Origin: a virus
DNA: 55,018 bases
Reading direction: 5' to 3' (one strand)
IMG/VR virus record: IMGVR_UViG_3300048586_000930
Location: 1-55,018 of that record
This document shows, one piece after another, positions 1 to 55,018 of this stretch (positions are counted from its first letter, which is position 1; the number at the start of each line of letters is the position of its first letter). Below the pieces are notes generated by a model. The model saw only the letters and a list, made by a program, of their open reading frames with translations, ran no database searches and was not told where the DNA came from. The position numbers and the translations under genes are program-made.

Positions 1-3000
1 TTATGATTTCCTCTCGTTCGGAGTCTCATCGGGACGCTCCTCGGCCGCGGAGCCGAAAGACCGCACGAAGTTTATGAGATCGGTGAGGTCGGCTTCGTCC
101 TGGAACACGCCGTCCGGACCGTCCGCGTCGACCACGGTGAAGGGGTCGTCATAGAGCCGTTCGACCTCGATCGTGCCGTGCCGTGCGATGTGGTTCTGCA
201 GCAGCGCGAGGAAGCGCGTCTGCTTTGCGCTAAGTTTCGGGTGCCTCTGAGCGAAGGCGGTGAACTTCTCACGCACTGCCTCGGGGTCCATTCCCACGAT
301 CATTCGTACTGCGAGGTAGAGCGGACCGGCGATCTCGCTGAAGAACTCCTCGAGATGCTCGCGACGCACGTCCGGGCGCTGGGTCAGGATGAGCGAAACC
401 AGCGAGTCGATTTCGAGGTCGGACACTGCTTCGCCCGCACGGATCTTCTTCAGAACCGGACTGGTCTCGAAGTGCTTCTTGAGCTCTGCCTCGACGATTT
501 GCTGATAAGCCTTCATGTCGACGGACTTCAGGCTCGCGGATCGCCGGGCGAACTGCATCTGCGCTGCATCCTCGGTGATGTCGACCACCTTTGGAGGCGC
601 GCCCTGCGAGCCGCCCTTGGCCCTGTGATGCATGATGTCGCGAAGTTGGAGGCGCGCGTCTTCCAAATCGGCGACGGTGACGTCCGTCCAGAACGCATCG
701 GACTTCACGCGCTTGATGACCTCCGCCTTCTCGCGCACCGGGTTCAGGTGCATCAGAAGGGAGGCGAGCCTGTCCATCAGCTCGATCTTCAGGTCGGCGA
801 TTTCGCCCGAGCGCCGCAGCGCGGCGATCTGCATGCGAGCAATGAGGAGGTCGAGCGCAAGGGCATCACCGAAGCCACGAATATTCCGCCACTGCATAAG
901 CGGTGCGATCTCCTGGCGCAGCCGGGCAACGGTGGCCGGGGTGAAGGCCTTCAGCACTTCAGGGCGCGATAGGGCGCGCTTTGCCTTCCATTTCTCTCGG
1001 ACCGCGATGGACTCCTCGGGCAGCGCGTTGATGTCCTGCGCCACGAGTTCGATGACTACGTCGAAGGCTGCGATCTCGCTTTTCTGGAGCGAGGTCTCGG
1101 CAAGGCTCAGGCGCTCCTCGAACACAAGTTGGGCGAGCGGCTTGCCCTGCACGGGTTCCGCCGGTCGGTAGCCCATCTCAAAGCGGGCAAAGTTGCCCCA
1201 ATGATCGAAGATGCGGAAGATGGTCTTATCTTGGCCAGGACCAAAGAGATCCGGACAGAGGCGCGTGCCACGCCCGATCATCTGCCAGAACTTCACTGGT
1301 GATTTCACGGGCTTCGCGAAAACGAGATTCACGATCTCCGGAACGTCAATGCCGGTGTCGAGCATGTCGACCGAGATTGCAATCGTGAGGTCGTTGTTGT
1401 TACCGTCACCCTTGAAGTCGTCGATGAGCTGCTCGGCCCGAGGGTCATAGTTGTCTATGACCTGACAGAATTTGCCAGCATACTGTGGGTACATTTCATC
1501 AAAGAGCTGGCGCACCAGCATCGCGTGCTGGTGGTTGCGCGCGAAAATGATACTCTTGCCAACGAGTTGTCCCGTCGCGTCCTTGATTCCGTTTTCCATG
1601 AGATTTCGGAGAATCGCGCGGTTCGTGTCCTTGTTGTAAATGACTTTGTCGATCTGCTCCGACGAGAAATCGTATTGCGCCGGGTCCTCTCCCTGGTCTT
1701 CGAGTTCCTGGATCTGCTGAGGTGAGAGGCCGTCGAGGGCAATACCGTCCCGCAGGAACTGAGTGGTATGTTCATAGACCTCGAACGGGGTCAGGTAGCC
1801 TTCCTCAACTGCCTGCTCGAGATCGTAATTTGATGTCGGCAGCTGCCCTTCGCATCCGAAGAGGCGGAAGGTGTTGCGTGTAACGAAATCGACCGGTGTC
1901 GCGGTGAGGCCGACCTGGTGACAGTCAAAATATTGAAAGATGTCGCCGTAAACGTTGTAGATGCTCCGATGCGACTCGTCGGCGATGATAAGATCAAAGA
2001 AGCCGGGGTCAAACGACTGAAAGACTTTTTGCATCGCCGGATACGTAGCGAGGAAAACCCGCTCGCTGGCATTCGCCTTCATCCGCGACGTGATGATCCG
2101 CGTAGGCTCCGACAAAAAATCATTGAATGCGTTCTTAGCCTGCTTCCGAAGCTCTTTTCGGTCGCAAAGGAAGAGAACCCGCTTCACCCATCCTGCTCTG
2201 ATGAGCAGCTCTGTAAGCGCGATCGCAACTCGGGTCTTCCCGGTCCCGGTGGCCTGAACCACAAGGGCCCTGCGATGCTTCTGGGTGAACCGCTCCGATA
2301 CCCGCTTGATTGCCTCGAGCTGGTATAGGCGATCAACGATCTGATTACTGATCTCGACTGTGTCAAGAGGCTTCTTCTGATGGCGCTGGTAGTTGGCCAG
2401 GTGCTGGAGGCTGTCCTTCGAATAGAAGCCGTAGAGCTTGCGTGGCGGAAAACCCTGAGAGTCGTCCCAGAGCCAAGTATCGAACCCGTTAGTGTAGAAT
2501 ATTACCGGCCGATGACCGAACCGCCTCTCCAAGCTATCGGCGTAGAGTTTGGCTTGATGGCGTCCGAGTTCTGCGTCGACGGACGTCTTTTTCGCCTCGA
2601 CCACGGCAAGAGGATTTCCGTTGTCATCCCAGAGCACATAGTCGGCGTAGCCGATGCTGGAAGGCGTAGGCTGGCCATCAACCTCGACTTCCTTGCCGAC
2701 CTGCGTCGTGCTTTTGACGCCTTCTGCGATATCCCAGCCGGCGCTCGCGAGCATGCTGTCAATGAGGCGAGTTCGGGTCTCCGCCTCGCTAAAGTTGAGC
2801 TGGTCGGCTGCAGCCTGCGCCGAGCTTGCAAGCTGCTTCAGTTCAGACGCTTCCCTCTGTGCAGAAGATGCTTTCGAGCGCGCTTCCTCAAGCTCTGAAA
2901 GCAACGCGTCCATCTGCGCTTCTTGGGCAGCGAGCTTTTCAAGAACTTGACGGCGTTCACGCTCCTCTGCCTGACCCGGCGTGGCCGGCTGCTGAAATGC

Positions 3001-3396
3001 GGGCAGCTGGTCCGCTTTCGCTTGGCCGTATCGAACACACATCCAGCGGGCGAGATCGTGGGCTTCCTTTAGAAGCCAGAGCGCGTGTTGCGGTCGAACG
3101 GGCTCACCATGGGCAGCCTTGTTGCCGTGCATGCGCAGAGCATGCAGCTTGTCGAGCACAACCTTCGGCGTGATCGCAACGAACGCGTCGTTCTTCAAGA
3201 GATCGACGAATGTCGGCTGATCCTGCTTCGGAAGTCGCAGCGCCTGATAGATGTCCTTCGTCAGATTCTCCGCGAATAGCCGGAGCTTGACGAGCGCGCT
3301 CGCCGGGTCCGCGTGCGCATAGGACTCCGCAAAACCGCCAAGGCCTGCGAGTTCGGGCCAACCTTCACGCAGGATCTCAAAGTTGACCGATCTCAT
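1..3396 (-). CDS. HsdR-like type I restriction nuclease-helicase with N-terminal DUF4145
   Basis: This 1131-residue protein would cleave or translocate DNA as the motor/nuclease subunit of a type I-like restriction system. Residues about 20-120 look like a DUF4145 domain, and 140-200 are charged and heptad-like (probable coiled coil). An HSDR_N PD-(D/E)xK nuclease follows, with D252 and E267-A-K269. A superfamily 2 helicase carries Walker A ATGTGKT near 383, ADESH near 472 and an IGRGTRL motif VI; the tail resembles the EcoEI R C-terminal domain. The ATG overlaps the regulator stop in an ATGA junction, so the two are co-transcribed. The stop codon is the first triplet of the window, so partner hsdM/hsdS genes, if any, would lie beyond the left edge. 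Whether it is an orphan R subunit cannot be decided here. GC is lower than in the phage genes. Confidence 0.9.
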   Translation of the reverse strand: MRSVNFEILREGWPELAGLGGFAESYAHADPASALVKLRLFAENLTKDIYQALRLPKQDQPTFVDLLKNDAFVAITPKVVLDKLHALRMHGNKAAHGEPVRPQHALWLLKEAHDLARWMCVRYGQAKADQLPAFQQPATPGQAEERERRQVLEKLAAQEAQMDALLSELEEARSKASSAQREASELKQLASSAQAAADQLNFSEAETRTRLIDSMLASAGWDIAEGVKSTTQVGKEVEVDGQPTPSSIGYADYVLWDDNGNPLAVVEAKKTSVDAELGRHQAKLYADSLERRFGHRPVIFYTNGFDTWLWDDSQGFPPRKLYGFYSKDSLQHLANYQRHQKKPLDTVEISNQIVDRLYQLEAIKRVSERFTQKHRRALVVQATGTGKTRVAIALTELLIRAGWVKRVLFLCDRKELRKQAKNAFNDFLSEPTRIITSRMKANASERVFLATYPAMQKVFQSFDPGFFDLIIADESHRSIYNVYGDIFQYFDCHQVGLTATPVDFVTRNTFRLFGCEGQLPTSNYDLEQAVEEGYLTPFEVYEHTTQFLRDGIALDGLSPQQIQELEDQGEDPAQYDFSSEQIDKVIYNKDTNRAILRNLMENGIKDATGQLVGKSIIFARNHQHAMLVRQLFDEMYPQYAGKFCQVIDNYDPRAEQLIDDFKGDGNNNDLTIAISVDMLDTGIDVPEIVNLVFAKPVKSPVKFWQMIGRGTRLCPDLFGPGQDKTIFRIFDHWGNFARFEMGYRPAEPVQGKPLAQLVFEERLSLAETSLQKSEIAAFDVVIELVAQDINALPEESIAVREKWKAKRALSRPEVLKAFTPATVARLRQEIAPLMQWRNIRGFGDALALDLLIARMQIAALRRSGEIADLKIELMDRLASLLMHLNPVREKAEVIKRVKSDAFWTDVTVADLEDARLQLRDIMHHRAKGGSQGAPPKVVDITEDAAQMQFARRSASLKSVDMKAYQQIVEAELKKHFETSPVLKKIRAGEAVSDLEIDSLVSLILTQRPDVRREHLEEFFSEIAGPLYLAVRMIVGMDPEAVREKFTAFAQRHPKLSAKQTRFLALLQNHIARHGTIEVERLYDDPFTVVDADGPDGVFQDEADLTDLINFVRSFGSAAEERPDETPNERKS

Positions 3397-4250
3397 GCCA
3401 TTGCCTCCGCAAGCGCTGCTTCGAAAGCAGCGCGATTGGCGACCACGACAGGGATCTCGTGCGCGTTGTCGAGTTTATCAGCGACATCCAGACGTAGGCG
3501 CTTCGTGAAGTAATAAAGAAGCGCCTTGCGCACCAAAATTTCGGCGCGTCCGTTCTTCATCTTGTAATCTTGGGCGATAATCGACTGCTGGGTCTCGCTC
3601 AAAGCCGGATTTGGTGTGAGTGCGACCGCAAAATGATTGTGCCAAAGCGCGTCATCCTGGCCCGATGCGCCCGGCAGGCCAGGCTTTCGGGTCTCCATGC
3701 ATCGCGACAGGATGAAGTCCTTGAACTTGTGGTCGACATGACAGAATGCGCGAACGTGCCAACGCATCCCGTCGTCACCGAGAGCATGGGGCGTGATGCG
3801 CCTCCATTCTGGGGAAGGCTTTTGGGCGCTCATCGACTGGTAGAAGATTTCGGTGGATAGGCCCTCCCGCACAGCCTTGAGCACGTCGCGGAGGACCTCA
3901 GCATCCACGCGCCTGTGCGGTATCGGCAAGGCATCGTGCTCGGGTGCAGCGGCAAGCCAAGCCTCAGTTGCGCCGGCCGGCCCTCCGTTCGAGGCACGCA
4001 GATGCGCGAGATAGACGGATGCATTTGGTTCCACGAAGACCGGTTTGAGCGCGTCCGCGGCTCGGTAACGCTTTGCGCTCTTGTCATAAATCAGGTTTCC
4101 CGGTGCCTTCTCCTCGTAGAGCGTCAGGTCCTTGGATGCCTGCGGCACAGAGACTCCGAATTGGTCGACGATGTCGGCACGGTTGATGCCGCCCTCCCAG
4201 AAGAGGCGGAATTCAATGAACTCAAGCCGTTTCTCGACACCCCAACGCAT
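3393..4250 (-). CDS. WYL-domain transcriptional regulator (BrxR/CapW-like)
   Basis: A 285-residue regulator with an N-terminal winged helix-turn-helix (residues about 8-65, including VDQFGVSVPQASKDL) and a WYL-type domain in the second half, where the usual WYL reads as WHVRAF. The architecture matches the BrxR/CapW family of dimeric repressors that sit in front of anti-phage operons and are thought to sense nucleic acid or nucleotide signals. Its stop overlaps the start of the HsdR-like gene, so it most likely autoregulates the pair from the promoter just upstream. The family assignment is from recognisable sequence pattern; the BREX/CBASS-type regulator role is inferred. Confidence 0.85.
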   Translation of the reverse strand: MRWGVEKRLEFIEFRLFWEGGINRADIVDQFGVSVPQASKDLTLYEEKAPGNLIYDKSAKRYRAADALKPVFVEPNASVYLAHLRASNGGPAGATEAWLAAAPEHDALPIPHRRVDAEVLRDVLKAVREGLSTEIFYQSMSAQKPSPEWRRITPHALGDDGMRWHVRAFCHVDHKFKDFILSRCMETRKPGLPGASGQDDALWHNHFAVALTPNPALSETQQSIIAQDYKMKNGRAEILVRKALLYYFTKRLRLDVADKLDNAHEIPVVVANRAAFEAALAEAMA

Positions 4251-4330
4251 GGTACGTCCTCATGGCGCAGACGGGAGCCCTGCAGGTAGACAGCAGCACA
4301 GCACCTCATCCGACGTGTTTCGCGATGGAT

Positions 4331-4359
4331 CGATAAACTATACTAGTCGGCGCGGTCAA
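4331..4359 (-). promoter_or_regulatory. Candidate promoter of the WYL-HsdR operon
   Basis: Reading the minus strand, TTGACC (4354-4359) is followed by 17 bases and TTATCG (4331-4336); an overlapping TATAGT lies between them. This short stretch is clearly AT-richer than its surroundings and lies 81 bases upstream of the regulator ATG. The match to a sigma-70 promoter is reasonable but not perfect. Confidence 0.4.
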
Positions 4360-4781
4360 TCGATTTTTGCGTGATGCCCTGCTGGAAGAGCTTCAGCGGC
4401 GGCACCTGCCAAAAACCGGCGACGCTGCTCACTCCAGCGCGCGGGAAACGGCGCTATCAGCCCCGGCAACGTCATTCCCTGCGGCTGTCGCCCATCCAGG
4501 ATCGCCTCGACGATGTCCGGCACCAGCAGTGTCAGCCGCAGCACCCGCGAGACGTAGGAGGAGTTGATCTTCTCCGCCTCGGCGAGCTCATTGATGGTGG
4601 CGAACCGCCCAGTCTCCAGCATCCGCCGCCACCGGAAGGCGCGTGCGACCGCCTTGATGAGCGTGACGTCCTGCCGGCGCTCCAGCGCCAGCGCGCCTGG
4701 CGTGACCATCGCCTTCCGCCCGCCGCGTGGCTTCACCCGAAGCGGGATGACCACTGTGAGGGTCTGCGCCGCCTCGCTCAC
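4356..4781 (-). CDS. Small HTH-like protein of the recombinase cassette
   Basis: A 141-residue protein starting at GTG, whose first base pairs overlap the recombinase stop as GTGA. The middle (residues about 55-85, ATINELAEAEKINSSYVSRV) reads as a helix-turn-helix of the KorB/ParB type, followed by a segment ending in a proline-containing, basic tail. Proteins of this kind commonly sit directly after large serine recombinases in alphaproteobacterial mobile elements. A DNA-binding accessory or directionality role is plausible but unproven. Confidence 0.7.
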   Translation of the reverse strand: MSEAAQTLTVVIPLRVKPRGGRKAMVTPGALALERRQDVTLIKAVARAFRWRRMLETGRFATINELAEAEKINSSYVSRVLRLTLLVPDIVEAILDGRQPQGMTLPGLIAPFPARWSEQRRRFLAGAAAEALPAGHHAKID

Positions 4782-6130
4782 GCCGCGGCCCTCCCGGCCT
4801 CGGGCGCCCGTGCGGCGAGGTCGCGGACCAGGCTGCCGAGCCCGTTCAGCCGCAGCCGCACCGCAGCCCCGCCCGCTCGGACGTCGACCCGGTCCACCAG
4901 CAGTCGCACGATGCGCGCCCGCTCGGCGGGGAAGAGCTCATCCCACAGCGGTTCGATCCGTTCCAGTGCCAGCAGGACCTCCTGCTCGGTGACGTCCGGC
5001 GCCGCCGCGCGCGCTGCCCGCCAGGTGCCGACCACCATCTCGGGCTGGCGCAGCAGCGCACCGACCTGGGCGACGACCGCCGCCTCGATCTCGCCGGCAG
5101 GCACGCGCGGGATCGCCGGCCGCTCCGTCGCGTCGCCCTTCAGCACGGCCTGGCTGACTTAGTAGCGGTACATCTGCCCGCCCCGCCCGCGGCTGTGGCT
5201 CGGCGACATGGCGCGGCCGTAGCTGTCGAAGATCAGCCCGCGCAGCAGCGGCGCGGTGGTGTTCCGTGTCCGGTTGACCCGCACTCGCGGGCTGACCTGT
5301 AGGACGGCGTGCACCGCGTCCCACTGCGTCTGCGCGACGATGGCATCGTGCTCGCCGGGATAGGCTGTGCCCTTGTGCACCGCCTCGCCGAGATACACGC
5401 GGTTGCTGAGGATGCGGTAGACGTCGCTCTTCGTGAGCGGGCGGCCCCGCTTCGTGGCGGCACCCTCGTCGCGCAGCACTCCCACCAGCTTGGTGCAGGA
5501 CTCCAACTCGACGAAGCCCTGGAAGATCCGCTGCACCAGAGCGGCCTCGGCGTCGTTCACCACCAGCTTGCGCTCGCGCACGTCGTAGCCGAGCGGCACA
5601 TACCCGCCCATCCACATGCCCCGCTTGCGCGACGCGGCCACCTTGTCGCGGATTCGTTCGCCAATGACCTCACGCTCGAACTGCGCGAAGCTCAGCAGGA
5701 TATTCAGCGTCAGCCGCCCCATGCTGGTGGTGGTATTGAAGCTCTGTGTCACCGACACGAACGTCACACTGTTTGCGTCGAACACCTCGACCAGCTTGGT
5801 GAAGTCCACCAGCGACCGGCTGAGGCGGTCGATCTTGTAGACGACCACCACGTCGACCAGCCCCTCCTGGATGTCGGCGACTAGGCGCTTGAGGGCGGGG
5901 CGTTCGAGGGTGCCGCCGGAGATGCCGCCATCGTCGTATTGGTCGCGCACCAGCACCCAGCCCTCGGCGCGCTGGCTGGCGATGAAGGCCTCGCAGGCCT
6001 CGCGCTGGGCGTCGAGGGAGTTGAACTCCATGTCGAGCCCTTCCTCGCTCGACTTCCGAGTGTAGACGGCGCAGCGGAGCTTCCGAACGGCGGCCGGCAT
6101 CACGCCGGTGGGCTTCGCGTCGCGCTTCAT
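4778..6130 (-). pseudogene. Large serine recombinase interrupted by an in-frame stop
   Basis: The frame starts at an ATG overlapping the DUF2924 stop (ATGA). It has a resolvase catalytic domain (nucleophile serine about residue 27 in VYTRKSS, and the YKIDRLSR helix), then a recombinase domain and zinc-ribbon-like region. At codon 324 the reading MYRY ends in TAA (5159-5161), after which the same frame continues for 126 residues (VSQAVLKGDA onward) to TGA at 4778-4780. Family members usually read YRYYVS at this point, so one base (TAC to TAA) explains the break. The lost part is the C-terminal region that in large serine recombinases contributes to att-site recognition and synapsis control. 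It is probably the prophage integrase, now inactive or making only a 323-residue product. A sequencing error cannot be excluded. Confidence 0.85.
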
Positions 6131-6633
6131 GCGACGCGCCGGCTCGGGCGCAGCCCGAAGAACACGCGCCCGTTCCATCGCGTGCCGGTGATGGCGCGCG
6201 CGATGGCGGACAGCGATTGGTAGGGGCGGCCCTGGTACTCGAAGCCGGCCCGCGTCACGGTCACGACGTGCTCAACACCCTGGTACTCGCGGATCAACTG
6301 CGTGCCGGCGATCGGCTTGTCGTCGCCGCGCCTGCGACGGACGGTGACCTTGCCGCCGTCGAGCTGCTCACCGAGCGCCTCGAGACGGGCCAGCGTCTCG
6401 GGCTTCAGGCCGCCATAGGCCAGCTCCTGGATCCGGTAGGCGAGCCGGCTCTCCAGGAAGCGCCGATTGTAGGGCGGCGGCTCGGTGCCGAAGAGCTCCC
6501 GCCAATGCTGCTTCAGGGCGGGCGTGGCGGCGGTCTTCAGGGCGGCGAGCCGGCCCAGCACGTCGGCGGGCGGGATGGCAGGGGCCGTGAACGCCGGCGG
6601 GGTGGCGGGCTTGGGCTTCGTGGTGCGCGTCAT
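6127..6633 (-). CDS. DUF2924 protein of the recombinase cassette
   Basis: A 168-residue protein. The chosen ATG (6631-6633) is preceded by a GGAGAG ribosome site and overlaps the stop of the 69-residue gene; a longer reading to 6846 is low-complexity and lacks support. DUF2924 is recognisable from the W-x-x-LFG-x-x-PP-x-YNR segment and the basic RRRRGDDKPIAGTQLIREY stretch. The family regularly accompanies large serine recombinases in alphaproteobacteria, and its biochemical role is not established. Four-base overlaps on both sides indicate translational coupling. Confidence 0.85.
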   Translation of the reverse strand: MTRTTKPKPATPPAFTAPAIPPADVLGRLAALKTAATPALKQHWRELFGTEPPPYNRRFLESRLAYRIQELAYGGLKPETLARLEALGEQLDGGKVTVRRRRGDDKPIAGTQLIREYQGVEHVVTVTRAGFEYQGRPYQSLSAIARAITGTRWNGRVFFGLRPSRRVA

Positions 6634-6839
6634 GCGTCTCTCCGGGTGGTCCGGTTCGCATGCAGACGCTGGGCGGCCGGGAAGTGTAGCAACCGCTCTC
6701 CCCGGTCCGCCGCACCCCGCGCCGCTTCCTCGGCAGCGCGGCTGCGGAGCCGCAGCAGGCCGCGGGCGAGAAGGTCGCAGACCTCGCGTAGGTGAGGCGG
6801 GAGGTGGTGATTGGTCGGGGTCGGCAGGGGCATCGCCAT
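6630..6839 (-). CDS. 69-residue protein leading the recombinase cassette
   Basis: A short protein (MAMPLPTPTNHH start) with a helical LREVCDLLARGLLRLR segment and a C-terminal LHF...HANRTTRR tail. It ends in an ATGA overlap with the DUF2924 gene. Similar small proteins occur ahead of DUF2924/recombinase pairs, so it is probably real despite its size. No function is known to me. Confidence 0.6.
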   Translation of the reverse strand: MAMPLPTPTNHHLPPHLREVCDLLARGLLRLRSRAAEEAARGAADRGERLLHFPAAQRLHANRTTRRDA

Positions 6840-6880
6840 CCAACACGCATGGTCCTGCCTGTTATGTACGGATTTGGGGT

Positions 6881-6900
6881 GGTGCCGTTCTCACGGCACC
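6881..6900 (-). terminator. Hairpin downstream of the lysogeny operon
   Basis: Perfect 8-bp inverted repeat GGTGCCGT / ACGGCACC with a 4-base loop, in the gap between the 225-residue gene and the recombinase cassette. It has no strong U tract, so termination is plausible rather than certain. Confidence 0.45.
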
Positions 6901-6916
6901 ACGCGAAGCACCCCGA

Positions 6917-7594
6917 TCACGCCGCCTTCCGCTTTGCCTCCGACCCGAAGATGGCCCAGACATCGCGCAGCCGACGCTTCATCGTGCTCTCGTCGGGCAC
7001 CCTGCCGCCCTTCTCGGCAAACCAGCCCTGCACATGCCGGATCAGGGCGCCGAAGGATTCCGGCACGCCCTCGAAGTAGATCAGACGGCACGCCTCGAGC
7101 CGAGCCGCGTCCCAATCATAGATCGCTTGCGAACCACGGGACGTCCCAATCTTCGTACCGATCGTGATGTCATCCAGCGCTTCTTCTGTGGCCGCGTAGC
7201 GCGCGAACTCCTCGTGGCGCACGCCGACCTCGTCACGAATGACGGTGTAGCCGCGATCCTCTTCGCTCGTGCTGACCAGGCGCCGATAGAAACCCGACTC
7301 GGCCTCCAGCCAGAAAATCGTCTGCGATCCATGCCGCAGAACGAACCACGCATCGTCCGGCTTCAGGTCGACGAGGCCCTGAACACGAAGCCGGTCATCG
7401 GGGATCGGCGCGGCATCGCCATCGAGCGCGACCTCGTAGTGTCCGGCCTCCACCAGCAGGCCAGCCACGGCGGTGCAGAGCTGGATCTTCCGCTCAGATA
7501 CCAGCACCGACATGTCGAGCAGCGACAGCCCAAGCCGCTCGCACACGTCATCGATCTGATAGAAGACCTTCTTCTTCTTCGGCACGTTCGCCAT
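6917..7594 (-). CDS. Phage-associated hypothetical protein, 225 aa
   Basis: I do not recognise a named family. The N-terminus (KKKKVFYQIDDVCERLGLS, residues about 6-24) looks like a winged-helix/HTH start, and the C-terminus (residues about 190-220, WFAEKGG...STMKRRLRDVW) is helical and basic, suggesting DNA binding. It follows the XRE repressor and the metallopeptidase on the same strand with short spacing, so it belongs to the lysogeny-control operon. A regulatory role is inferred from position only. Confidence 0.7.
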   Translation of the reverse strand: MANVPKKKKVFYQIDDVCERLGLSLLDMSVLVSERKIQLCTAVAGLLVEAGHYEVALDGDAAPIPDDRLRVQGLVDLKPDDAWFVLRHGSQTIFWLEAESGFYRRLVSTSEEDRGYTVIRDEVGVRHEEFARYAATEEALDDITIGTKIGTSRGSQAIYDWDAARLEACRLIYFEGVPESFGALIRHVQGWFAEKGGRVPDESTMKRRLRDVWAIFGSEAKRKAA

Positions 7595-7605
7595 GAAGTC
7601 CTCCG

Positions 7606-7887
7606 TCAGCCCGCGCGCATGCTGCGCAGGCGCCGATAGGCCAGCACGACGCGACCCATATCCTTGCGCATGTCGGGCGGCAGACGCTCCGCCTCGACAA
7701 ACAGGGCGTCGAGCGGAATGCCGAGGATCGCCGCGGCGCGCTGGACCACCTCATCGCTCGGTGGCCTGTCGAGATTGCGCTCGATCCGTGACCAATAGCC
7801 GGGAGAAATCCCCATCCGCTCGGCCAGATCATTGAGCCCGATCGCGAGCTCCGTGCGCCGAGCGCGCACCACATCGCCAAACGCCAT
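7606..7887 (-). CDS. XRE-family repressor (HTH), 93 aa
   Basis: Small DNA-binding protein with a Cro/C1-type helix-turn-helix in residues about 8-60 (ELAIGLNDLAERMGISPGYW). The ATG was chosen where it overlaps the ImmA/IrrE stop by one base (TGATG); the longer reading upstream is low-complexity. Pairing with a metallopeptidase is the ImmR/ImmA or repressor/antirepressor layout seen in temperate phages and integrative elements. In those systems the protease cleaves the repressor to trigger induction. It is the likely binder of the operator boxes at 8707-8854. Confidence 0.85.
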   Translation of the reverse strand: MAFGDVVRARRTELAIGLNDLAERMGISPGYWSRIERNLDRPPSDEVVQRAAAILGIPLDALFVEAERLPPDMRKDMGRVVLAYRRLRSMRAG

Positions 7888-8615
7888 CACACGCCTCCTT
7901 CCACCAGGCCGTAGCGTGACAGGCGCACGGCGATGAACCGCTCCGACACACCGAAATCGCCGGCCAGCGCCGCCAGCACGCCGGCGAGAACATCGGACGG
8001 ATTGCCGGCCGCGACGATCGGGCTGGCCGGTCGGCCCTGGTGCGGCCCGCGGCAAAGCCGCAGCCCCTCGCCGCGCGCGTAGGCCAGCAGCCGCGTGTGC
8101 AGCGGCACTGGCGGCGCCAGCAGGGCGCCCATGAACTCGTTGGCACGAGCTTCAGCGCCACGACCCTGGCGTTCGAGCGCCCGCGGTGAACTCGCCACCG
8201 CGTGATAGCGCTGGTCTCCTCTGGCCAGCGCGGCCGGCACGTCAAACAGCAGATGGCCGAGCTCATGCGCCGCCGTACTCAGCGCCAGGTCGGGGCGATT
8301 GGCCGTCATTGGTCCATTGACCGCGATGTAGGCCCAGCCCGGTTCGTGCGCATCGATGTCGCAGAGGCCGAGCACGGTCTGGCCGAACTCATCGCGCAGC
8401 GCGCGGCCCAGCTCCCAGGACACGGACAGGCGCTGCCCGTTCACCTCGACCGCGCGACAGGCGTCGATCAGGGCCGGGAGGGTGAGCGCGAGGCTGTCGG
8501 GCTCGCGCGGGACCTGGCGCCGGACCTGGGCGGCAACCGCGCGAATGGCTGGGGCAGCTGCGTCCTGGCGCGGGCTGAGCGCCGCGGCTGCGGGATAGGC
8601 GATCGCGATGCACAT
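7887..8615 (-). CDS. ImmA/IrrE family metallo-endopeptidase
   Basis: A 242-residue protein with a zinc-binding HELGH motif at residues 117-121 and a downstream glutamate in ANEFMGALL, typical of ImmA/IrrE peptidases. Members cleave the partner XRE repressor after DNA damage or other signals. Here it lies immediately upstream of that repressor on the same transcript, starting next to the operator-rich intergenic region. The ATG has no obvious ribosome site, so a leaderless or weakly translated message is possible. Confidence 0.85.
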   Translation of the reverse strand: MCIAIAYPAAAALSPRQDAAAPAIRAVAAQVRRQVPREPDSLALTLPALIDACRAVEVNGQRLSVSWELGRALRDEFGQTVLGLCDIDAHEPGWAYIAVNGPMTANRPDLALSTAAHELGHLLFDVPAALARGDQRYHAVASSPRALERQGRGAEARANEFMGALLAPPVPLHTRLLAYARGEGLRLCRGPHQGRPASPIVAAGNPSDVLAGVLAALAGDFGVSERFIAVRLSRYGLVEGGV

Positions 8616-8909
8616 GGGAATTAAAGCCCCGGCTTAGAGATGATTGGGCAACGGCAAGTTCACTGTATGTTCCACTCCGTGGAGGTGTCCAGCGCTCTCG
8701 TCGAGAGGGGGTGCGTTGATCGCGGCTATCACGCACCCCCTGGTGCGTAAGTGTTTGATGGGGAGTGCTAACGCATTGAGTAGTTATGGGGTGCGATGAT
8801 TGGCGGGGGCGTTCAATGCACCCCTGCGCACCCCCTTGCCCTAGCCGCACCCCCGACCGTGGCGCTGATCTCGGCTCATCGCAATCAACCGAGCCGGAAG
8901 GGCCGTGGG
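8616..8909. promoter_or_regulatory. Divergent control region with repeated GGGGTGCG boxes
   Basis: Gene-free region between the leftward lysogeny operon and the rightward early genes. It holds a perfect 10-bp inverted repeat (GGGGGTGCGT at 8707-8716, ACGCACCCCC at 8731-8740), GGGGTGCG at 8788-8795, TGCACCCC at 8817-8824, and CGCACCCCC at 8827-8835 and 8846-8854. The repeated box in both orientations is what a phage operator looks like; the XRE repressor is the natural candidate ligand. Promoter hexamers could not be assigned confidently. Confidence 0.6.
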
Positions 8910-9494
8910 ATGAGAGAGAAACAGCAATCGCAGGCACATCTTCCTGAAAAATGGGATGAACATCAGGTCCGCGCGGCACTGGCGGCGGCTCGCTTCCACG
9001 CCGCGCGTTTCGCCCGGCAGCGTCGCCTGGCCCGGGAGGACCGGGAGGACCTGACCCAGGACATCCTGCTGGTCATCCTTGAGGCGGGCCAGCGCTTCGA
9101 CGTTACGCGGGCGTCCTGGGCCACCTTCGTCGCTGTGCTCGCGCGGCGTGCCGTCATCGATCGCGCGCGGCAGCCATCGCCGCCGGCGTGCGTGTCCCTC
9201 GATGGCGAGTTCGCTGCAGACATCCGTAGTTCCCTCGTGGTGCCGCAGGCAGATCCCGACATCGGCATCGCATTCGGGCGCGTCGGCGAGGATCTACCGC
9301 CGGCACCGCGAGCGCTGCTGCGGCGGATCATCCTGTACCGTGATGTCGCGGCAGCGCGCGACGCCGGCGCTGCCTCTCCCGCCACCTTCTATCGCGAGCT
9401 CCACGACCTGCGCTGCTGGCTGCGCGCGCTCGGTGTCCGCCCTGCGGCAGCAGCATCCGTGCGTGGGACGGCGCCGATGCGATCGGGGCCGTGA
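8910..9494 (+). CDS. Sigma-70/ECF-like factor, first gene of the rightward operon
   Basis: A 194-residue protein starting at ATG after a GGAAGG-containing leader. Residues about 40-90 match sigma region 2 (REDLTQDILLVILEAGQRF and then WATFVAVLARRAVIDRAR), and a C-terminal segment (about 135-170) could be region 4. It faces the repressor operon across the operator region, the position of a lytic switch gene. Redirecting RNA polymerase to phage promoters is a plausible role; the sigma assignment is moderate because region 4 is weak. Confidence 0.65.
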   Translation: MREKQQSQAHLPEKWDEHQVRAALAAARFHAARFARQRRLAREDREDLTQDILLVILEAGQRFDVTRASWATFVAVLARRAVIDRARQPSPPACVSLDGEFAADIRSSLVVPQADPDIGIAFGRVGEDLPPAPRALLRRIILYRDVAAARDAGAASPATFYRELHDLRCWLRALGVRPAAAASVRGTAPMRSGP

Positions 9495-9559
9495 GAAGGA
9501 TTTCGCGCGGATCCGTAATTAACAAAGACAGCACCACGCGTCGAAGGGAGCCCCACACG

Positions 9560-9943
9560 ATGCGCTTCTCATCCCCTGAACTGCTCTCGACCGCACTCAT
9601 GTCGAGCATCGAGGATCTGCTCGATGTCGTGATGACGGAAAACGGCCTGTGCGATCGCTTTGCCGATGCGTCACCCGGCGATGGCATCGTCTACCACATT
9701 GGCCTACTGGCCCGTGATCGCGACAAAGCCGCGTCCGAACTGTCGGCCGAGCGGCGCGAGGATCTCGAAGCCGTCGCGCGGCGCGTCTGGGCGATGGCGG
9801 AAGCCGGCCTCGGTCATCTCGTGCAGCGCCGCGTCGCCGAAGGGCGCTGCGCCTATCTGCTGGTCGTCCGGCCAAGGCCGCTCAGCGCGCGGAGCGCTGC
9901 TGGCTACGCGCTGGCCGACCTCCTCGGCCGGGAGGCGGCGTGA
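9560..9943 (+). CDS. Early hypothetical protein, 127 aa
   Basis: Acidic, helical protein of unknown family. The ATG at 9560 follows a GAAGGGAG ribosome site; an internal ATG (MSSIEDLL) is a possible alternative. It ends in a TGATG overlap with the nuclease-like gene downstream, placing it in the early operon. Confidence 0.6.
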   Translation: MRFSSPELLSTALMSSIEDLLDVVMTENGLCDRFADASPGDGIVYHIGLLARDRDKAASELSAERREDLEAVARRVWAMAEAGLGHLVQRRVAEGRCAYLLVVRPRPLSARSAAGYALADLLGREAA

Positions 9944-10368
9944 TGGGCAAACCCTCCCGCGATAAGGGATTGCGCCGCGAGCGCGCCATCGTCGAGCTGC
10001 ACGTCAAGTGCGGCATCCGGGCCGAGCGCGTGCCGCTCTCCGGCGCCCTGCGCTATCGCGGCAACGGCGCCGACGTGGATCTCTACGTCCGCGGACCCGA
10101 GCCGCTCAAGGCAGAGGTCAAGGCGCGCGGCGAGGGCAGCGGCTTCCGCACGCTGGAGCGCTGGCTCGGCAGTAACGACGTGCTGTTTCTCATCCGCGAT
10201 CGCGCGACGCCCCTGGTGGTGGTGCCGTTGCATGTCTGGATGGAGATCATCCGCCTCAGCGCCGCGCAGGCGGACCCAGATGCCGCGCGCGATCGTGCCC
10301 ACCGCGCGCGCCAGGCCGAGGAAGGCCCGCTGCCGCCGGCCGACGCGATCGCAGAGGTGACGCTGTGA
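9943..10368 (+). CDS. Hjc-like PD-(D/E)xK Holliday junction resolvase-type nuclease
   Basis: A 141-residue protein with the small archaeal-type resolvase pattern: an N-terminal E13 in LRRERAIVE, D44-V-D46 after a glycine turn, and E58-V-K60. A beta-rich VLFLIRDRATPLVVV strand pair follows. It could resolve branched DNA made by the annealing/recombination genes downstream. Start ATG overlaps the preceding stop; a GTG three bases upstream is the alternative. Family call rests on motif spacing only. Confidence 0.65.
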   Translation: MGKPSRDKGLRRERAIVELHVKCGIRAERVPLSGALRYRGNGADVDLYVRGPEPLKAEVKARGEGSGFRTLERWLGSNDVLFLIRDRATPLVVVPLHVWMEIIRLSAAQADPDAARDRAHRARQAEEGPLPPADAIAEVTL

Positions 10369-10493
10369 GCCCACGCAGCACCCTCCGCCCGCGCGCCATC
10401 GGCGAAGCCCTCCGCAGCCTGGCCAGTGGCGCGCTGCTGGCCGGCGGCTTCATCGCGCTCTGCTGGTTCGCCGGCTTGGTGACCATCCGATGA
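10365..10493 (+). CDS. Small membrane protein, 42 aa
   Basis: GTG-initiated frame overlapping the nuclease stop (GTGA) and ending in an ATGA overlap with the next gene. A basic N-terminus precedes one hydrophobic stretch (residues about 22-38, LLAGGFIALCWFAGLV). The tight couplings on both sides support it as a real gene; function unknown. Confidence 0.5.
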   Translation: MSPRSTLRPRAIGEALRSLASGALLAGGFIALCWFAGLVTIR

Positions 10494-10999
10494 GCACCAC
10501 CCCCTCAACCAACAGGTCCACTATGACCAATCGAACGACTCTGGCGCAGCTGCGCGAGATGGACGTTGCGGCGGCGGCTTGCCTGCCCGTCGATCATCTG
10601 GCGCTGCTGCTGGGAGAGGTCGGGGCGCTGAAGGCCGACGCCAAGCACCTCTCCGACCTGCTCCACGACGCGCTGCATGCCCGCTACGGCGAATCCGCCG
10701 CGGCGGCCCGTCGTGCCGAGGGCAAGGACACCGGCCGTGTCCGCATCGCGGATGACGCCTTCGAGGTCGTCGCCGACCTCCCGAAGAAGGCAGCGTGGGA
10801 CCAGCCGAAGCTGGCCACGGCCGTCGCCACCATCGTCGCGTGGGGCGAGGACCCCGCGGATTACGTCACCACCGAGATCCGCGTGCCGGAGAGCCGCTTC
10901 ACGGCCTGGCCGCCGCGCATCCGCGCGGTCTTCGAGCCGGCGCGCACCGTCGCCACCGGCCGTCCCTCCTACACCCTCGAACGGAAGGACGCCGCGTGA
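10490..10999 (+). CDS. Early phage hypothetical protein, 169 aa
   Basis: Helical N-terminus followed by a conserved-looking C-terminal part (PADYVTTEIRVPESRF and WPPRIRAVFEPARTV). Proteins with this C-terminus are found next to Sak4-like and DUF669 genes in alphaproteobacterial phages; no activity is known to me. A second ATG at codon 12 (MTNRTTLAQL) is an alternative start. Overlaps the next gene by one base. Confidence 0.65.
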   Translation: MSTTPSTNRSTMTNRTTLAQLREMDVAAAACLPVDHLALLLGEVGALKADAKHLSDLLHDALHARYGESAAAARRAEGKDTGRVRIADDAFEVVADLPKKAAWDQPKLATAVATIVAWGEDPADYVTTEIRVPESRFTAWPPRIRAVFEPARTVATGRPSYTLERKDAA

Positions 11000-11187
11000 T
11001 GGCGCACGAACTCCGCATCCAGGTCGTCATCCCGCTGCAGGGTGATGCCGTCGCCCGCGCGAAGGACGTCGCCGCCTTCGAGCCGACGCTCGACAGCTTC
11101 ACCGAAGTCGTCGCGCGCGCCGGCGGCGACATCAAGGTCGACGTCATCAAGGCCAAGCCGCGTGCCGCGAAGCAGGAGGCGCATTGA
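10999..11187 (+). CDS. Small early protein, 62 aa
   Basis: Begins at an ATG overlapping the previous stop (TGATG) and ends the same way against the Sak4-like gene. The sequence has a strand-helix look with a lysine-rich end (VDVIKAKPRAAKQEAH). No family recognised; couplings support a real gene. Confidence 0.55.
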   Translation: MAHELRIQVVIPLQGDAVARAKDVAAFEPTLDSFTEVVARAGGDIKVDVIKAKPRAAKQEAH

Positions 11188-11978
11188 TGGCGATCTCCCT
11201 CGCATCCCTGCGGCGCGGTGGCGATGCGCGTCCGCCACGGCTGCTCACCTATGGTGTGGCCGGTGTCGGCAAGACGCTCTTCGCGACCTCCGCGCCGCGG
11301 CCTGTTGTCGTTCAGACCGAGGACGGGCTGGGCACGATCAGCGCCTCCACCTTCGGCGTGCTGCGCAGCTTCGACGCGGTGATGGAGGCGCTCGGCAGCC
11401 TCTACACCGAGGCGCACGACTTCGAGACGCTGGTGGTGGACAGCCTCGATTGGCTGGAACCGTTGGTCTGGCAGCACACGGCGCAGACGCACAACCAGCC
11501 GGACATCGAGTCCTTCGGCTATGGCAAGGGGTACCTCGCCGCGCTTGATACCTGGCGCAGCTTCCTCGACGGCGTGAACGCGCTGCGTGACGAGCGTGGC
11601 ATGGGCGTGATCCTCATCGCGCACGCCGAGATCAAGCGCTTCGACAGCCCCGAGACGGAACCCTACGACCGGTACCAGCCGAAGCTCCATCGCAGCGCCT
11701 CCGCGCTGGTGCAGGAGCATGTCGATGCCGTGCTCTTCGCGAACTATCGCGTCAGCACGCTGAAGTCGGACGTAGGCTTCAACAAGAAGGTGGTCCGCGG
11801 CGTGAGCGGCGGCGATCGCCTGCTGCACACCGTCGAGCGGCCGGCCTTCCTCGCAAAGAACCGCTTCGGGCTGCCCGAGACGCTGCCGCTGTCCTGGCCC
11901 GAGCTCGCCGCCGGCATCCCCTTCTACGCGACGCCGCGCAGCGCCGCTCCCGCCTCCACCACCGAAGCCCGGAGCTGA
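11187..11978 (+). CDS. Sak4-like RecA-core ATPase (phage single-strand annealing/recombination)
   Basis: A 263-residue P-loop protein with Walker A GVAGVGKT at residues 23-30 and a Walker B-like LVVDSLDWLE around 92-101. The compact RecA core without a full RecA C-terminal domain, followed directly by a DUF669 gene, is the usual Sak4 setting. These ATPases work with single-strand binding proteins in phage recombination. The TTG three bases earlier is a possible but weaker start. Confidence 0.75.
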   Translation: MAISLASLRRGGDARPPRLLTYGVAGVGKTLFATSAPRPVVVQTEDGLGTISASTFGVLRSFDAVMEALGSLYTEAHDFETLVVDSLDWLEPLVWQHTAQTHNQPDIESFGYGKGYLAALDTWRSFLDGVNALRDERGMGVILIAHAEIKRFDSPETEPYDRYQPKLHRSASALVQEHVDAVLFANYRVSTLKSDVGFNKKVVRGVSGGDRLLHTVERPAFLAKNRFGLPETLPLSWPELAAGIPFYATPRSAAPASTTEARS

Positions 11979-11981
11979 CCC

Positions 11982-12521
11982 ATGGCATCCCTCAATGGAA
12001 CCTTCGACGCGACCGAAGTCGCCCCCGCCGTCCCGCTCGAGGTGCTGCCGCCCGGCAAGTACCTCGCGCATCTGATCGAGAGCGAGATGCTGCCGACCAA
12101 GGCCGGCGATGGGCAGCTGCTCAAGCTGGTGTTCGAGGTGCTGGAAGGCCCCTCCGCGCGCCGGAAGATCTTCGATCAGCTGAACCTGGTGAACCGCAAC
12201 GAGCAGACGGTGGAGATCGCGCAGCGCACGCTGTCGGCCATCTGCCACGCGGTCGGCCAGGTGCATGTCAGCGACAGCGAGCAGCTGCACTTCAAGCCGC
12301 TGATCGTGACGCTGAAGGTCGAGCCGGCCGGCAACGACAAGTACGGCGTCTATCGCGAGGCGCGGAACAAGGTGAGCGGGTACTCCGCCGCGAATACCGG
12401 CGCCGCCACCGGGACGGCCCCGCGCCCGACCAGCCCAGGGTCCCGCCCGGCCGCCGCAGCGCCTCCGCCGGCCGCTCGGACCGGTGCCGCGGCCACCCCG
12501 CCCTGGCGCCGCAATGCCTGA
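11982..12521 (+). CDS. DUF669 protein (likely ssDNA-binding partner)
   Basis: A 179-residue protein whose first 130 residues match DUF669: GTFDATEVAP, LPPGKYLAHL and a beta-rich core resembling an OB-type fold. A flexible Pro/Ala/Thr-rich tail follows, reminiscent of SSB tails. It starts three bases after the Sak4-like stop. The probable role is binding single-stranded DNA for the annealing ATPase; that partnership is inferred from consistent neighbourhood. Confidence 0.75.
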   Translation: MASLNGTFDATEVAPAVPLEVLPPGKYLAHLIESEMLPTKAGDGQLLKLVFEVLEGPSARRKIFDQLNLVNRNEQTVEIAQRTLSAICHAVGQVHVSDSEQLHFKPLIVTLKVEPAGNDKYGVYREARNKVSGYSAANTGAATGTAPRPTSPGSRPAAAAPPPAARTGAAATPPWRRNA

Positions 12522-12579
12522 TCTTCAGCCGGCAGGCGATCTGCCTGCCGGCCTCCCTTCCTCCATCCAGGATCAGGTC

Positions 12580-13680
12580 ATGGCTGCCCTTCCTCCGCCC
12601 GCGTCCCCCACCGTCACCGCCATCTACGCGTCCTATGAGGCGGCGGCGGATCGCGGCTATCGCGCGCATCTCGGCGCCTCGCTGATCGGCACCGAATGCG
12701 AGCGCGCCATCTGGTATTCCTTCCGCTGGGCCACCCGCGCCCGGCACACCGGCCGGCTGCTGCGGCTGTTCGACACCGGCAATCTGGCCGAGGCTCGCTT
12801 TGTCGCCGACCTGCGCCGCATCGGCGTCACCGTCCTGGACCTGGATCCCGCGACGGGGCGCCAGTGGAACCTGCGCGATGCCTCCGGCCACTTCGGCGGC
12901 AGCATGGATGCCGTTGTGATCGGACTACCCGAGGCGCCGGGCACCTGGCACGTCTGCGAGTTCAAGACGCACAGCGCCAAGTCCTTCGCCAAGCTGAAGG
13001 CCGAGGGCGTCGCCGCCTCCAAGCCGCTGCACTGGGCGCAGATGCAGGCGTACATGCATCTCGCCGGCCTCGATCGGGCCTTCTATCTGGCGGTCGGCAA
13101 GGACACGGACGAGCTATACCAGGAGCGCATCCGGCACGATGCCGAGGCCGGGCTGCGCATCCTGGCCAAGGCCGAGCGCATCATCGGCGCCGCGCGGCCG
13201 CCGGCCCGCATCAGCCAGGATCCCGCCTGGTGGCAGTGCCGCTTCTGCGACCACCACGCCGTCTGTCATGCCGGCGCGGCGCCGGAGCGGCATTGCCGGT
13301 CCTGCCTGCATGCCTCGCCCGCCCAGGGTGGGGACTGGCATTGCGCCCGGCACGCAGCCCCCCTCGACCGGCGCGACCAGGAGGCAGGATGCGCGGCGCA
13401 TCTCTACCTGCCGGACTTCGTGGCCGCCGAGCAGATCGACGCGGGCGAGGATTGGGTCAGCTATCGGATGCCGGATGGCACTGCATGGCGTGATGGCGTG
13501 CCCGCCGCGGCGCGGCCGGACATCGTCTCGCACCTGCCGTGCCGGATCTGCCGCAGCACGATCTATCGGGTCGGACCCGGCAAGGGGCCGCACATCGCCG
13601 ATCTGATCTGCACCGGCTGCGAGGTGGGCGGGCGCTGGCTCAGCAAGGTAGATGCCGCGGCGATGGGAGTGGCGGCATGA
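12580..13680 (+). CDS. Cas4/RecB-like PD-(D/E)xK exonuclease
   Basis: About 366 residues. Catalytic signature D110 in GGSMDAV and E127-F-K129, followed by the Q motif in WAQMQAYMHLAG. Cysteines at C40 (GTEC) and in the C-x2-C-rich segment near 222-248 could hold an iron-sulfur cluster as in Cas4/AddB, and another pair of Cys motifs sits near the C-terminus. It would supply 3' single strands for the Sak4/DUF669 pair. The chosen ATG has an AGGA site 7 bases upstream; a longer form from 12514 is possible. Confidence 0.75.
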   Translation: MAALPPPASPTVTAIYASYEAAADRGYRAHLGASLIGTECERAIWYSFRWATRARHTGRLLRLFDTGNLAEARFVADLRRIGVTVLDLDPATGRQWNLRDASGHFGGSMDAVVIGLPEAPGTWHVCEFKTHSAKSFAKLKAEGVAASKPLHWAQMQAYMHLAGLDRAFYLAVGKDTDELYQERIRHDAEAGLRILAKAERIIGAARPPARISQDPAWWQCRFCDHHAVCHAGAAPERHCRSCLHASPAQGGDWHCARHAAPLDRRDQEAGCAAHLYLPDFVAAEQIDAGEDWVSYRMPDGTAWRDGVPAAARPDIVSHLPCRICRSTIYRVGPGKGPHIADLICTGCEVGGRWLSKVDAAAMGVAA

Positions 13681-15260
13681 CCCTCTCGCTCCGCCCCTAT
13701 CAGCGCGCCGCCATCGAGGCGCTCTACGACTACTTCTCGGCCAGCAGCGGCAACCCGCTGGTCGTTATGCCGACCGGCACGGGCAAAAGCCTGTGCATCG
13801 CCGGCTTTACGCGCGAGGCCATCGCCGCCTACGGCGACACCCGCGTGCTGATCCTCACCCACGTGAAGGAGCTCATCCAGCAGAACTTCATGGCGCTGCT
13901 GCGCGCCTGGCCGGAGGCGCCGGCCGGCATCTACTCGGCCGGGCTGTCGCGCCGCGACATTCACGCGCAGATCCTGTTCGCCGGCATCCAGTCGATACAC
14001 CGCCACGCGCGGCAGGTGCAGCGCTGCGATCTGGTCCTGATCGACGAGGCGCATCTGCTCGGCCGCGGCGATAGCGGCATGTACCGCTCCTTCCTGGCGC
14101 AGCTGAACGAGATCAACGCAGGCCTGCTTAAGGTCGTCGGCTTCACGGCGACACCGTATCGCCTCGACAGCGGCATGCTGCATGAGGGGAAGGATCGGCT
14201 CTTCACCGACATCGCCTTCCAGGTGCCGGTGCTGGAAATGATCCAGCAGGGTTACCTCTGCCCCGTCGTCCCCAAGCAGACCTCGACGCAGCTCGACGTC
14301 GGTGGCGTCGGCACCCGCGGCGGCGAATTCATCGCCAAGGATCTTGAGGCGGCAGTGGACCGCGACGAGGTCACGCGCGCCGCAGTGGCGGAGATCGTCC
14401 AGCACGGCGAGGGCCGCGGCTCCTGGCTGGTGTTCTGCTCGGGCGTCGCTCACGCCGGCCATGTCCGAGACGCCATCCGCGAGCATGGCATCTCCGCCGA
14501 GACGGTCACCGGCGACACGCCCGGCCCCGAGCGCGACGGCATCCTGGCCGCCTTCAAGGCGGGGCGCCTGCGCTGCGTCACCAACGCGAACGTCCTGACC
14601 ACCGGCTTCGACGCGCCCGGCACCGATCTCATCGCGCTGCTGCGTCCGACAAAGAGTGTCGGCCTCTACGTCCAGATGGTCGGCCGCGGCACGCGCCTCG
14701 CCGAGGGCAAGGACGACTGCCTCGTGCTGGATTTCGCCGGCAACACGGCGCGGCACGGTCCGATCGACACGGTCGACGGCCGGAAGAAGGAACCCGCCGG
14801 CGACGGCGAGGCACCGATCAAGGTCTGTCCCGAATGCCAGACCATCAACCATGCCAGCGCGCGGCGCTGCATCGAGTGCGACCACGAGTTCCCACCGCCG
14901 GTGGTGAAGGTAGCGCCGCAGGCGGCCTCCAACGCGCTGCTCTCGACGCAGATCCAGCCGTCCTGGTGCGACGTCACCGGGATCACCTATGCGCGCCATG
15001 ACAAGCCTGGGAAGCCAGCCTCGCTGCGGGTCACCTACGAATGCGGCCTGGCGCGGCACAGCGAGTGGGTCTGCTTCGAGCACACCGGCTTTCCGCGGGA
15101 CAAGGCGGTGGGCTGGTGGCGGCGGCGTGCCGGCAATCTGCCGCCCCCCGCCACCGTCGATGCGGCGCTGGAGCAGCTGGATCAGCTGCGGCGGCCCATC
15201 GCGATCCAGGTGCGGCCGGCGGGCCAGTACACCGAAATCGCCGCCGCGAGGTTCGTGTGA
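13677..15260 (+). CDS. DEAD/DEAH-box superfamily 2 helicase
   Basis: A 527-residue helicase beginning in an ATGA overlap with the exonuclease. Motif I PTGTGKS at 32-38, a DEAH box in LIDEAHLLG, FTATPYR motif III and QMVGRGTRLAEG motif VI are all visible. Beyond the helicase core lies a four-cysteine ribbon (CPEC...CIEC) and a DNA-binding-like C-terminal domain. It probably unwinds DNA for phage replication or recombination. Confidence 0.9.
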   Translation: MTLSLRPYQRAAIEALYDYFSASSGNPLVVMPTGTGKSLCIAGFTREAIAAYGDTRVLILTHVKELIQQNFMALLRAWPEAPAGIYSAGLSRRDIHAQILFAGIQSIHRHARQVQRCDLVLIDEAHLLGRGDSGMYRSFLAQLNEINAGLLKVVGFTATPYRLDSGMLHEGKDRLFTDIAFQVPVLEMIQQGYLCPVVPKQTSTQLDVGGVGTRGGEFIAKDLEAAVDRDEVTRAAVAEIVQHGEGRGSWLVFCSGVAHAGHVRDAIREHGISAETVTGDTPGPERDGILAAFKAGRLRCVTNANVLTTGFDAPGTDLIALLRPTKSVGLYVQMVGRGTRLAEGKDDCLVLDFAGNTARHGPIDTVDGRKKEPAGDGEAPIKVCPECQTINHASARRCIECDHEFPPPVVKVAPQAASNALLSTQIQPSWCDVTGITYARHDKPGKPASLRVTYECGLARHSEWVCFEHTGFPRDKAVGWWRRRAGNLPPPATVDAALEQLDQLRRPIAIQVRPAGQYTEIAAARFV

Positions 15261-15610
15261 GATGCGCCGCCTGTCGTCTCCGCACCGCCCGCGGCTTTGG
15301 CTGGTTCGATCCGCGCGTGCGGACCAGCGAGCCGCTGCCGGCCTGTTCCATGCGCTGCATGAGCGCGCTCTGCCGGAGGTGGGGCGTGGTTGATCCCGAC
15401 GAGCACGAGATCGCCGCGATCGCGGCGGCTAGCCCCATGGCAGGCGAATACCTGGAGAGCATCGGCAAGAGCGATCTCGCGGTGCTGACCGAGGCCGAGT
15501 GGCTGACGCTGCTGGAGGTGATCATCACCGCCTACCAGGACGAGCTCGCTCGCCTGCTGGATCACGGTCGTCATCCGGCGCCCCCGCTCGCTGCGGGTGG
15601 CCGGTCATGA
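15257..15610 (+). CDS. DUF6511 protein, 117 aa
   Basis: GTG start overlapping the helicase stop (GTGA). The N-terminus holds a treble-clef-like cysteine set (CAAC near the start, then CSMRC), followed by DPDEHEIAAIAAASPMAGEY and TEAEWLTLLEVIITAYQDEL, the pattern I associate with DUF6511. Function unknown; its place among replication genes is constant in related phages. Confidence 0.7.
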   Translation: MRCAACRLRTARGFGWFDPRVRTSEPLPACSMRCMSALCRRWGVVDPDEHEIAAIAAASPMAGEYLESIGKSDLAVLTEAEWLTLLEVIITAYQDELARLLDHGRHPAPPLAAGGRS

Positions 15611-16008
15611 GTGGCGTCACCTCGGCCCGAGAGGTCGCGCGCCGGCTCGGCATTTCGCACACCGCGATGCAGAAGGCTGAACGCGCCGGACGGATCGCGC
15701 GTGAGCCGAATGGCGCGTGGGACATCGAGAAGGTCCGGGCCGGGCTCGCGACCAAGGGCACCCCTGCGCCGCGCAAGCCCTATGGTCCACGCGCGACGCA
15801 GCCGCCCTGGGCGAGGGCTGCGCACCATCTCGGCGAGCTCGCGTCGGACATTCGCGGCCCCGCACGTGGGATCCACGCCGAGCTGGAGCGGGCACGCCAG
15901 GCGCTCGAACGCGCCGCCCGCCAGATGGCCGCGCTCTATCCTGAAATTCTGCGCCTGGAGCGCACGTGCGACGCCGCCATTGCCGCTCAGGAAGGAGGCA
16001 GCGAGTGA
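15607..16008 (+). CDS. HTH protein sharing the small-terminase DNA-binding domain
   Basis: A 133-residue protein with an N-terminal helix-turn-helix (residues 4-50: TSAREVARRLGISHTAMQKA then RIAREPNGAWDI) and a helical C-terminus (about 75-125). The N-terminal domain is clearly homologous to the first 50 residues of the small terminase at 25325. Starts in an ATGA overlap and precedes the primase-helicase gene; a role in origin or pac-site binding is possible. Confidence 0.65.
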   Translation: MSGVTSAREVARRLGISHTAMQKAERAGRIAREPNGAWDIEKVRAGLATKGTPAPRKPYGPRATQPPWARAAHHLGELASDIRGPARGIHAELERARQALERAARQMAALYPEILRLERTCDAAIAAQEGGSE

Positions 16009-18323
16009 CGGATGCCCCCTCCTTTATGGCCGATTACGGCGAGCGCCTGGTCGATAACGGCTATTCGGTCATCCCGATCATGCCGGGCACCAAGGTGCCG
16101 GGGCGCTTCACCGGCGGGGAGTGGTCGCCCTATCCCGACTGGGCGCGTCACTGCGACCGGCCGACGAAGTCCTTCGAGGTGGACATCTGGCGCCGCTGGC
16201 CCGGCTGCGGCGTCGGCATCGCCACCGGCGCCGTTGTGGGCATCGACATAGATATCGTGGACGGCGCGCTGGCCATCCAGATCGCCGAGCTCGCCACGTC
16301 CATGCTTGGCGAGACCCCCTGCCTGCGCATCGGCCGCGCCCCGAAGCGCCTGCTGGTCTATCGCGCCGCCACGCCCTTCGCGGGCCGGAAGCGCCATCCC
16401 CTCGAGCTGCTGGCGCGTGGCCAGCAATTCGTCGCCTATGCCGTCCACCCGGACACCGGCCGCCCCTATGAATGGCCGGAGGACAGCCTGGTGGAGCTGT
16501 CGCTGTCCCGATTGCCGGTCGTGGACGAGGCCGGCTGCACGGCCTTCCTGGACGCTGCCTGGCAGCTCGTGCCGGACGAGGTAAGGGTCAACTCGATCCT
16601 GGCGGACGCGCCCACCAGCACCTGGCGAGGCCCGAGTGACCCGAAGGGCACGCGGGATGCCATCGCGGCGGCACTTGCCTGGCTGCCGAACGACGACCTG
16701 CCGGGCAACGAGTGGATTACCGTCGGCGCCGCCATCAAGGCCGCGATCGGCGAGGAGGGCCGCGACCTCTGGCTCGACTGGTCGCGGCGGTCCGGGAAAT
16801 CAGGGCAGTCCGGTCGATCGGACACCCCCGAGCGGCGCTGGGCCTCGCTGCGGCCGCACAGCGTCGGCGCGGGGAAAATTTACTGGCTGGCCGAGCAGCG
16901 CGGCTGGGTGCCGGATCCTGCTCTGACGCTGAACGGCACTGCAGCGGAGCAGGCGGCACAGCCGCATCCCGCGGCCGGCCTGCTGGCGAAGGTCGCGGTG
17001 GCGCCGCTGCCGATCGCACCGCCGCCGAAGCCCTATCGCGTCCCGCCCGAGCTGCTGCAGGTGGATGGTGCGCTGCGCATGTTCGTGGACTATGCCACGG
17101 CCAGTGCCGTCAGCCCGCAGCCGTTCCTCTCGCTGGGTGCCGCCATCTGCCTGGTCGGCGCCATCGCCGGCCGCCGCTATCGCACCCCCACCGATCTGCG
17201 CAGCAACGTCTACGCCATCGGCATCGCCGACAGCGGCGGCGGGAAAGACCATGCCCGGCGCTGCGCGAAACGCGCGATCTACGCCGCAGGCCTGGACCGA
17301 TACCTTGGCGGCGAGGATCTCGCCTCCTCGGCGGGGCTGCTCACGTCGCTGCAGCGCCATCCCGCCCGCCTGTTCCAGGTGGACGAATTCGGCCAGTTCC
17401 TGAAGCTGGTCCTGAACCAGCGCGCACCGGCGCATAAGGCGGCCATCTGGTCGGAGCTGACGAAGCTCTACACCTCAGCGGCTGAGCCCTACATCGGCGC
17501 AGAATACGCCGACCAGAAGGCGCGGCCGCGCGTCACCATCGAGCAGCCCTGCGCCTGCATCTGGGGCGTCACCGTCCCGGGCCCGCTGTGGACCGCCCTG
17601 GAAGGCGGTGCGCTCGCCGACGGCTCGATCGCGCGCTTCCTGGTCTTCCTGACGGACGACGACTACCCGGAGCGCAATGAGACGCCGGGGCCGATGGATC
17701 CGCCGGCGGCGCTGGTGTCCGCCCTTCAGGGGATCGCTCGCGGCGTGCCCGGCCACAGCCATGGCGGGAACATCGCCGATGCCATGGAGTCCTCGGCGCC
17801 GATCCACGCCTACACGGTGCCGCTCAGCCCCGACGCGGAGACCGCGATGGCGCGTGTGCGTCGGGAGGCCACCGAGCTCCTGCGGTCGCACCGTGGCACC
17901 TACGCCACCGCACTGTTCGGCCGATACGCCGAGAACGCGGCGAAGCTGGCGATGATCGCCGCGGTCAGTCGTGATCCCGCCCGGCCCATCACCCAGGCCC
18001 GCGACGTCACCTGGGCCTCGGCGCTGGTCGAGCACTGCATCGGCACACTGCTTCGCGAAGCCGAGCGTCTTGTCGCCGACACGCCGGCGCATTCCCGCAT
18101 CAAGAAGGTCCTCGAGGTGATCCGCAAGGCCGGCCGGATCAGCCGCAGCGCCTTCGTCCGGAAGACGCAGTTCCTCTCGAAGGCCGAGCGGGAGGACGCC
18201 ATCGCCACGCTGCTCGACAGCAAGCAGATCGCGATCGAGGTCACGCAGAACGCCTCCGGCCCCGGCACCAGCTGGATCATCGCCACCGAACCACAGGAGG
18301 GCTTGAAGAGTGATGCTGCATGA
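16005..18323 (+). CDS. PrimPol-DUF3987 primase-helicase
   Basis: A 772-residue replication protein. A GTG start overlaps the preceding stop and is preceded by a strong AAGGAGG site. The N-terminal 200 residues are a bifunctional primase/polymerase domain with the catalytic GIDIDI acidic pair and the FVAYAVHPDTG strand. Residues about 340-680 form a DUF3987 helicase with a Walker A variant IADSGGGKDH and Walker B FQVDEFG. A winged-helix-like C-terminus follows. It is expected to start and drive phage DNA replication. Confidence 0.85.
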   Translation: MTDAPSFMADYGERLVDNGYSVIPIMPGTKVPGRFTGGEWSPYPDWARHCDRPTKSFEVDIWRRWPGCGVGIATGAVVGIDIDIVDGALAIQIAELATSMLGETPCLRIGRAPKRLLVYRAATPFAGRKRHPLELLARGQQFVAYAVHPDTGRPYEWPEDSLVELSLSRLPVVDEAGCTAFLDAAWQLVPDEVRVNSILADAPTSTWRGPSDPKGTRDAIAAALAWLPNDDLPGNEWITVGAAIKAAIGEEGRDLWLDWSRRSGKSGQSGRSDTPERRWASLRPHSVGAGKIYWLAEQRGWVPDPALTLNGTAAEQAAQPHPAAGLLAKVAVAPLPIAPPPKPYRVPPELLQVDGALRMFVDYATASAVSPQPFLSLGAAICLVGAIAGRRYRTPTDLRSNVYAIGIADSGGGKDHARRCAKRAIYAAGLDRYLGGEDLASSAGLLTSLQRHPARLFQVDEFGQFLKLVLNQRAPAHKAAIWSELTKLYTSAAEPYIGAEYADQKARPRVTIEQPCACIWGVTVPGPLWTALEGGALADGSIARFLVFLTDDDYPERNETPGPMDPPAALVSALQGIARGVPGHSHGGNIADAMESSAPIHAYTVPLSPDAETAMARVRREATELLRSHRGTYATALFGRYAENAAKLAMIAAVSRDPARPITQARDVTWASALVEHCIGTLLREAERLVADTPAHSRIKKVLEVIRKAGRISRSAFVRKTQFLSKAEREDAIATLLDSKQIAIEVTQNASGPGTSWIIATEPQEGLKSDAA

Positions 18324-18507
18324 TGCGCGCAAACCCGCGGAAAACCGGACTCTTCAACAATTCAACTTTTCACGCGGGCGTATGCAGACGTTCGGGCGGG
18401 GGCGCGGGGGAGAGAGACCCATTGAAGAGTTTGAAGAATTGAATAGTCATATTGATCAGATACTTAGGCCTCTCCCACCCCCTCGACTCTTCACCACTCT
18501 TCAAGAG
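18303..18507. repeat. Iteron-like TTGAAGAG repeats, possible replication origin
   Basis: The octamer TTGAAGAG occurs at 18303-18310 and 18422-18429 (near copy TTGAAGAA at 18431-18438). Its complement CTCTTCAA lies at 18350-18357 and 18497-18504, with CTCTTCA at 18487-18493. The last full copy is part of the 11-base palindrome CTCTTCAAGAG (18497-18507). The stretch is markedly AT-richer than its flanks and sits at the end of the primase-helicase gene, as phage origins often do. Confidence 0.5.
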
Positions 18508-18531
18508 CGCGGCCGGGGGAGGCAGGCGTGA
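18310..18531 (+). CDS. Doubtful small ORF across the iteron region
   Basis: A 73-codon frame starting inside the end of the primase-helicase gene and ending in a GTGA overlap with the next gene. Its composition follows the repeat DNA rather than a normal phage protein, and no domain is visible. It may be non-coding. Confidence 0.25.
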   Translation: MMLHDARKPAENRTLQQFNFSRGRMQTFGRGRGGERPIEEFEELNSHIDQILRPLPPPRLFTTLQERGRGRQA

Positions 18532-18758
18532 GCATGCCTGGCGCGCCCTTGCCGCCCCGCTCGTCCCTCGACCGCGGAAGCCGCAGCGCAACCACTGTGC
18601 CCGAGATGGAGATGCTGCGCCGCCGCGTCTGGCTGCAGCAGGGCGTGGTCTCGCTGCACCTCGAGGACATCACCGATCCCTGGCTGCGCCAGGCGATCCA
18701 GAACGAAGCCGTGCGCCGTTGGGGCCCGCGGCAGCAGGAGAAGACTCATGGCCGGTAA
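18528..18758 (+). CDS. Hypothetical phage protein, 76 aa
   Basis: GTG start preceded by GGGGGAGG; an ATG two codons later is equally possible. Contains a helical segment (EMEMLRRRVWLQQGVV). Overlaps the start of the DUF6456 gene, indicating one transcript. No family recognised. Confidence 0.55.
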   Translation: MSMPGAPLPPRSSLDRGSRSATTVPEMEMLRRRVWLQQGVVSLHLEDITDPWLRQAIQNEAVRRWGPRQQEKTHGR

Positions 18759-19296
18759 GCGGAAGGCAAAGGACTCGAAGCGGAACGAGGCCCTCGGGCC
18801 GTCGAAGTGGCGGATGCAGCATGGCGGGTTCTCGGAGCCGATCCGTGAGGCCGATCCCGAGACTGGCCTGCCGGTCGTGCACCGTCGCACGGTCGACACC
18901 CTCGGCCAGATGCTCGCCAACGGCACTATTACGGAGGAGATGCACGACGCCGGCGCCGTGTTCCGCCGGCAGTTCCGTGTCGCCGCTCTGGATCAGCTGC
19001 GTGCCATGCCGCTGATCCGCATTCCTGGCGGCTCCGGTGATTCCCTCACCGATCGCCAGGTTGCTGCCCGGGAGCAGATCGCGCATGCCATGATGGCGCT
19101 GGGCGGCTTCGAGAGCGCAGCCGGCTCCTGCGTCTGGCACGTTGTGGGGCGGGAATGCTCCGTGCGGGAATGGGCGCTGCGCCAGGGCTGGGGTGGGCGC
19201 AGCGTTGGCCACGCGCAGGCCCAGGGCATGTTGGTGGCGGCGCTCGGTGTCCTGGCCGCGGTCTATGGTCTGGTGCCGGCGCGGCGAGCAGCGTGA
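18748..19296 (+). CDS. DUF6456-like phage protein, 182 aa
   Basis: Basic N-terminus (MAGKRKAKDSKR) followed by a helical domain. The segments GTITEEMHDAGAVFRRQFRV and AGSCVWHVVGRECSVREWAL resemble DUF6456, a putative DNA-binding family of alphaproteobacterial chromosomes and phages. Start overlaps the previous frame and has a nearby GGAG site. Role unknown; possibly a regulator or replication accessory. Confidence 0.65.
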   Translation: MAGKRKAKDSKRNEALGPSKWRMQHGGFSEPIREADPETGLPVVHRRTVDTLGQMLANGTITEEMHDAGAVFRRQFRVAALDQLRAMPLIRIPGGSGDSLTDRQVAAREQIAHAMMALGGFESAAGSCVWHVVGRECSVREWALRQGWGGRSVGHAQAQGMLVAALGVLAAVYGLVPARRAA

Positions 19297-19301
19297 GGCG
19301 G

Positions 19302-19508
19302 TCACTCCATGCCGAGCACGAAGGCGACCGCCTCGCCGATCAGCGTGAATGGCAGGGCCGGATGATGGGCGAGGATGGCGTCGTGGACAGCCTTGCTGGT
19401 GTCGACCCTGGTGAAGGGATCGGGAGGTCGCCGCGCAGCCCGTGCGGCGGCCAGCGTCGAGACGCTCAGCCATGGCGGAGGAAGGCGGGGTGGCTCGCCA
19501 TCGGGCAT
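19302..19508 (-). CDS. Possible small antisense-strand gene, 68 aa
   Basis: Between two rightward genes, a minus-strand frame starting at ATG 19506-19508 reads as a plausible soluble protein (AVHDAILAHHPALPFTLIGE near the end). The plus-strand frames across the same DNA look like noise. No family recognised. The rest of the gap, 19509-19582, holds nothing I can name beyond the next gene's ribosome site. Confidence 0.4.
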   Translation of the reverse strand: MPDGEPPRLPPPWLSVSTLAAARAARRPPDPFTRVDTSKAVHDAILAHHPALPFTLIGEAVAFVLGME

Positions 19509-19582
19509 GCGGACGCATATCGCCCCTATGAGAACAATACAAGAACATGATAGAGAGACCGTGCTCACGAAGGAGGACGGTA

Positions 19583-19918
19583 ATGGCCGCACGTCGCCGG
19601 GCAGCGACACGCCCTCTCGATGCGGCGCTGGTGCGCCTGCAGACGATGGCGGCGCGTGGGGTCCAGCCGACCCGCATGGCGCGCGAGGTTGAGATCATCG
19701 TCGGTGAATGGCTTGGTGAGTCGGATGCCGATCCTGGTGACGTGAGGTCCCGGCTGGACGAACTGCATGAGCAGCTGGCGTCCGGCGTTGTCGATGCCGA
19801 GGAGCAGGTGTCCTACGTCGATCCCGATGAGGCAGCCGCGGTGAAGCAGGCTGGCGTCACCTTGGCGGCGCTGGTCGCGACGCGGGATGCGGTCGAGCGC
19901 GCACGCAACGCGCTGTAA
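19583..19918 (+). CDS. Hypothetical helical protein, 111 aa
   Basis: ATG preceded by a strong GAAGGAGG site five to seven bases upstream, which fixes the start. The protein is acidic and largely helical with a likely coiled-coil part (residues about 45-65). Function unknown. It stands alone between the DUF6456-like and HU genes. Confidence 0.6.
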   Translation: MAARRRAATRPLDAALVRLQTMAARGVQPTRMAREVEIIVGEWLGESDADPGDVRSRLDELHEQLASGVVDAEEQVSYVDPDEAAAVKQAGVTLAALVATRDAVERARNAL

Positions 19919-20009
19919 TCCGCACGGCCGGCACAGCCATGCCGCGTTGGTTGCTGACAGGCTGTCTTGGCTTCGCTATGGCACGCGCTCTGCAACGGAG
20001 ATCTAGTCT

Positions 20010-20321
20010 GTGTCGAAGAAGTTCCTGACCGACGTCATCGCAAACTCCACCGACTTGTCCGGCGTCGCGGCGACCAAGCTGGCTGGCGACATCATCGAGG
20101 CGATCAAGGGCGAGATCGTCGCGAGCGGCCGGTTCACGATCCCCGACTTCGGCGCCTTCGTTGTGCGCGAGACGCCGAAGCGCACGGCGCTGAACCCCCG
20201 CACGGGTGAGAAGGTGCCCGTGAAGGCGGGTGCGACGGTGAAGTTCAAGGCGAGCCCGGCCCTGAAGACGGCGGCGCTGGGCGGCCTCAAGAAGGCCAAG
20301 CGCAAAGCTGCGAAGGGCTGA
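20010..20321 (+). CDS. HU-family DNA-binding protein
   Basis: A 103-residue HU/IHF-fold protein starting at GTG with a GGAG site. The beta-arm region (FTIPDFGAFVVRETPKRTALNPRTGE) carries the DNA-intercalating arm, and a lysine-rich tail (KKAKRKAAKG) extends the usual 90-residue length. It would bend or compact DNA; phage-borne copies may assist replication, integration or packaging. Confidence 0.9.
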   Translation: MSKKFLTDVIANSTDLSGVAATKLAGDIIEAIKGEIVASGRFTIPDFGAFVVRETPKRTALNPRTGEKVPVKAGATVKFKASPALKTAALGGLKKAKRKAAKG

Positions 20322-20322
20322 G

Positions 20323-20350
20323 ACAGCGACGCGCGGCCGGTCCGCGCTGT
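20323..20350 (+). terminator. Hairpin after the HU gene
   Basis: Nested inverted repeats just after the HU stop: GCGCGG (20331-20336) pairs with CCGCGC (20342-20347), and alternatively ACAGCG pairs with CGCTGT. A weak T-containing run (TGTTACAATT) follows. Likely a modest intrinsic terminator. Confidence 0.45.
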
Positions 20351-20666
20351 TACAATTCACCCGCTGGCGGAGCGGAATCCGCATCTCGTAGACTCTCCCC
20401 ACGATGATGAATTGCGGGTGCAGCCTGCTGCACCGCGGCTCGCCAGCCACAACGTCGCTCAATCGAGACAGTGGCTCGCGAGCCGCAGGGTCCTTCCTGG
20501 GCCCGGCGTATGCGGGGGGCGGAAGCGCGCAACATCGCTAGCGCCTGGCCGGAAATGTGGTTCGCAGTTCGCACCCTTCGGCTCTGATCTCAATTGCTTA
20601 GCTGCGAACCATGGCCGCGCCGGTTCGCAGCCTCGGTTCGCGCCCACCCTGATCCTGGATGGCCCG
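20351..20666 (+). promoter_or_regulatory. Leader of the methyltransferase operon with GGTTCGC boxes
   Basis: A gene-free stretch of about 315 bases. Near its end GGTTCGCAG occurs at 20559-20567 and 20622-20630, its complement CTGCGAACC at 20602-20610, and GGTTCGCGC at 20635-20643. Four copies in 85 bases just upstream of the first methyltransferase look like operator or methylation-sensitive control sites. The rest shows no clear signal. Confidence 0.5.
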
Positions 20667-22133
20667 ATGACGCTCCCCTGGATGGCAGCGAAGATCCTGC
20701 TGCGCCCGGTGGCGGAGCTGCGCGCGCATCCCGGCAACGCGCGCGTGCACGGCGCCGCGCAGATCGAGCAGATCAAGGCCAGCATGCTGGCCTTCGGGTT
20801 CACCAATCCGCTGCTGGTGGACGAGGACGGCGTGCTCATCGCCGGTCACGGCCGCCTCGAGGCCGCGGTGGCGCTTGGCATCGAGAAGGTGCCGACCATC
20901 GTGCTGCGGCATCTCTCCGCGGCGCAGAAGGAGGCGCTGCGGCTCGCCGACAATCGCATCGCGGAGAACGCGACCTGGGACCAGGCGCTGCTGCGCGATG
21001 CGCTCACCGCTGTGCAGGCGGCGCCTGACCTCGACCTTGCGGCGCTCGGCTTCTCGGCCGCGGAGCTCGACGACATCCTCGCGGCGGCTGAAGAGGCCGT
21101 GTCCGACGGCGACGCGCCCGAGGACCTGTCGGCACCCGCGGTCCAGAGGGGCGGGGATGGCGCGGCGGAGACGGAGGAGGCGGCGGAGGATGATCCCGCC
21201 GATGCCGAGTCGGATCCGCCGCGCCAGGCCGTCACCAGGCTGGGCGACCTCTGGCTTCTCGGCGAGCACCGCCTGCTGTGCGGCGACAGCACGGATGCCG
21301 CGTCGGTCGCTCGCGTCATGGGCGCGGACCGTGCAGCGCTGCTCTTCACCAGCCCGCCGTACGGGAACCAGCGCGCCTATACCACTGGCGGCATCTCGGA
21401 TTGGGATGCGCTGATGCGCGGCGTCATCGCCGCTGCCTCCGGCGCGATGCGCGCCGACGGCCAAGTGCTGGTGAACCTCGGCCTGATCCACCGCGAGGGC
21501 GAATGGCAGCCCTACTGGCAGGGGTGGCTCGACTGGATGCGTGCGCAGGGGTGGCGGCGCTTCGGGCTCTACGCCTGGGATCAGGGGCCCGGCCTGCCAG
21601 GCGATTGGAATGGACGCCTCGCGCCGGCCTTCGAGCTGGTCTTCCACTTCAACCGCGAGGCCCGCGCGCCGAATAAGATCGTGCCCTGCAAATGGGCCGG
21701 CACACCGAACAAGGGCAGCGGCTTGCGCGCCGCCGACGGCGAGGTGAAAGCCTACACCCATATCGGGCTCCCCGTGCAGGAGATGCGGATCCCGGACAGC
21801 GTGCTGCGCATCACACGGCACAAGGGCCGGGGCATCGAGACCGAACATCCTGCAGTGTTCCCCGTGGCGCTGCCGGAGCTGCTCCTGCAGACCTACGCAA
21901 ATCTCGGCGACGCGGTGTTCGAGCCCTTTGCCGGCTCCGGCACCACCATCCTCGCCGGACAGCGCACGGGACGGAAGGTCTGGGCGATTGAGCTCGCGCC
22001 GGCCTATGTCGACCTCGCCATCGCGCGCTACCGCATGCTGTTCCCTGAGCTGAACGTCACGCTGGATGGCGACGGCCGAGGTTACGATGCCGTGGCTGCA
22101 GAGCGGGCGGAGGCGCTGTCCGATGCAGCTTGA
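20667..22133 (+). CDS. ParB-N/DNA methyltransferase fusion (TSPPYG type)
   Basis: A 488-residue protein. Residues about 8-95 are a ParB/Srx-type N-terminal domain (NPLLVDEDGVLIAGHGRLEA), followed by an acidic linker (about 135-185). A beta-class methyltransferase follows: catalytic TSPPYG near 228-233 precedes the SAM-binding FEPFAGSGTT near 418-427. Beta-class enzymes make N6-methyladenine or N4-methylcytosine; the substrate cannot be told from sequence. The ATG was chosen at the start of the recognisable domain. No restriction partner is adjacent, so it may protect phage DNA or regulate genes. Confidence 0.85.
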   Translation: MTLPWMAAKILLRPVAELRAHPGNARVHGAAQIEQIKASMLAFGFTNPLLVDEDGVLIAGHGRLEAAVALGIEKVPTIVLRHLSAAQKEALRLADNRIAENATWDQALLRDALTAVQAAPDLDLAALGFSAAELDDILAAAEEAVSDGDAPEDLSAPAVQRGGDGAAETEEAAEDDPADAESDPPRQAVTRLGDLWLLGEHRLLCGDSTDAASVARVMGADRAALLFTSPPYGNQRAYTTGGISDWDALMRGVIAAASGAMRADGQVLVNLGLIHREGEWQPYWQGWLDWMRAQGWRRFGLYAWDQGPGLPGDWNGRLAPAFELVFHFNREARAPNKIVPCKWAGTPNKGSGLRAADGEVKAYTHIGLPVQEMRIPDSVLRITRHKGRGIETEHPAVFPVALPELLLQTYANLGDAVFEPFAGSGTTILAGQRTGRKVWAIELAPAYVDLAIARYRMLFPELNVTLDGDGRGYDAVAAERAEALSDAA

Positions 22134-23391
22134 GCTTCAGGTGACGACCGTCCCCGTCGCGGCGCTGGTCCCCTACGCGGAGAACGCGCGGACGCACTCC
22201 GAGGAGCAGGTGGCGCAGATCGCCGCCTCGATCGCCGAGTTCGGCTTCGTGAACCCGGTGCTGGTGGATGCCGCCGGCGTGCTGGTTGCGGGCCACGGTC
22301 GCGTCATGGCCGCGAAGCGCCTTGGGATGGCGGCGGTGCCGGCGATCCGGCTCGCGCACCTGACCGAGGCGCAGGTGCGGGCGCTGCGGCTGGCCGACAA
22401 CCAGATCGCGCTGAACTCCGGCTGGGACGAGGCGCTGCTCGCCGCCGAGATCGCGCGCATCCGCGACGAGGCGGTGGTGGACCTCGACGTCCTCGGCTTC
22501 TCTGGCATCGAACTCGACCGCCTGCTGGCCGCCGTGGATGCCGGCCTCGAGGACGACGCCGACGACGCGCCCGAGCCCCCGGCCGTGCCGGTCACGCGCG
22601 CTGGCGACCTCTGGCGCTGCGGCGAGCACCGCCTGCTGTGCGGCGACGCCACCAAGCTGGCCGACGTGCAGCGCGCTCTCGGCTCCGATCGCCTCGCTGA
22701 CATGGCCTTCACGGACCCGCCCTACAACGTCGCCTACCAGGGCGGCACCGCGGCGAGGATGACCATCGCCAACGACGCGCTGGGCACCGGCTTCCTCGAC
22801 TTCATCCGCCCAGCGCTCGCGAACCTGCTCTCGGTATCGAAGGGCGCCTGCTACATCTGCATGTCCTCGTCCGAATGGCCGACGCTGCACCGCGCCTGGC
22901 AGGAAGCCGGCGGGAAGTGGTCGAGCACGATCATCTGGGCAAAGAACACCTTCGCGCTCGGTCGCGCCGACTACCACCAGCAGTTCGAGGCGATGCTCTA
23001 CGGCTGGAAGGCGGGCACGCAGCACTACTGGTGCGGCGCGCGTGACCAGGGGAACGTCTGGCGCTTCGACAAGCCGGCGCGGAACGACCTGCACCCGACG
23101 ATGAAGCCGGTGGCGCTGGTCGAGCGTGCCATCCGCAACAGCAGCAAGCAGCGCGACACGGTGCTGGATCCGTTCGGTGGCTCCGGAACTTCGATGATCG
23201 CGGCGGAGCGGACTGGGCGGCGCGCCGTGCTGCTCGAGCTCGATCCGGCCTATGCTGATGTGATCGTGCGTCGCTGGCAGGAGGCGACCGGCGGGACTGC
23301 GGTGCTCGATGCCGAAGATCGCACCTTCGCGGACATCGCCGCGGCACGCGGCATCGTCGATCATGATGTGATCCAGACCGCCGAATCATAG
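22123..23391 (+). CDS. ParB-N/DNA adenine methyltransferase-like fusion (TDPPYN type)
   Basis: A 422-residue paralogue of the preceding gene, starting 11 bases before its stop. The same ParB-like N-terminus (NPVLVDAAGVLVAGHGR) leads into a methyltransferase with DPPY at 198-201 and LDPFGGSGTS near 348-357. The target-recognition region between them differs from the first enzyme, so a different recognition sequence is likely. DPPY favours N6-adenine. Side-by-side ParB-methyltransferases are common in alphaproteobacterial prophages; a host-restriction-evasion role is inferred. Confidence 0.85.
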   Translation: MQLELQVTTVPVAALVPYAENARTHSEEQVAQIAASIAEFGFVNPVLVDAAGVLVAGHGRVMAAKRLGMAAVPAIRLAHLTEAQVRALRLADNQIALNSGWDEALLAAEIARIRDEAVVDLDVLGFSGIELDRLLAAVDAGLEDDADDAPEPPAVPVTRAGDLWRCGEHRLLCGDATKLADVQRALGSDRLADMAFTDPPYNVAYQGGTAARMTIANDALGTGFLDFIRPALANLLSVSKGACYICMSSSEWPTLHRAWQEAGGKWSSTIIWAKNTFALGRADYHQQFEAMLYGWKAGTQHYWCGARDQGNVWRFDKPARNDLHPTMKPVALVERAIRNSSKQRDTVLDPFGGSGTSMIAAERTGRRAVLLELDPAYADVIVRRWQEATGGTAVLDAEDRTFADIAAARGIVDHDVIQTAES

Positions 23392-23488
23392 CAATTCCGC
23401 GGCGCTCCATCTTGCTTGGCTCACGCGTGGCACAGCGCGAATGGTCCGTCACGCGCAGGGGATGCCCTGCACCAAGACGGAGACCAGC

Positions 23489-23725
23489 ATGACCAACCGC
23501 GACGCCCGCGCCGCCCGCAATCAGCAGACGAGCCTCGAGGCCTTCCTGCAGCAGAAGGCCCGCTTCGACGCGATGGTCGCCGAACTGCAGCAGATGAGCG
23601 CGGACCACTTCGTAGCGGATCCCGAGGACGTCCTCTGGGGCAAGGCCGCGAGGCTCGAACACTGGAACAGCCGGCTGGCGAGCGTGACGGATTGCTACTT
23701 CAAGCGCGGTGAATTCGCCGAGTAG
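23489..23725 (+). CDS. Hypothetical phage protein, 78 aa
   Basis: ATG after an ACGGAGACC ribosome site. The protein is helical (SLEAFLQQKARFDAMVAEL) with a tryptophan-containing centre, and no known family is recognised. It lies 97 bases after the second methyltransferase, probably on the same transcript. Confidence 0.55.
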   Translation: MTNRDARAARNQQTSLEAFLQQKARFDAMVAELQQMSADHFVADPEDVLWGKAARLEHWNSRLASVTDCYFKRGEFAE

Positions 23726-23822
23726 CACGCGGCACATCCCGCCGCGGCCCCGACCGGCAGCACCGGCGGGGCTCCCGGCAGTAGGGGCCGATGGTCGGCA
23801 CCCGACACCGGAGACCACCAAG

Positions 23823-24599
23823 ATGACGAAGCTTTCCGACACCCAGCGCGTGATCCTGAGCGCGGCTGCGCAACACGAGATGGGCCTCGCCCGCGCGCCG
23901 AAGACCCTGCCGGCCGCCGCCCGCAACGCGGTGTTCCGCAGCTTGATCAAGACCAACCTGCTGACCGAGACCAACGCCCCGCGGGAGCATGTCGGGCTCG
24001 GCTGGCGGCAGGATGAGGACGGGATCTGGATCGTGGCGCGCATCACCGACGACGGGCTGCGCGCCATCGGCATTGACCCGAACGAGGGGGATGCCCCGGC
24101 CGACACGGCGCCTGCCAGCGCGGAGGAGGCGGCGCCGCGGAGTGAGGACGCCCCGCCGCCCGAAGCCGCCCAGGCCGTGCCCACGCCCGCCCAGCGCGCG
24201 AGTCTGCGCGACGCCGCCGCGGCGCTGCTGGCCGCCTGGGACGACGAAGCCAACCGCGAGGCGGACATCATCACGGCCCTCGACGGCCCGATGGCGGCCC
24301 TCCGCACCGCCCTCGCCGGCAAGCCGCCCCGCGCCGCCCGCGAGCCGGGCGCGCCGCGCAAGCCGCGCGAGGGCACGAAGCAGGAGGCGGTGCTCGCCCT
24401 GCTCCGCCGCGAGGAGGGCGCCACCATCGCGCAGATCTGCGAGGCCACCGGCTGGCAGGGTCACACGGTTCGGGGCTTCTTCGCCGGCCTGAAGAAACGC
24501 CAGGGGATCGAAGTGCAGGTGCTGGAGCGGGTCCGGCAGGTCGGCCCGATCAAGGAAGGAGCGCGGGGCAGCTACACCATCTACAAGGTGGATCGCTAA
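23823..24599 (+). CDS. DUF3489-type DNA-binding protein, 258 aa
   Basis: The C-terminal 80 residues match DUF3489: a winged-helix-like unit with GTKQEAVLALLRREEGATIA and WQGHTVRGFFAGLKKRQGI. The N-terminal 80 residues (KLSDTQRVILSAAAQHEMGL) form a second HTH-like unit, joined by an Ala/Pro/Glu-rich linker. DUF3489 proteins are common in alphaproteobacteria and their prophages; a regulatory role is likely but unproven. It converges on the minus-strand gene at 24657. Confidence 0.75.
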   Translation: MTKLSDTQRVILSAAAQHEMGLARAPKTLPAAARNAVFRSLIKTNLLTETNAPREHVGLGWRQDEDGIWIVARITDDGLRAIGIDPNEGDAPADTAPASAEEAAPRSEDAPPPEAAQAVPTPAQRASLRDAAAALLAAWDDEANREADIITALDGPMAALRTALAGKPPRAAREPGAPRKPREGTKQEAVLALLRREEGATIAQICEATGWQGHTVRGFFAGLKKRQGIEVQVLERVRQVGPIKEGARGSYTIYKVDR

Positions 24600-24611
24600 T
24601 CGCCTGGCGCC

Positions 24612-24636
24612 GCCCGCTGCCGCTTCGGCAGCGGGC
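24612..24636. terminator. Hairpin between convergent genes
   Basis: Perfect 10-bp stem GCCCGCTGCC (24612-24621) / GGCAGCGGGC (24627-24636) with a 5-base loop, between the convergent DUF3489 gene and the minus-strand cargo gene. The symmetric position suits a bidirectional terminator. Confidence 0.65.
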
Positions 24637-24656
24637 TCGACGGCCGGCGGGCGACG

Positions 24657-25184
24657 CTAGTACCGGATCGAGATCTCGATGGAGCTCTCCGGGATACCCA
24701 AACCGAGAGCGAGCCCGGCTTTCGCTTCAGCGATGGTCAGCGGACCAAAGCCTTCCTTATCCTCGTCCTGAGGCGCTGCAGCAGGAGTGGCCTCCGCAGG
24801 CGCGGGATCCGGGATGCGGTACCATTTCAGCGTTTCCGGGTCAGTGATGCCGAATTCTTCGAGCGTAGCGTAGCGCACCGGGTTCCGAAGGCCGGGCCAC
24901 GCATTCGGATAATCAATTCTCGCATATTCCGAGAACTTGACGAGATAGCGCTCAGGTCTGCCCTCCGGAGACGGCACTACTTCGCTGATCCGTCCAACCA
25001 TGAACGCATGGTGGTGTTCTTGGTCGGCACCACCCCAATGGCCGTTATGGCGGTTTTGGACACAGACGCAGTAGGCAAGCCGACGGACATTCTCGGGCTT
25101 AAGCCGCCAAGCCTGCGTGCCGCCTTCGGCGAGCAGGCGGGCCGGCCCCCTGGCGGTCAGAACGACTAGACACGGGGTGCTCAT
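24657..25184 (-). CDS. Minus-strand cargo protein of unknown function, 175 aa
   Basis: I do not recognise the family well enough to assign a role. The start is set by ATG 25182-25184 with a GGAGAA site upstream; a longer form to 25247 lacks one. The N-terminal half (MSTPCLVVLTARGPARLLAE, then RRLAYCVCVQNR) looks like a compact beta-rich domain, with a Pro/Ala linker and a helical C-terminus. It opposes all neighbouring phage genes, has lower GC, and sits between early genes and the terminase. That is the profile of a lysogenic-conversion (moron) gene. Confidence 0.65.
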   Translation of the reverse strand: MSTPCLVVLTARGPARLLAEGGTQAWRLKPENVRRLAYCVCVQNRHNGHWGGADQEHHHAFMVGRISEVVPSPEGRPERYLVKFSEYARIDYPNAWPGLRNPVRYATLEEFGITDPETLKWYRIPDPAPAEATPAAAPQDEDKEGFGPLTIAEAKAGLALGLGIPESSIEISIRY

Positions 25185-25324
25185 TCGGATTCTCCGCGGT
25201 CGGAACTCGCGTAATGTAATCCCGGTTTTTCGGCAATTGCAAGGCATATTCCAGCAATATACTCACGGAATATCGCGCCACTTGAGACGCGCCGCACCGC
25301 CGCGCACGGCGGGAGGTCGCCGCC

Positions 25325-25840
25325 ATGCCCGAGCTGACCCCATCCACGCGCGAGGCCGCCCGCCGAATCGGCATTACCGAGACGGCGCTGCGCAAGGCCG
25401 AGCAGACCAGCCGCATCGCGCGCGAACCGGACGGCCAGTGGGATATCGACAAGACCCGCCGCCGCCTGGTGGAAACCGCCGACCCCGCTCGCTCGCCCCT
25501 GGCCAGCGGCACCGGCGCCGAGGGCACGCCGTTCGCTCGGCTGAAGGTCGCGCAGCTCGCCCTGAAGGTGGAGGCGCAGCGCCTCTCGCTGGATGAGACC
25601 AAGCGCCGTCTGCTCGACGTTGCCGAGGCCAATGCCGCGCTCGACGAGATCGGCAGCACCATGCGGGACGCGCTGGTGAACTGGCCCGCCCGTGTCTCGG
25701 GCCTGATCGCCGCCGAGCTCGGCGTCGACCCGCATCTGCTGCAGACGATCCTGCAGAGTCACATCAACGACCTGCTGACGGAGGCGGCCGATCGCTTCGA
25801 TCCAGCAGGCCTCGGAGGGGACCGGCCTCCGCAGCCGTGA
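25325..25840 (+). CDS. Terminase small subunit-like protein
   Basis: A 171-residue protein with an N-terminal helix-turn-helix (STREAARRIGITETALRKAE, residues 7-26, then RIAREPDGQWDI) and a helical oligomerisation region (about 75-165). Directly upstream of the large terminase, this is the expected position of the Nu1-like subunit that recognises the packaging site. The N-terminal domain is shared with the early protein at 15607. Confidence 0.75.
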   Translation: MPELTPSTREAARRIGITETALRKAEQTSRIAREPDGQWDIDKTRRRLVETADPARSPLASGTGAEGTPFARLKVAQLALKVEAQRLSLDETKRRLLDVAEANAALDEIGSTMRDALVNWPARVSGLIAAELGVDPHLLQTILQSHINDLLTEAADRFDPAGLGGDRPPQP

Positions 25841-25844
25841 GCAT

Positions 25845-27764
25845 GTGCGCCGGCGCGTGGGTGCGATGCTACGCCCACCGCCGCAGCTCACCGTCTCGGA
25901 ATGGGCCGAGCGGCATCGCATGCTCGGCAGCCGCGCCTCAGCCGAGCCGGGCCCCTGGCGGACCAGCCGCACGCCGTATCTGAAGGACGTGATGGACGCG
26001 CTCTCGGCAGTGCATCCCGCCCGGCGCGTCGTCTTTATGAAGGGCGCGCAGGTCGGCGCCACCGAGAGCGGCAACAACTGGCTCGGCTACATCATGCACC
26101 ACGTGCCGGCGCCGGCGCTGGCGGTGCAGCCGACTGTGGAGCTGGCCAAGCGCTTCTCGCGCCAGCGCATCGACCCTCTGCTGGAGGAGACGCCGGCGCT
26201 GCGGGAGCGGGTGGCGCCGGCGCGGGCCCGCGACAGCGGCAATACCATGCTGTCGAAGGAATTCCCTGGCGGCATCCTGGTGCTGACGGGCGCGAATAGT
26301 GCGGTCGGCCTGCGCTCGATGACGGCGCGTTTCCTGTTCCTCGACGAGGTGGACGCCTATCCCGGCGATGTCGCCGGCGAGGGCGACCCCATTGCCTTGG
26401 CCGAGGCTCGCGCCCGCACCTTCGGCTGGCGCCGCAAAGCCTTCCTGGTCTCGACGCCGACCATCGCCGGCCGCAGCCGGATCGAGCGGGAATACCTGGC
26501 CAGCGACCAGCGGCGCTTCTTCGTGCCGTGCACGGCGTGCGGGGAGATGCAGTGGCTGCGCTTTGAGCGGCTGCTCTGGGACAAGGGTGCGCCGGAGACG
26601 GCGCGGTATCACTGCTCGGCCTGCGACCACCCGATGCAGGAGCACGACAAGACGGCAATGCTCGGCGGCGGGGAATGGAGGGCGACGGCAGCGGGTCAGG
26701 ACCCGCACACCATCGGCTTTCATATCTCGGCGCTGTACTCGCCCGTGGGCTGGCTCTCCTGGGCGCAGATCGCGCGCGATTGGGAAGCGGCGCAGGGCAA
26801 GCCCGAGGACATCAAGACCTTCAAGAATACGGTTCTGGGCGAGACCTGGCAGGAGCAGGGCGAGGCGCCGGATTGGGAGCGCCTGGTCGAGCGCCGCGAG
26901 GATTTCGCCATGGGCGTGGTGCCGCCCGGCGCGCTGGTGCTGACCGTGGGCATCGACGTGCAGGATGATCGGCTGGAATGCGACGTCTGGGGCTGGGCGG
27001 AGGGTTTCTCGTCGTGGCTCGTGGATCACGTGGTGATCCCGGGCAGCCCGCGGGACCGCGAGCCCTGGGACGAGCTGGCGAAGCTGCTCGCGCGGGACTG
27101 GCCGCGGCAGAGCGGCGGCGCGATGCGCATCGCCCGGCTCTGCGTCGACACCGGCGGCCGCGACACCGCCGCCGTCTATGGCCACCTCCGCCGCCTGCGG
27201 GATCCCCGCATCGCGCCGACCAAGGGCATCGACGGCTGGAACCGGGCGCAGCCGGTGCAGGGGCCGACGCCGGTGGATGCGCTGGTCGACGGTCGGAAGC
27301 TCCGGCGCGGCCTCAAGCTGTGGACGGTGTCCGTCTCGACCTGGAAGGCCGACCTGTACCGCCGGCTCTGGCTCGGCCGCGGGGATGCGGAGGAGTTGCC
27401 GCCCGGCTGGGTGCATCTGCCGCGGGCAATCGAGGTGGAATGGGTCAAGCAGCTGGTCGCGGAGCAGCTGCGCACCACGAAGGATCGTCACGGCTTCGCG
27501 CGGCAAGAATGGGCCAAGCTGCGCGAGCGGAACGAGGCGCTGGATTGCGCCGTGCTCGCCCGCGCCGCCCTGTGGCTGCTCGGTGCCGACCGCTACGGCG
27601 AGCGCTTCTGGCAGCAGCTGCGGGACCAGATCGCCGACGCCCCGCTGCGGCCGAGCGAGCTTCCCACCACCGGGAACGTCGCTCCCCCGTCGGCGCCGCC
27701 GATCGCGCCCGACACCCATCGCCCGCCTGGCTGGCTCGCCCCGCGTGGCGGCTGGCTGCGCTGA
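25845..27764 (+). CDS. Terminase large subunit, lambda GpA family
   Basis: A 639-residue packaging motor. The ATPase half shows the GpA-type adenosine-binding region (RRVVFMKGAQVGATESGNN, residues about 59-77) and Walker B-like FLFLDEVDAYP. A zinc-binding CTACG...CSACD region precedes the nuclease half, where TVGIDVQDDRLE contributes acidic catalytic residues. It cuts concatemers and pumps DNA into proheads. A GTG start is used; ATG seven codons later is an alternative. Confidence 0.95.
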   Translation: MRRRVGAMLRPPPQLTVSEWAERHRMLGSRASAEPGPWRTSRTPYLKDVMDALSAVHPARRVVFMKGAQVGATESGNNWLGYIMHHVPAPALAVQPTVELAKRFSRQRIDPLLEETPALRERVAPARARDSGNTMLSKEFPGGILVLTGANSAVGLRSMTARFLFLDEVDAYPGDVAGEGDPIALAEARARTFGWRRKAFLVSTPTIAGRSRIEREYLASDQRRFFVPCTACGEMQWLRFERLLWDKGAPETARYHCSACDHPMQEHDKTAMLGGGEWRATAAGQDPHTIGFHISALYSPVGWLSWAQIARDWEAAQGKPEDIKTFKNTVLGETWQEQGEAPDWERLVERREDFAMGVVPPGALVLTVGIDVQDDRLECDVWGWAEGFSSWLVDHVVIPGSPRDREPWDELAKLLARDWPRQSGGAMRIARLCVDTGGRDTAAVYGHLRRLRDPRIAPTKGIDGWNRAQPVQGPTPVDALVDGRKLRRGLKLWTVSVSTWKADLYRRLWLGRGDAEELPPGWVHLPRAIEVEWVKQLVAEQLRTTKDRHGFARQEWAKLRERNEALDCAVLARAALWLLGADRYGERFWQQLRDQIADAPLRPSELPTTGNVAPPSAPPIAPDTHRPPGWLAPRGGWLR

Positions 27765-27778
27765 CCCTGGAGAACCTG

Positions 27779-28132
27779 ATGACCGCGATCGTGCCCGTGC
27801 GCACCAGCATCGCCGCCGGCCAGGCGCTGAGCGGGCCCGTCGCCAGCGTCGGCTACGGCGTCTGCCTGCTGCTGCTGCCCGCCGCCTGGACCGACGCCCC
27901 GCTGACCCTGCAGGGCTCGCTCGATGAGGGCGAACCCGTGGCCTGGGCGGATCTCTACGACCATCTCGGCAACGAGGTGGTGCTGACGGCCACTGCCGGC
28001 CGCGCGCTCACCCTGCCGCCCACGCTGCTGCTCGGCTGGCGCTGGCTGCGCCTGCGCTCCGGCCTCGCCGCTGCGCCGGTGAACCAGGCGGTGGAGCGGC
28101 TGCTCACCCTCGGCATCCGGCCGCTCGCATGA
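27779..28132 (+). CDS. Hypothetical head-region protein, 117 aa
   Basis: ATG preceded by CTGGAGAACC. Hydrophobic, beta-rich protein with no family I can name. It lies between the large terminase and the joining/portal genes and ends in an ATGA overlap with the next gene, so a virion or assembly role is likely. Confidence 0.6.
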   Translation: MTAIVPVRTSIAAGQALSGPVASVGYGVCLLLLPAAWTDAPLTLQGSLDEGEPVAWADLYDHLGNEVVLTATAGRALTLPPTLLLGWRWLRLRSGLAAAPVNQAVERLLTLGIRPLA

Positions 28133-28734
28133 CCGCGCTCATCCAGCACTATTTGCCGCCGGCACCGGCGATGCTGCCCTACGTCTCGGGGCGGTTCTAC
28201 GCCTCGCAGCATGCGCGTGCAGTGGGCGGCGCGGTCGCGATGACGGCGAACCGGCTCTACTGCGTCCCCTACGTGCTGGCGCGGCCGGGCCTGTTCTCGG
28301 CCATCGCGGTGAGCGTGACGACCGGCGCCGCGGGCCTCCTGCGTATGGCGCTCGCCGCGGACAACGGGGCCGGCCGACCGGGGGCGGTGATGGAGGAGCC
28401 GCTGGCAGACGCAGACACGACTGTGGCCGGCAATGCGCTCTGCCCCTTCGCGCAGCCACGCTGGATCCCGGCCGCAATCTGGTGGCTGCTGCTGTGCTTC
28501 TCCGGCGCGCCCTCGGTGCGCGGCACCTCCACCCAGGCCTTCAGCGGCGGCAACACCTTGCTGCTTGGCTCCACGGCAGCGGATGGCGGCGCCGGCGGCG
28601 GCACCGGCAGCGAGAACGGCTTCTTCGCGCCGCTGACCTGGCAGGCGGGGGTGCCGATCATGTCGAACCCGCCCTCCGGGCTGTCCTATTTGGGCAATGC
28701 GGCGACGCCGCTGCCGACGCTGCGGGCGGCGTGA
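28129..28734 (+). CDS. Hypothetical structural protein, 201 aa
   Basis: Starts in an ATGA overlap. N-terminal part YVSGRFYAS suggests a beta-rich virion protein, and a glycine-rich stretch (GGAGGGTGSENG near 150) precedes the C-terminus. No family recognised. A role in head or connector assembly is inferred from position only. Confidence 0.6.
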   Translation: MTALIQHYLPPAPAMLPYVSGRFYASQHARAVGGAVAMTANRLYCVPYVLARPGLFSAIAVSVTTGAAGLLRMALAADNGAGRPGAVMEEPLADADTTVAGNALCPFAQPRWIPAAIWWLLLCFSGAPSVRGTSTQAFSGGNTLLLGSTAADGGAGGGTGSENGFFAPLTWQAGVPIMSNPPSGLSYLGNAATPLPTLRAA

Positions 28735-28970
28735 TGGATCCCGCCGTCCTCGCCTGGGCGCTGGCGCAGCCGCAGGGCAGCCGCGCCGCGGTGCTGGCCG
28801 CGGCGTATACGGGCGGCACCACGCGCGTAACCTTCGACGGGCGCACCGTGGAATACCGCAGCCTCGATGAGCTCGGCCGGGCGCTCGCGGTGCTGCGCGG
28901 GGCGGAAAACAGCGCGGCGCGGCGGCCTTCAATGACGCTGGCGAGCTTCACCCGCGGAGGTGCTGCGTGA
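28734..28970 (+). CDS. gpW-like head-tail joining protein
   Basis: A 78-residue protein matching the short lambda gpW pattern: a helical N-terminus, then a beta hairpin TRVTFDGRTVEYRSLDEL. gpW plugs the portal before the tail attaches. Placement immediately before the portal gene and overlaps on both sides support the call. Confidence 0.7.
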   Translation: MDPAVLAWALAQPQGSRAAVLAAAYTGGTTRVTFDGRTVEYRSLDELGRALAVLRGAENSAARRPSMTLASFTRGGAA

Positions 28971-30454
28971 TCGATCGCATGACCCGCCGCCTCCGCGACG
29001 CCTGGTCGGCGCTGCGCGGCTACGCCGCCGCGCAGGACCACCGCGCCTCCGCCTGGGCGCCCTCCGGCGGTAGCGCCAATGCCGAGGTCGGCATGGCCGT
29101 GGCCACAGTCGCCCGCCGCGCCCGCGATGCTGTGCGCAACGATCCCTATGCCAGCCGCATCGTCGATCTGTGGACCGGCAATGCGGTTGGCGCCGGCATC
29201 ACCACCCGCTGGCCCGACGATGCGCATGGCCGCGCCTGGCAGCGCTGGGCGGAGGGTACCGCCTGCGATGCCGAGGGCCGGCTCGATCTCTATGGCCTGC
29301 AGGCGCTGGTCATGCGCGCCGTCGTCGAGAGCGGCGAGTGCTTCGTGCGCTTTCTGATGGTGCCGCCCTCCGCCGCCAACCCGATCGGCCTGCGGCTGCA
29401 GGTGCTGGAGAGCGACCATCTCGATACCGCGCGCACCGGCATGGTGGAGGGCGCCCCGACCATCCAGGGGATCGCGCTCGGCACGGCCGGTGAGCCAGTT
29501 GGCTACTGGCTGCATCGCGTCCATCCGGGCGCGGCCTGGATCCTTCCGGGGTCCACCTGGCAGAGCAGCGAGCGCATTCCCGCGGCGGAGGTGCTGCACG
29601 TCTACCGCAAGCGCCGGCCCGGCCAGCTGCGCGACGTGTCCTGGCTGGCGCCGGTGCTGCTCCGCCTGCGCGACCTCGGCGACTACGAGGCCGCGCTGCT
29701 CATGAAGGCCAAGATCGAGGCCTGCCTTGCCGCGGTGGTGACTGAGGAGGGTGACGAGGCGCTGACCGGCGCCGCGACCGGCCTACTGCGCGACGCGCAG
29801 GGGCGCACCGTCGAGAGCTTCGAGCCCGGCATGATCCTCTACCGCCGCGGCATGGGCAGCGTGGAGGTGGTGAACCCGAGCGGCGGCGGATCGCACGCGG
29901 CCTTCGCCCGCCGCGCGCTCGAGGCCGCGGCGGTCGGCGCCGGCCTGACCTACGACCAGGTCTCCGGTGATCTCACCCAGGCGAACTATTCCAGCCTCCG
30001 GGCCGGCAAGATCGAGTTCCGCCGCCTCTGCGAACAGGTCCAGTACGGCACGCTGATCCCGATGCTGGTCAGACCGATCGCGGACCGCTTCCACGCCCAG
30101 GGTGCTCTGCTGGGGCTTTGGGGGACGGAGATGCCGGAGGGCGTCAGCCACGTCCCGCCGGCGCACGAGATGATCGATCCGCTGAAGGACACGACCGCCC
30201 TGATCGCCCAGGTGCGCGCCGGCTTCGTGCCGCAACCCGAGGCGGCGGGGGCCTTCGGCTACGACTTCCGCGCCGCGGTGGAGATGATCCGCGAGGCCAA
30301 TGCGCTGCTCGACGAGGCCGGCCTCGCGCTCGACACGGACCCACGCCGGGTTGCGAAGTCCGGCGCAGCGCAGGACGCGGCGCAGATGGCTGCCGTCGAG
30401 ATTGCAGCCACCGGCGCCGCGGCCCCGCCGCGCGAGATCCCAGCACAGGGCTGA
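28967..30454 (+). CDS. Phage portal protein, lambda family
   Basis: A 495-residue portal starting at GTG in a GTGA overlap. Recognisable features are VRNDPYASRIVDLWTGNAVG in the N-terminal third, the clip-region SGECFVRFLM, and VSGDLTQANYSSLRAGKIEF, typical of lambda-type portals. It forms the dodecameric channel for DNA entry and docks the terminase and gpW-like joiner. Confidence 0.95.
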   Translation: MIDRMTRRLRDAWSALRGYAAAQDHRASAWAPSGGSANAEVGMAVATVARRARDAVRNDPYASRIVDLWTGNAVGAGITTRWPDDAHGRAWQRWAEGTACDAEGRLDLYGLQALVMRAVVESGECFVRFLMVPPSAANPIGLRLQVLESDHLDTARTGMVEGAPTIQGIALGTAGEPVGYWLHRVHPGAAWILPGSTWQSSERIPAAEVLHVYRKRRPGQLRDVSWLAPVLLRLRDLGDYEAALLMKAKIEACLAAVVTEEGDEALTGAATGLLRDAQGRTVESFEPGMILYRRGMGSVEVVNPSGGGSHAAFARRALEAAAVGAGLTYDQVSGDLTQANYSSLRAGKIEFRRLCEQVQYGTLIPMLVRPIADRFHAQGALLGLWGTEMPEGVSHVPPAHEMIDPLKDTTALIAQVRAGFVPQPEAAGAFGYDFRAAVEMIREANALLDEAGLALDTDPRRVAKSGAAQDAAQMAAVEIAATGAAAPPREIPAQG

Positions 30455-30456
30455 CC

Positions 30457-32565
30457 ATGACGGACATCATCGAACCGGGCGGGGGCGACCCCGCGCCGGA
30501 GCTTGCTGCTGCGCCAATGGCCGGGGACCTTCCCGTGGTCGCGCAGCGCGCCATCACTGCCCCGGCCACCGTCGATCGCGCCGCCCGCACCGTTGAGGTG
30601 GTGTGGTCGAGCGGCGCGCGCGCCCGCAACTTCGTCCCCGCCCTCGGCCTGATCACCGAGGAGCTGGAGATGTCGCCCAACGCGGTGCGCATGGATGCGC
30701 TGCGCTCCGGCCGCGCCCCGGTGCTCGACACCCATCGCCGCGGTGGTGCCAGGGATGTGCTGGGGCGGGTGGTCGCCGCCCGCCTCGAGCGCGGCCGCGG
30801 CTATGCCACGCTGCAGTTCTCGGCCGCCGCCGACGTCGAGCCGATCTGGCAGCGCATCGCCGATGGCACGCTGCGGGCGGTGAGCGTCGGCTATCGCGTC
30901 CACCGCTACGAGCCGCGGCCCGATGCCGCCACCGGCGAGACCGTCCACCGCGCGGTGGATTGGGAGCCCTTCGAGATCTCCGTCGTGCCGGTCCCGGTGG
31001 ACCGCGATGCGGCGGTGCGTGGTGAGGCGCCGCAGGGCGCGCCCGCCATCGCGATCGAGCCCGCCCTGCCTGACGAGGATCCACCCATGCCCGAGACGAC
31101 GCCGGCCCCGCAGGCCGAGCCGGCCGCCCCGCTGGCGCCGCCGACCCATCCGCCCCAGGAGACGACGCCCGTGACCACCACGCCCAGCCCCGCGCCCAGC
31201 GCCCCGGCGCCCGAGCCGATCCGCGCCGCCCCGGACCTCGATGCGGTCCGTGCCGAGGCGCAGCGCGCCGAGCGCGAGCGCATCGCCGGCATCGATGCCG
31301 CTGTCGAGGCAGCCCGCGCCCTCCTGCCGGCGGACCGCGTCACGCCAATCCGTGCCGAGGCTATCGCCCAGGGCTGGACCGGCGACCAGGCCCGCCGCGC
31401 CCTGTTCGATGCCCTCGTCGCGCACGGCCCGCGTCCCTCCATCCCGGCGCGCCCGGAGACGGGTCCCGGCCACGATGATCCGGCGCAGCTCCTCGACGCC
31501 ATGGCCGAGGCGCTCGCCGCCCGCGCCATGCCCGGCTACCAGCCCCAGGGGGAGAATGGTCGCTCCGGCCGGCACGCCGAGTTCATGGGCTGGCGCCCCT
31601 CCGACATGATCGGCGAGCTGCTGCGGGCCCGCGGCGAGCGGAGCGTGCCCCGCAACCCGACGCTCCTCGCCGAGCGCGCCTTCCACACCAGCTCGGACTT
31701 CCCGCTGCTGCTCGCGGCCGCGGCCAACAAGATGCTGCTCGCTGCCTACCAGCCCGCGCAGCCGACCTATCGGCAGCTCTTCCTCCGTCGCGACTTCCGC
31801 GACTTCAAGCCGCACCGGCACCTGCGCATCGGCGACTTCCCGACCCTGCTGCCGCTCGCCGAGAACGGCGAGATCCAGGTCGGCACCATGTCCGAGAGCC
31901 AGGAGAGCGTCCTGCTGCAGACCTTCGCGCGGCGCATCCGCGTCACGCGGCCGATGCTGGTCAACGACGACCTCGGCGCCTTCACCGACTTCGCCGCCGC
32001 CATCGGCCGCCGCGTCGCCGAGTTCGAGAACGCCACCGCCTACCAGCTGGTGAACAGCGCCAATGGCGACGGCCCGACGCTCTCCACCGGCAGCGCGCCC
32101 GTGTTTGCCACCGGTGTGGCGCGCGCCAACAAGGCCGGCACCGGCACGGTGCTCGATACCTCGACCATCGGCGCCGGTCGCACTGCCATCATGAAGCAGC
32201 GCACGCTGGACGGGCTGCCGATCTCGATGGGCCAGACCATGCGCCTGCTGGTCGGGCCGAACCTCGAGCTTGCCGCGCGGCAGGCGACGGTGGTCGTGCA
32301 GGCGAGCGAGATCGGCAAGGCGAACGTCTTTGCCGGCTTCGTGCAGCCGGTGATCGAGCCGCTGATCGCGGCGAACCGCTGGTACCTGTTCTCCGACCCG
32401 GTCGCCGCGCCGGTCTATGTCTACGGCTACCTCAACGGTGCCGAGGGGCCGCAGGTCACGACCGGCCCGGTGCAGGGCGCCGATGGCGTCGAGGTCAGCG
32501 TGATCTTCGACTTTGGCGTCGGCGCCATCGACTGGCGCGGCGCCTGGTTCAACCCGGGCACCTGA
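30457..32565 (+). CDS. Prohead protease-major capsid fusion protein
   Basis: A 702-residue fusion. Residues about 25-190 are an HK97-type prohead serine protease with candidate catalytic H93 (VLDTHRRG) and S143 (RAVSVGYRV). A Pro/Ala-rich linker (about 205-260) and a helical scaffold-like part follow. Residues about 400-702 form the capsid domain (RIRVTRPMLVNDDLGAFTD). Self-cleavage is expected to release the mature capsid protein. The fused layout is known for this phage group. Confidence 0.85.
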   Translation: MTDIIEPGGGDPAPELAAAPMAGDLPVVAQRAITAPATVDRAARTVEVVWSSGARARNFVPALGLITEELEMSPNAVRMDALRSGRAPVLDTHRRGGARDVLGRVVAARLERGRGYATLQFSAAADVEPIWQRIADGTLRAVSVGYRVHRYEPRPDAATGETVHRAVDWEPFEISVVPVPVDRDAAVRGEAPQGAPAIAIEPALPDEDPPMPETTPAPQAEPAAPLAPPTHPPQETTPVTTTPSPAPSAPAPEPIRAAPDLDAVRAEAQRAERERIAGIDAAVEAARALLPADRVTPIRAEAIAQGWTGDQARRALFDALVAHGPRPSIPARPETGPGHDDPAQLLDAMAEALAARAMPGYQPQGENGRSGRHAEFMGWRPSDMIGELLRARGERSVPRNPTLLAERAFHTSSDFPLLLAAAANKMLLAAYQPAQPTYRQLFLRRDFRDFKPHRHLRIGDFPTLLPLAENGEIQVGTMSESQESVLLQTFARRIRVTRPMLVNDDLGAFTDFAAAIGRRVAEFENATAYQLVNSANGDGPTLSTGSAPVFATGVARANKAGTGTVLDTSTIGAGRTAIMKQRTLDGLPISMGQTMRLLVGPNLELAARQATVVVQASEIGKANVFAGFVQPVIEPLIAANRWYLFSDPVAAPVYVYGYLNGAEGPQVTTGPVQGADGVEVSVIFDFGVGAIDWRGAWFNPGT

Positions 32566-32668
32566 GGACAAGGTTGTCGGGTGGTGTTGCGTACGCCGAC
32601 GATGGGCGAGGATTGTGGCGATCTCGTCCATCGCTAAGGTGCGAAGAACAACCACGGATTCGGCTGCC

Positions 32669-33400
32669 ATGCGTGTCGCCACTTGGAACATCAGGCATGG
32701 CGGCGCAGCCGGTGACGGACATCGCCGCGTTGTCGGCACGCTCCTGGGACTTGATGCCGACGTCCTCGTCGTTACGGAGTTTCGCACCAACGATCGTGGT
32801 GCCGCGATGGTCGTGGCTCTGCAGCAGGCCGGCTACCACACCACTTATCCCGCGGCGCCTCCCAATCGAAACTCGGTCCTCATCGCGAGCCGAACGCCTA
32901 TCGCGACGGCCCAATCGCTGGCGCCCTCGCTTTCCGATCCCTGGCGGCTGTGGATGGCAGACCTTGTTTGGGGGCGCGTGACAGGCGTCTACATGCCGAA
33001 CCAGGAGCGCAAGCTGCCGTACTGGGACAGCGTTATCAGTGCTGCATCCGGCCCCAACCCACCATGCCTCCTGATCGGCGACTTCAACACCGGGCGCAAC
33101 GATTTGGATAAGGCGGACAACGCGACCGCCCTCATCGGGGCCGAGTACATGGATCGCATCGGAGAGGTGGGCCTCATTGATCTCTGGCGAACGCGTCATC
33201 CCGACCGGCGCGAGTACTCCTGGTTCAGCTCGCCGTGGAACAACGGCTTCCGGCTTGACCATGCCCTTGGGACCAGTCGCATCGCTGCAATGGTCACCGA
33301 CTGCCGATACGATCACGGACCGCGCCTGGAGCGCATTTCCGACCACTCGGCGCTGATCGTTGAGTTCGCGGTGGCTGGCACAGCGATCAACGCACGCTGA
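32669..33400 (+). CDS. Exonuclease/endonuclease/phosphatase (EEP) family cargo protein
   Basis: A 243-residue EEP-fold enzyme with all signature motifs: N7 in TWNIRHGG, E37 in VTEFR, D138-x-N in GDFNTG, a DH in FRLDHALG and D225-H226 in SDHSAL. The fold hydrolyses phosphodiesters in DNA, RNA or small molecules; the substrate cannot be inferred. It sits between capsid and decoration genes but is separated from both by 100-base gaps, carries its own hairpin terminator, and has lower GC. These are marks of a later insertion (moron). Confidence 0.85.
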   Translation: MRVATWNIRHGGAAGDGHRRVVGTLLGLDADVLVVTEFRTNDRGAAMVVALQQAGYHTTYPAAPPNRNSVLIASRTPIATAQSLAPSLSDPWRLWMADLVWGRVTGVYMPNQERKLPYWDSVISAASGPNPPCLLIGDFNTGRNDLDKADNATALIGAEYMDRIGEVGLIDLWRTRHPDRREYSWFSSPWNNGFRLDHALGTSRIAAMVTDCRYDHGPRLERISDHSALIVEFAVAGTAINAR

Positions 33401-33459
33401 ACGACAAACCGGCGCCATGGGGGCGCCGGACATATCAAGACATCGCAGAACCATACACG

Positions 33460-33478
33460 GGGCGCCCTTTGGGCGCCC
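33460..33478 (+). terminator. Intrinsic terminator after the EEP gene
   Basis: GGGCGCCC (33460-33467), TTT loop, GGGCGCCC (33471-33478), then TTCGTGTTT. A second inverted repeat (CCGGCGCC/GGCGCCGG) lies at about 33410-33430. Two hairpins in the 100 bases after the EEP stop suggest its transcript ends here. Confidence 0.65.
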
Positions 33479-33506
33479 TTCGTGTTTCCGGGGAGCTTTC
33501 ATCACC

Positions 33507-33857
33507 ATGCGCAACTGCATCCGTCCCGACGCGCGCTCCATCCCGATGGTGGTGCCCTATGCCGGCGGGATTCTCTCCGGCCAGGGCATGCTGGTCGGCG
33601 CCTTCTTCGGCGTCGCGGCCTCCGACGCCGCGCAGAACGCCTCGGTCGACTGCGAGACCCGCGGCGAGTTCGAGCTCACCAAGGAGCCCGTACTGGCCAT
33701 CAGTCAGGGCGCACGGGTGTTCTGGGACAATACCAATCGCCGCATCACCACCACCACGACGGGCAATTTCCAGGTCGGCCTCTGCACCGTCGCCGCACTC
33801 GCCGCCGACGCCACGGTGCGGGTGATGCTGGCGCGCGTGCCGGCCTCGGGGGCGTGA
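33507..33857 (+). CDS. DUF2190-type head decoration protein
   Basis: A 116-residue beta-rich protein of the DUF2190 decoration/head-fibre type: the GVAASDAAQNASVDCETRGE repeat, VFWDNTNRRITTT and a C-terminal VMLARV are typical. It would bind the outside of the mature capsid. ATG follows a GGGGAG site. In an undisturbed operon it would directly follow the capsid gene. Confidence 0.75.
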   Translation: MRNCIRPDARSIPMVVPYAGGILSGQGMLVGAFFGVAASDAAQNASVDCETRGEFELTKEPVLAISQGARVFWDNTNRRITTTTTGNFQVGLCTVAALAADATVRVMLARVPASGA

Positions 33858-34255
33858 TGGCCGCGCTCCTGCCGCGCGATCGCGCGCGCCTCGAGGGCGT
33901 GCACCGCGACCTGGTGCGCGTCGTTGAACGGGCACGCCATGCGGTACCCTTCATCGTCACCGAGGGGCTGCGCTCGCGCGAGCGCCAGGCCCGGCTGGTC
34001 GCGATCGGTGCCTCACGCACCATGAACAGCCGGCACATCACCGGCCATGCCGTCGATCTCGCCTACTGGCTCGACGATGGCGACGGTGCGGTCGAGCAGG
34101 GCGAGGTCCGCTGGGATTGGCCTCTGTATGAGCAGATCGGCGCGGCCATGAAGGCCGCGGCGAAGGAGCTCGGCGTGCCGATCGTCTGGGGCGGCGACTG
34201 GGCGTCCTTCAGGGACGGGCCGCACTTCGAGCTCGACCGCACGGCCTATCCCTGA
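33857..34255 (+). CDS. M15-family peptidase endolysin
   Basis: A 132-residue L,D-type peptidoglycan peptidase. Zinc ligands are visible as H64-x2-D67 in ITGHAVDLAYW and H123 in GPHFELD; H60 precedes. Related enzymes cut the peptide crosslink to lyse the host. Start overlaps the decoration stop, and the nested spanin pair follows. Confidence 0.9.
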   Translation: MAALLPRDRARLEGVHRDLVRVVERARHAVPFIVTEGLRSRERQARLVAIGASRTMNSRHITGHAVDLAYWLDDGDGAVEQGEVRWDWPLYEQIGAAMKAAAKELGVPIVWGGDWASFRDGPHFELDRTAYP

Positions 34256-34644
34256 TGGGCGCGGCGATCCTCGCCGTCATGTCCCGCCATGCCCTGCCGA
34301 TCGCCATGGGGCTTGCGCTGCTGATCTCGGCGGGCAGTGCCTGGCAGTTTCGCGCCCAGCGCGACGCCGCGCGCCTCAACGCGGCGATGGCCAGCCGCGC
34401 GGCGGAGGCGAATGCCGCTGCGCTCGCCCAGGCCACGGCCGAGCACGCGCGCCACATCGCGGTGCTGACCGGCGAGGCCGAGCGCGCCCGCGCCCAGGCC
34501 GCGCGCCTTGGTGCCAATCTGGAGGCCCTCCGCCGTGACCCGAGCCATGCTGCCGGCGCTGCCTCTGTGCTGCGCGATGCTGTCGAGCGCCTGCGCGCCG
34601 GCCGGACCGCCGGAGATCCGGCTGCTGCCGCTCCGCCTCCCTGA
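34255..34644 (+). CDS. Rz: Rz-like inner-membrane spanin
   Basis: A 129-residue protein with a single N-terminal membrane anchor (residues about 15-27, IAMGLALLISAGS). A long Ala/Gln/Arg-rich coiled-coil periplasmic helix (30-110) follows, with a proline tail. This is the i-spanin layout. The outer-membrane partner is encoded within its 3' half in another frame. Confidence 0.75.
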   Translation: MGAAILAVMSRHALPIAMGLALLISAGSAWQFRAQRDAARLNAAMASRAAEANAAALAQATAEHARHIAVLTGEAERARAQAARLGANLEALRRDPSHAAGAASVLRDAVERLRAGRTAGDPAAAAPPP

Positions 34645-34810
34645 CGCGCTGCTGGTCTGTGCGGAGGCGCCGGTCCTGCCAGGCACCGACCACCTGACCC
34701 AGGGGCAGGCGGCGGAGCTGCTGCTGGCCTACGACGCCGCCCATGCCGATTGCGCCGGCCGGCTCGCGGCGGTGCGGCGGCTGAACCCTACCGACGGGGG
34801 CGAGCAGTGA
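34535..34810 (+). CDS. Rz1: Rz1-like outer-membrane spanin lipoprotein, nested in Rz
   Basis: A 91-residue frame overlapping the Rz gene by 110 bases. A GTG start lies ten bases after GGAGG. The signal peptide MTRAMLPALPLCCAMLSSAC ends in a lipobox-like LSSAC, and the mature part starts with a proline-rich stretch (APAGPPEIRLLP). ATG 34547 is an alternative start. Embedded Rz1 genes are known from lambda; together the pair fuses the two membranes at lysis. Confidence 0.7.
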   Translation: MTRAMLPALPLCCAMLSSACAPAGPPEIRLLPLRLPDALLVCAEAPVLPGTDHLTQGQAAELLLAYDAAHADCAGRLAAVRRLNPTDGGEQ

Positions 34811-35115
34811 ATGCCTTCGCCGATGCGATGGCTGCGCTGGTCGCCGATCCGAACCTGGGCGCCGAGGCGGTCTATCGAACAGGCGGCAGTGGCACGCCGG
34901 TTGTCCTTCGGGTGCTGCGGTCTTCTCCGGACCGCGTCGCCGATGCCTTCGGCACCGAGATCCTCTCCGCGACCGACATCCTCTCGGTCGCCATCGCTGT
35001 CCTCCCGAACCTCGCCGCCGGCGACAGCTTCGCCCTCGGCCCCGACCTGCTCACCGTCACCCATGCCGAGCGCGACGCCTCCGGCACCGCCTGGCGCGTG
35101 CTCTGCCAGCGATAG
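34807..35115 (+). CDS. gpFII-like head-tail joining protein
   Basis: A 102-residue protein, GTG start overlapping the spanin stop. The pattern of an N-terminal helix, a VYRTGGSGTPVVLRVLR strand pair and a C-terminal AGDSFALGPDLLTVTHAE hairpin resembles lambda gpFII, which caps the filled head. The assignment is by pattern and position. Confidence 0.6.
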   Translation: MNAFADAMAALVADPNLGAEAVYRTGGSGTPVVLRVLRSSPDRVADAFGTEILSATDILSVAIAVLPNLAAGDSFALGPDLLTVTHAERDASGTAWRVLCQR

Positions 35116-35127
35116 GAGCCCCATTCC

Positions 35128-35448
35128 ATGCCGCAGAACGCCCTCACCCTGCTGGAGATCCTGCGCGACCTGCTGCTCGGGGCCGCGGCCGGTCTCGCCG
35201 GTGGCTTCGTGCGTTGGAACAACCCGGAGCGCCGGCGCTTCGGCTGGTGCCTCGCCTGGGAGGTGCCCTCCGCCGCGTTGGTCGGGAGCGCCGGCTATGC
35301 GCTGGGGGGCTTCCTCGAGTTCAACGAGTACGGCCGGTTTCTCTTTGCTTTCGTGTTCGGCTACCTCGGCCAGGCGGCGCTGCATGACCTGGCCGTCGCC
35401 ATCATCCGCCACCGCACCGGCCTGCCGCCTGGCGGCGGCACGCCATGA
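35128..35448 (+). CDS. Putative holin (LydA-like), 106 aa
   Basis: Three hydrophobic segments are visible: LLLGAAAGLAGGF (about 16-28), a VPSAALVGSAGYALGGF segment (about 47-63) and FLFAFVFGYLGQAAL (about 71-85), with a basic tail. Size and topology suit a phage holin of the LydA type. It lies among lysis and connector genes, with its start just after an AGGAG site. Confidence 0.65.
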   Translation: MPQNALTLLEILRDLLLGAAAGLAGGFVRWNNPERRRFGWCLAWEVPSAALVGSAGYALGGFLEFNEYGRFLFAFVFGYLGQAALHDLAVAIIRHRTGLPPGGGTP

Positions 35449-36173
35449 GGCTGGCCGCCCGCATCGTCGGTGACCTACGGCAGGTGCTCGCGGCCGAGGT
35501 GCGCGCCGGCGAGCGCGCGGCGATGACGGCGATCCGCGCCGAGACCGAGCAGGTTAAGGCGGAGCTGCGCCGGCAGGTCACCAGCAGCTTCGGCGGCAAC
35601 GCCCGCGGCATCGCCAATGCCTGGCGCTCGCAGGTCTTTCCTCGCAGTGGTCAGTCACTGCGCCCCGCCGGGCTGGTGTTCACCAAGGTGCCGAACGTCG
35701 TTGACGCCTTCGAGCGCGGCGCGCTGATCCGCGCCAAGGGCGGGCGGACGTTCCTGGCGATCCCGACCGGGTTCAACGCGGCGCGGGGACGCCGCGGCCG
35801 CGGCGAGAAGGGGATGCGCGTCACGCCGGCGCAGATGGTGGCCTCGGGGCAGGGTTTCCTCCGCCCCTTTAAGTCCGGCCGGGGCTTCGTCTGGTGCCTG
35901 CCGCTGCGCCAGGGCGCGCAGACGGGCAGGCGTCGGCGGACGCGCCTGATTGCCGGCGGCCTCGCGGAGGTCGGTACCGGCAACCGCAAGGGCCGCGAGG
36001 CCTGGGCACGCGGCATGCTCGCCCGCGGGATGGTGCCGATGTTCCTGCTGCTGCCGCAGGTGAAGCTCGCCAAACGGCTGGACGTAAAGGGTGCGGCGGT
36101 GCTCGGCCTGCGCCGGCTGCCGGGGCGCTTCGTGGCGGCCTGGGAGCGCGAGAGCGGGAAATCGGCGCCATGA
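35445..36173 (+). CDS. DUF6441 phage protein (connector/tail region)
   Basis: A 242-residue basic protein of the DUF6441 type, recognisable by NARGIANAWRSQVFP, GRTFLAIPTGF and FLLLPQVKLAKRLDV. Members lie between head-tail joining and tail terminator genes in alphaproteobacterial siphophages, suggesting a neck or tail-completion role. Starts in an ATGA overlap with the holin. Confidence 0.75.
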   Translation: MRLAARIVGDLRQVLAAEVRAGERAAMTAIRAETEQVKAELRRQVTSSFGGNARGIANAWRSQVFPRSGQSLRPAGLVFTKVPNVVDAFERGALIRAKGGRTFLAIPTGFNAARGRRGRGEKGMRVTPAQMVASGQGFLRPFKSGRGFVWCLPLRQGAQTGRRRRTRLIAGGLAEVGTGNRKGREAWARGMLARGMVPMFLLLPQVKLAKRLDVKGAAVLGLRRLPGRFVAAWERESGKSAP

Positions 36174-36616
36174 GCATGCGCGAGACCGCGATCGCCGCGC
36201 TGCACGACCGGCTGCAGACGGCCCTCGCCACCCGCAATCCCGCCCCGCTGGTCCTGCGTGGCGAGACTATGCCGCAGCGCGTGCCGCCAGGCGGGCTGGT
36301 CGTCATCCGCGACGGCGAGACCGTCGAGGAGACGGCAATCCTCTCGCCGCTCGCCTGGGCGATCGAGCACCGCGCCGAGGTCGAGGTCACCGCCGGCGGA
36401 GCGACGCCGGCGGCCCGCACCGCGCTGCTCGACGCGCTGCTGGTGGGCATCGCCGCCGCCATCACCACCGACCGCACGCTCGGTGGCGCGGTGGAATGGG
36501 CGCAGCCTGGCGCGCCTGATTTCGAGGATGTCGAGTTCGAGGGCGCCGCCGCGGCCCGCGCCGCCTCGGTCCTCGTCACTCTGTTCTTCACCGTCGCCGG
36601 CTCGCCGCTGGCCTGA
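36170..36616 (+). CDS. Tail terminator-like protein, 148 aa
   Basis: Starts in an ATGA overlap with the DUF6441 gene. The alpha-beta pattern (helical N-terminus, VVIRDGETVEET, AIEHRAEVEVTAGG, then a helix with ALLDALLVGIAAAI) resembles gpU-type tail terminators that cap the tail tube. Located directly before the tail tube gene, as expected. Confidence 0.65.
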   Translation: MSMRETAIAALHDRLQTALATRNPAPLVLRGETMPQRVPPGGLVVIRDGETVEETAILSPLAWAIEHRAEVEVTAGGATPAARTALLDALLVGIAAAITTDRTLGGAVEWAQPGAPDFEDVEFEGAAAARAASVLVTLFFTVAGSPLA

Positions 36617-37384
36617 CGCTTCTTCCTCCCGCTGATCCCGGAGATCCCCGATGCCCCGTGCCATCGGCGCCAATTGCCGTCTGCTCGTGACCCCCGAGGC
36701 GACCTACGGCACCGCGCCCGCGGGCGACTGGCTGCGCATGCCGTTCCTCTCCTGCGACCTCGGGGCCGAGCAGCCGCTGCTCGATGCCGATGTCATCGGC
36801 GTCGGCAGCAGCCGCGATCCGGCCGCACCCTTCCTCGACACCGTCACCGTGCAGGGCCAGGCGGTGGTGCCGGTGGACCTGATCAACATCGGCCACTGGC
36901 TGCGCCTGCTGCTCGGCCCGCCGACCACCACCGGCACCAGTCCGAACTTCATCCACAGCTTCGGCTCGGGCGCCGCCGCGCTGCCGTCCAACAGCATCGA
37001 GGTCGGCTACCCGGACGTGCCGAACTTCGATCTCTGCACCGGGGTGCGCGCCGACACGCTGGAGATCGATTTCTCGCCGACCGGTCCCGCTACCGCGACC
37101 TTCGGGCTCATGGGGCAGGGCTCGACGCGCGGCGCGAACAGCAGCGGAGGCACGCCGACCAGCGCCGCCTACACGGCGTTCAACAAGGCGCAGGGGGCGA
37201 TCAGCCGGAACGGCTCCGCGCTCGCCCAGGTGACAGGAGCGCGGCTGACCTATGCCAACGGCATGGAGATGGTGCGCACCATCCGCGCCGACCGGAAGGT
37301 GGAGGGCGTGGATCCTGGCATCGCCCGCGCCACCGGCCAGATCACCGCGCGCTTCGCGGACACGGTGCTGCTCACCCAGGCGCA

Positions 37385-37392
37385 GAACAACG
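37385..37392 (+). repeat. 8-bp target duplication, left copy
   Basis: GAACAACG directly outside the left end of the IS66-family element; identical to 39922-39929. Confidence 0.9.
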
Positions 37393-37412
37393 GTAACCAT
37401 CCGGCGAGGGCC
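37393..37412 (+). repeat. IS66 terminal inverted repeat, left
   Basis: GTAACCATCCGGCGAGGGCC; pairs with the right end with three mismatches over 20 bases. Confidence 0.85.
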
Positions 37413-37427
37413 GCGGTGTGGAGTGGA

Positions 37428-39017
37428 TCAGGCGGCGGCGGTGTGGATGGTCTGAGCGCCCTTCCAGTTCCAAGGCAGCAATTCGCGCAGGCGCGATGCC
37501 GGGTGGTCGGCGATGCGGGCCAGCACGTCCGCGAGCCATGCGCGCGGATCGACGTCGTTGAGCTTCGCGGTGACGATGAGCGAGTACATCGCCGCGGCGC
37601 GCTCGCCGCCGCGATCGGAGCCGGCGAACAGCCATGACTTCCGCCCCAGGGCGATGCCGCGCAGGGCGCGTTCGGCGGCATTGTTCGTCAGGCAGATGCG
37701 GCCATCGTCGAGGAACCGCGTGAACGCATCCCAGCGCTTCAGCATGTAGTCCATGGCCTTGGCCAGTTCCGTGTGCCGCGACAGCTTGCCACGGGTCGCG
37801 CGCATCCAGGCCTCGAGGTCGGCCACCAGAGATGCGATGCGCTGCTGCCGGGCAGCCTGCCGCGCCCCGGCCGACAGACCGTTGATGACACGCTCGGCAT
37901 CAAAGACGGCATCGATCCGGCGCACCGCCTCGGCGGCGAGCGGTGCGCGGGCGACTTCGGCGAGCTTGAACAGCTTGCGCCGCCCATGCGCCCAGCAGGC
38001 TGCCTCCGCAATCGGACCTGGATGTCGGCCAGGCGCATAGAGATCATTGAACCCGGCATAGGCGTCCGCCTGCAGGATCCCGCCATAGCCGGCGAGGTGT
38101 TGTCGCGGGTGCTCTGCCGTGCGGTCGCGCGAATAGCGGAACATCGCCGCCGGCGGTGCCGGGCCGGCGAATGGCCGGTCGTCGCGCACATAGGTCCATA
38201 GCCGCGCCGTGACGGTCTTGCCCCTGGCCAGCAGGGGAACGGTGGTGTCGTCGCCATGCAGGCGATCGGCCGCCAGCACATGCGCCTCGATCAGCGAGAC
38301 CAGCGGCCGCAGCATCGCCGTGCAGGTGCCGACCCAGTCGGCGAGCGTCGAGACGCTGAGATCGACACCCTCGCGGCCATAGGTCTCGCTCTGCCGGTTC
38401 AGCGGCAGGTGCTGGCCGAACTTGGCTTCCAGGACCATCGCCAGCAGGTTCGGCCCGGCGCGGCCGCGGGCAATCGGATGGAACGGCGCCGACGGCTGGG
38501 TGATGCTCTCGCAGGATCGGCAGGAGAACCGCTCGCGCACCGTCTGGATCACCTTCCACTGGCGCGGCACCACTTCCAGCGTCTCGGTGATGTCCTCGCC
38601 CAGCTTCGAGAGCGTCCCGCCGCAGCACGGACAGGCGGCCGGTGCCGCAATCACCACCCGCTCGCGCGGCAGATGCGCCGGTAGCGGCGCCCGCACAGGC
38701 TGGCGGCGTGCCGGCTGGTACGGGCGCTCCCCGGCACCGCCATTGAGGGTCGCTTCCTCCGCCTTGGCAGTATCCTCGCTAGTAGCGGCGACCAGTTCGT
38801 CGAGTTCCAGCTCCAACTGGTCGATCAGCTTCCGTCCACGCTCGGAGGAGGCGCCAAACCGGTCATGCCTGAGCTTGGCGATCAGCAGCTTCAGATGCGC
38901 CACCATCGCCTCGGCACCGCAGGCACGGGCCTCTGCCTCCTGCCGCGCCACCTGCTCAGCGGCGAGTGCAGCGCGCAGCGTGTCGATATCGGCGGTGGTG
39001 TCCGGCGCGGGGATCAC
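37428..39017 (-). CDS. tnpC: IS66 transposase TnpC
   Basis: A 529-residue DDE transposase. An N-terminal coiled-coil/HTH part precedes a zinc-binding pair (CPCC and CRSC, about residues 135-172). The catalytic acidic residues sit in HGDDTTVP, ILQADAYAGF and NNAAERALRG. A C-terminal IS66 domain ends in LPWNWKG. Full family length and no internal stop. It lies 60 bases downstream of tnpB. Confidence 0.95.
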   Translation of the reverse strand: MIPAPDTTADIDTLRAALAAEQVARQEAEARACGAEAMVAHLKLLIAKLRHDRFGASSERGRKLIDQLELELDELVAATSEDTAKAEEATLNGGAGERPYQPARRQPVRAPLPAHLPRERVVIAAPAACPCCGGTLSKLGEDITETLEVVPRQWKVIQTVRERFSCRSCESITQPSAPFHPIARGRAGPNLLAMVLEAKFGQHLPLNRQSETYGREGVDLSVSTLADWVGTCTAMLRPLVSLIEAHVLAADRLHGDDTTVPLLARGKTVTARLWTYVRDDRPFAGPAPPAAMFRYSRDRTAEHPRQHLAGYGGILQADAYAGFNDLYAPGRHPGPIAEAACWAHGRRKLFKLAEVARAPLAAEAVRRIDAVFDAERVINGLSAGARQAARQQRIASLVADLEAWMRATRGKLSRHTELAKAMDYMLKRWDAFTRFLDDGRICLTNNAAERALRGIALGRKSWLFAGSDRGGERAAAMYSLIVTAKLNDVDPRAWLADVLARIADHPASRLRELLPWNWKGAQTIHTAAA

Positions 39018-39077
39018 GCCAGGGATCGAATCACACTCCGCGCCGGGCAGGTAGCCGGAATGCGCTGCAGCGCCGAT

Positions 39078-39425
39078 CTATCCGGCGACTTCCGGCCGCC
39101 AGGTCCGCTGCGGGTTCCGCCAGTCGATGCCCTCGAGCATATAGGCCAGCTGGGAACCCGATATCGCCACCGACCCATCGGCCGGTGATGGCCAGATGAA
39201 CCGGCCTTTTTCCAGCCGCTTCGCATAAAGCGACATGCCGAGACCGTCATGCCAGACGATCTTGATCAGGTCGCCGCGGCGGCCGCGAAAGACATAGAGA
39301 TCACCGACATAGGGATCGCGCCCAAGCGCCTGCTGCACCTGCAGCGCCAGCCCGTTCATGCCGCGCCGCATGTCCGTGTGTCCTGCCGCGAGCCATACCC
39401 GAACGCCCGAGGGAACCGGGATCAT
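39078..39425 (-). CDS. tnpB: IS66 accessory protein TnpB
   Basis: A 115-residue IS66 Orf2 protein with its hallmark VWLAAGHTDMRRGMNGLA, YVFRGRRGDLIKIVWHDG and RLEKGRFIWP. Required for transposition in this family, mechanism unclear. Starts in an ATGA overlap with tnpA. Confidence 0.95.
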   Translation of the reverse strand: MIPVPSGVRVWLAAGHTDMRRGMNGLALQVQQALGRDPYVGDLYVFRGRRGDLIKIVWHDGLGMSLYAKRLEKGRFIWPSPADGSVAISGSQLAYMLEGIDWRNPQRTWRPEVAG

Positions 39426-39817
39426 CCGCGCAGCGCCGACAGCACCCGGCGCAGCGCTGTCGCACTGATCCCCTCCGCCACCCGCAACGCCGTGCCATCC
39501 GGCAGCACGATCTCGATGCGCTGGGGATCGGGACCCGCCAGATCAGGTGCAGCATCAGGCAGGGCCGGCTCTGCCTCCATCTGCGGTCCGGGCAGCGCCG
39601 GCACGACATGGAAGGGGATGAATGCCGCCGGCCGGTCCGTCGCGAGCTTCCCGCGACGCCGCGCATCCCGCCATTGCCACAGCAGACCTCGGCTCACATC
39701 GTGCCGGCGCGCGACATCGACGAACCTCACACCAGGCTCCTCGAGTTCCGCAAGGATCCGAAGCTTGTCCTCCAGCCGCCAGCGCCGCCGACGCTCAACG
39801 CCGGTGATGATCTCCAT
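39422..39817 (-). CDS. tnpA: IS66 accessory protein TnpA (HTH)
   Basis: A 131-residue transposase-accessory protein with a helix-turn-helix (WRLEDKLRILAE, then VDVARRHDVSRGLLWQWRD). The C-terminus (IEIVLPDGTALRV) is typical of IS66 TnpA. It is first in the element's operon. Confidence 0.9.
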   Translation of the reverse strand: MEIITGVERRRRWRLEDKLRILAELEEPGVRFVDVARRHDVSRGLLWQWRDARRRGKLATDRPAAFIPFHVVPALPGPQMEAEPALPDAAPDLAGPDPQRIEIVLPDGTALRVAEGISATALRRVLSALRG

Positions 39818-39901
39818 CCCGCCACCCTTCCCCCGCTCTTACCGGCGCTCCAAAGAACGCCCGTAGAAGCAGAAGACAGATCTCGCACTTCCTCGGAAGG
39901 C

Positions 39902-39921
39902 GGCCTTCACCGGAGGGTTAC
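39902..39921 (-). repeat. IS66 terminal inverted repeat, right
   Basis: On the minus strand GTAACCCTCCGGTGAAGGCC; the outer end abuts the right target-duplication copy. Confidence 0.85.
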
Positions 39922-39929
39922 GAACAACG
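39922..39929 (+). repeat. 8-bp target duplication, right copy
   Basis: GAACAACG, identical to 37385-37392. Confidence 0.9.
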
Positions 39930-40212
39930 CGCCGGCGGAGTTCGCCTTCAGCTATGCGATCGACGCCAATCGCAGCCTGACCTTCACGCTGCACGAGGTC
40001 TACCTGGCGCTGGCCAAGACGCCGGTCGAAGGGCCGGGCGGCGTTGAGGTCACCTTCGAGTTCCGGGCTGCCTACAACGCGGCGGCGACGAGGATGATGT
40101 CCGCGGTGCTGCGCAACCAGCAGGCGGGGACGGAGTATGCGTGATCTTGATGACGATTCTCATTGTCGAAAAGGAGACGTCCCACGAGCTTGAGGTTCGG
40201 CCCACGAGGGCG

Positions 40213-42783
40213 TTAGTGCTCTACCTCATACTCATCGAGCATACGATTGCGCGCTCGAATCTCTGCCGCCTCACGTCTTAGACGATCACGATCGGCAAAC
40301 GGCGTCGCGTGATCGTCGGCACGGGCCTCGAGGATCCTGGCGCGCAGCAGTTCCTCCTGGGCGTTAAGGTTTCCGGCCTTCGCCAACTCGTTCTCGGCAC
40401 CGTCGTAGTCGCGCTGCACGAGCCTGATACGGGCCTCGATTCCAGCGACACCCCCCGCTGCCCCGCGAGCTTTCAGGAATTCAACGTCCTCGCGCGCGAC
40501 GCGAACGTCACCAGCGGAGGCGGCTGCCACGGCACGTAGCCTCCGAATGAACATCTGACCGCCGGACCCACGCTGGAGCACGTCGGTGAGCATGCGCTGA
40601 GCCCCAGCGAAATCCTGGCTTTGGCGCATAATCAGCATCGCCCTGCGACCGTCGGCATACGCTTCCTGGCCCCGCAGGCTGTGCAGGGTACGAATGACCT
40701 TGTCCGCCTCGTTAAACTCGCCTTGCGCGATGAGCATGCCGGCTTGCACATCGAGCAGAACTGGGTTCCTGCCTATGTAGTCCGCCTGATCCCGAACTAG
40801 CTCGTGCAGCTGCGGCCACATCCCCAGGCGCTGGTAGCAACGGGCGAGGTCGCCCACGACCAGCTTAATGTATTTTCTGACTTCCCGCGCCTTCAGTAGC
40901 ATGTCTATGGCGCCCTTGAGATCGCCTTTGCCGACACGCAGGTGGAAGGCCCGCAGGTAAAAGCGGGAGCGATAGCTGCGCTCGTCAAAGAAATCGAGCA
41001 GACGCTCGGCCTCATCGTTTCCCAGTCGCACGTGAGCGCGTACGACGTACGACAGGATCTCCTCGCGTGCAGTCTCATCCATCCGTGCCTTGAGCGCCGA
41101 CGACCCCCAAGCGACAACCCTGCGAAGCGCCTCGGGATCGTCATGGCCACGATCGTACGTCTCCTTAACAACCTCCTGCAGCGTGGATGGCAGTAGCAGG
41201 TCCCTGAATTCGGTTGGCAGGGTGCCGCCCTCGATCGCAGCCATGAAGGCAAGCGCATCCAATAGCTCCGCGCGCAATTCGTCGTTTTGACGGGCGCGCT
41301 CGAGTTCTTCCCTCAGCGCCTTTGAGAACGCAGCCATCAACTCTTTAGAGCCGTAACCGTGGAGCCGCCGGAAAAGCGATCGAATGGGCGCGGAGATGAG
41401 ATAGCTCGCGCCAGACACCTCAACCAAGCATGCGAGGATGAGCCCAGACACAGCGTCGGCAAAATCCACGGTCGAGATGTTCGTGCGCTGGAGCACGATG
41501 CGTTTCAGCGTGTCGCCGGCGAGCTGCGGCACCCAGCTTAAGACGGACAGCACGTCTCGCTCCACCGGTGTGCGGTGAGCGAAGTCAAGGGAATCGCCGA
41601 GTACCTCCTCCTGCAGGGAGAATAGGTCCGCGGGGTGGGCATCCAGAACCGCCGGTCCTCGCTGCGCAACCAGTGCCGCGGTCGCCCGGGCGATTCCTGG
41701 ATGGCCGCCGATGGTGCGGATGATGTCCGTGCTCGGGAGCTCGGGCTTTGCCCCGAAGACTCCCGTCGCCTGAATCATCAAGGTGCGGACGTCCTGCTCC
41801 TTTAGAGGCGGAACCGGAATTTGAATGACATTCGGATGTGCGCGCAACTCATTCTCGTGGAGGAGGCGATTCGATACGACGACCAGCTTCACCTGTCGGT
41901 TGTCCGCCAGCTCGCCGAAAAGGATGGGCACCCAGGGCTTCAAGAAGCCTCTGTCCTCGAAGATGCCATTGCCAGTGACGATCATGACTGCTTGCCCGAG
42001 TTCGGCGAAATGAGCGAGGCGGCGCGCTATCTCCTGTGCCTGTTCGTGCAGCGCCGCGGCGCCGAAAGCACGGAGATCGTCGCCAATCGAATGGAGCGGC
42101 AGGTCGGTCTCGACCTCCTGCCTTAGCGCGCGGTATATGTCGGCCAAGTCCGCAAACTGCGGCAGAACAAACTCCGGACCGAAACCCAATTCTGGCGTCG
42201 CCGGGAATGCCTCGGTAAGCAGGCGTCGACTGAAGGTGCGGCGACCGATACCGAGTGGGCCCGCGAGCACTAGTACATTCGGCGTCTGCTCCGTACGCAA
42301 CACGACGTCGTTCACTAAAGCCACGGCAGCGTCGACAAGCGCCCCACGACCAAAGACCTGTGCGCCTGGCAGGTGACTTAAGGGACCCGTGATAAGCGCT
42401 TTGCGAATGTATCTCGCAACCTCGCGCGGTCCTTCGCCAACACGGCCAACCCAGTAGTCGCGCATCCAGGCGGGCAGGTCGGCGTGTGTCACAGTGGGAT
42501 CGATCGGGATCACGATGACGCGGAACTTCGGATCCTTGATCTTGGAAATGCGGGCCCGATCAATCTCAAACCCGACCCATGGCGACTTCAAAGCCTTCTT
42601 TGTCGCGAACAGCGCAAACATGGTTGCCTTGCCAACCCGCTGCTCCATCGCGGAGATCAGATCCTCACCATTGCGGAAGCTCCGAGGATAAAAGTAGGCC
42701 AATCCGTCGGGGAGGAAGCGTTGGATTTTGGTCACAAAACTCTCGTCACCGCCCTCCAGGGACAGGAAAACGGTAGGTAGCAT
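40213..42783 (-). CDS. TIR-NTPase-helical repeat protein (STAND-like defence protein)
   Basis: An 856-residue three-part protein. Residues 1-115 form a TIR domain (TVFLSLEGGDESFV, SFRNGEDLISAM, and SPWVGFEIDRA with candidate catalytic E73, the NADase position). Residues about 142-480 are a STAND/NLR-type NTPase starting VFGRGALVD; its P-loop is an unusual GPLGIGRRT (175-183) with arginine where lysine is normal. The remainder is helical and TPR-like. TIR-STAND proteins of bacteria sense invaders and kill the cell by NAD+ depletion. A strong GAAGGAG site fixes the start. It points against the tail operon, has lower GC, and separates tail tube from tail chaperone. Confidence 0.85.
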   Translation of the reverse strand: MLPTVFLSLEGGDESFVTKIQRFLPDGLAYFYPRSFRNGEDLISAMEQRVGKATMFALFATKKALKSPWVGFEIDRARISKIKDPKFRVIVIPIDPTVTHADLPAWMRDYWVGRVGEGPREVARYIRKALITGPLSHLPGAQVFGRGALVDAAVALVNDVVLRTEQTPNVLVLAGPLGIGRRTFSRRLLTEAFPATPELGFGPEFVLPQFADLADIYRALRQEVETDLPLHSIGDDLRAFGAAALHEQAQEIARRLAHFAELGQAVMIVTGNGIFEDRGFLKPWVPILFGELADNRQVKLVVVSNRLLHENELRAHPNVIQIPVPPLKEQDVRTLMIQATGVFGAKPELPSTDIIRTIGGHPGIARATAALVAQRGPAVLDAHPADLFSLQEEVLGDSLDFAHRTPVERDVLSVLSWVPQLAGDTLKRIVLQRTNISTVDFADAVSGLILACLVEVSGASYLISAPIRSLFRRLHGYGSKELMAAFSKALREELERARQNDELRAELLDALAFMAAIEGGTLPTEFRDLLLPSTLQEVVKETYDRGHDDPEALRRVVAWGSSALKARMDETAREEILSYVVRAHVRLGNDEAERLLDFFDERSYRSRFYLRAFHLRVGKGDLKGAIDMLLKAREVRKYIKLVVGDLARCYQRLGMWPQLHELVRDQADYIGRNPVLLDVQAGMLIAQGEFNEADKVIRTLHSLRGQEAYADGRRAMLIMRQSQDFAGAQRMLTDVLQRGSGGQMFIRRLRAVAAASAGDVRVAREDVEFLKARGAAGGVAGIEARIRLVQRDYDGAENELAKAGNLNAQEELLRARILEARADDHATPFADRDRLRREAAEIRARNRMLDEYEVEH

Positions 42784-43061
42784 CGTAGCTCCTTCTTGAT
42801 TGACCTGATCGAACTAAGTCACAGCCCTGAATACTGAATCATTCGCCGACATCTACATCTCAGTATCACGATCGCTGAGAGCGGCCGCAAGCGCGCCGGT
42901 GTTCGCGATGTGCAAGTTGGTTTTCAATCTACCCCGGCCAGCTGCTCCGTCGCGCCTACGCTAGACCGCTTCGCGCCGGCGGTGAGGCCGAGCCATGGCG
43001 TGTTCGCCTCCCACCGCTTCGGCCTGAGCGGATCACCCCCACGAAGTTAATGGAGAACGGT
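42784..43061. promoter_or_regulatory. Upstream region of the TIR gene and leader of the tail chaperone
   Basis: Gene-free divergent region of 278 bases. The half next to the TIR gene (about 42784-42930) is AT-richer and should hold its promoter, though no confident hexamer pair was found. The half next to the chaperone is GC-rich like the phage and ends in the chaperone's GGAG ribosome site. The compositional step may mark the cargo boundary. Confidence 0.4.
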
Positions 43062-43439
43062 ATGCTCACCCTCGACCTTCCGGCCGAGCCGTATTGGCTC
43101 GACCTGCCGCGCGGCGTCCGCGTCGAGATCCGACCCGTGACCACCGCGGTCATGGCCGCGGCCCAGGCCGCCGCCGCGCGCCGCCTCGCCGCGATCCGCA
43201 TCGCCGACCCCGACCTCGACCCCGACATGTCGCGCGGCCTGTCCTTCGCCTTCCTGGTCAAGGCACTCGCCCGCCACGCCGTCACCGCCTGGGAGGGCGT
43301 CGGTGACGCCGCCGGCAAGCCGCTGGCGCTCTCCCCGGAGGCCGTCGAACGCCTGATGGACCTCGACGACATCGCGGCCGCCTTCTGGGATCGCGCCACC
43401 GCCCCTGTCGCCGCGGTGGCCGCCGAGGGAAACGGCTGA
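43062..43439 (+). CDS. Tail assembly chaperone (lambda gpG-like)
   Basis: A 125-residue protein with a beta-rich N-terminus (LTLDLPAEPYWLDLPRGVRV) and helical remainder, located just upstream of the tape measure gene. ATG 43062 has GGAGAACGG directly upstream; ATG 43050 is an alternative. Near its end lies the heptamer GGGAAAC in the correct phase for -1 slippage, so a fraction of ribosomes should continue into the next frame. It would bind the tape measure during tail assembly. Confidence 0.8.
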   Translation: MLTLDLPAEPYWLDLPRGVRVEIRPVTTAVMAAAQAAAARRLAAIRIADPDLDPDMSRGLSFAFLVKALARHAVTAWEGVGDAAGKPLALSPEAVERLMDLDDIAAAFWDRATAPVAAVAAEGNG

Positions 43440-43474
43440 GGGCCCGCGCCACCTGGCACTTCGGCCGCGGGCCC
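43427..43474 (+). promoter_or_regulatory. -1 programmed ribosomal frameshift signal
   Basis: Slippery heptamer G-GGA-AAC (43427-43433) in phase with the chaperone frame, a 6-base spacer holding the zero-frame stop, then a perfect 9-bp stem GGGCCCGCG (43440-43448) / CGCGGGCCC (43466-43474) with a 17-base loop. After slipping back one base, reading continues CGG CTG AGG into the open frame that ends at 43753. Confidence 0.8.
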
Positions 43475-43753
43475 GACTACTGCCGCGGCTGCGCCGCCCT
43501 GGAGCGCCACTGCGCCGACGCCTGCCCCTACGCCGCGCACGCCCCCGCCAGCGTCGAGGGCCACGCCTGCTGGGCCGCCGGCACCGCCTGCGCCGAGGCG
43601 AGCATGGCCGGCCTGACGCTCGACACCGCCGGCGCGCTCGCCGCGGCGCGCGAGATGGGCGCCGCTGGCTGGGCTGCCGCCGAACTGCTGCTCGCCATCC
43701 GCATCGGCATGGCCGAGGGCGCCACCGCCCGCCGCGAGGGGGAGACCTCCTGA
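43433..43753 (+). CDS. Frameshift extension of the tail chaperone (lambda gpT-like)
   Basis: A 106-codon open frame with no ATG or GTG near its start, so it is best read as the C-terminal part of a 230-residue fusion made by -1 frameshifting from the upstream gene, as lambda gpGT. It is cysteine-rich (CRGC, then HCADAC and further single cysteines within about 45 residues), followed by a helical end (AAELLLAIRIGMAEG). An independent start at CTG 43436 is the alternative. The tape measure ATG follows its stop by two bases. Confidence 0.75.
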   Translation, partial: RLRARATWHFGRGPDYCRGCAALERHCADACPYAAHAPASVEGHACWAAGTACAEASMAGLTLDTAGALAAAREMGAAGWAAAELLLAIRIGMAEGATARREGETS

Positions 43754-43754
43754 C

Positions 43755-45929
43755 ATGGCCGACGCTACCCGCCGCGTCTCGGTCCGCCTGTCGCTGGACG
43801 ACGCTGCCCGGGTCAAGGCCGGGCTGCGCGAGGTCGGCGAGACCGGCCAGCGCTCCCTCGACCAGATCAAGGGTGGCGCCGAACGCGCCTCCCGCTCGCT
43901 CGACCTGCTGGACGTCGCGACCCGCGGCATCCAACTCGCCGGCGTGGCGGTGGCGGCCCGCGCCCTGGTCCAGGCCGGCGACGCGCTGACCCAGAGCCTC
44001 TCGCGCCTGCAGAACGCCACCGGTTCGGTGGAGCGCGCCGGGCAGGTCTACGAGGCGCTGTACCGCAACGCGCTCTCCACCGGCGTCGCGGTCTCCGAGA
44101 GCGTCGACGCCTTCCAGCGCTTCTCGATCGCCGCACGGGAGATTGGCGCCACCTCCGCCCAGGTGGTGCGCCTCGTCGGCGGCCTGCAGCGCGTCGCCAT
44201 CGTCTCTGGCGCCTCCACCCAGGAGATCTCCTCGGCCACGCTGCAGCTCGCCCAGGCGCTGGCCTCGGGCGTGCTCCAGGGCGACGAGCTGCGTTCCATC
44301 CTCGAGGCGATGCCGCTGCTGGCCGAGGGTCTGGCCAAGGAACTCGGCGTCTCCATGGGCGAGCTGCGCAAGCTCGGCTCCGAGGGCAAGCTCACCGCCG
44401 AGCGGGTCTTCCCGGCGCTGCTGCGCGCCACCGAACGCCTCGGCGCCGAGCTCGATCGCGCCCCGCTCTCGCTCGGCCGCGCCTTCGGCCAGCTCTCCGC
44501 CGCGACGGAGAATTTCCTTGGCCAGCTCGACCGCGCCATCGGCCTGTCCAATGCCCTGGCCCGCGCCCTGTCGGCTGCCGCCCGTGCGGTGGATGGCGTC
44601 CGCCAGGGCGCCGGCCTGCTCAGCGAGGAGGAACGCTTCGCCGGCATGCGCCGCCAGGCCGAGGCACTGGCCGCGCAGATCGCCCGGTTGGAAAGCCAGC
44701 AGGACGGCCGCGCCAGCCTCACCGCCCCGGTCCGCCGCGGCAGCATCCGTCCTGGCCTGGTCGGCACCGCCGAGCAGCAGGCCGGGGTGGATCGTGCGGC
44801 CCGGCTGGAGGAGCTGCGCCGGCAATACACGGACCTCCAGGCCGAGATCACCCGCGGCGAGCAAGCCGCCGGCGAGCGCCAGCGCAGCGAGCAGGAGAAC
44901 GCCGCGACCGCCGCCGCCGACGCCCGCCGCCGGCGTGCCACGCAGGACGTCCAGGACCTCACCCGCGACCTAGACGACCGCTTCCGGATCAACCGCGAGT
45001 ACGAGGAGCGGGTCCGCCGCCTGCGCGAGGCCGAGGCCGCGGGTGGCGTCACCGCCGCCGAGCGCACCCGCCTCGAGACCCTGGCGCTGCAGGAACGCGA
45101 CGAGGCGCTGCGCCGGCTGGAGCCGCGCGTCGCCGCCGTCCGTCGCGCCAGCACCGAGGGTGCGCGGGAGGCCCGCGAGGCCGAGCGCGAGCTCAACGAG
45201 CTGCTGCGCGAGCGCGAGCGGCTCATCCAGCAGAACGAGACCGCCTATGAGCGCTACCAGCGCCGGATGGCCACCCTGTCCAGCCTGGTGGAGCGGGCGG
45301 AACGGGCCGGACGGGCGGTGCCCGACGAGACCATCCAGCGCGAGGCGGTCGCGGCGATGGAGGAGCTGGAACGCGCCGAGGAGCGTGTGCAGCGCGGCGC
45401 GGAACGCACCTCGGACACGGTTCGCGAGCTCGGCCTGACCTTCTCCAGCGCCTTCGAGGACGCCATCGTCAAGGGCGAGAAGTTCTCCTCGGTGCTGGAG
45501 GGGCTGCTGCAGGACATCACCCGCATCCTCGCCCGCAAGGTCATCACCGAGCCGCTCGGCAACGCCGTCTCGGCCGGCCTGTCCGGCATCTCCTTCGACA
45601 GCCTGTTCACCGATGTCGGCTCCTGGCTCGGTGGCCTGTTCCGCGCCGAGGGCGGGCCGGTCGCCGCTGGGCAGCCCTATGTCGTCGGCGAGCGCGGACC
45701 CGAATGGTTCGTCCCGCGCCAGGCAGGCACCGTCCTGCCCAACGGCGTCACCCCGGGCGGAGGAGGCCCGACCATCCACACCAGCATCAGCATCGACGCC
45801 CGCGGCGCCGATGCCGGCGTCGAGGCGCGGCTGCGCCTGCTCGCCGGGCAGATCGCGCGGCAGGCCTCGGCGATGACGCTGGACGCCATCCGCCGCGGCG
45901 GCGCGGCCTACGACACGGTGCGCGGGTAG
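43755..45929 (+). CDS. Tail tape measure protein
   Basis: A 724-residue protein with the conserved tape-measure N-terminal domain (about 60-270, including VVRLVGGLQRVAIVSGAS and EISSATLQLAQALASGVLQG). A long charged coiled-coil follows (about 370-560). The C-terminus holds EKFSSVLEGLLQDITRILAR and a glycine-rich AEGGPVAAGQPYVVGERGP segment typical of lambda-like tails. Length sets the tail length; 724 residues would suggest about 100 nm by the usual rule of thumb. Confidence 0.9.
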   Translation: MADATRRVSVRLSLDDAARVKAGLREVGETGQRSLDQIKGGAERASRSLDLLDVATRGIQLAGVAVAARALVQAGDALTQSLSRLQNATGSVERAGQVYEALYRNALSTGVAVSESVDAFQRFSIAAREIGATSAQVVRLVGGLQRVAIVSGASTQEISSATLQLAQALASGVLQGDELRSILEAMPLLAEGLAKELGVSMGELRKLGSEGKLTAERVFPALLRATERLGAELDRAPLSLGRAFGQLSAATENFLGQLDRAIGLSNALARALSAAARAVDGVRQGAGLLSEEERFAGMRRQAEALAAQIARLESQQDGRASLTAPVRRGSIRPGLVGTAEQQAGVDRAARLEELRRQYTDLQAEITRGEQAAGERQRSEQENAATAAADARRRRATQDVQDLTRDLDDRFRINREYEERVRRLREAEAAGGVTAAERTRLETLALQERDEALRRLEPRVAAVRRASTEGAREAREAERELNELLRERERLIQQNETAYERYQRRMATLSSLVERAERAGRAVPDETIQREAVAAMEELERAEERVQRGAERTSDTVRELGLTFSSAFEDAIVKGEKFSSVLEGLLQDITRILARKVITEPLGNAVSAGLSGISFDSLFTDVGSWLGGLFRAEGGPVAAGQPYVVGERGPEWFVPRQAGTVLPNGVTPGGGGPTIHTSISIDARGADAGVEARLRLLAGQIARQASAMTLDAIRRGGAAYDTVRG

Positions 45930-45946
45930 CGGGGAGGAGGGGCGGC

Positions 45947-46636
45947 ATGACCGAATACGCCTGGCCCGCTGCGCTCCGCCCGTCGCGGCTGAGCTTCTAC
46001 CTGCAGCACAACACGCTGCGCTTCGTCTCGCCGGTCAGCCGCGCCACCCAGGTGCTGCGCTGCGACGGCGCGCGCTGGATCGCCGAGGCCAGCTTCGATC
46101 CGCTCAACCGCCTCCAGGCCGGCGTGCTGGAGGGGTTGCTCGCCGCCCTGGCCGGATCGGCCAACACCGTCCGCATCTGGGACTGGCGGCGCGAGTACCG
46201 CACCGGCGATCCGCGCAGTCAGGGCGAGGTGCCGTCGGGGCCGTACTCCTTCTCGGACGCCACCATCTTCACCGATGGGACGGGGATGGTGGTGGGCAGC
46301 GGCACGCCATCGCTCGCCGCCGGCGCGGCGCGCGGGGCCCTCTCCCTGCAAACGCAGGGTTGGTGGCCGAATGCGGTGGCAGTCGGCGCGGGGGATCACA
46401 TCGGCCTCGCCGGCCGGCTCTACATGGCGACCGAGACGGTGGTGGCCTCGGGCACCGGCACGGCCACTATCCCGATCGCCCCGCCGCTGCGCGCCGCGGC
46501 CTCGCTCGCCGAGCCGCTGGTGCTGACGACACCGACGGTGGCCATGCGCCTCGCCTCCGATGACGAGGGGGCGAACCCCACCCGGCCGGGGCGTTTCACC
46601 GCCATCACCATCCGCCTGGAGGAGGCCCTGCCGTGA
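45947..46636 (+). CDS. DUF2460-like distal tail protein
   Basis: A 229-residue protein. The ATG follows a strong GGGGAGGAGG site. N-terminal YAWPAALRPSRLSFYLQHNT and a beta-rich C-terminal half fit DUF2460/distal-tail proteins found directly after the tape measure in GTA-like and siphophage tails. It probably forms part of the tail tip ring. Confidence 0.7.
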   Translation: MTEYAWPAALRPSRLSFYLQHNTLRFVSPVSRATQVLRCDGARWIAEASFDPLNRLQAGVLEGLLAALAGSANTVRIWDWRREYRTGDPRSQGEVPSGPYSFSDATIFTDGTGMVVGSGTPSLAAGAARGALSLQTQGWWPNAVAVGAGDHIGLAGRLYMATETVVASGTGTATIPIAPPLRAAASLAEPLVLTTPTVAMRLASDDEGANPTRPGRFTAITIRLEEALP

Positions 46637-47211
46637 GCGACGGCATCACCGCCACGCCGCGCCTGTCGCCCCAGGCCGCCGCGGCGGCGACCGGGCCGGT
46701 CGCGACGCCCGTGGTGCTGGTCGAGCTCGACTTTGCCGCCGGCCCCATCCGCGCCTGGACCGGGCTCGGGCCGCTCAGCTGGGCTGGGACGGTCTACGAG
46801 GGCATGGGGACCATCGGTGCCGTCTCCGACATCGAGGAGACTGCCGAGCTGCGCGCCGTGCGCATCACCCTGACCCTCTCCCCAGTGCCGCAGGAGGTGG
46901 TGGACATCGCGCTCGCCGAGCAGAGCTTCCGCCTGCGCCCGGCCCGGCTGTGGGGCGCGCTGCTCGATGCCGAGGGCGCCTTCGTCGCCGACCCGTTTCC
47001 CCTCTGGGCCGGGCTGATGGACACCATGCAGGTGGTGGACGGCGCCGAACCGCGCATCTCGCTGACCTGCGAGAGTCGCCTCGTCGACCTCGAGCGCGCC
47101 GAGGTGCGGCGCTACACCGACGCCGACCAGCAGGCCGAGTATCCGGGGGATCGCTTCTTCGAGTTCGTCCCCGCCCTGCAGGAGGCGGAGATCCGGCTGC
47201 CGGCCAACTGA
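46633..47211 (+). CDS. Minor tail tip protein, 192 aa (DUF2163/BR0599-like)
   Basis: GTG start in a GTGA overlap. Beta-rich protein with VVLVELDFAAGPIRAWTGLG, an YEGMGTIGAVSDIEET loop and a C-terminal RYTDADQQAEYPGDRFFEFV segment that ends like the hub proteins of the DUF2163 group. Its place between the distal tail protein and the peptidase-like gene supports a baseplate-hub role. Confidence 0.65.
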   Translation: MSDGITATPRLSPQAAAAATGPVATPVVLVELDFAAGPIRAWTGLGPLSWAGTVYEGMGTIGAVSDIEETAELRAVRITLTLSPVPQEVVDIALAEQSFRLRPARLWGALLDAEGAFVADPFPLWAGLMDTMQVVDGAEPRISLTCESRLVDLERAEVRRYTDADQQAEYPGDRFFEFVPALQEAEIRLPAN

Positions 47212-47564
47212 TGGCACGGTTGCCGGATTGGCCTGCCCGGCTGGCAGCTCTGCTGGCCGCGGTGGAGACGCGTCCCTTCGATGCCCATCGCTGGAACTGC
47301 GGGCGCTTCTCGCTGGCGGCAATCCATGCGACGACCGGTGCGCGACTTCGTCCCAGAATTCTGACCTCGTTGGAGGCGACTGCCGACGGCGCCGGCTTCC
47401 CGCGCGTCCCGCCGCCCTTCGCGCGGGCCGGTGATGTCGTCCTGGCCGGCGATCCGCCGCGCCTCGGCGTCGTGGTCGATGGCGGGCGCGCCGCCTTTGT
47501 CGGCCCCCGCGGCCTAGTCCGCGCCCCGCTCACCGCCTGCACCGCTGCCTGGCGCATCGACTGA
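47211..47564 (+). CDS. DUF6950/NlpC-P60-like tail protein
   Basis: A 117-residue protein with a cysteine in HRWNCGRFSLAAI (about residues 27-39), matching the nucleophile position of small tail-tip peptidases, and a GDVVLAGDPPRLGVVV strand. Such proteins may loosen peptidoglycan during DNA entry. The catalytic histidine is not obvious, so activity is uncertain. Overlaps the preceding stop by one base. Confidence 0.65.
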   Translation: MARLPDWPARLAALLAAVETRPFDAHRWNCGRFSLAAIHATTGARLRPRILTSLEATADGAGFPRVPPPFARAGDVVLAGDPPRLGVVVDGGRAAFVGPRGLVRAPLTACTAAWRID

Positions 47565-47585
47565 TATTGGGGAGGACCGCGACCC

Positions 47586-49592
47586 GTGCCTGCCGCTGTC
47601 CCCCTTATCGCCGTCGCCGCCGCCGGTATCGCCTCTGCCGCGGTCGGTGGCGGCATCATCGGTGCCGTGGTCGGCGCCGGTGCCGCCTTCATCGTCTCCG
47701 CCATCGGCCAGTCGGTCTTTCCGCAGAAGCAGAAAAAGCAGGCCAGCCTCAGCCCGCAGGCCGCGGCGATCGCCGGCTTCGACGCCGGCCAGCCCGGCGC
47801 CGGCCGCACCCAGGCCTTCCGCCAGCCGGTCACCGAACACCAGATCGTCCTCGGCCGCTGCAAGGTCTCGGGGCCAATCGTCTTCCTGCACTCGGCGACC
47901 GATGATGAGGGGCGCGCGGACGGCTACTTCTATTCCGTCGTCGTGCTCGCCGCGCACCATGTCCGCGCCATCGGCGAGGTGTTTTTGGGCGACAAGGTCG
48001 AGAGCGACGGCTCGCTCGCCGGGCTGGTGCGCGTCGACCGCCATCTCGGCGAGCCCGACCAGGCCGCCGACGCCAACCTGATCGCCGAGACCGGCGGCCA
48101 GTGGACCAGCGCACATCGCGGCCGTGGCCGTGCCTATGTCGCCGTCCGGCTCAAGCTCACCGCCGAGGCCTTCCCGGCCGGCCCACCCAACATCGCCGCC
48201 ATCGTCGAGGGCGCCGACACCATCCTCGATCCACGCACCGGCATGGTGGGCTGGTCGGACAACCCGGCCCTCCTGCTCGCCTGGTACCTCACCGCGCCCT
48301 TCGGCTGGCGGGCGTCCTGGGCCGACATCGACATCCCCGCGCTGATGGCTGCGGCCAACATCTGCGACGAGCTGGTCGGCACAAGGGCCGGGGTCTACGA
48401 GCGCCGCTACACCGCCAACGGCGTGCTGTCCCTCGCCGAGGGCAAGATCGCCATCACCCGGAAGCTCGCCGCCGCCATGGCCGGCGCGCTGGTGGTCTCC
48501 GGTGGGCGGTTCTTCATCCATGCCGGCGCGCCTGCGCTGCCGGCCGCGACGCTCACCTCGGACGACCTCCGCGGCGACGTCACCATCCAGGGGGCGCGGC
48601 CGCGGCGGGATCTCTTCAACGGGGTGCGGGCGGTCTATGTCGAGCCCGCGGCCAACTGGCAGCCCACCGATGCACCGCCGCTACTGGCGAGCAACTACGT
48701 CGCCCAGGATGGTGGCGAGATGATCTACCGCGACCTCGAATTCCCGCTGACCACCTCCGTCAGCACCGTGCAGCGGCTGATGAAGGTCGAACTCGAGCGC
48801 AACCGCCGTCAGCGCACCGTGGCCTTCCCCGCCAACCTCTCGGCGCTGCGCCTGCGGCCCTGGGAGGCGGCGACGGTGGCGCTCGACCGCCTGACACCCT
48901 TTCCGGCGCGGGTGACGGCCTGGTCGCTCGCCGCCGAGGCCGGTGTGGATCTCACCCTGGAGGAGGAGGACGCCGCGGTGTGGGACTGGAACCCGGCGGT
49001 CGATGAGCGCGCCACCGGATCGAACCCCGCCGTGGTGCTGCCGAATCCCGGCGTCATCGTAGCGCCCGCCAGCATCACGGTGGAGACGCCGCAGACCACC
49101 GCCTTTGCCCTGCTGTCTCTATCTTGGGCGGCGGTCGGCTCCTCACACCTTGCCGGCTACCAGGTCGAGTTCCTGCCGGCCTCGGTGGCGGCCTGGCAGG
49201 GCTACGGCGGATCCCTGGGTGCCACCGCGGCCGTCCTCCCCACCGCCGAACCCACCGGCTTCCGGGTGCGCGCGGTGGCGCGCAGCGGCGCGGTGTCGGG
49301 CTGGCGGCAAGCGCTGGTGCCAGCCGCGGTGGCGGCACCGACGGCGACGGGGATTGCCGGCGGCATCCGCCTCTCCGGCGGCTTCCCGACCGATGCGATG
49401 CGGCTGCAGCTGTTCGAGGCGGCGACCAGCAGTCTCGCCGCCGCCGTGAAGCTCGCGGACGAGCCGACCAGCCTCTTCTGGGATCGCACCGGCCTGACCG
49501 CCGGCGACACCCGCTGGTACTGGCTGCGCGCCGTCTCGGCCGAGGGCAACGTCTCGGCCTTGGTCGGGCCGGTGACAGCGACTGCGCTGTAG
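47586..49592 (+). CDS. Tail tip/host-specificity protein (J-like), 668 aa
   Basis: An N-terminal hydrophobic segment (residues about 5-45, Ala/Gly/Val-rich), then a mixed body with GRTQAFRQPVTEHQIVLGRC typical of tail-tip TipJ-like proteins of alphaproteobacterial phages. C-terminal fibronectin-like beta domains (LSWAAVGSSHLAGYQVEFLP) follow. It probably forms the central tip and contacts the host receptor or carries the spike. Confidence 0.75.
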   Translation: MPAAVPLIAVAAAGIASAAVGGGIIGAVVGAGAAFIVSAIGQSVFPQKQKKQASLSPQAAAIAGFDAGQPGAGRTQAFRQPVTEHQIVLGRCKVSGPIVFLHSATDDEGRADGYFYSVVVLAAHHVRAIGEVFLGDKVESDGSLAGLVRVDRHLGEPDQAADANLIAETGGQWTSAHRGRGRAYVAVRLKLTAEAFPAGPPNIAAIVEGADTILDPRTGMVGWSDNPALLLAWYLTAPFGWRASWADIDIPALMAAANICDELVGTRAGVYERRYTANGVLSLAEGKIAITRKLAAAMAGALVVSGGRFFIHAGAPALPAATLTSDDLRGDVTIQGARPRRDLFNGVRAVYVEPAANWQPTDAPPLLASNYVAQDGGEMIYRDLEFPLTTSVSTVQRLMKVELERNRRQRTVAFPANLSALRLRPWEAATVALDRLTPFPARVTAWSLAAEAGVDLTLEEEDAAVWDWNPAVDERATGSNPAVVLPNPGVIVAPASITVETPQTTAFALLSLSWAAVGSSHLAGYQVEFLPASVAAWQGYGGSLGATAAVLPTAEPTGFRVRAVARSGAVSGWRQALVPAAVAAPTATGIAGGIRLSGGFPTDAMRLQLFEAATSSLAAAVKLADEPTSLFWDRTGLTAGDTRWYWLRAVSAEGNVSALVGPVTATAL

Positions 49593-49603
49593 GGAAACCC
49601 ACC

Positions 49604-51430
49604 ATGCCTGCCCGCATCGATGACCTGCTGGTGCTCGACACCGCGGTCAGCAAGACCGATCTCGCCAAGTACCTGCGCGACCGCGAGACGGTGCTGCCCT
49701 CCGACTTCGGCGGCCTCGGCGATGGCGTTGCCGACGACCGCGTCGCCATCCAGGCGGCCTTCGACCGCGCGGCGGCGGACCAGAAGTTCGCGGTCATCCC
49801 GCCCGGCACCTGGAACGTCTCCGCCGGGGTGGTCCTCGGCGGTGGTGCCCGCGGCCTGATCATGCACGGCATCATCCGCTACACGGGCTCGGCCGCGGCC
49901 ACCGTGCTGACCCTCGGCGACGGCGGCACGGTCCGCAATGGCGAGAAGCACTATGCCGGGCTGCAGGTCATCCGGCAGACCCAATCCGACTGGCTCGACG
50001 AGGCCGACATCGGCATCCTGGTGCGCAACATCGACGCCTCGGTGGTCGAGCTACGCCTGGTGTCGGGATTCACCATCGGCATGCGGACGCTGGGTGACGG
50101 CCGCGGCGTCGAGGACAGCACCTTCCACCTCGGGCGCATCCTCAACAACCGCATCGGCCTCGATATCCACTGCGCCACGGCGACCGCCTGGAACACCTCG
50201 GTGCGCTACTATGGCGGGCACTTCGCCATCGCGACGGGGATCAACCCCACCATCGATCGCTTCGGGATCCGGCTGTCCAAGGCGGACGGCGCCTATTCCA
50301 ACCACAACCGGCACGTCTTCGATGCGCCGAATTTCGAGCTGCGCCAGCTCGATCCCAACGTCGCCATCCCCTTCCTCAACGAGACCAGCGGCTCGGCGAT
50401 CATCGGCCGGGCGCTGCGCATGGAGGCCTGCTCGCCGATCGTCGCCCGGCACACCGCCGCGGCGCAGGACTGCGAGTACGAGGTCGCTTGGAGCAACACC
50501 TACCAGGTCGGCATCGACTACGCCGCCACCGCCACCCGTTGCGGCAATACGGTTCTTAACCGCCACCGGGCGCCGGCATCGCGGCATCTGCGGCTGCTCG
50601 GGTCCGTGCCGAATGTCCGGGCCGAGGCCTTCCGGCACAGTGCCACCGAGATCGGCGTCGAGGGGCTGGCGGTGGTCGCCACCTCCACCACCAGCGCCAC
50701 GACGCTGGCCGGGCTATCCTTCAACGGGCTCGACGACATCACGCCGACCGCCCGTGGGCTGCTGCTCGCCGCGCAGCGGGGGCTCGCCTATGTGGTGGAG
50801 TGCAGCCAGGCGAAGGAGTTCGCGCTGGTGCATTCCCTCGTCGGCGGTGCGGATGGCGGGCGGATCTTCGTACGCTGCTTCGATGCGGCGATGAATGTCC
50901 GTGAGAACATCGCCGGCGACGCGCTGGCCTCGATCACCACGCTGCTGTGGAACGTGCCATCCAAGGCCTGGACTGGGGGTGCGGCCATGGCCGACGCCTC
51001 GCTGAACAAGCGCATGACGGTGCGGCTCGGACCCGGCGTCGCCTTCGCGCAGATCGGCATCGTCGGCTTCGACGGACAGATCGAGGTGGAGGCGCTGCGG
51101 CTCTACGGCCTGCCCGAGGCCGCGCCCGCGATGCTCTGCGGCACGCCGGCCTTGCCGATCGGGCAGCGGGAGTTCGCGGCAGAGGTGGCGTGGGATCTGC
51201 CGTCACTGGCACCTGGGGCGACCAGCCTGCTCGACGTCACCGTCACCGGCGCGCGGCAGGGGGATCCCGCCCATGCGGCGCTGGCATCGTCGACGCGCTT
51301 CATCGAGATGGATGCCGCAGCGTGGTCCAACAACACCGTGCGTGTCATGGCCAGGAACGTCTCGCCCGCAACCTTCGACCTGGGCGCGGCGACGCTGTCC
51401 GTTGCCGCACGAAAGCGGAGAGTACCGTGA
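49604..51430 (+). CDS. Tail spike/fibre with beta-helix domain
   Basis: A 608-residue protein. After an N-terminal attachment segment, SDFGGLGDGVADDRVAIQAA (about 33-52) is the classic start of a pectate-lyase-like right-handed beta helix. Short Asn/Gly-rich repeats follow to about residue 350, and a beta-rich C-terminal domain ends the protein. Such proteins bind and often degrade surface polysaccharide; no catalytic residues can be assigned by eye. Last structural gene of the operon. Confidence 0.8.
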   Translation: MPARIDDLLVLDTAVSKTDLAKYLRDRETVLPSDFGGLGDGVADDRVAIQAAFDRAAADQKFAVIPPGTWNVSAGVVLGGGARGLIMHGIIRYTGSAAATVLTLGDGGTVRNGEKHYAGLQVIRQTQSDWLDEADIGILVRNIDASVVELRLVSGFTIGMRTLGDGRGVEDSTFHLGRILNNRIGLDIHCATATAWNTSVRYYGGHFAIATGINPTIDRFGIRLSKADGAYSNHNRHVFDAPNFELRQLDPNVAIPFLNETSGSAIIGRALRMEACSPIVARHTAAAQDCEYEVAWSNTYQVGIDYAATATRCGNTVLNRHRAPASRHLRLLGSVPNVRAEAFRHSATEIGVEGLAVVATSTTSATTLAGLSFNGLDDITPTARGLLLAAQRGLAYVVECSQAKEFALVHSLVGGADGGRIFVRCFDAAMNVRENIAGDALASITTLLWNVPSKAWTGGAAMADASLNKRMTVRLGPGVAFAQIGIVGFDGQIEVEALRLYGLPEAAPAMLCGTPALPIGQREFAAEVAWDLPSLAPGATSLLDVTVTGARQGDPAHAALASSTRFIEMDAAAWSNNTVRVMARNVSPATFDLGAATLSVAARKRRVP

Positions 51431-51454
51431 CCGATCAGAGCGCATCGTCGGAGA

Positions 51455-51688
51455 TCATGTGCGGCGTCGCGAGCAGCCCCCACGACCGTGCCGCTTGCGT
51501 TGCGACTTGATGGCGGGCGCGACGTCCGCCCAAGACATGCCCCTCTGTCGAACATAGTGCCTGGCGAGCGCCAACACCCTTGCGCGCCCATCGTCACCAA
51601 GTGCCTCCATCAGCCGGATGAACTCCTCCCGCTCATCAGGGCCGATCGAGCCGCGAGGAAACCGGGGATCGTCTTCTATGCCAGGCAT
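51455..51688 (-). CDS. Small convergent hypothetical protein, 77 aa
   Basis: Minus-strand gene converging on the tail spike. ATG 51686-51688 has an AGGAG site upstream; longer readings are low-complexity. Contains helices (EREEFIRLMEALGDDGRARV, WADVAPAIKSQRKR) and a basic, Cys-containing tail. Family unknown; could be a small regulator. Confidence 0.5.
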   Translation of the reverse strand: MPGIEDDPRFPRGSIGPDEREEFIRLMEALGDDGRARVLALARHYVRQRGMSWADVAPAIKSQRKRHGRGGCSRRRT

Positions 51689-51778
51689 CGCTGTCGTCTC
51701 CTGCGTCAACGCCAATGGAGATGATCCAATGGAACGGGGCATCAGCGCGGTGATGGCCCAAGGCGCGCTCGGCAGAAG

Positions 51779-51811
51779 GCGTGCCCGGCGCTGTCGCTGT
51801 GCCGGGCACGC
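51779..51811. terminator. Strong hairpin in the gap right of the tail genes
   Basis: Perfect 11-bp stem GCGTGCCCGGC / GCCGGGCACGC with an 11-base loop, in the 294-base gap between the 77-residue gene and the ParB-like gene. It lies downstream of the leftward ParB operon, so it may terminate it, though no U tract is evident. The rest of the gap is GC-rich with no gene I can support. Confidence 0.45.
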
Positions 51812-51982
51812 TTCCACTGTTCGGCCGGTCCCATGGCGGCCGGCCTGGTGGGCACAAGCGGGTTCGCCGCCATTCCCACCACCGCCCTCGATCCGCCCCA
51901 CCGTGCGGCGTCTCCGGCGGTCCCCGCGCTTTCGGGTCCGGGTCCCCATCTCAGTAGCCGGCCCCACCCGGCCGCACAGGAG

Positions 51983-52882
51983 CTACGCCACAGCCGTTTG
52001 GCCATCCACCAGTTTGCGAAACTCGGTCAGCATCTCCGGCTGGTGCTGCTGGAGCCAACGCTCGACCCGAACATTTGCGACGAGCTTGGTCAGATAGGTC
52101 CGCGCGAGCACCATCCGCAGATGGTCCGGGCCGTAGGATTGCTCGGCAACCTTGATCTCCCGGTCGAGCCGAGCCGTCTCGCGCTCCATCAGAACCACCT
52201 GCTCACGGGTCAGGGCCTTCGGCGCCTTCGGCTTGCCGTCCTGCACCAGTTGGTCATCCGGCGTCGCGACCAGCAGCGCCTGGACGTAGCCCTTCGAGTA
52301 GCGGTTCATGCCCACCATCATCTCAGCGGCTTCCATCTGTCGCAGCGGCATCATGCGCCGCAGGATGGAGAACACGCTAAGCGAAATCGGCTTGTCCTTC
52401 AGGATCTCGACGGCCTCCGGACAGATGCCTTGAAGGGCCCGCTTCTTCTGGCGAAGCGTGCTGATGTCGATGTTGAGTGCACGGGCCAAGCGTTCTTCGG
52501 GAACGTTCCGGTCGACCGCCTGCAAGATCATGCGGTGCTCCTGCACCGCGGCGAGGCGGCTGATGCGCTTGTTGTAGGTGAACGCCTCGTCGTCAGTCGC
52601 GACGAGGCAGAGGACATCGACAGCGCCCCGATCGCGGAGGATCTCGACCCGGAGATGCCCATCCAGCAGTAGGTAGGCGTCCGGCTCCGACGGATGGCGC
52701 ACCACGATCGGCGGCTCGATCAGGCCCACCTCGGCCACGGAGGCCGCGATCTGCGCATATTTGGCTGATCGCCGAATCTTGCCGGAGACCGGGCGCAGTG
52801 GGCGGATCCGCTCCAGAGGGACCTGGATGCTGCTGGCCTCGAACGCACTCTTGATACGCGGCGGCTTGTGCTCGGCGACCAT
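51983..52882 (-). CDS. ParB/RepB-C-like protein, 299 aa
   Basis: N-terminal ParB-like domain (residues about 20-110, IAASVAEVGLIEPPIVVRHP and LLLDGHLRVEILRD), an HTH region (EERLARALNIDISTLRQKKR, about 130-149) and a helical C-terminal part. It resembles proteins annotated as having a RepB plasmid-partition C-terminal domain. It starts two bases after the other ParB-like gene's stop, downstream of a large serine recombinase. A role in controlling or assisting that recombinase, rather than partition, is an inference from the gene set lacking a ParA ATPase. Confidence 0.75.
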   Translation of the reverse strand: MVAEHKPPRIKSAFEASSIQVPLERIRPLRPVSGKIRRSAKYAQIAASVAEVGLIEPPIVVRHPSEPDAYLLLDGHLRVEILRDRGAVDVLCLVATDDEAFTYNKRISRLAAVQEHRMILQAVDRNVPEERLARALNIDISTLRQKKRALQGICPEAVEILKDKPISLSVFSILRRMMPLRQMEAAEMMVGMNRYSKGYVQALLVATPDDQLVQDGKPKAPKALTREQVVLMERETARLDREIKVAEQSYGPDHLRMVLARTYLTKLVANVRVERWLQQHQPEMLTEFRKLVDGQTAVA

Positions 52883-52883
52883 C

Positions 52884-53774
52884 TCACGCCTCCCCCGGCG
52901 CGGGCCCAACGCGTTCGGCCAGCTTCGCCGGCATCGTATAGAGGCCCTCGGCACGCAGCAGATTCACGAAGCCCTCATCGGCTCGAAGGGCCCGCAGCGC
53001 CTCCACTACGAACAACAGCATGCCCCGGGTGTTCGTCGCATCGCGCACGATCATGCGCTTCTTATCCACATCCTGCCGATAGGTCCGCAGCAGGGAGTCC
53101 ACCGAGAGCGGTCGCAGCCGACGACGCTCGTTGGCCTTGACCCGCGGTCCCTGGCTCCTGCGTACCTCGATAAGGCGCTTCGCCGACATCAGGTTGTGGC
53201 CGCGCAGCAGCTTCTTCTCATAGGCCTCATGCAGCACGCGCTGGACATTCGCGTCCTCTGCTTCCGCGATCTCAACGGCGACGCTGACCGGCATCTGTCC
53301 TGCCTCCACCGCCCTCAGAAGGCGCGTTTCGCCACCCGTGAGGAGCCGAAGAACACCACGGACGTACTCCAGCGATAGCCCGGTCTTGCGGGCGATCTCG
53401 GGATCCGAATGGCCGCGCTGCCGCATGCCGTCGATATCGTGCAGCAGGTCGATAGCCTGGTGCTGACGCCGGGCCACATTCTCGACTAGGCTCATCACGA
53501 GGCAGTCCTCGCTCTCGGCGTCCACCACCACGGCCGGGATTTCCACCTGGCCGAGTTCCCGGAAGGCCTCCAGGCGTCCCTGCCCACAGATGAGGTCGTA
53601 CCGGAGGCCCTGCGGACCTTGCCGCATAGCGACGGTGATGGGTCGCTTCAGGCCGACAGCAGCAATGCTGTCGAGCATCTCCCGGAACACCTTGCGGTTC
53701 CGCACACGCGGATTGATCACGTCGATTAGCGCGATCGGGACGGATTGCACCTTCGCAGCGGCAGGGACAGGCAT
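52884..53774 (-). CDS. ParB-like protein, 296 aa
   Basis: ParB/RepB-type protein with the CTPase-like N-terminal motifs LICGQGRLEAFRELG and SLVENVARRQHQAIDLLHDI, then an HTH (SDPEIARKTGLSLEYVRGVL, about 140-159) and a C-terminal domain. The ATG was chosen where it overlaps the recombinase stop by one base (TGATG), which couples the two genes. No parA neighbour is visible. Paired ParB-like proteins behind a recombinase are a recurring cassette in alphaproteobacterial elements; their function is unsettled. Confidence 0.8.
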   Translation of the reverse strand: MPVPAAAKVQSVPIALIDVINPRVRNRKVFREMLDSIAAVGLKRPITVAMRQGPQGLRYDLICGQGRLEAFRELGQVEIPAVVVDAESEDCLVMSLVENVARRQHQAIDLLHDIDGMRQRGHSDPEIARKTGLSLEYVRGVLRLLTGGETRLLRAVEAGQMPVSVAVEIAEAEDANVQRVLHEAYEKKLLRGHNLMSAKRLIEVRRSQGPRVKANERRRLRPLSVDSLLRTYRQDVDKKRMIVRDATNTRGMLLFVVEALRALRADEGFVNLLRAEGLYTMPAKLAERVGPAPGEA

Positions 53775-55018
53775 CAGGCAGCCTCCATGATGCTGACGCG
53801 CCGCGCCAGGTCGGCGAGAGCGTCCAGGGTGTCGAAGCGGAAGGCCTCGAGCAAAAGGTCGTTCGTCTCTCCGATGCGCAGCCGATCCAGCGTCGCATCG
53901 CGGCGAGGCAGGAGGTAGTAGTCGCGAATGCTCGCATTGCCGGGTGCCATGCGGACCGCGACCGTGATGTCCGGTGCGAGGCCCGTATCGAGGCGGATAT
54001 GCCATCGCACCGTCCCCGAAGGCGCCTCCTGGCAGCGCGCGAGAACGATGGACACCGTGAACTCGCCATTCACGGTCAGAAGGTCGGTGGCCGGATCCTG
54101 TTCGACGGCTCCTCCGACATCCCGGATCCCCGCCATGGCCTGAGCGACGATCTCCGGATGGAGCCTTCGCAAGGCACGGTTGACCTCGACATACCGATAA
54201 TCACGGTCGGGCGAGAAGCCGACGAGCTGGTATGCACGTAGGAGGCTCCCGAAACGGGACCGGTAGGCCGAACTGGAAGGGGCTCCGTCCACTTCGTCGA
54301 TGACAAGGCCCGACAGGTAGCCGCGATTTGCGAGGATGGTCCGCAGGACCTCTAGCATCTCCTCATCCGTGAGGCGTCTCGATCGTTCCCGGATGATGAT
54401 CTGCGCCGCCTCGAACAGCATCCGGTCGACGAGAGGTTCGAAGGCGCCGTCTCGTCGGATCCACATGTCGGGGCGGTTCCGCACCCGCGCGCCCTGGAGC
54501 TTGCACGAGATGCGGTTCCAGACGTTGTCGCCGACATACTTCTCGTTGATGAGAATCTGATGGACGGTACCGCGCGTCCAAGGCCGCCCCAGATCCGTGC
54601 TGATGCCCTGGGCGTTCAGCAAGGCGGCGATCTCGTTCTCGCTGCGTCCCTCCTCGACGAAGCTGCGGTAGATCCAGCGGACCGCATCCACCTCCTCGGG
54701 AGGTCCCGGCACAAGGATCACCCGGTCCGTCTGCAGGCTCTTGTGCTCACCACGGGCCAGCGACGCCTTGCGGTTCCCGGCACCATCCAGGAGATGGCGG
54801 CGCAATCCGAACCCCGCAGGGCCGCCTTGGCGGAAGCCGAGTTCGATCAGCCGGCCCTGTCCGGCAAAGACACGGACCGAGAGCAGGCGGCTGCCCTCAC
54901 CGGCGAGGGCGCGCTTGACGCCTTTGACGATCGTGGCGACCGGGCTGCCATCATTCTCGAAGCCGTCGACGCAGTACTCGACCTGGATCCCGGCCTTGCG
55001 GCACTGGTACTCGTAGAA
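53774..55018 (-). CDS. Large serine recombinase, 5' part missing at window edge
   Basis: A 414-residue C-terminal portion; the reading frame is open to the right edge, so the catalytic-serine N-terminus lies outside. The first visible residues (FYEYQCRKAGIQVEYC, then FENDGSPVATIVKGVKRALA) are the middle of a resolvase catalytic domain. GFRQGGPAGFGLRRHLLD and a recombinase domain (WTRGTVHQILINEKYVGDN) follow, with a long C-terminal region. It belongs to a different subfamily from the recombinase at 4778 and seems intact as far as visible. Confidence 0.9.
   Translation of the reverse strand, partial: FYEYQCRKAGIQVEYCVDGFENDGSPVATIVKGVKRALAGEGSRLLSVRVFAGQGRLIELGFRQGGPAGFGLRRHLLDGAGNRKASLARGEHKSLQTDRVILVPGPPEEVDAVRWIYRSFVEEGRSENEIAALLNAQGISTDLGRPWTRGTVHQILINEKYVGDNVWNRISCKLQGARVRNRPDMWIRRDGAFEPLVDRMLFEAAQIIIRERSRRLTDEEMLEVLRTILANRGYLSGLVIDEVDGAPSSSAYRSRFGSLLRAYQLVGFSPDRDYRYVEVNRALRRLHPEIVAQAMAGIRDVGGAVEQDPATDLLTVNGEFTVSIVLARCQEAPSGTVRWHIRLDTGLAPDITVAVRMAPGNASIRDYYLLPRRDATLDRLRIGETNDLLLEAFRFDTLDALADLARRVSIMEAA

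Follow-up and report, generated by a model that had tools for sequence, protein, structure and literature searches.

A predicted TIR-NLR immune receptor gene in an exchange slot within the tail operon of a temperate siphophage group

Hotspots of gene turnover in prophages and satellites have been described at psu-int of P4, Q-A of P2, between cI and integrase in Vibrio and near the integrase in Bacillus; these hotspots adjoin packaging, repressor or integrase genes, and none lies within a tail operon (PMC9122126). One of the systems carried there, the TIR-NLR of a P4 satellite, confers phage protection on E. coli (Rousset et al. 2022, PMC9122126). Here we analyzed a complete virus record 55,018 bases long (the window), in which a gene of this kind lies antisense in a prophage, flanked by the genes for the tail tube and the tail chaperone (Table 1). 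The encoded protein is a TIR-NLR of known kind and not a new protein class; it is the position that constitutes the finding, as comparison with related loci indicates an exchange slot inside the phage tail operon. We consider it probable, at roughly 0.75, that the gene encodes a TIR-NLR immune receptor made of one protein and forms exchangeable cargo of a dedicated tail-tube/tail-chaperone slot in a temperate siphophage group.

Table 1. Positions in the window of the predicted TIR-NLR gene, its parts and the surrounding tail genes.
Feature	Positions	Strand	Basis and remarks
Tail-tube gene, interrupted (36651-37392 + 39930-40144)	36651..40144	+	96-98% identical intact relatives; annotated RcKvothe homologue
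IS66 in tail-tube gene	37393..39921	-	8-bp target duplication GAACAACG at 37385-37392 and 39922-39929; ends GTAACC(A/C)TCCGG; plasmid IS66 relatives
Cargo slot, tail-tube stop to tail-chaperone start	40145..43061		Insert in 98/103 related loci, 68 distinct forms
TIR-NLR gene (TIR, STAND NTPase, TPR-like)	40213..42783	-	856 aa, no internal stop
TPR-like helical repeat region, ~residues 540-855, borders approximate	40219..41166	-	Weak TPR models, structure model, 9m0n profile
STAND-type NTPase region, ~residues 139-400, borders approximate	41584..42369	-	9m0n profile match; weak AAA_22
Walker A, residues 175-183, GPLGIGRRT (Arg for Lys)	42235..42261	-	Alignment, 9m0n profile match
TIR domain, residues 1-131	42391..42783	-	Pfam TIR_2 at residues 5-95; fragment model matches RPP1, SPARTA and SARM1 TIRs
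Candidate catalytic Glu73 codon (SPWVGFEIDRA)	42565..42567	-	Invariant in alignment; matched by a Glu in both 9m0n and Cat1
Ribosome-binding site of TIR-NLR gene	42789..42796	-	AAGAAGGAG, read from the sequence, close upstream of ATG
Tail assembly chaperone gene	43062..43439	+	Matches annotated RcKvothe chaperone region at 36%; gene order shared
Tape measure protein gene	43755..45929	+	RcKvothe-like location and repeat character; conservation among relatives

A sequence-only reading of the window had proposed a full-length TIR protein with a preserved candidate catalytic glutamate, a STAND-like NTPase and a long helical-repeat C-terminal half, of lower GC than the phage, and these features were borne out. 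The match to Pfam TIR_2 (1.5e-8) exceeds the family cut-off, and the gene has a GC of ~0.61 against 0.70-0.76 on both sides. The reading frame is more than a chance one, since a homologue with 74% identity spans its full length and omega against that homologue (L002) is ~0.08, with dS near saturation, denoting purifying selection. A scan for a sigma-70-type promoter upstream of the gene and for a terminator, poorly suited to this host, returned nothing above chance. Regarding the family, comparison with Avs, NACHT-type and TIR-STAND proteins had been suggested; the TIR-STAND part stood, through Pfam, PADLOC TIR-NLR (4.7e-7, residues 14-189 of the window protein only) and the solved structure 9m0n, and neither Avs nor NACHT families appeared among Pfam and PADLOC matches up to E=1. 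Within the NTPase, AAA_22 matched weakly at residues 166-251, under its Pfam cut-off, and assignment to the STAND type comes from a family-profile match to 9m0n across this region.

The sole solved relative recovered with a single-sequence search was 9m0n/9umd, an 824-aa 'Tetratricopeptide repeat protein' (1.4e-8, residues 6-336), for which no paper was found in the literature searched. A five-sequence family profile matched 9m0n at 6.7e-48 over residues 6-679, a value that describes the family and not the window protein alone, since the profile includes the TIR-NLR of locus L044, which is nearer to 9m0n (1.9e-29) than the window protein is. The sensor half, which had been called unrecognized, turned out to be TPR-like, as in this solved TIR-TPR protein: the C-terminal third is all-helical in the AlphaFold model, and weak TPR models fall on residues 600-800. 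The full-length AF2 model reached a mean pLDDT of 59, too poor for matching, and its best structure match, weak, was the STAND-TPR protein 6mfv. For a fragment of residues 1-340 (TIR plus NTPase; pLDDT 61), the plant TIR-NLR RPP1 ranked top (5.5e-6), followed by SPARTA TIR-APAZ and, lower, by SARM1 TIR and ThsB, with query-normalized TM-scores of ~0.3 against TIR proteins. The low confidence of these models is attributable to the three sequences that were usable.

When the window protein was aligned with relatives 74, 74, 22 and 24% identical to it, W69-V70-x-F72-E73 was invariant across the five proteins. The P-loop carries Arg in place of Lys (GxxGxGRxT/S) in every TIR-NLR relative aligned and in 9m0n, so that the NTPase may bind nucleotide without ordinary hydrolysis. 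This family-wide substitution is compatible with a TIR domain acting as a scaffold or signal-maker, for instance by producing a cyclic nucleotide that signals to a distinct effector rather than by consuming NAD+ to kill the cell, and Thoeris ThsB models also match, weakly. We regard such a role as quite improbable, because Glu73 is invariant and aligned with a Glu in both 9m0n and the CRISPR-associated TIR protein Cat1, and because no partner gene stands alongside in the window. Indeed, the neighbors there are tail genes and IS66, with no ThsA-type effector gene among them; none is listed at L002 and L003 either, where the neighbors of the homologues differ.

Related loci were gathered by a search with the tail-tube protein, taking the best 80 of 224 viral loci plus 40 stretches of host genomes, and counts were made over the 103 loci in which tube and chaperone were both present, an insert being defined as at least 200 bp between them. 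Inserts were found in 98/103 loci of this sample, in at least 68 distinct forms of 586-7133 bp (mostly 0.6-4 kb), and the tube/chaperone junction exceeded 400 bp in 98/103. As controls, neighboring junctions proved nearly uniform: the distance from the upstream gene to the tube departed from the median by over 200 bp in 0/100 loci, that from chaperone to tape measure in 8/91, and those of downstream gene pairs in 5/64 and 1/59. The empty form is also present inside the group (L082, L142, L038), the tube stop codon touching the chaperone ATG in L082 and L142; below a tube identity of ~60%, tube and chaperone are adjacent in most relatives, including the annotated Rhodobacter phage RcKvothe, and ~200 bp separate them in one Methylobacterium plasmid copy. 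The antisense placement noted previously is confirmed by the reading frame, and RcKvothe synteny supports the names of the tail tube and tail chaperone; the idea that this placement is unusual found no support within this phage group, since the slot is filled in nearly all related loci, often with defense genes. We found no description of a tail-tube/chaperone hotspot in the literature searched, which was mostly open-access with few preprints.

Mean GC was 0.63 in the inserts, 0.70 in the tube and 0.73 in the chaperone, with the insert below the tube in 64/68, and a GGAG-type site lies directly before the chaperone ATG in most filled loci. With gene calls made by a simple GC-frame score, the largest insert gene was antisense in 51/68 (two-sided binomial P ~4e-5, for loci that are not all independent). 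L013 and L149 share a common insert and an identical chaperone with tubes only 84% identical, and the chaperones of the empty L082 and the filled L156 are 99% identical while their tubes are 82% identical; both patterns would fit cargo exchange in which the conserved tail genes serve for homologous recombination. The prophage group occurred in 35/300 sampled genomes of the alphaproteobacterial family of L002, and a single genome had as many as six matching loci. Moreover, the chaperone/tape-measure junction is a second, rarer insertion site (the 8/91 loci above: L008, L006, L016/L129, L041, L054, L147, L153), where an antisense ATP-binding Schlafen/AlbA-like protein was recognized by eye in L008:5264-7243.

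The IS66 element in the tail-tube gene had escaped the sequence-only reading. A tail tube split by IS66 was found in the window only (1/103 related loci), and the prophage is therefore probably unable to build tails now, in which case the TIR-NLR gene would for now benefit the lysogen and not a spreading phage. The nearest relatives of the IS66 element are from Roseomonas; these, together with a homologue of the TIR-NLR gene in Komagataeibacter, suggest Acetobacteraceae as the host group. IS66 was ruled out as the carrier of the TIR gene, which it does not bracket, since the target duplication of the element itself lies within the tube gene. At the other end of the window, three minus-strand reading frames were recognized by eye: a helicase resembling the R subunit of type I restriction systems (1-3396) and a WYL-type regulator (3393-4250), both of lower GC than the phage, and a serine recombinase (5159-6178), perhaps an integrase beside a host defense region.

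Relatives of the TIR-NLR gene were identified beyond prophages. A full-length homologue (74% identical) is surrounded by metabolic genes in L002, a Rhodospirillales MAG, and one of 73% (L003) is carried by a Komagataeibacter saccharivorans plasmid among mazF, IS elements and a UvrD-type helicase cluster. Genome G063 holds a homologue of 82-85% broken by an IS630-type element, with three tyrosine recombinases nearby (L124:5816-9601), genome G009 an intact one of 35%, and L004 a distant relative (24%) near a type I restriction system. Among viral contigs, no close relative was found with a single-sequence search, and a search with a three-sequence alignment returned only the contig of L044, already known; a phage collection yielded none. 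Relatives on a plasmid and in chromosomes make it a mobile immune gene not tied to phages. Together with the split tail tube and with the lack of the same gene in the phage relatives fetched, they are what would be expected if the TIR-NLR were a passenger from a chromosome or plasmid, unconnected with phage biology, that entered a prophage when it was already dead. We hold this to be very improbable, given that the gene occupies precisely the slot found filled in 98/103 relatives with intact tube genes, that the slot of L044 houses another TIR-NLR, likewise oriented, and that the IS66 insertion is an event of its own in the tube gene.

It had been proposed that the tail modules of related prophages be inspected for other defense genes, and these proved to be present: direct per-protein matches to defense models or domains were obtained in 17/68 distinct inserts, window included. 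The TIR-NLR of L044 (PADLOC 5e-27) has clear TPRs. Other inserts encode an inactive sirtuin-STAND (L049, 1.6e-149), a SIR2-STAND (L072), SIR2 plus LmuB (L014), LmuB of Lamassu (L074 and L045, 2.5e-108 and 7.6e-165), an AAA protein with IetS of IetAS (L066, 4.6e-33), GmrSD (L078, 2e-157), a caspase (L059), a patatin (L063), a Ser/Thr kinase (L155, PD-T4-6 5e-39), a type IIG-like methylase (L139), a double-GTPase system with metallophosphoesterase (L144), HEPN/Toprim (L010), NERD (L085) and, weakly, Mrr (L062). In a pooled scan of the inserts, Bil and RmrA-like proteins were also matched, and gene features suggest that they belong to L023 and L156, respectively; L145 was discarded as a Bil system, the protein in question being a mercuric reductase. 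Furthermore, toxin-antitoxin pairs were common, with ParE in L037 (Pfam) and, recognized by eye, ParDE-like and MazF/Phd-like pairs in L019, L080 and L043, together 16 loci.

The cargo extends to mercury-resistance genes including the mercuric reductase (L145, 2.5e-118), a TctC-type binding protein (L137), histidine kinases (L009, L135 and L077), TauE, MauE/glutaredoxin and a dehydrogenase (L031). In L009, a large sense-strand reading frame was rejected as a spurious frame, the antisense genes including a hybrid histidine kinase. Mercury resistance, transport and kinase cargo denote that the slot is not for defense alone, and all of these genes would suit a general accessory-gene (moron) site, in which defense is merely the commonest accessory class and there is no selection for defense. 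At least 17/68 distinct inserts with direct defense matches plus several toxin-antitoxin pairs, counted in the slot alone, lower the standing of such a site, which we judge somewhat unlikely. Many inserts have no recognized domain; among them, a 1453-aa antisense protein (L017:1049-5410 / L022:5761-10122) gave no Pfam, PADLOC or PDB match and is a candidate for an unknown system.

In TIR and STAND immune proteins, sensing by the repeats is followed by oligomerization of the STAND module and consumption of NAD+ by the TIR domains. By analogy, a role of the TIR-NLR cargo in superinfection immunity, as the sequence-only reading had suggested, is plausible. The lysogen would make the protein from the gene's own promoter, the TPR half would bind a component of an incoming phage, and the STAND module would oligomerize with bound nucleotide, upon which the TIR domains would assemble and presumably consume NAD+. 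The infected cell would stop growing or die, and protection of the lysogen population would protect the prophage, with new cargo entering by homologous recombination via the conserved flanking tail genes. We further advance, tentatively and as something that we believe to be unlikely, that the tube/chaperone junction combines a slot with a built-in switch. As the cargo is mostly antisense (51/68), strong late transcription would run against it, and on induction this could silence the resident immunity and spare the phage's own lytic cycle. If this were true, inserts without a known domain, such as that of the 1453-aa protein, would be undiscovered defense systems.

Since two conserved tail genes bracket each insert, a simple rule suffices to collect known systems and uncharacterized proteins, which makes the slot a ready-made search site and one where late-transcription silencing of the cargo is directly testable. 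Like the hotspots of PMC9122126, the slot is a small high-turnover region between two conserved genes (0.6-7.1 kb here) with many defense systems; in terms of that work, there is turnover between two conserved phage genes, a size of ~1-5 kb, and diverse defense systems mixed with other cargo. Unlike those hotspots, it lies midway along the tail structural operon of alphaproteobacterial prophages, at one junction whose empty form is clear, and its cargo is mostly antisense. Accessory defense genes in or beside the late region are also known as late-operon morons, as Tab of JBD26 (PMC10884400) and the Tai loci (PMC11364771); those are small single genes, whereas here entire systems of several kilobases take one another's place at a single point.

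With regard to the protein, the window gene shares with the PADLOC and P4-like-satellite TIR-NLRs (PMC9122126) a single-gene design with an N-terminal TIR, a STAND-type NTPase and a repeat C-terminus, and differs from the former in that the PADLOC model covers only part of it. It also has in common with the satellite TIR-NLR that its carrier is a phage-related element and its site a variable slot, but the element here is a siphophage-type prophage and the slot lies within the tail operon. Thoeris differs in its separate ThsA effector gene, which is absent beside the window TIR gene. The domain order, the Glu, the Arg-type P-loop and the family-profile match over residues 6-679 are held in common with 9m0n/9umd, to which the window protein alone has low identity (1.4e-8, residues 6-336).
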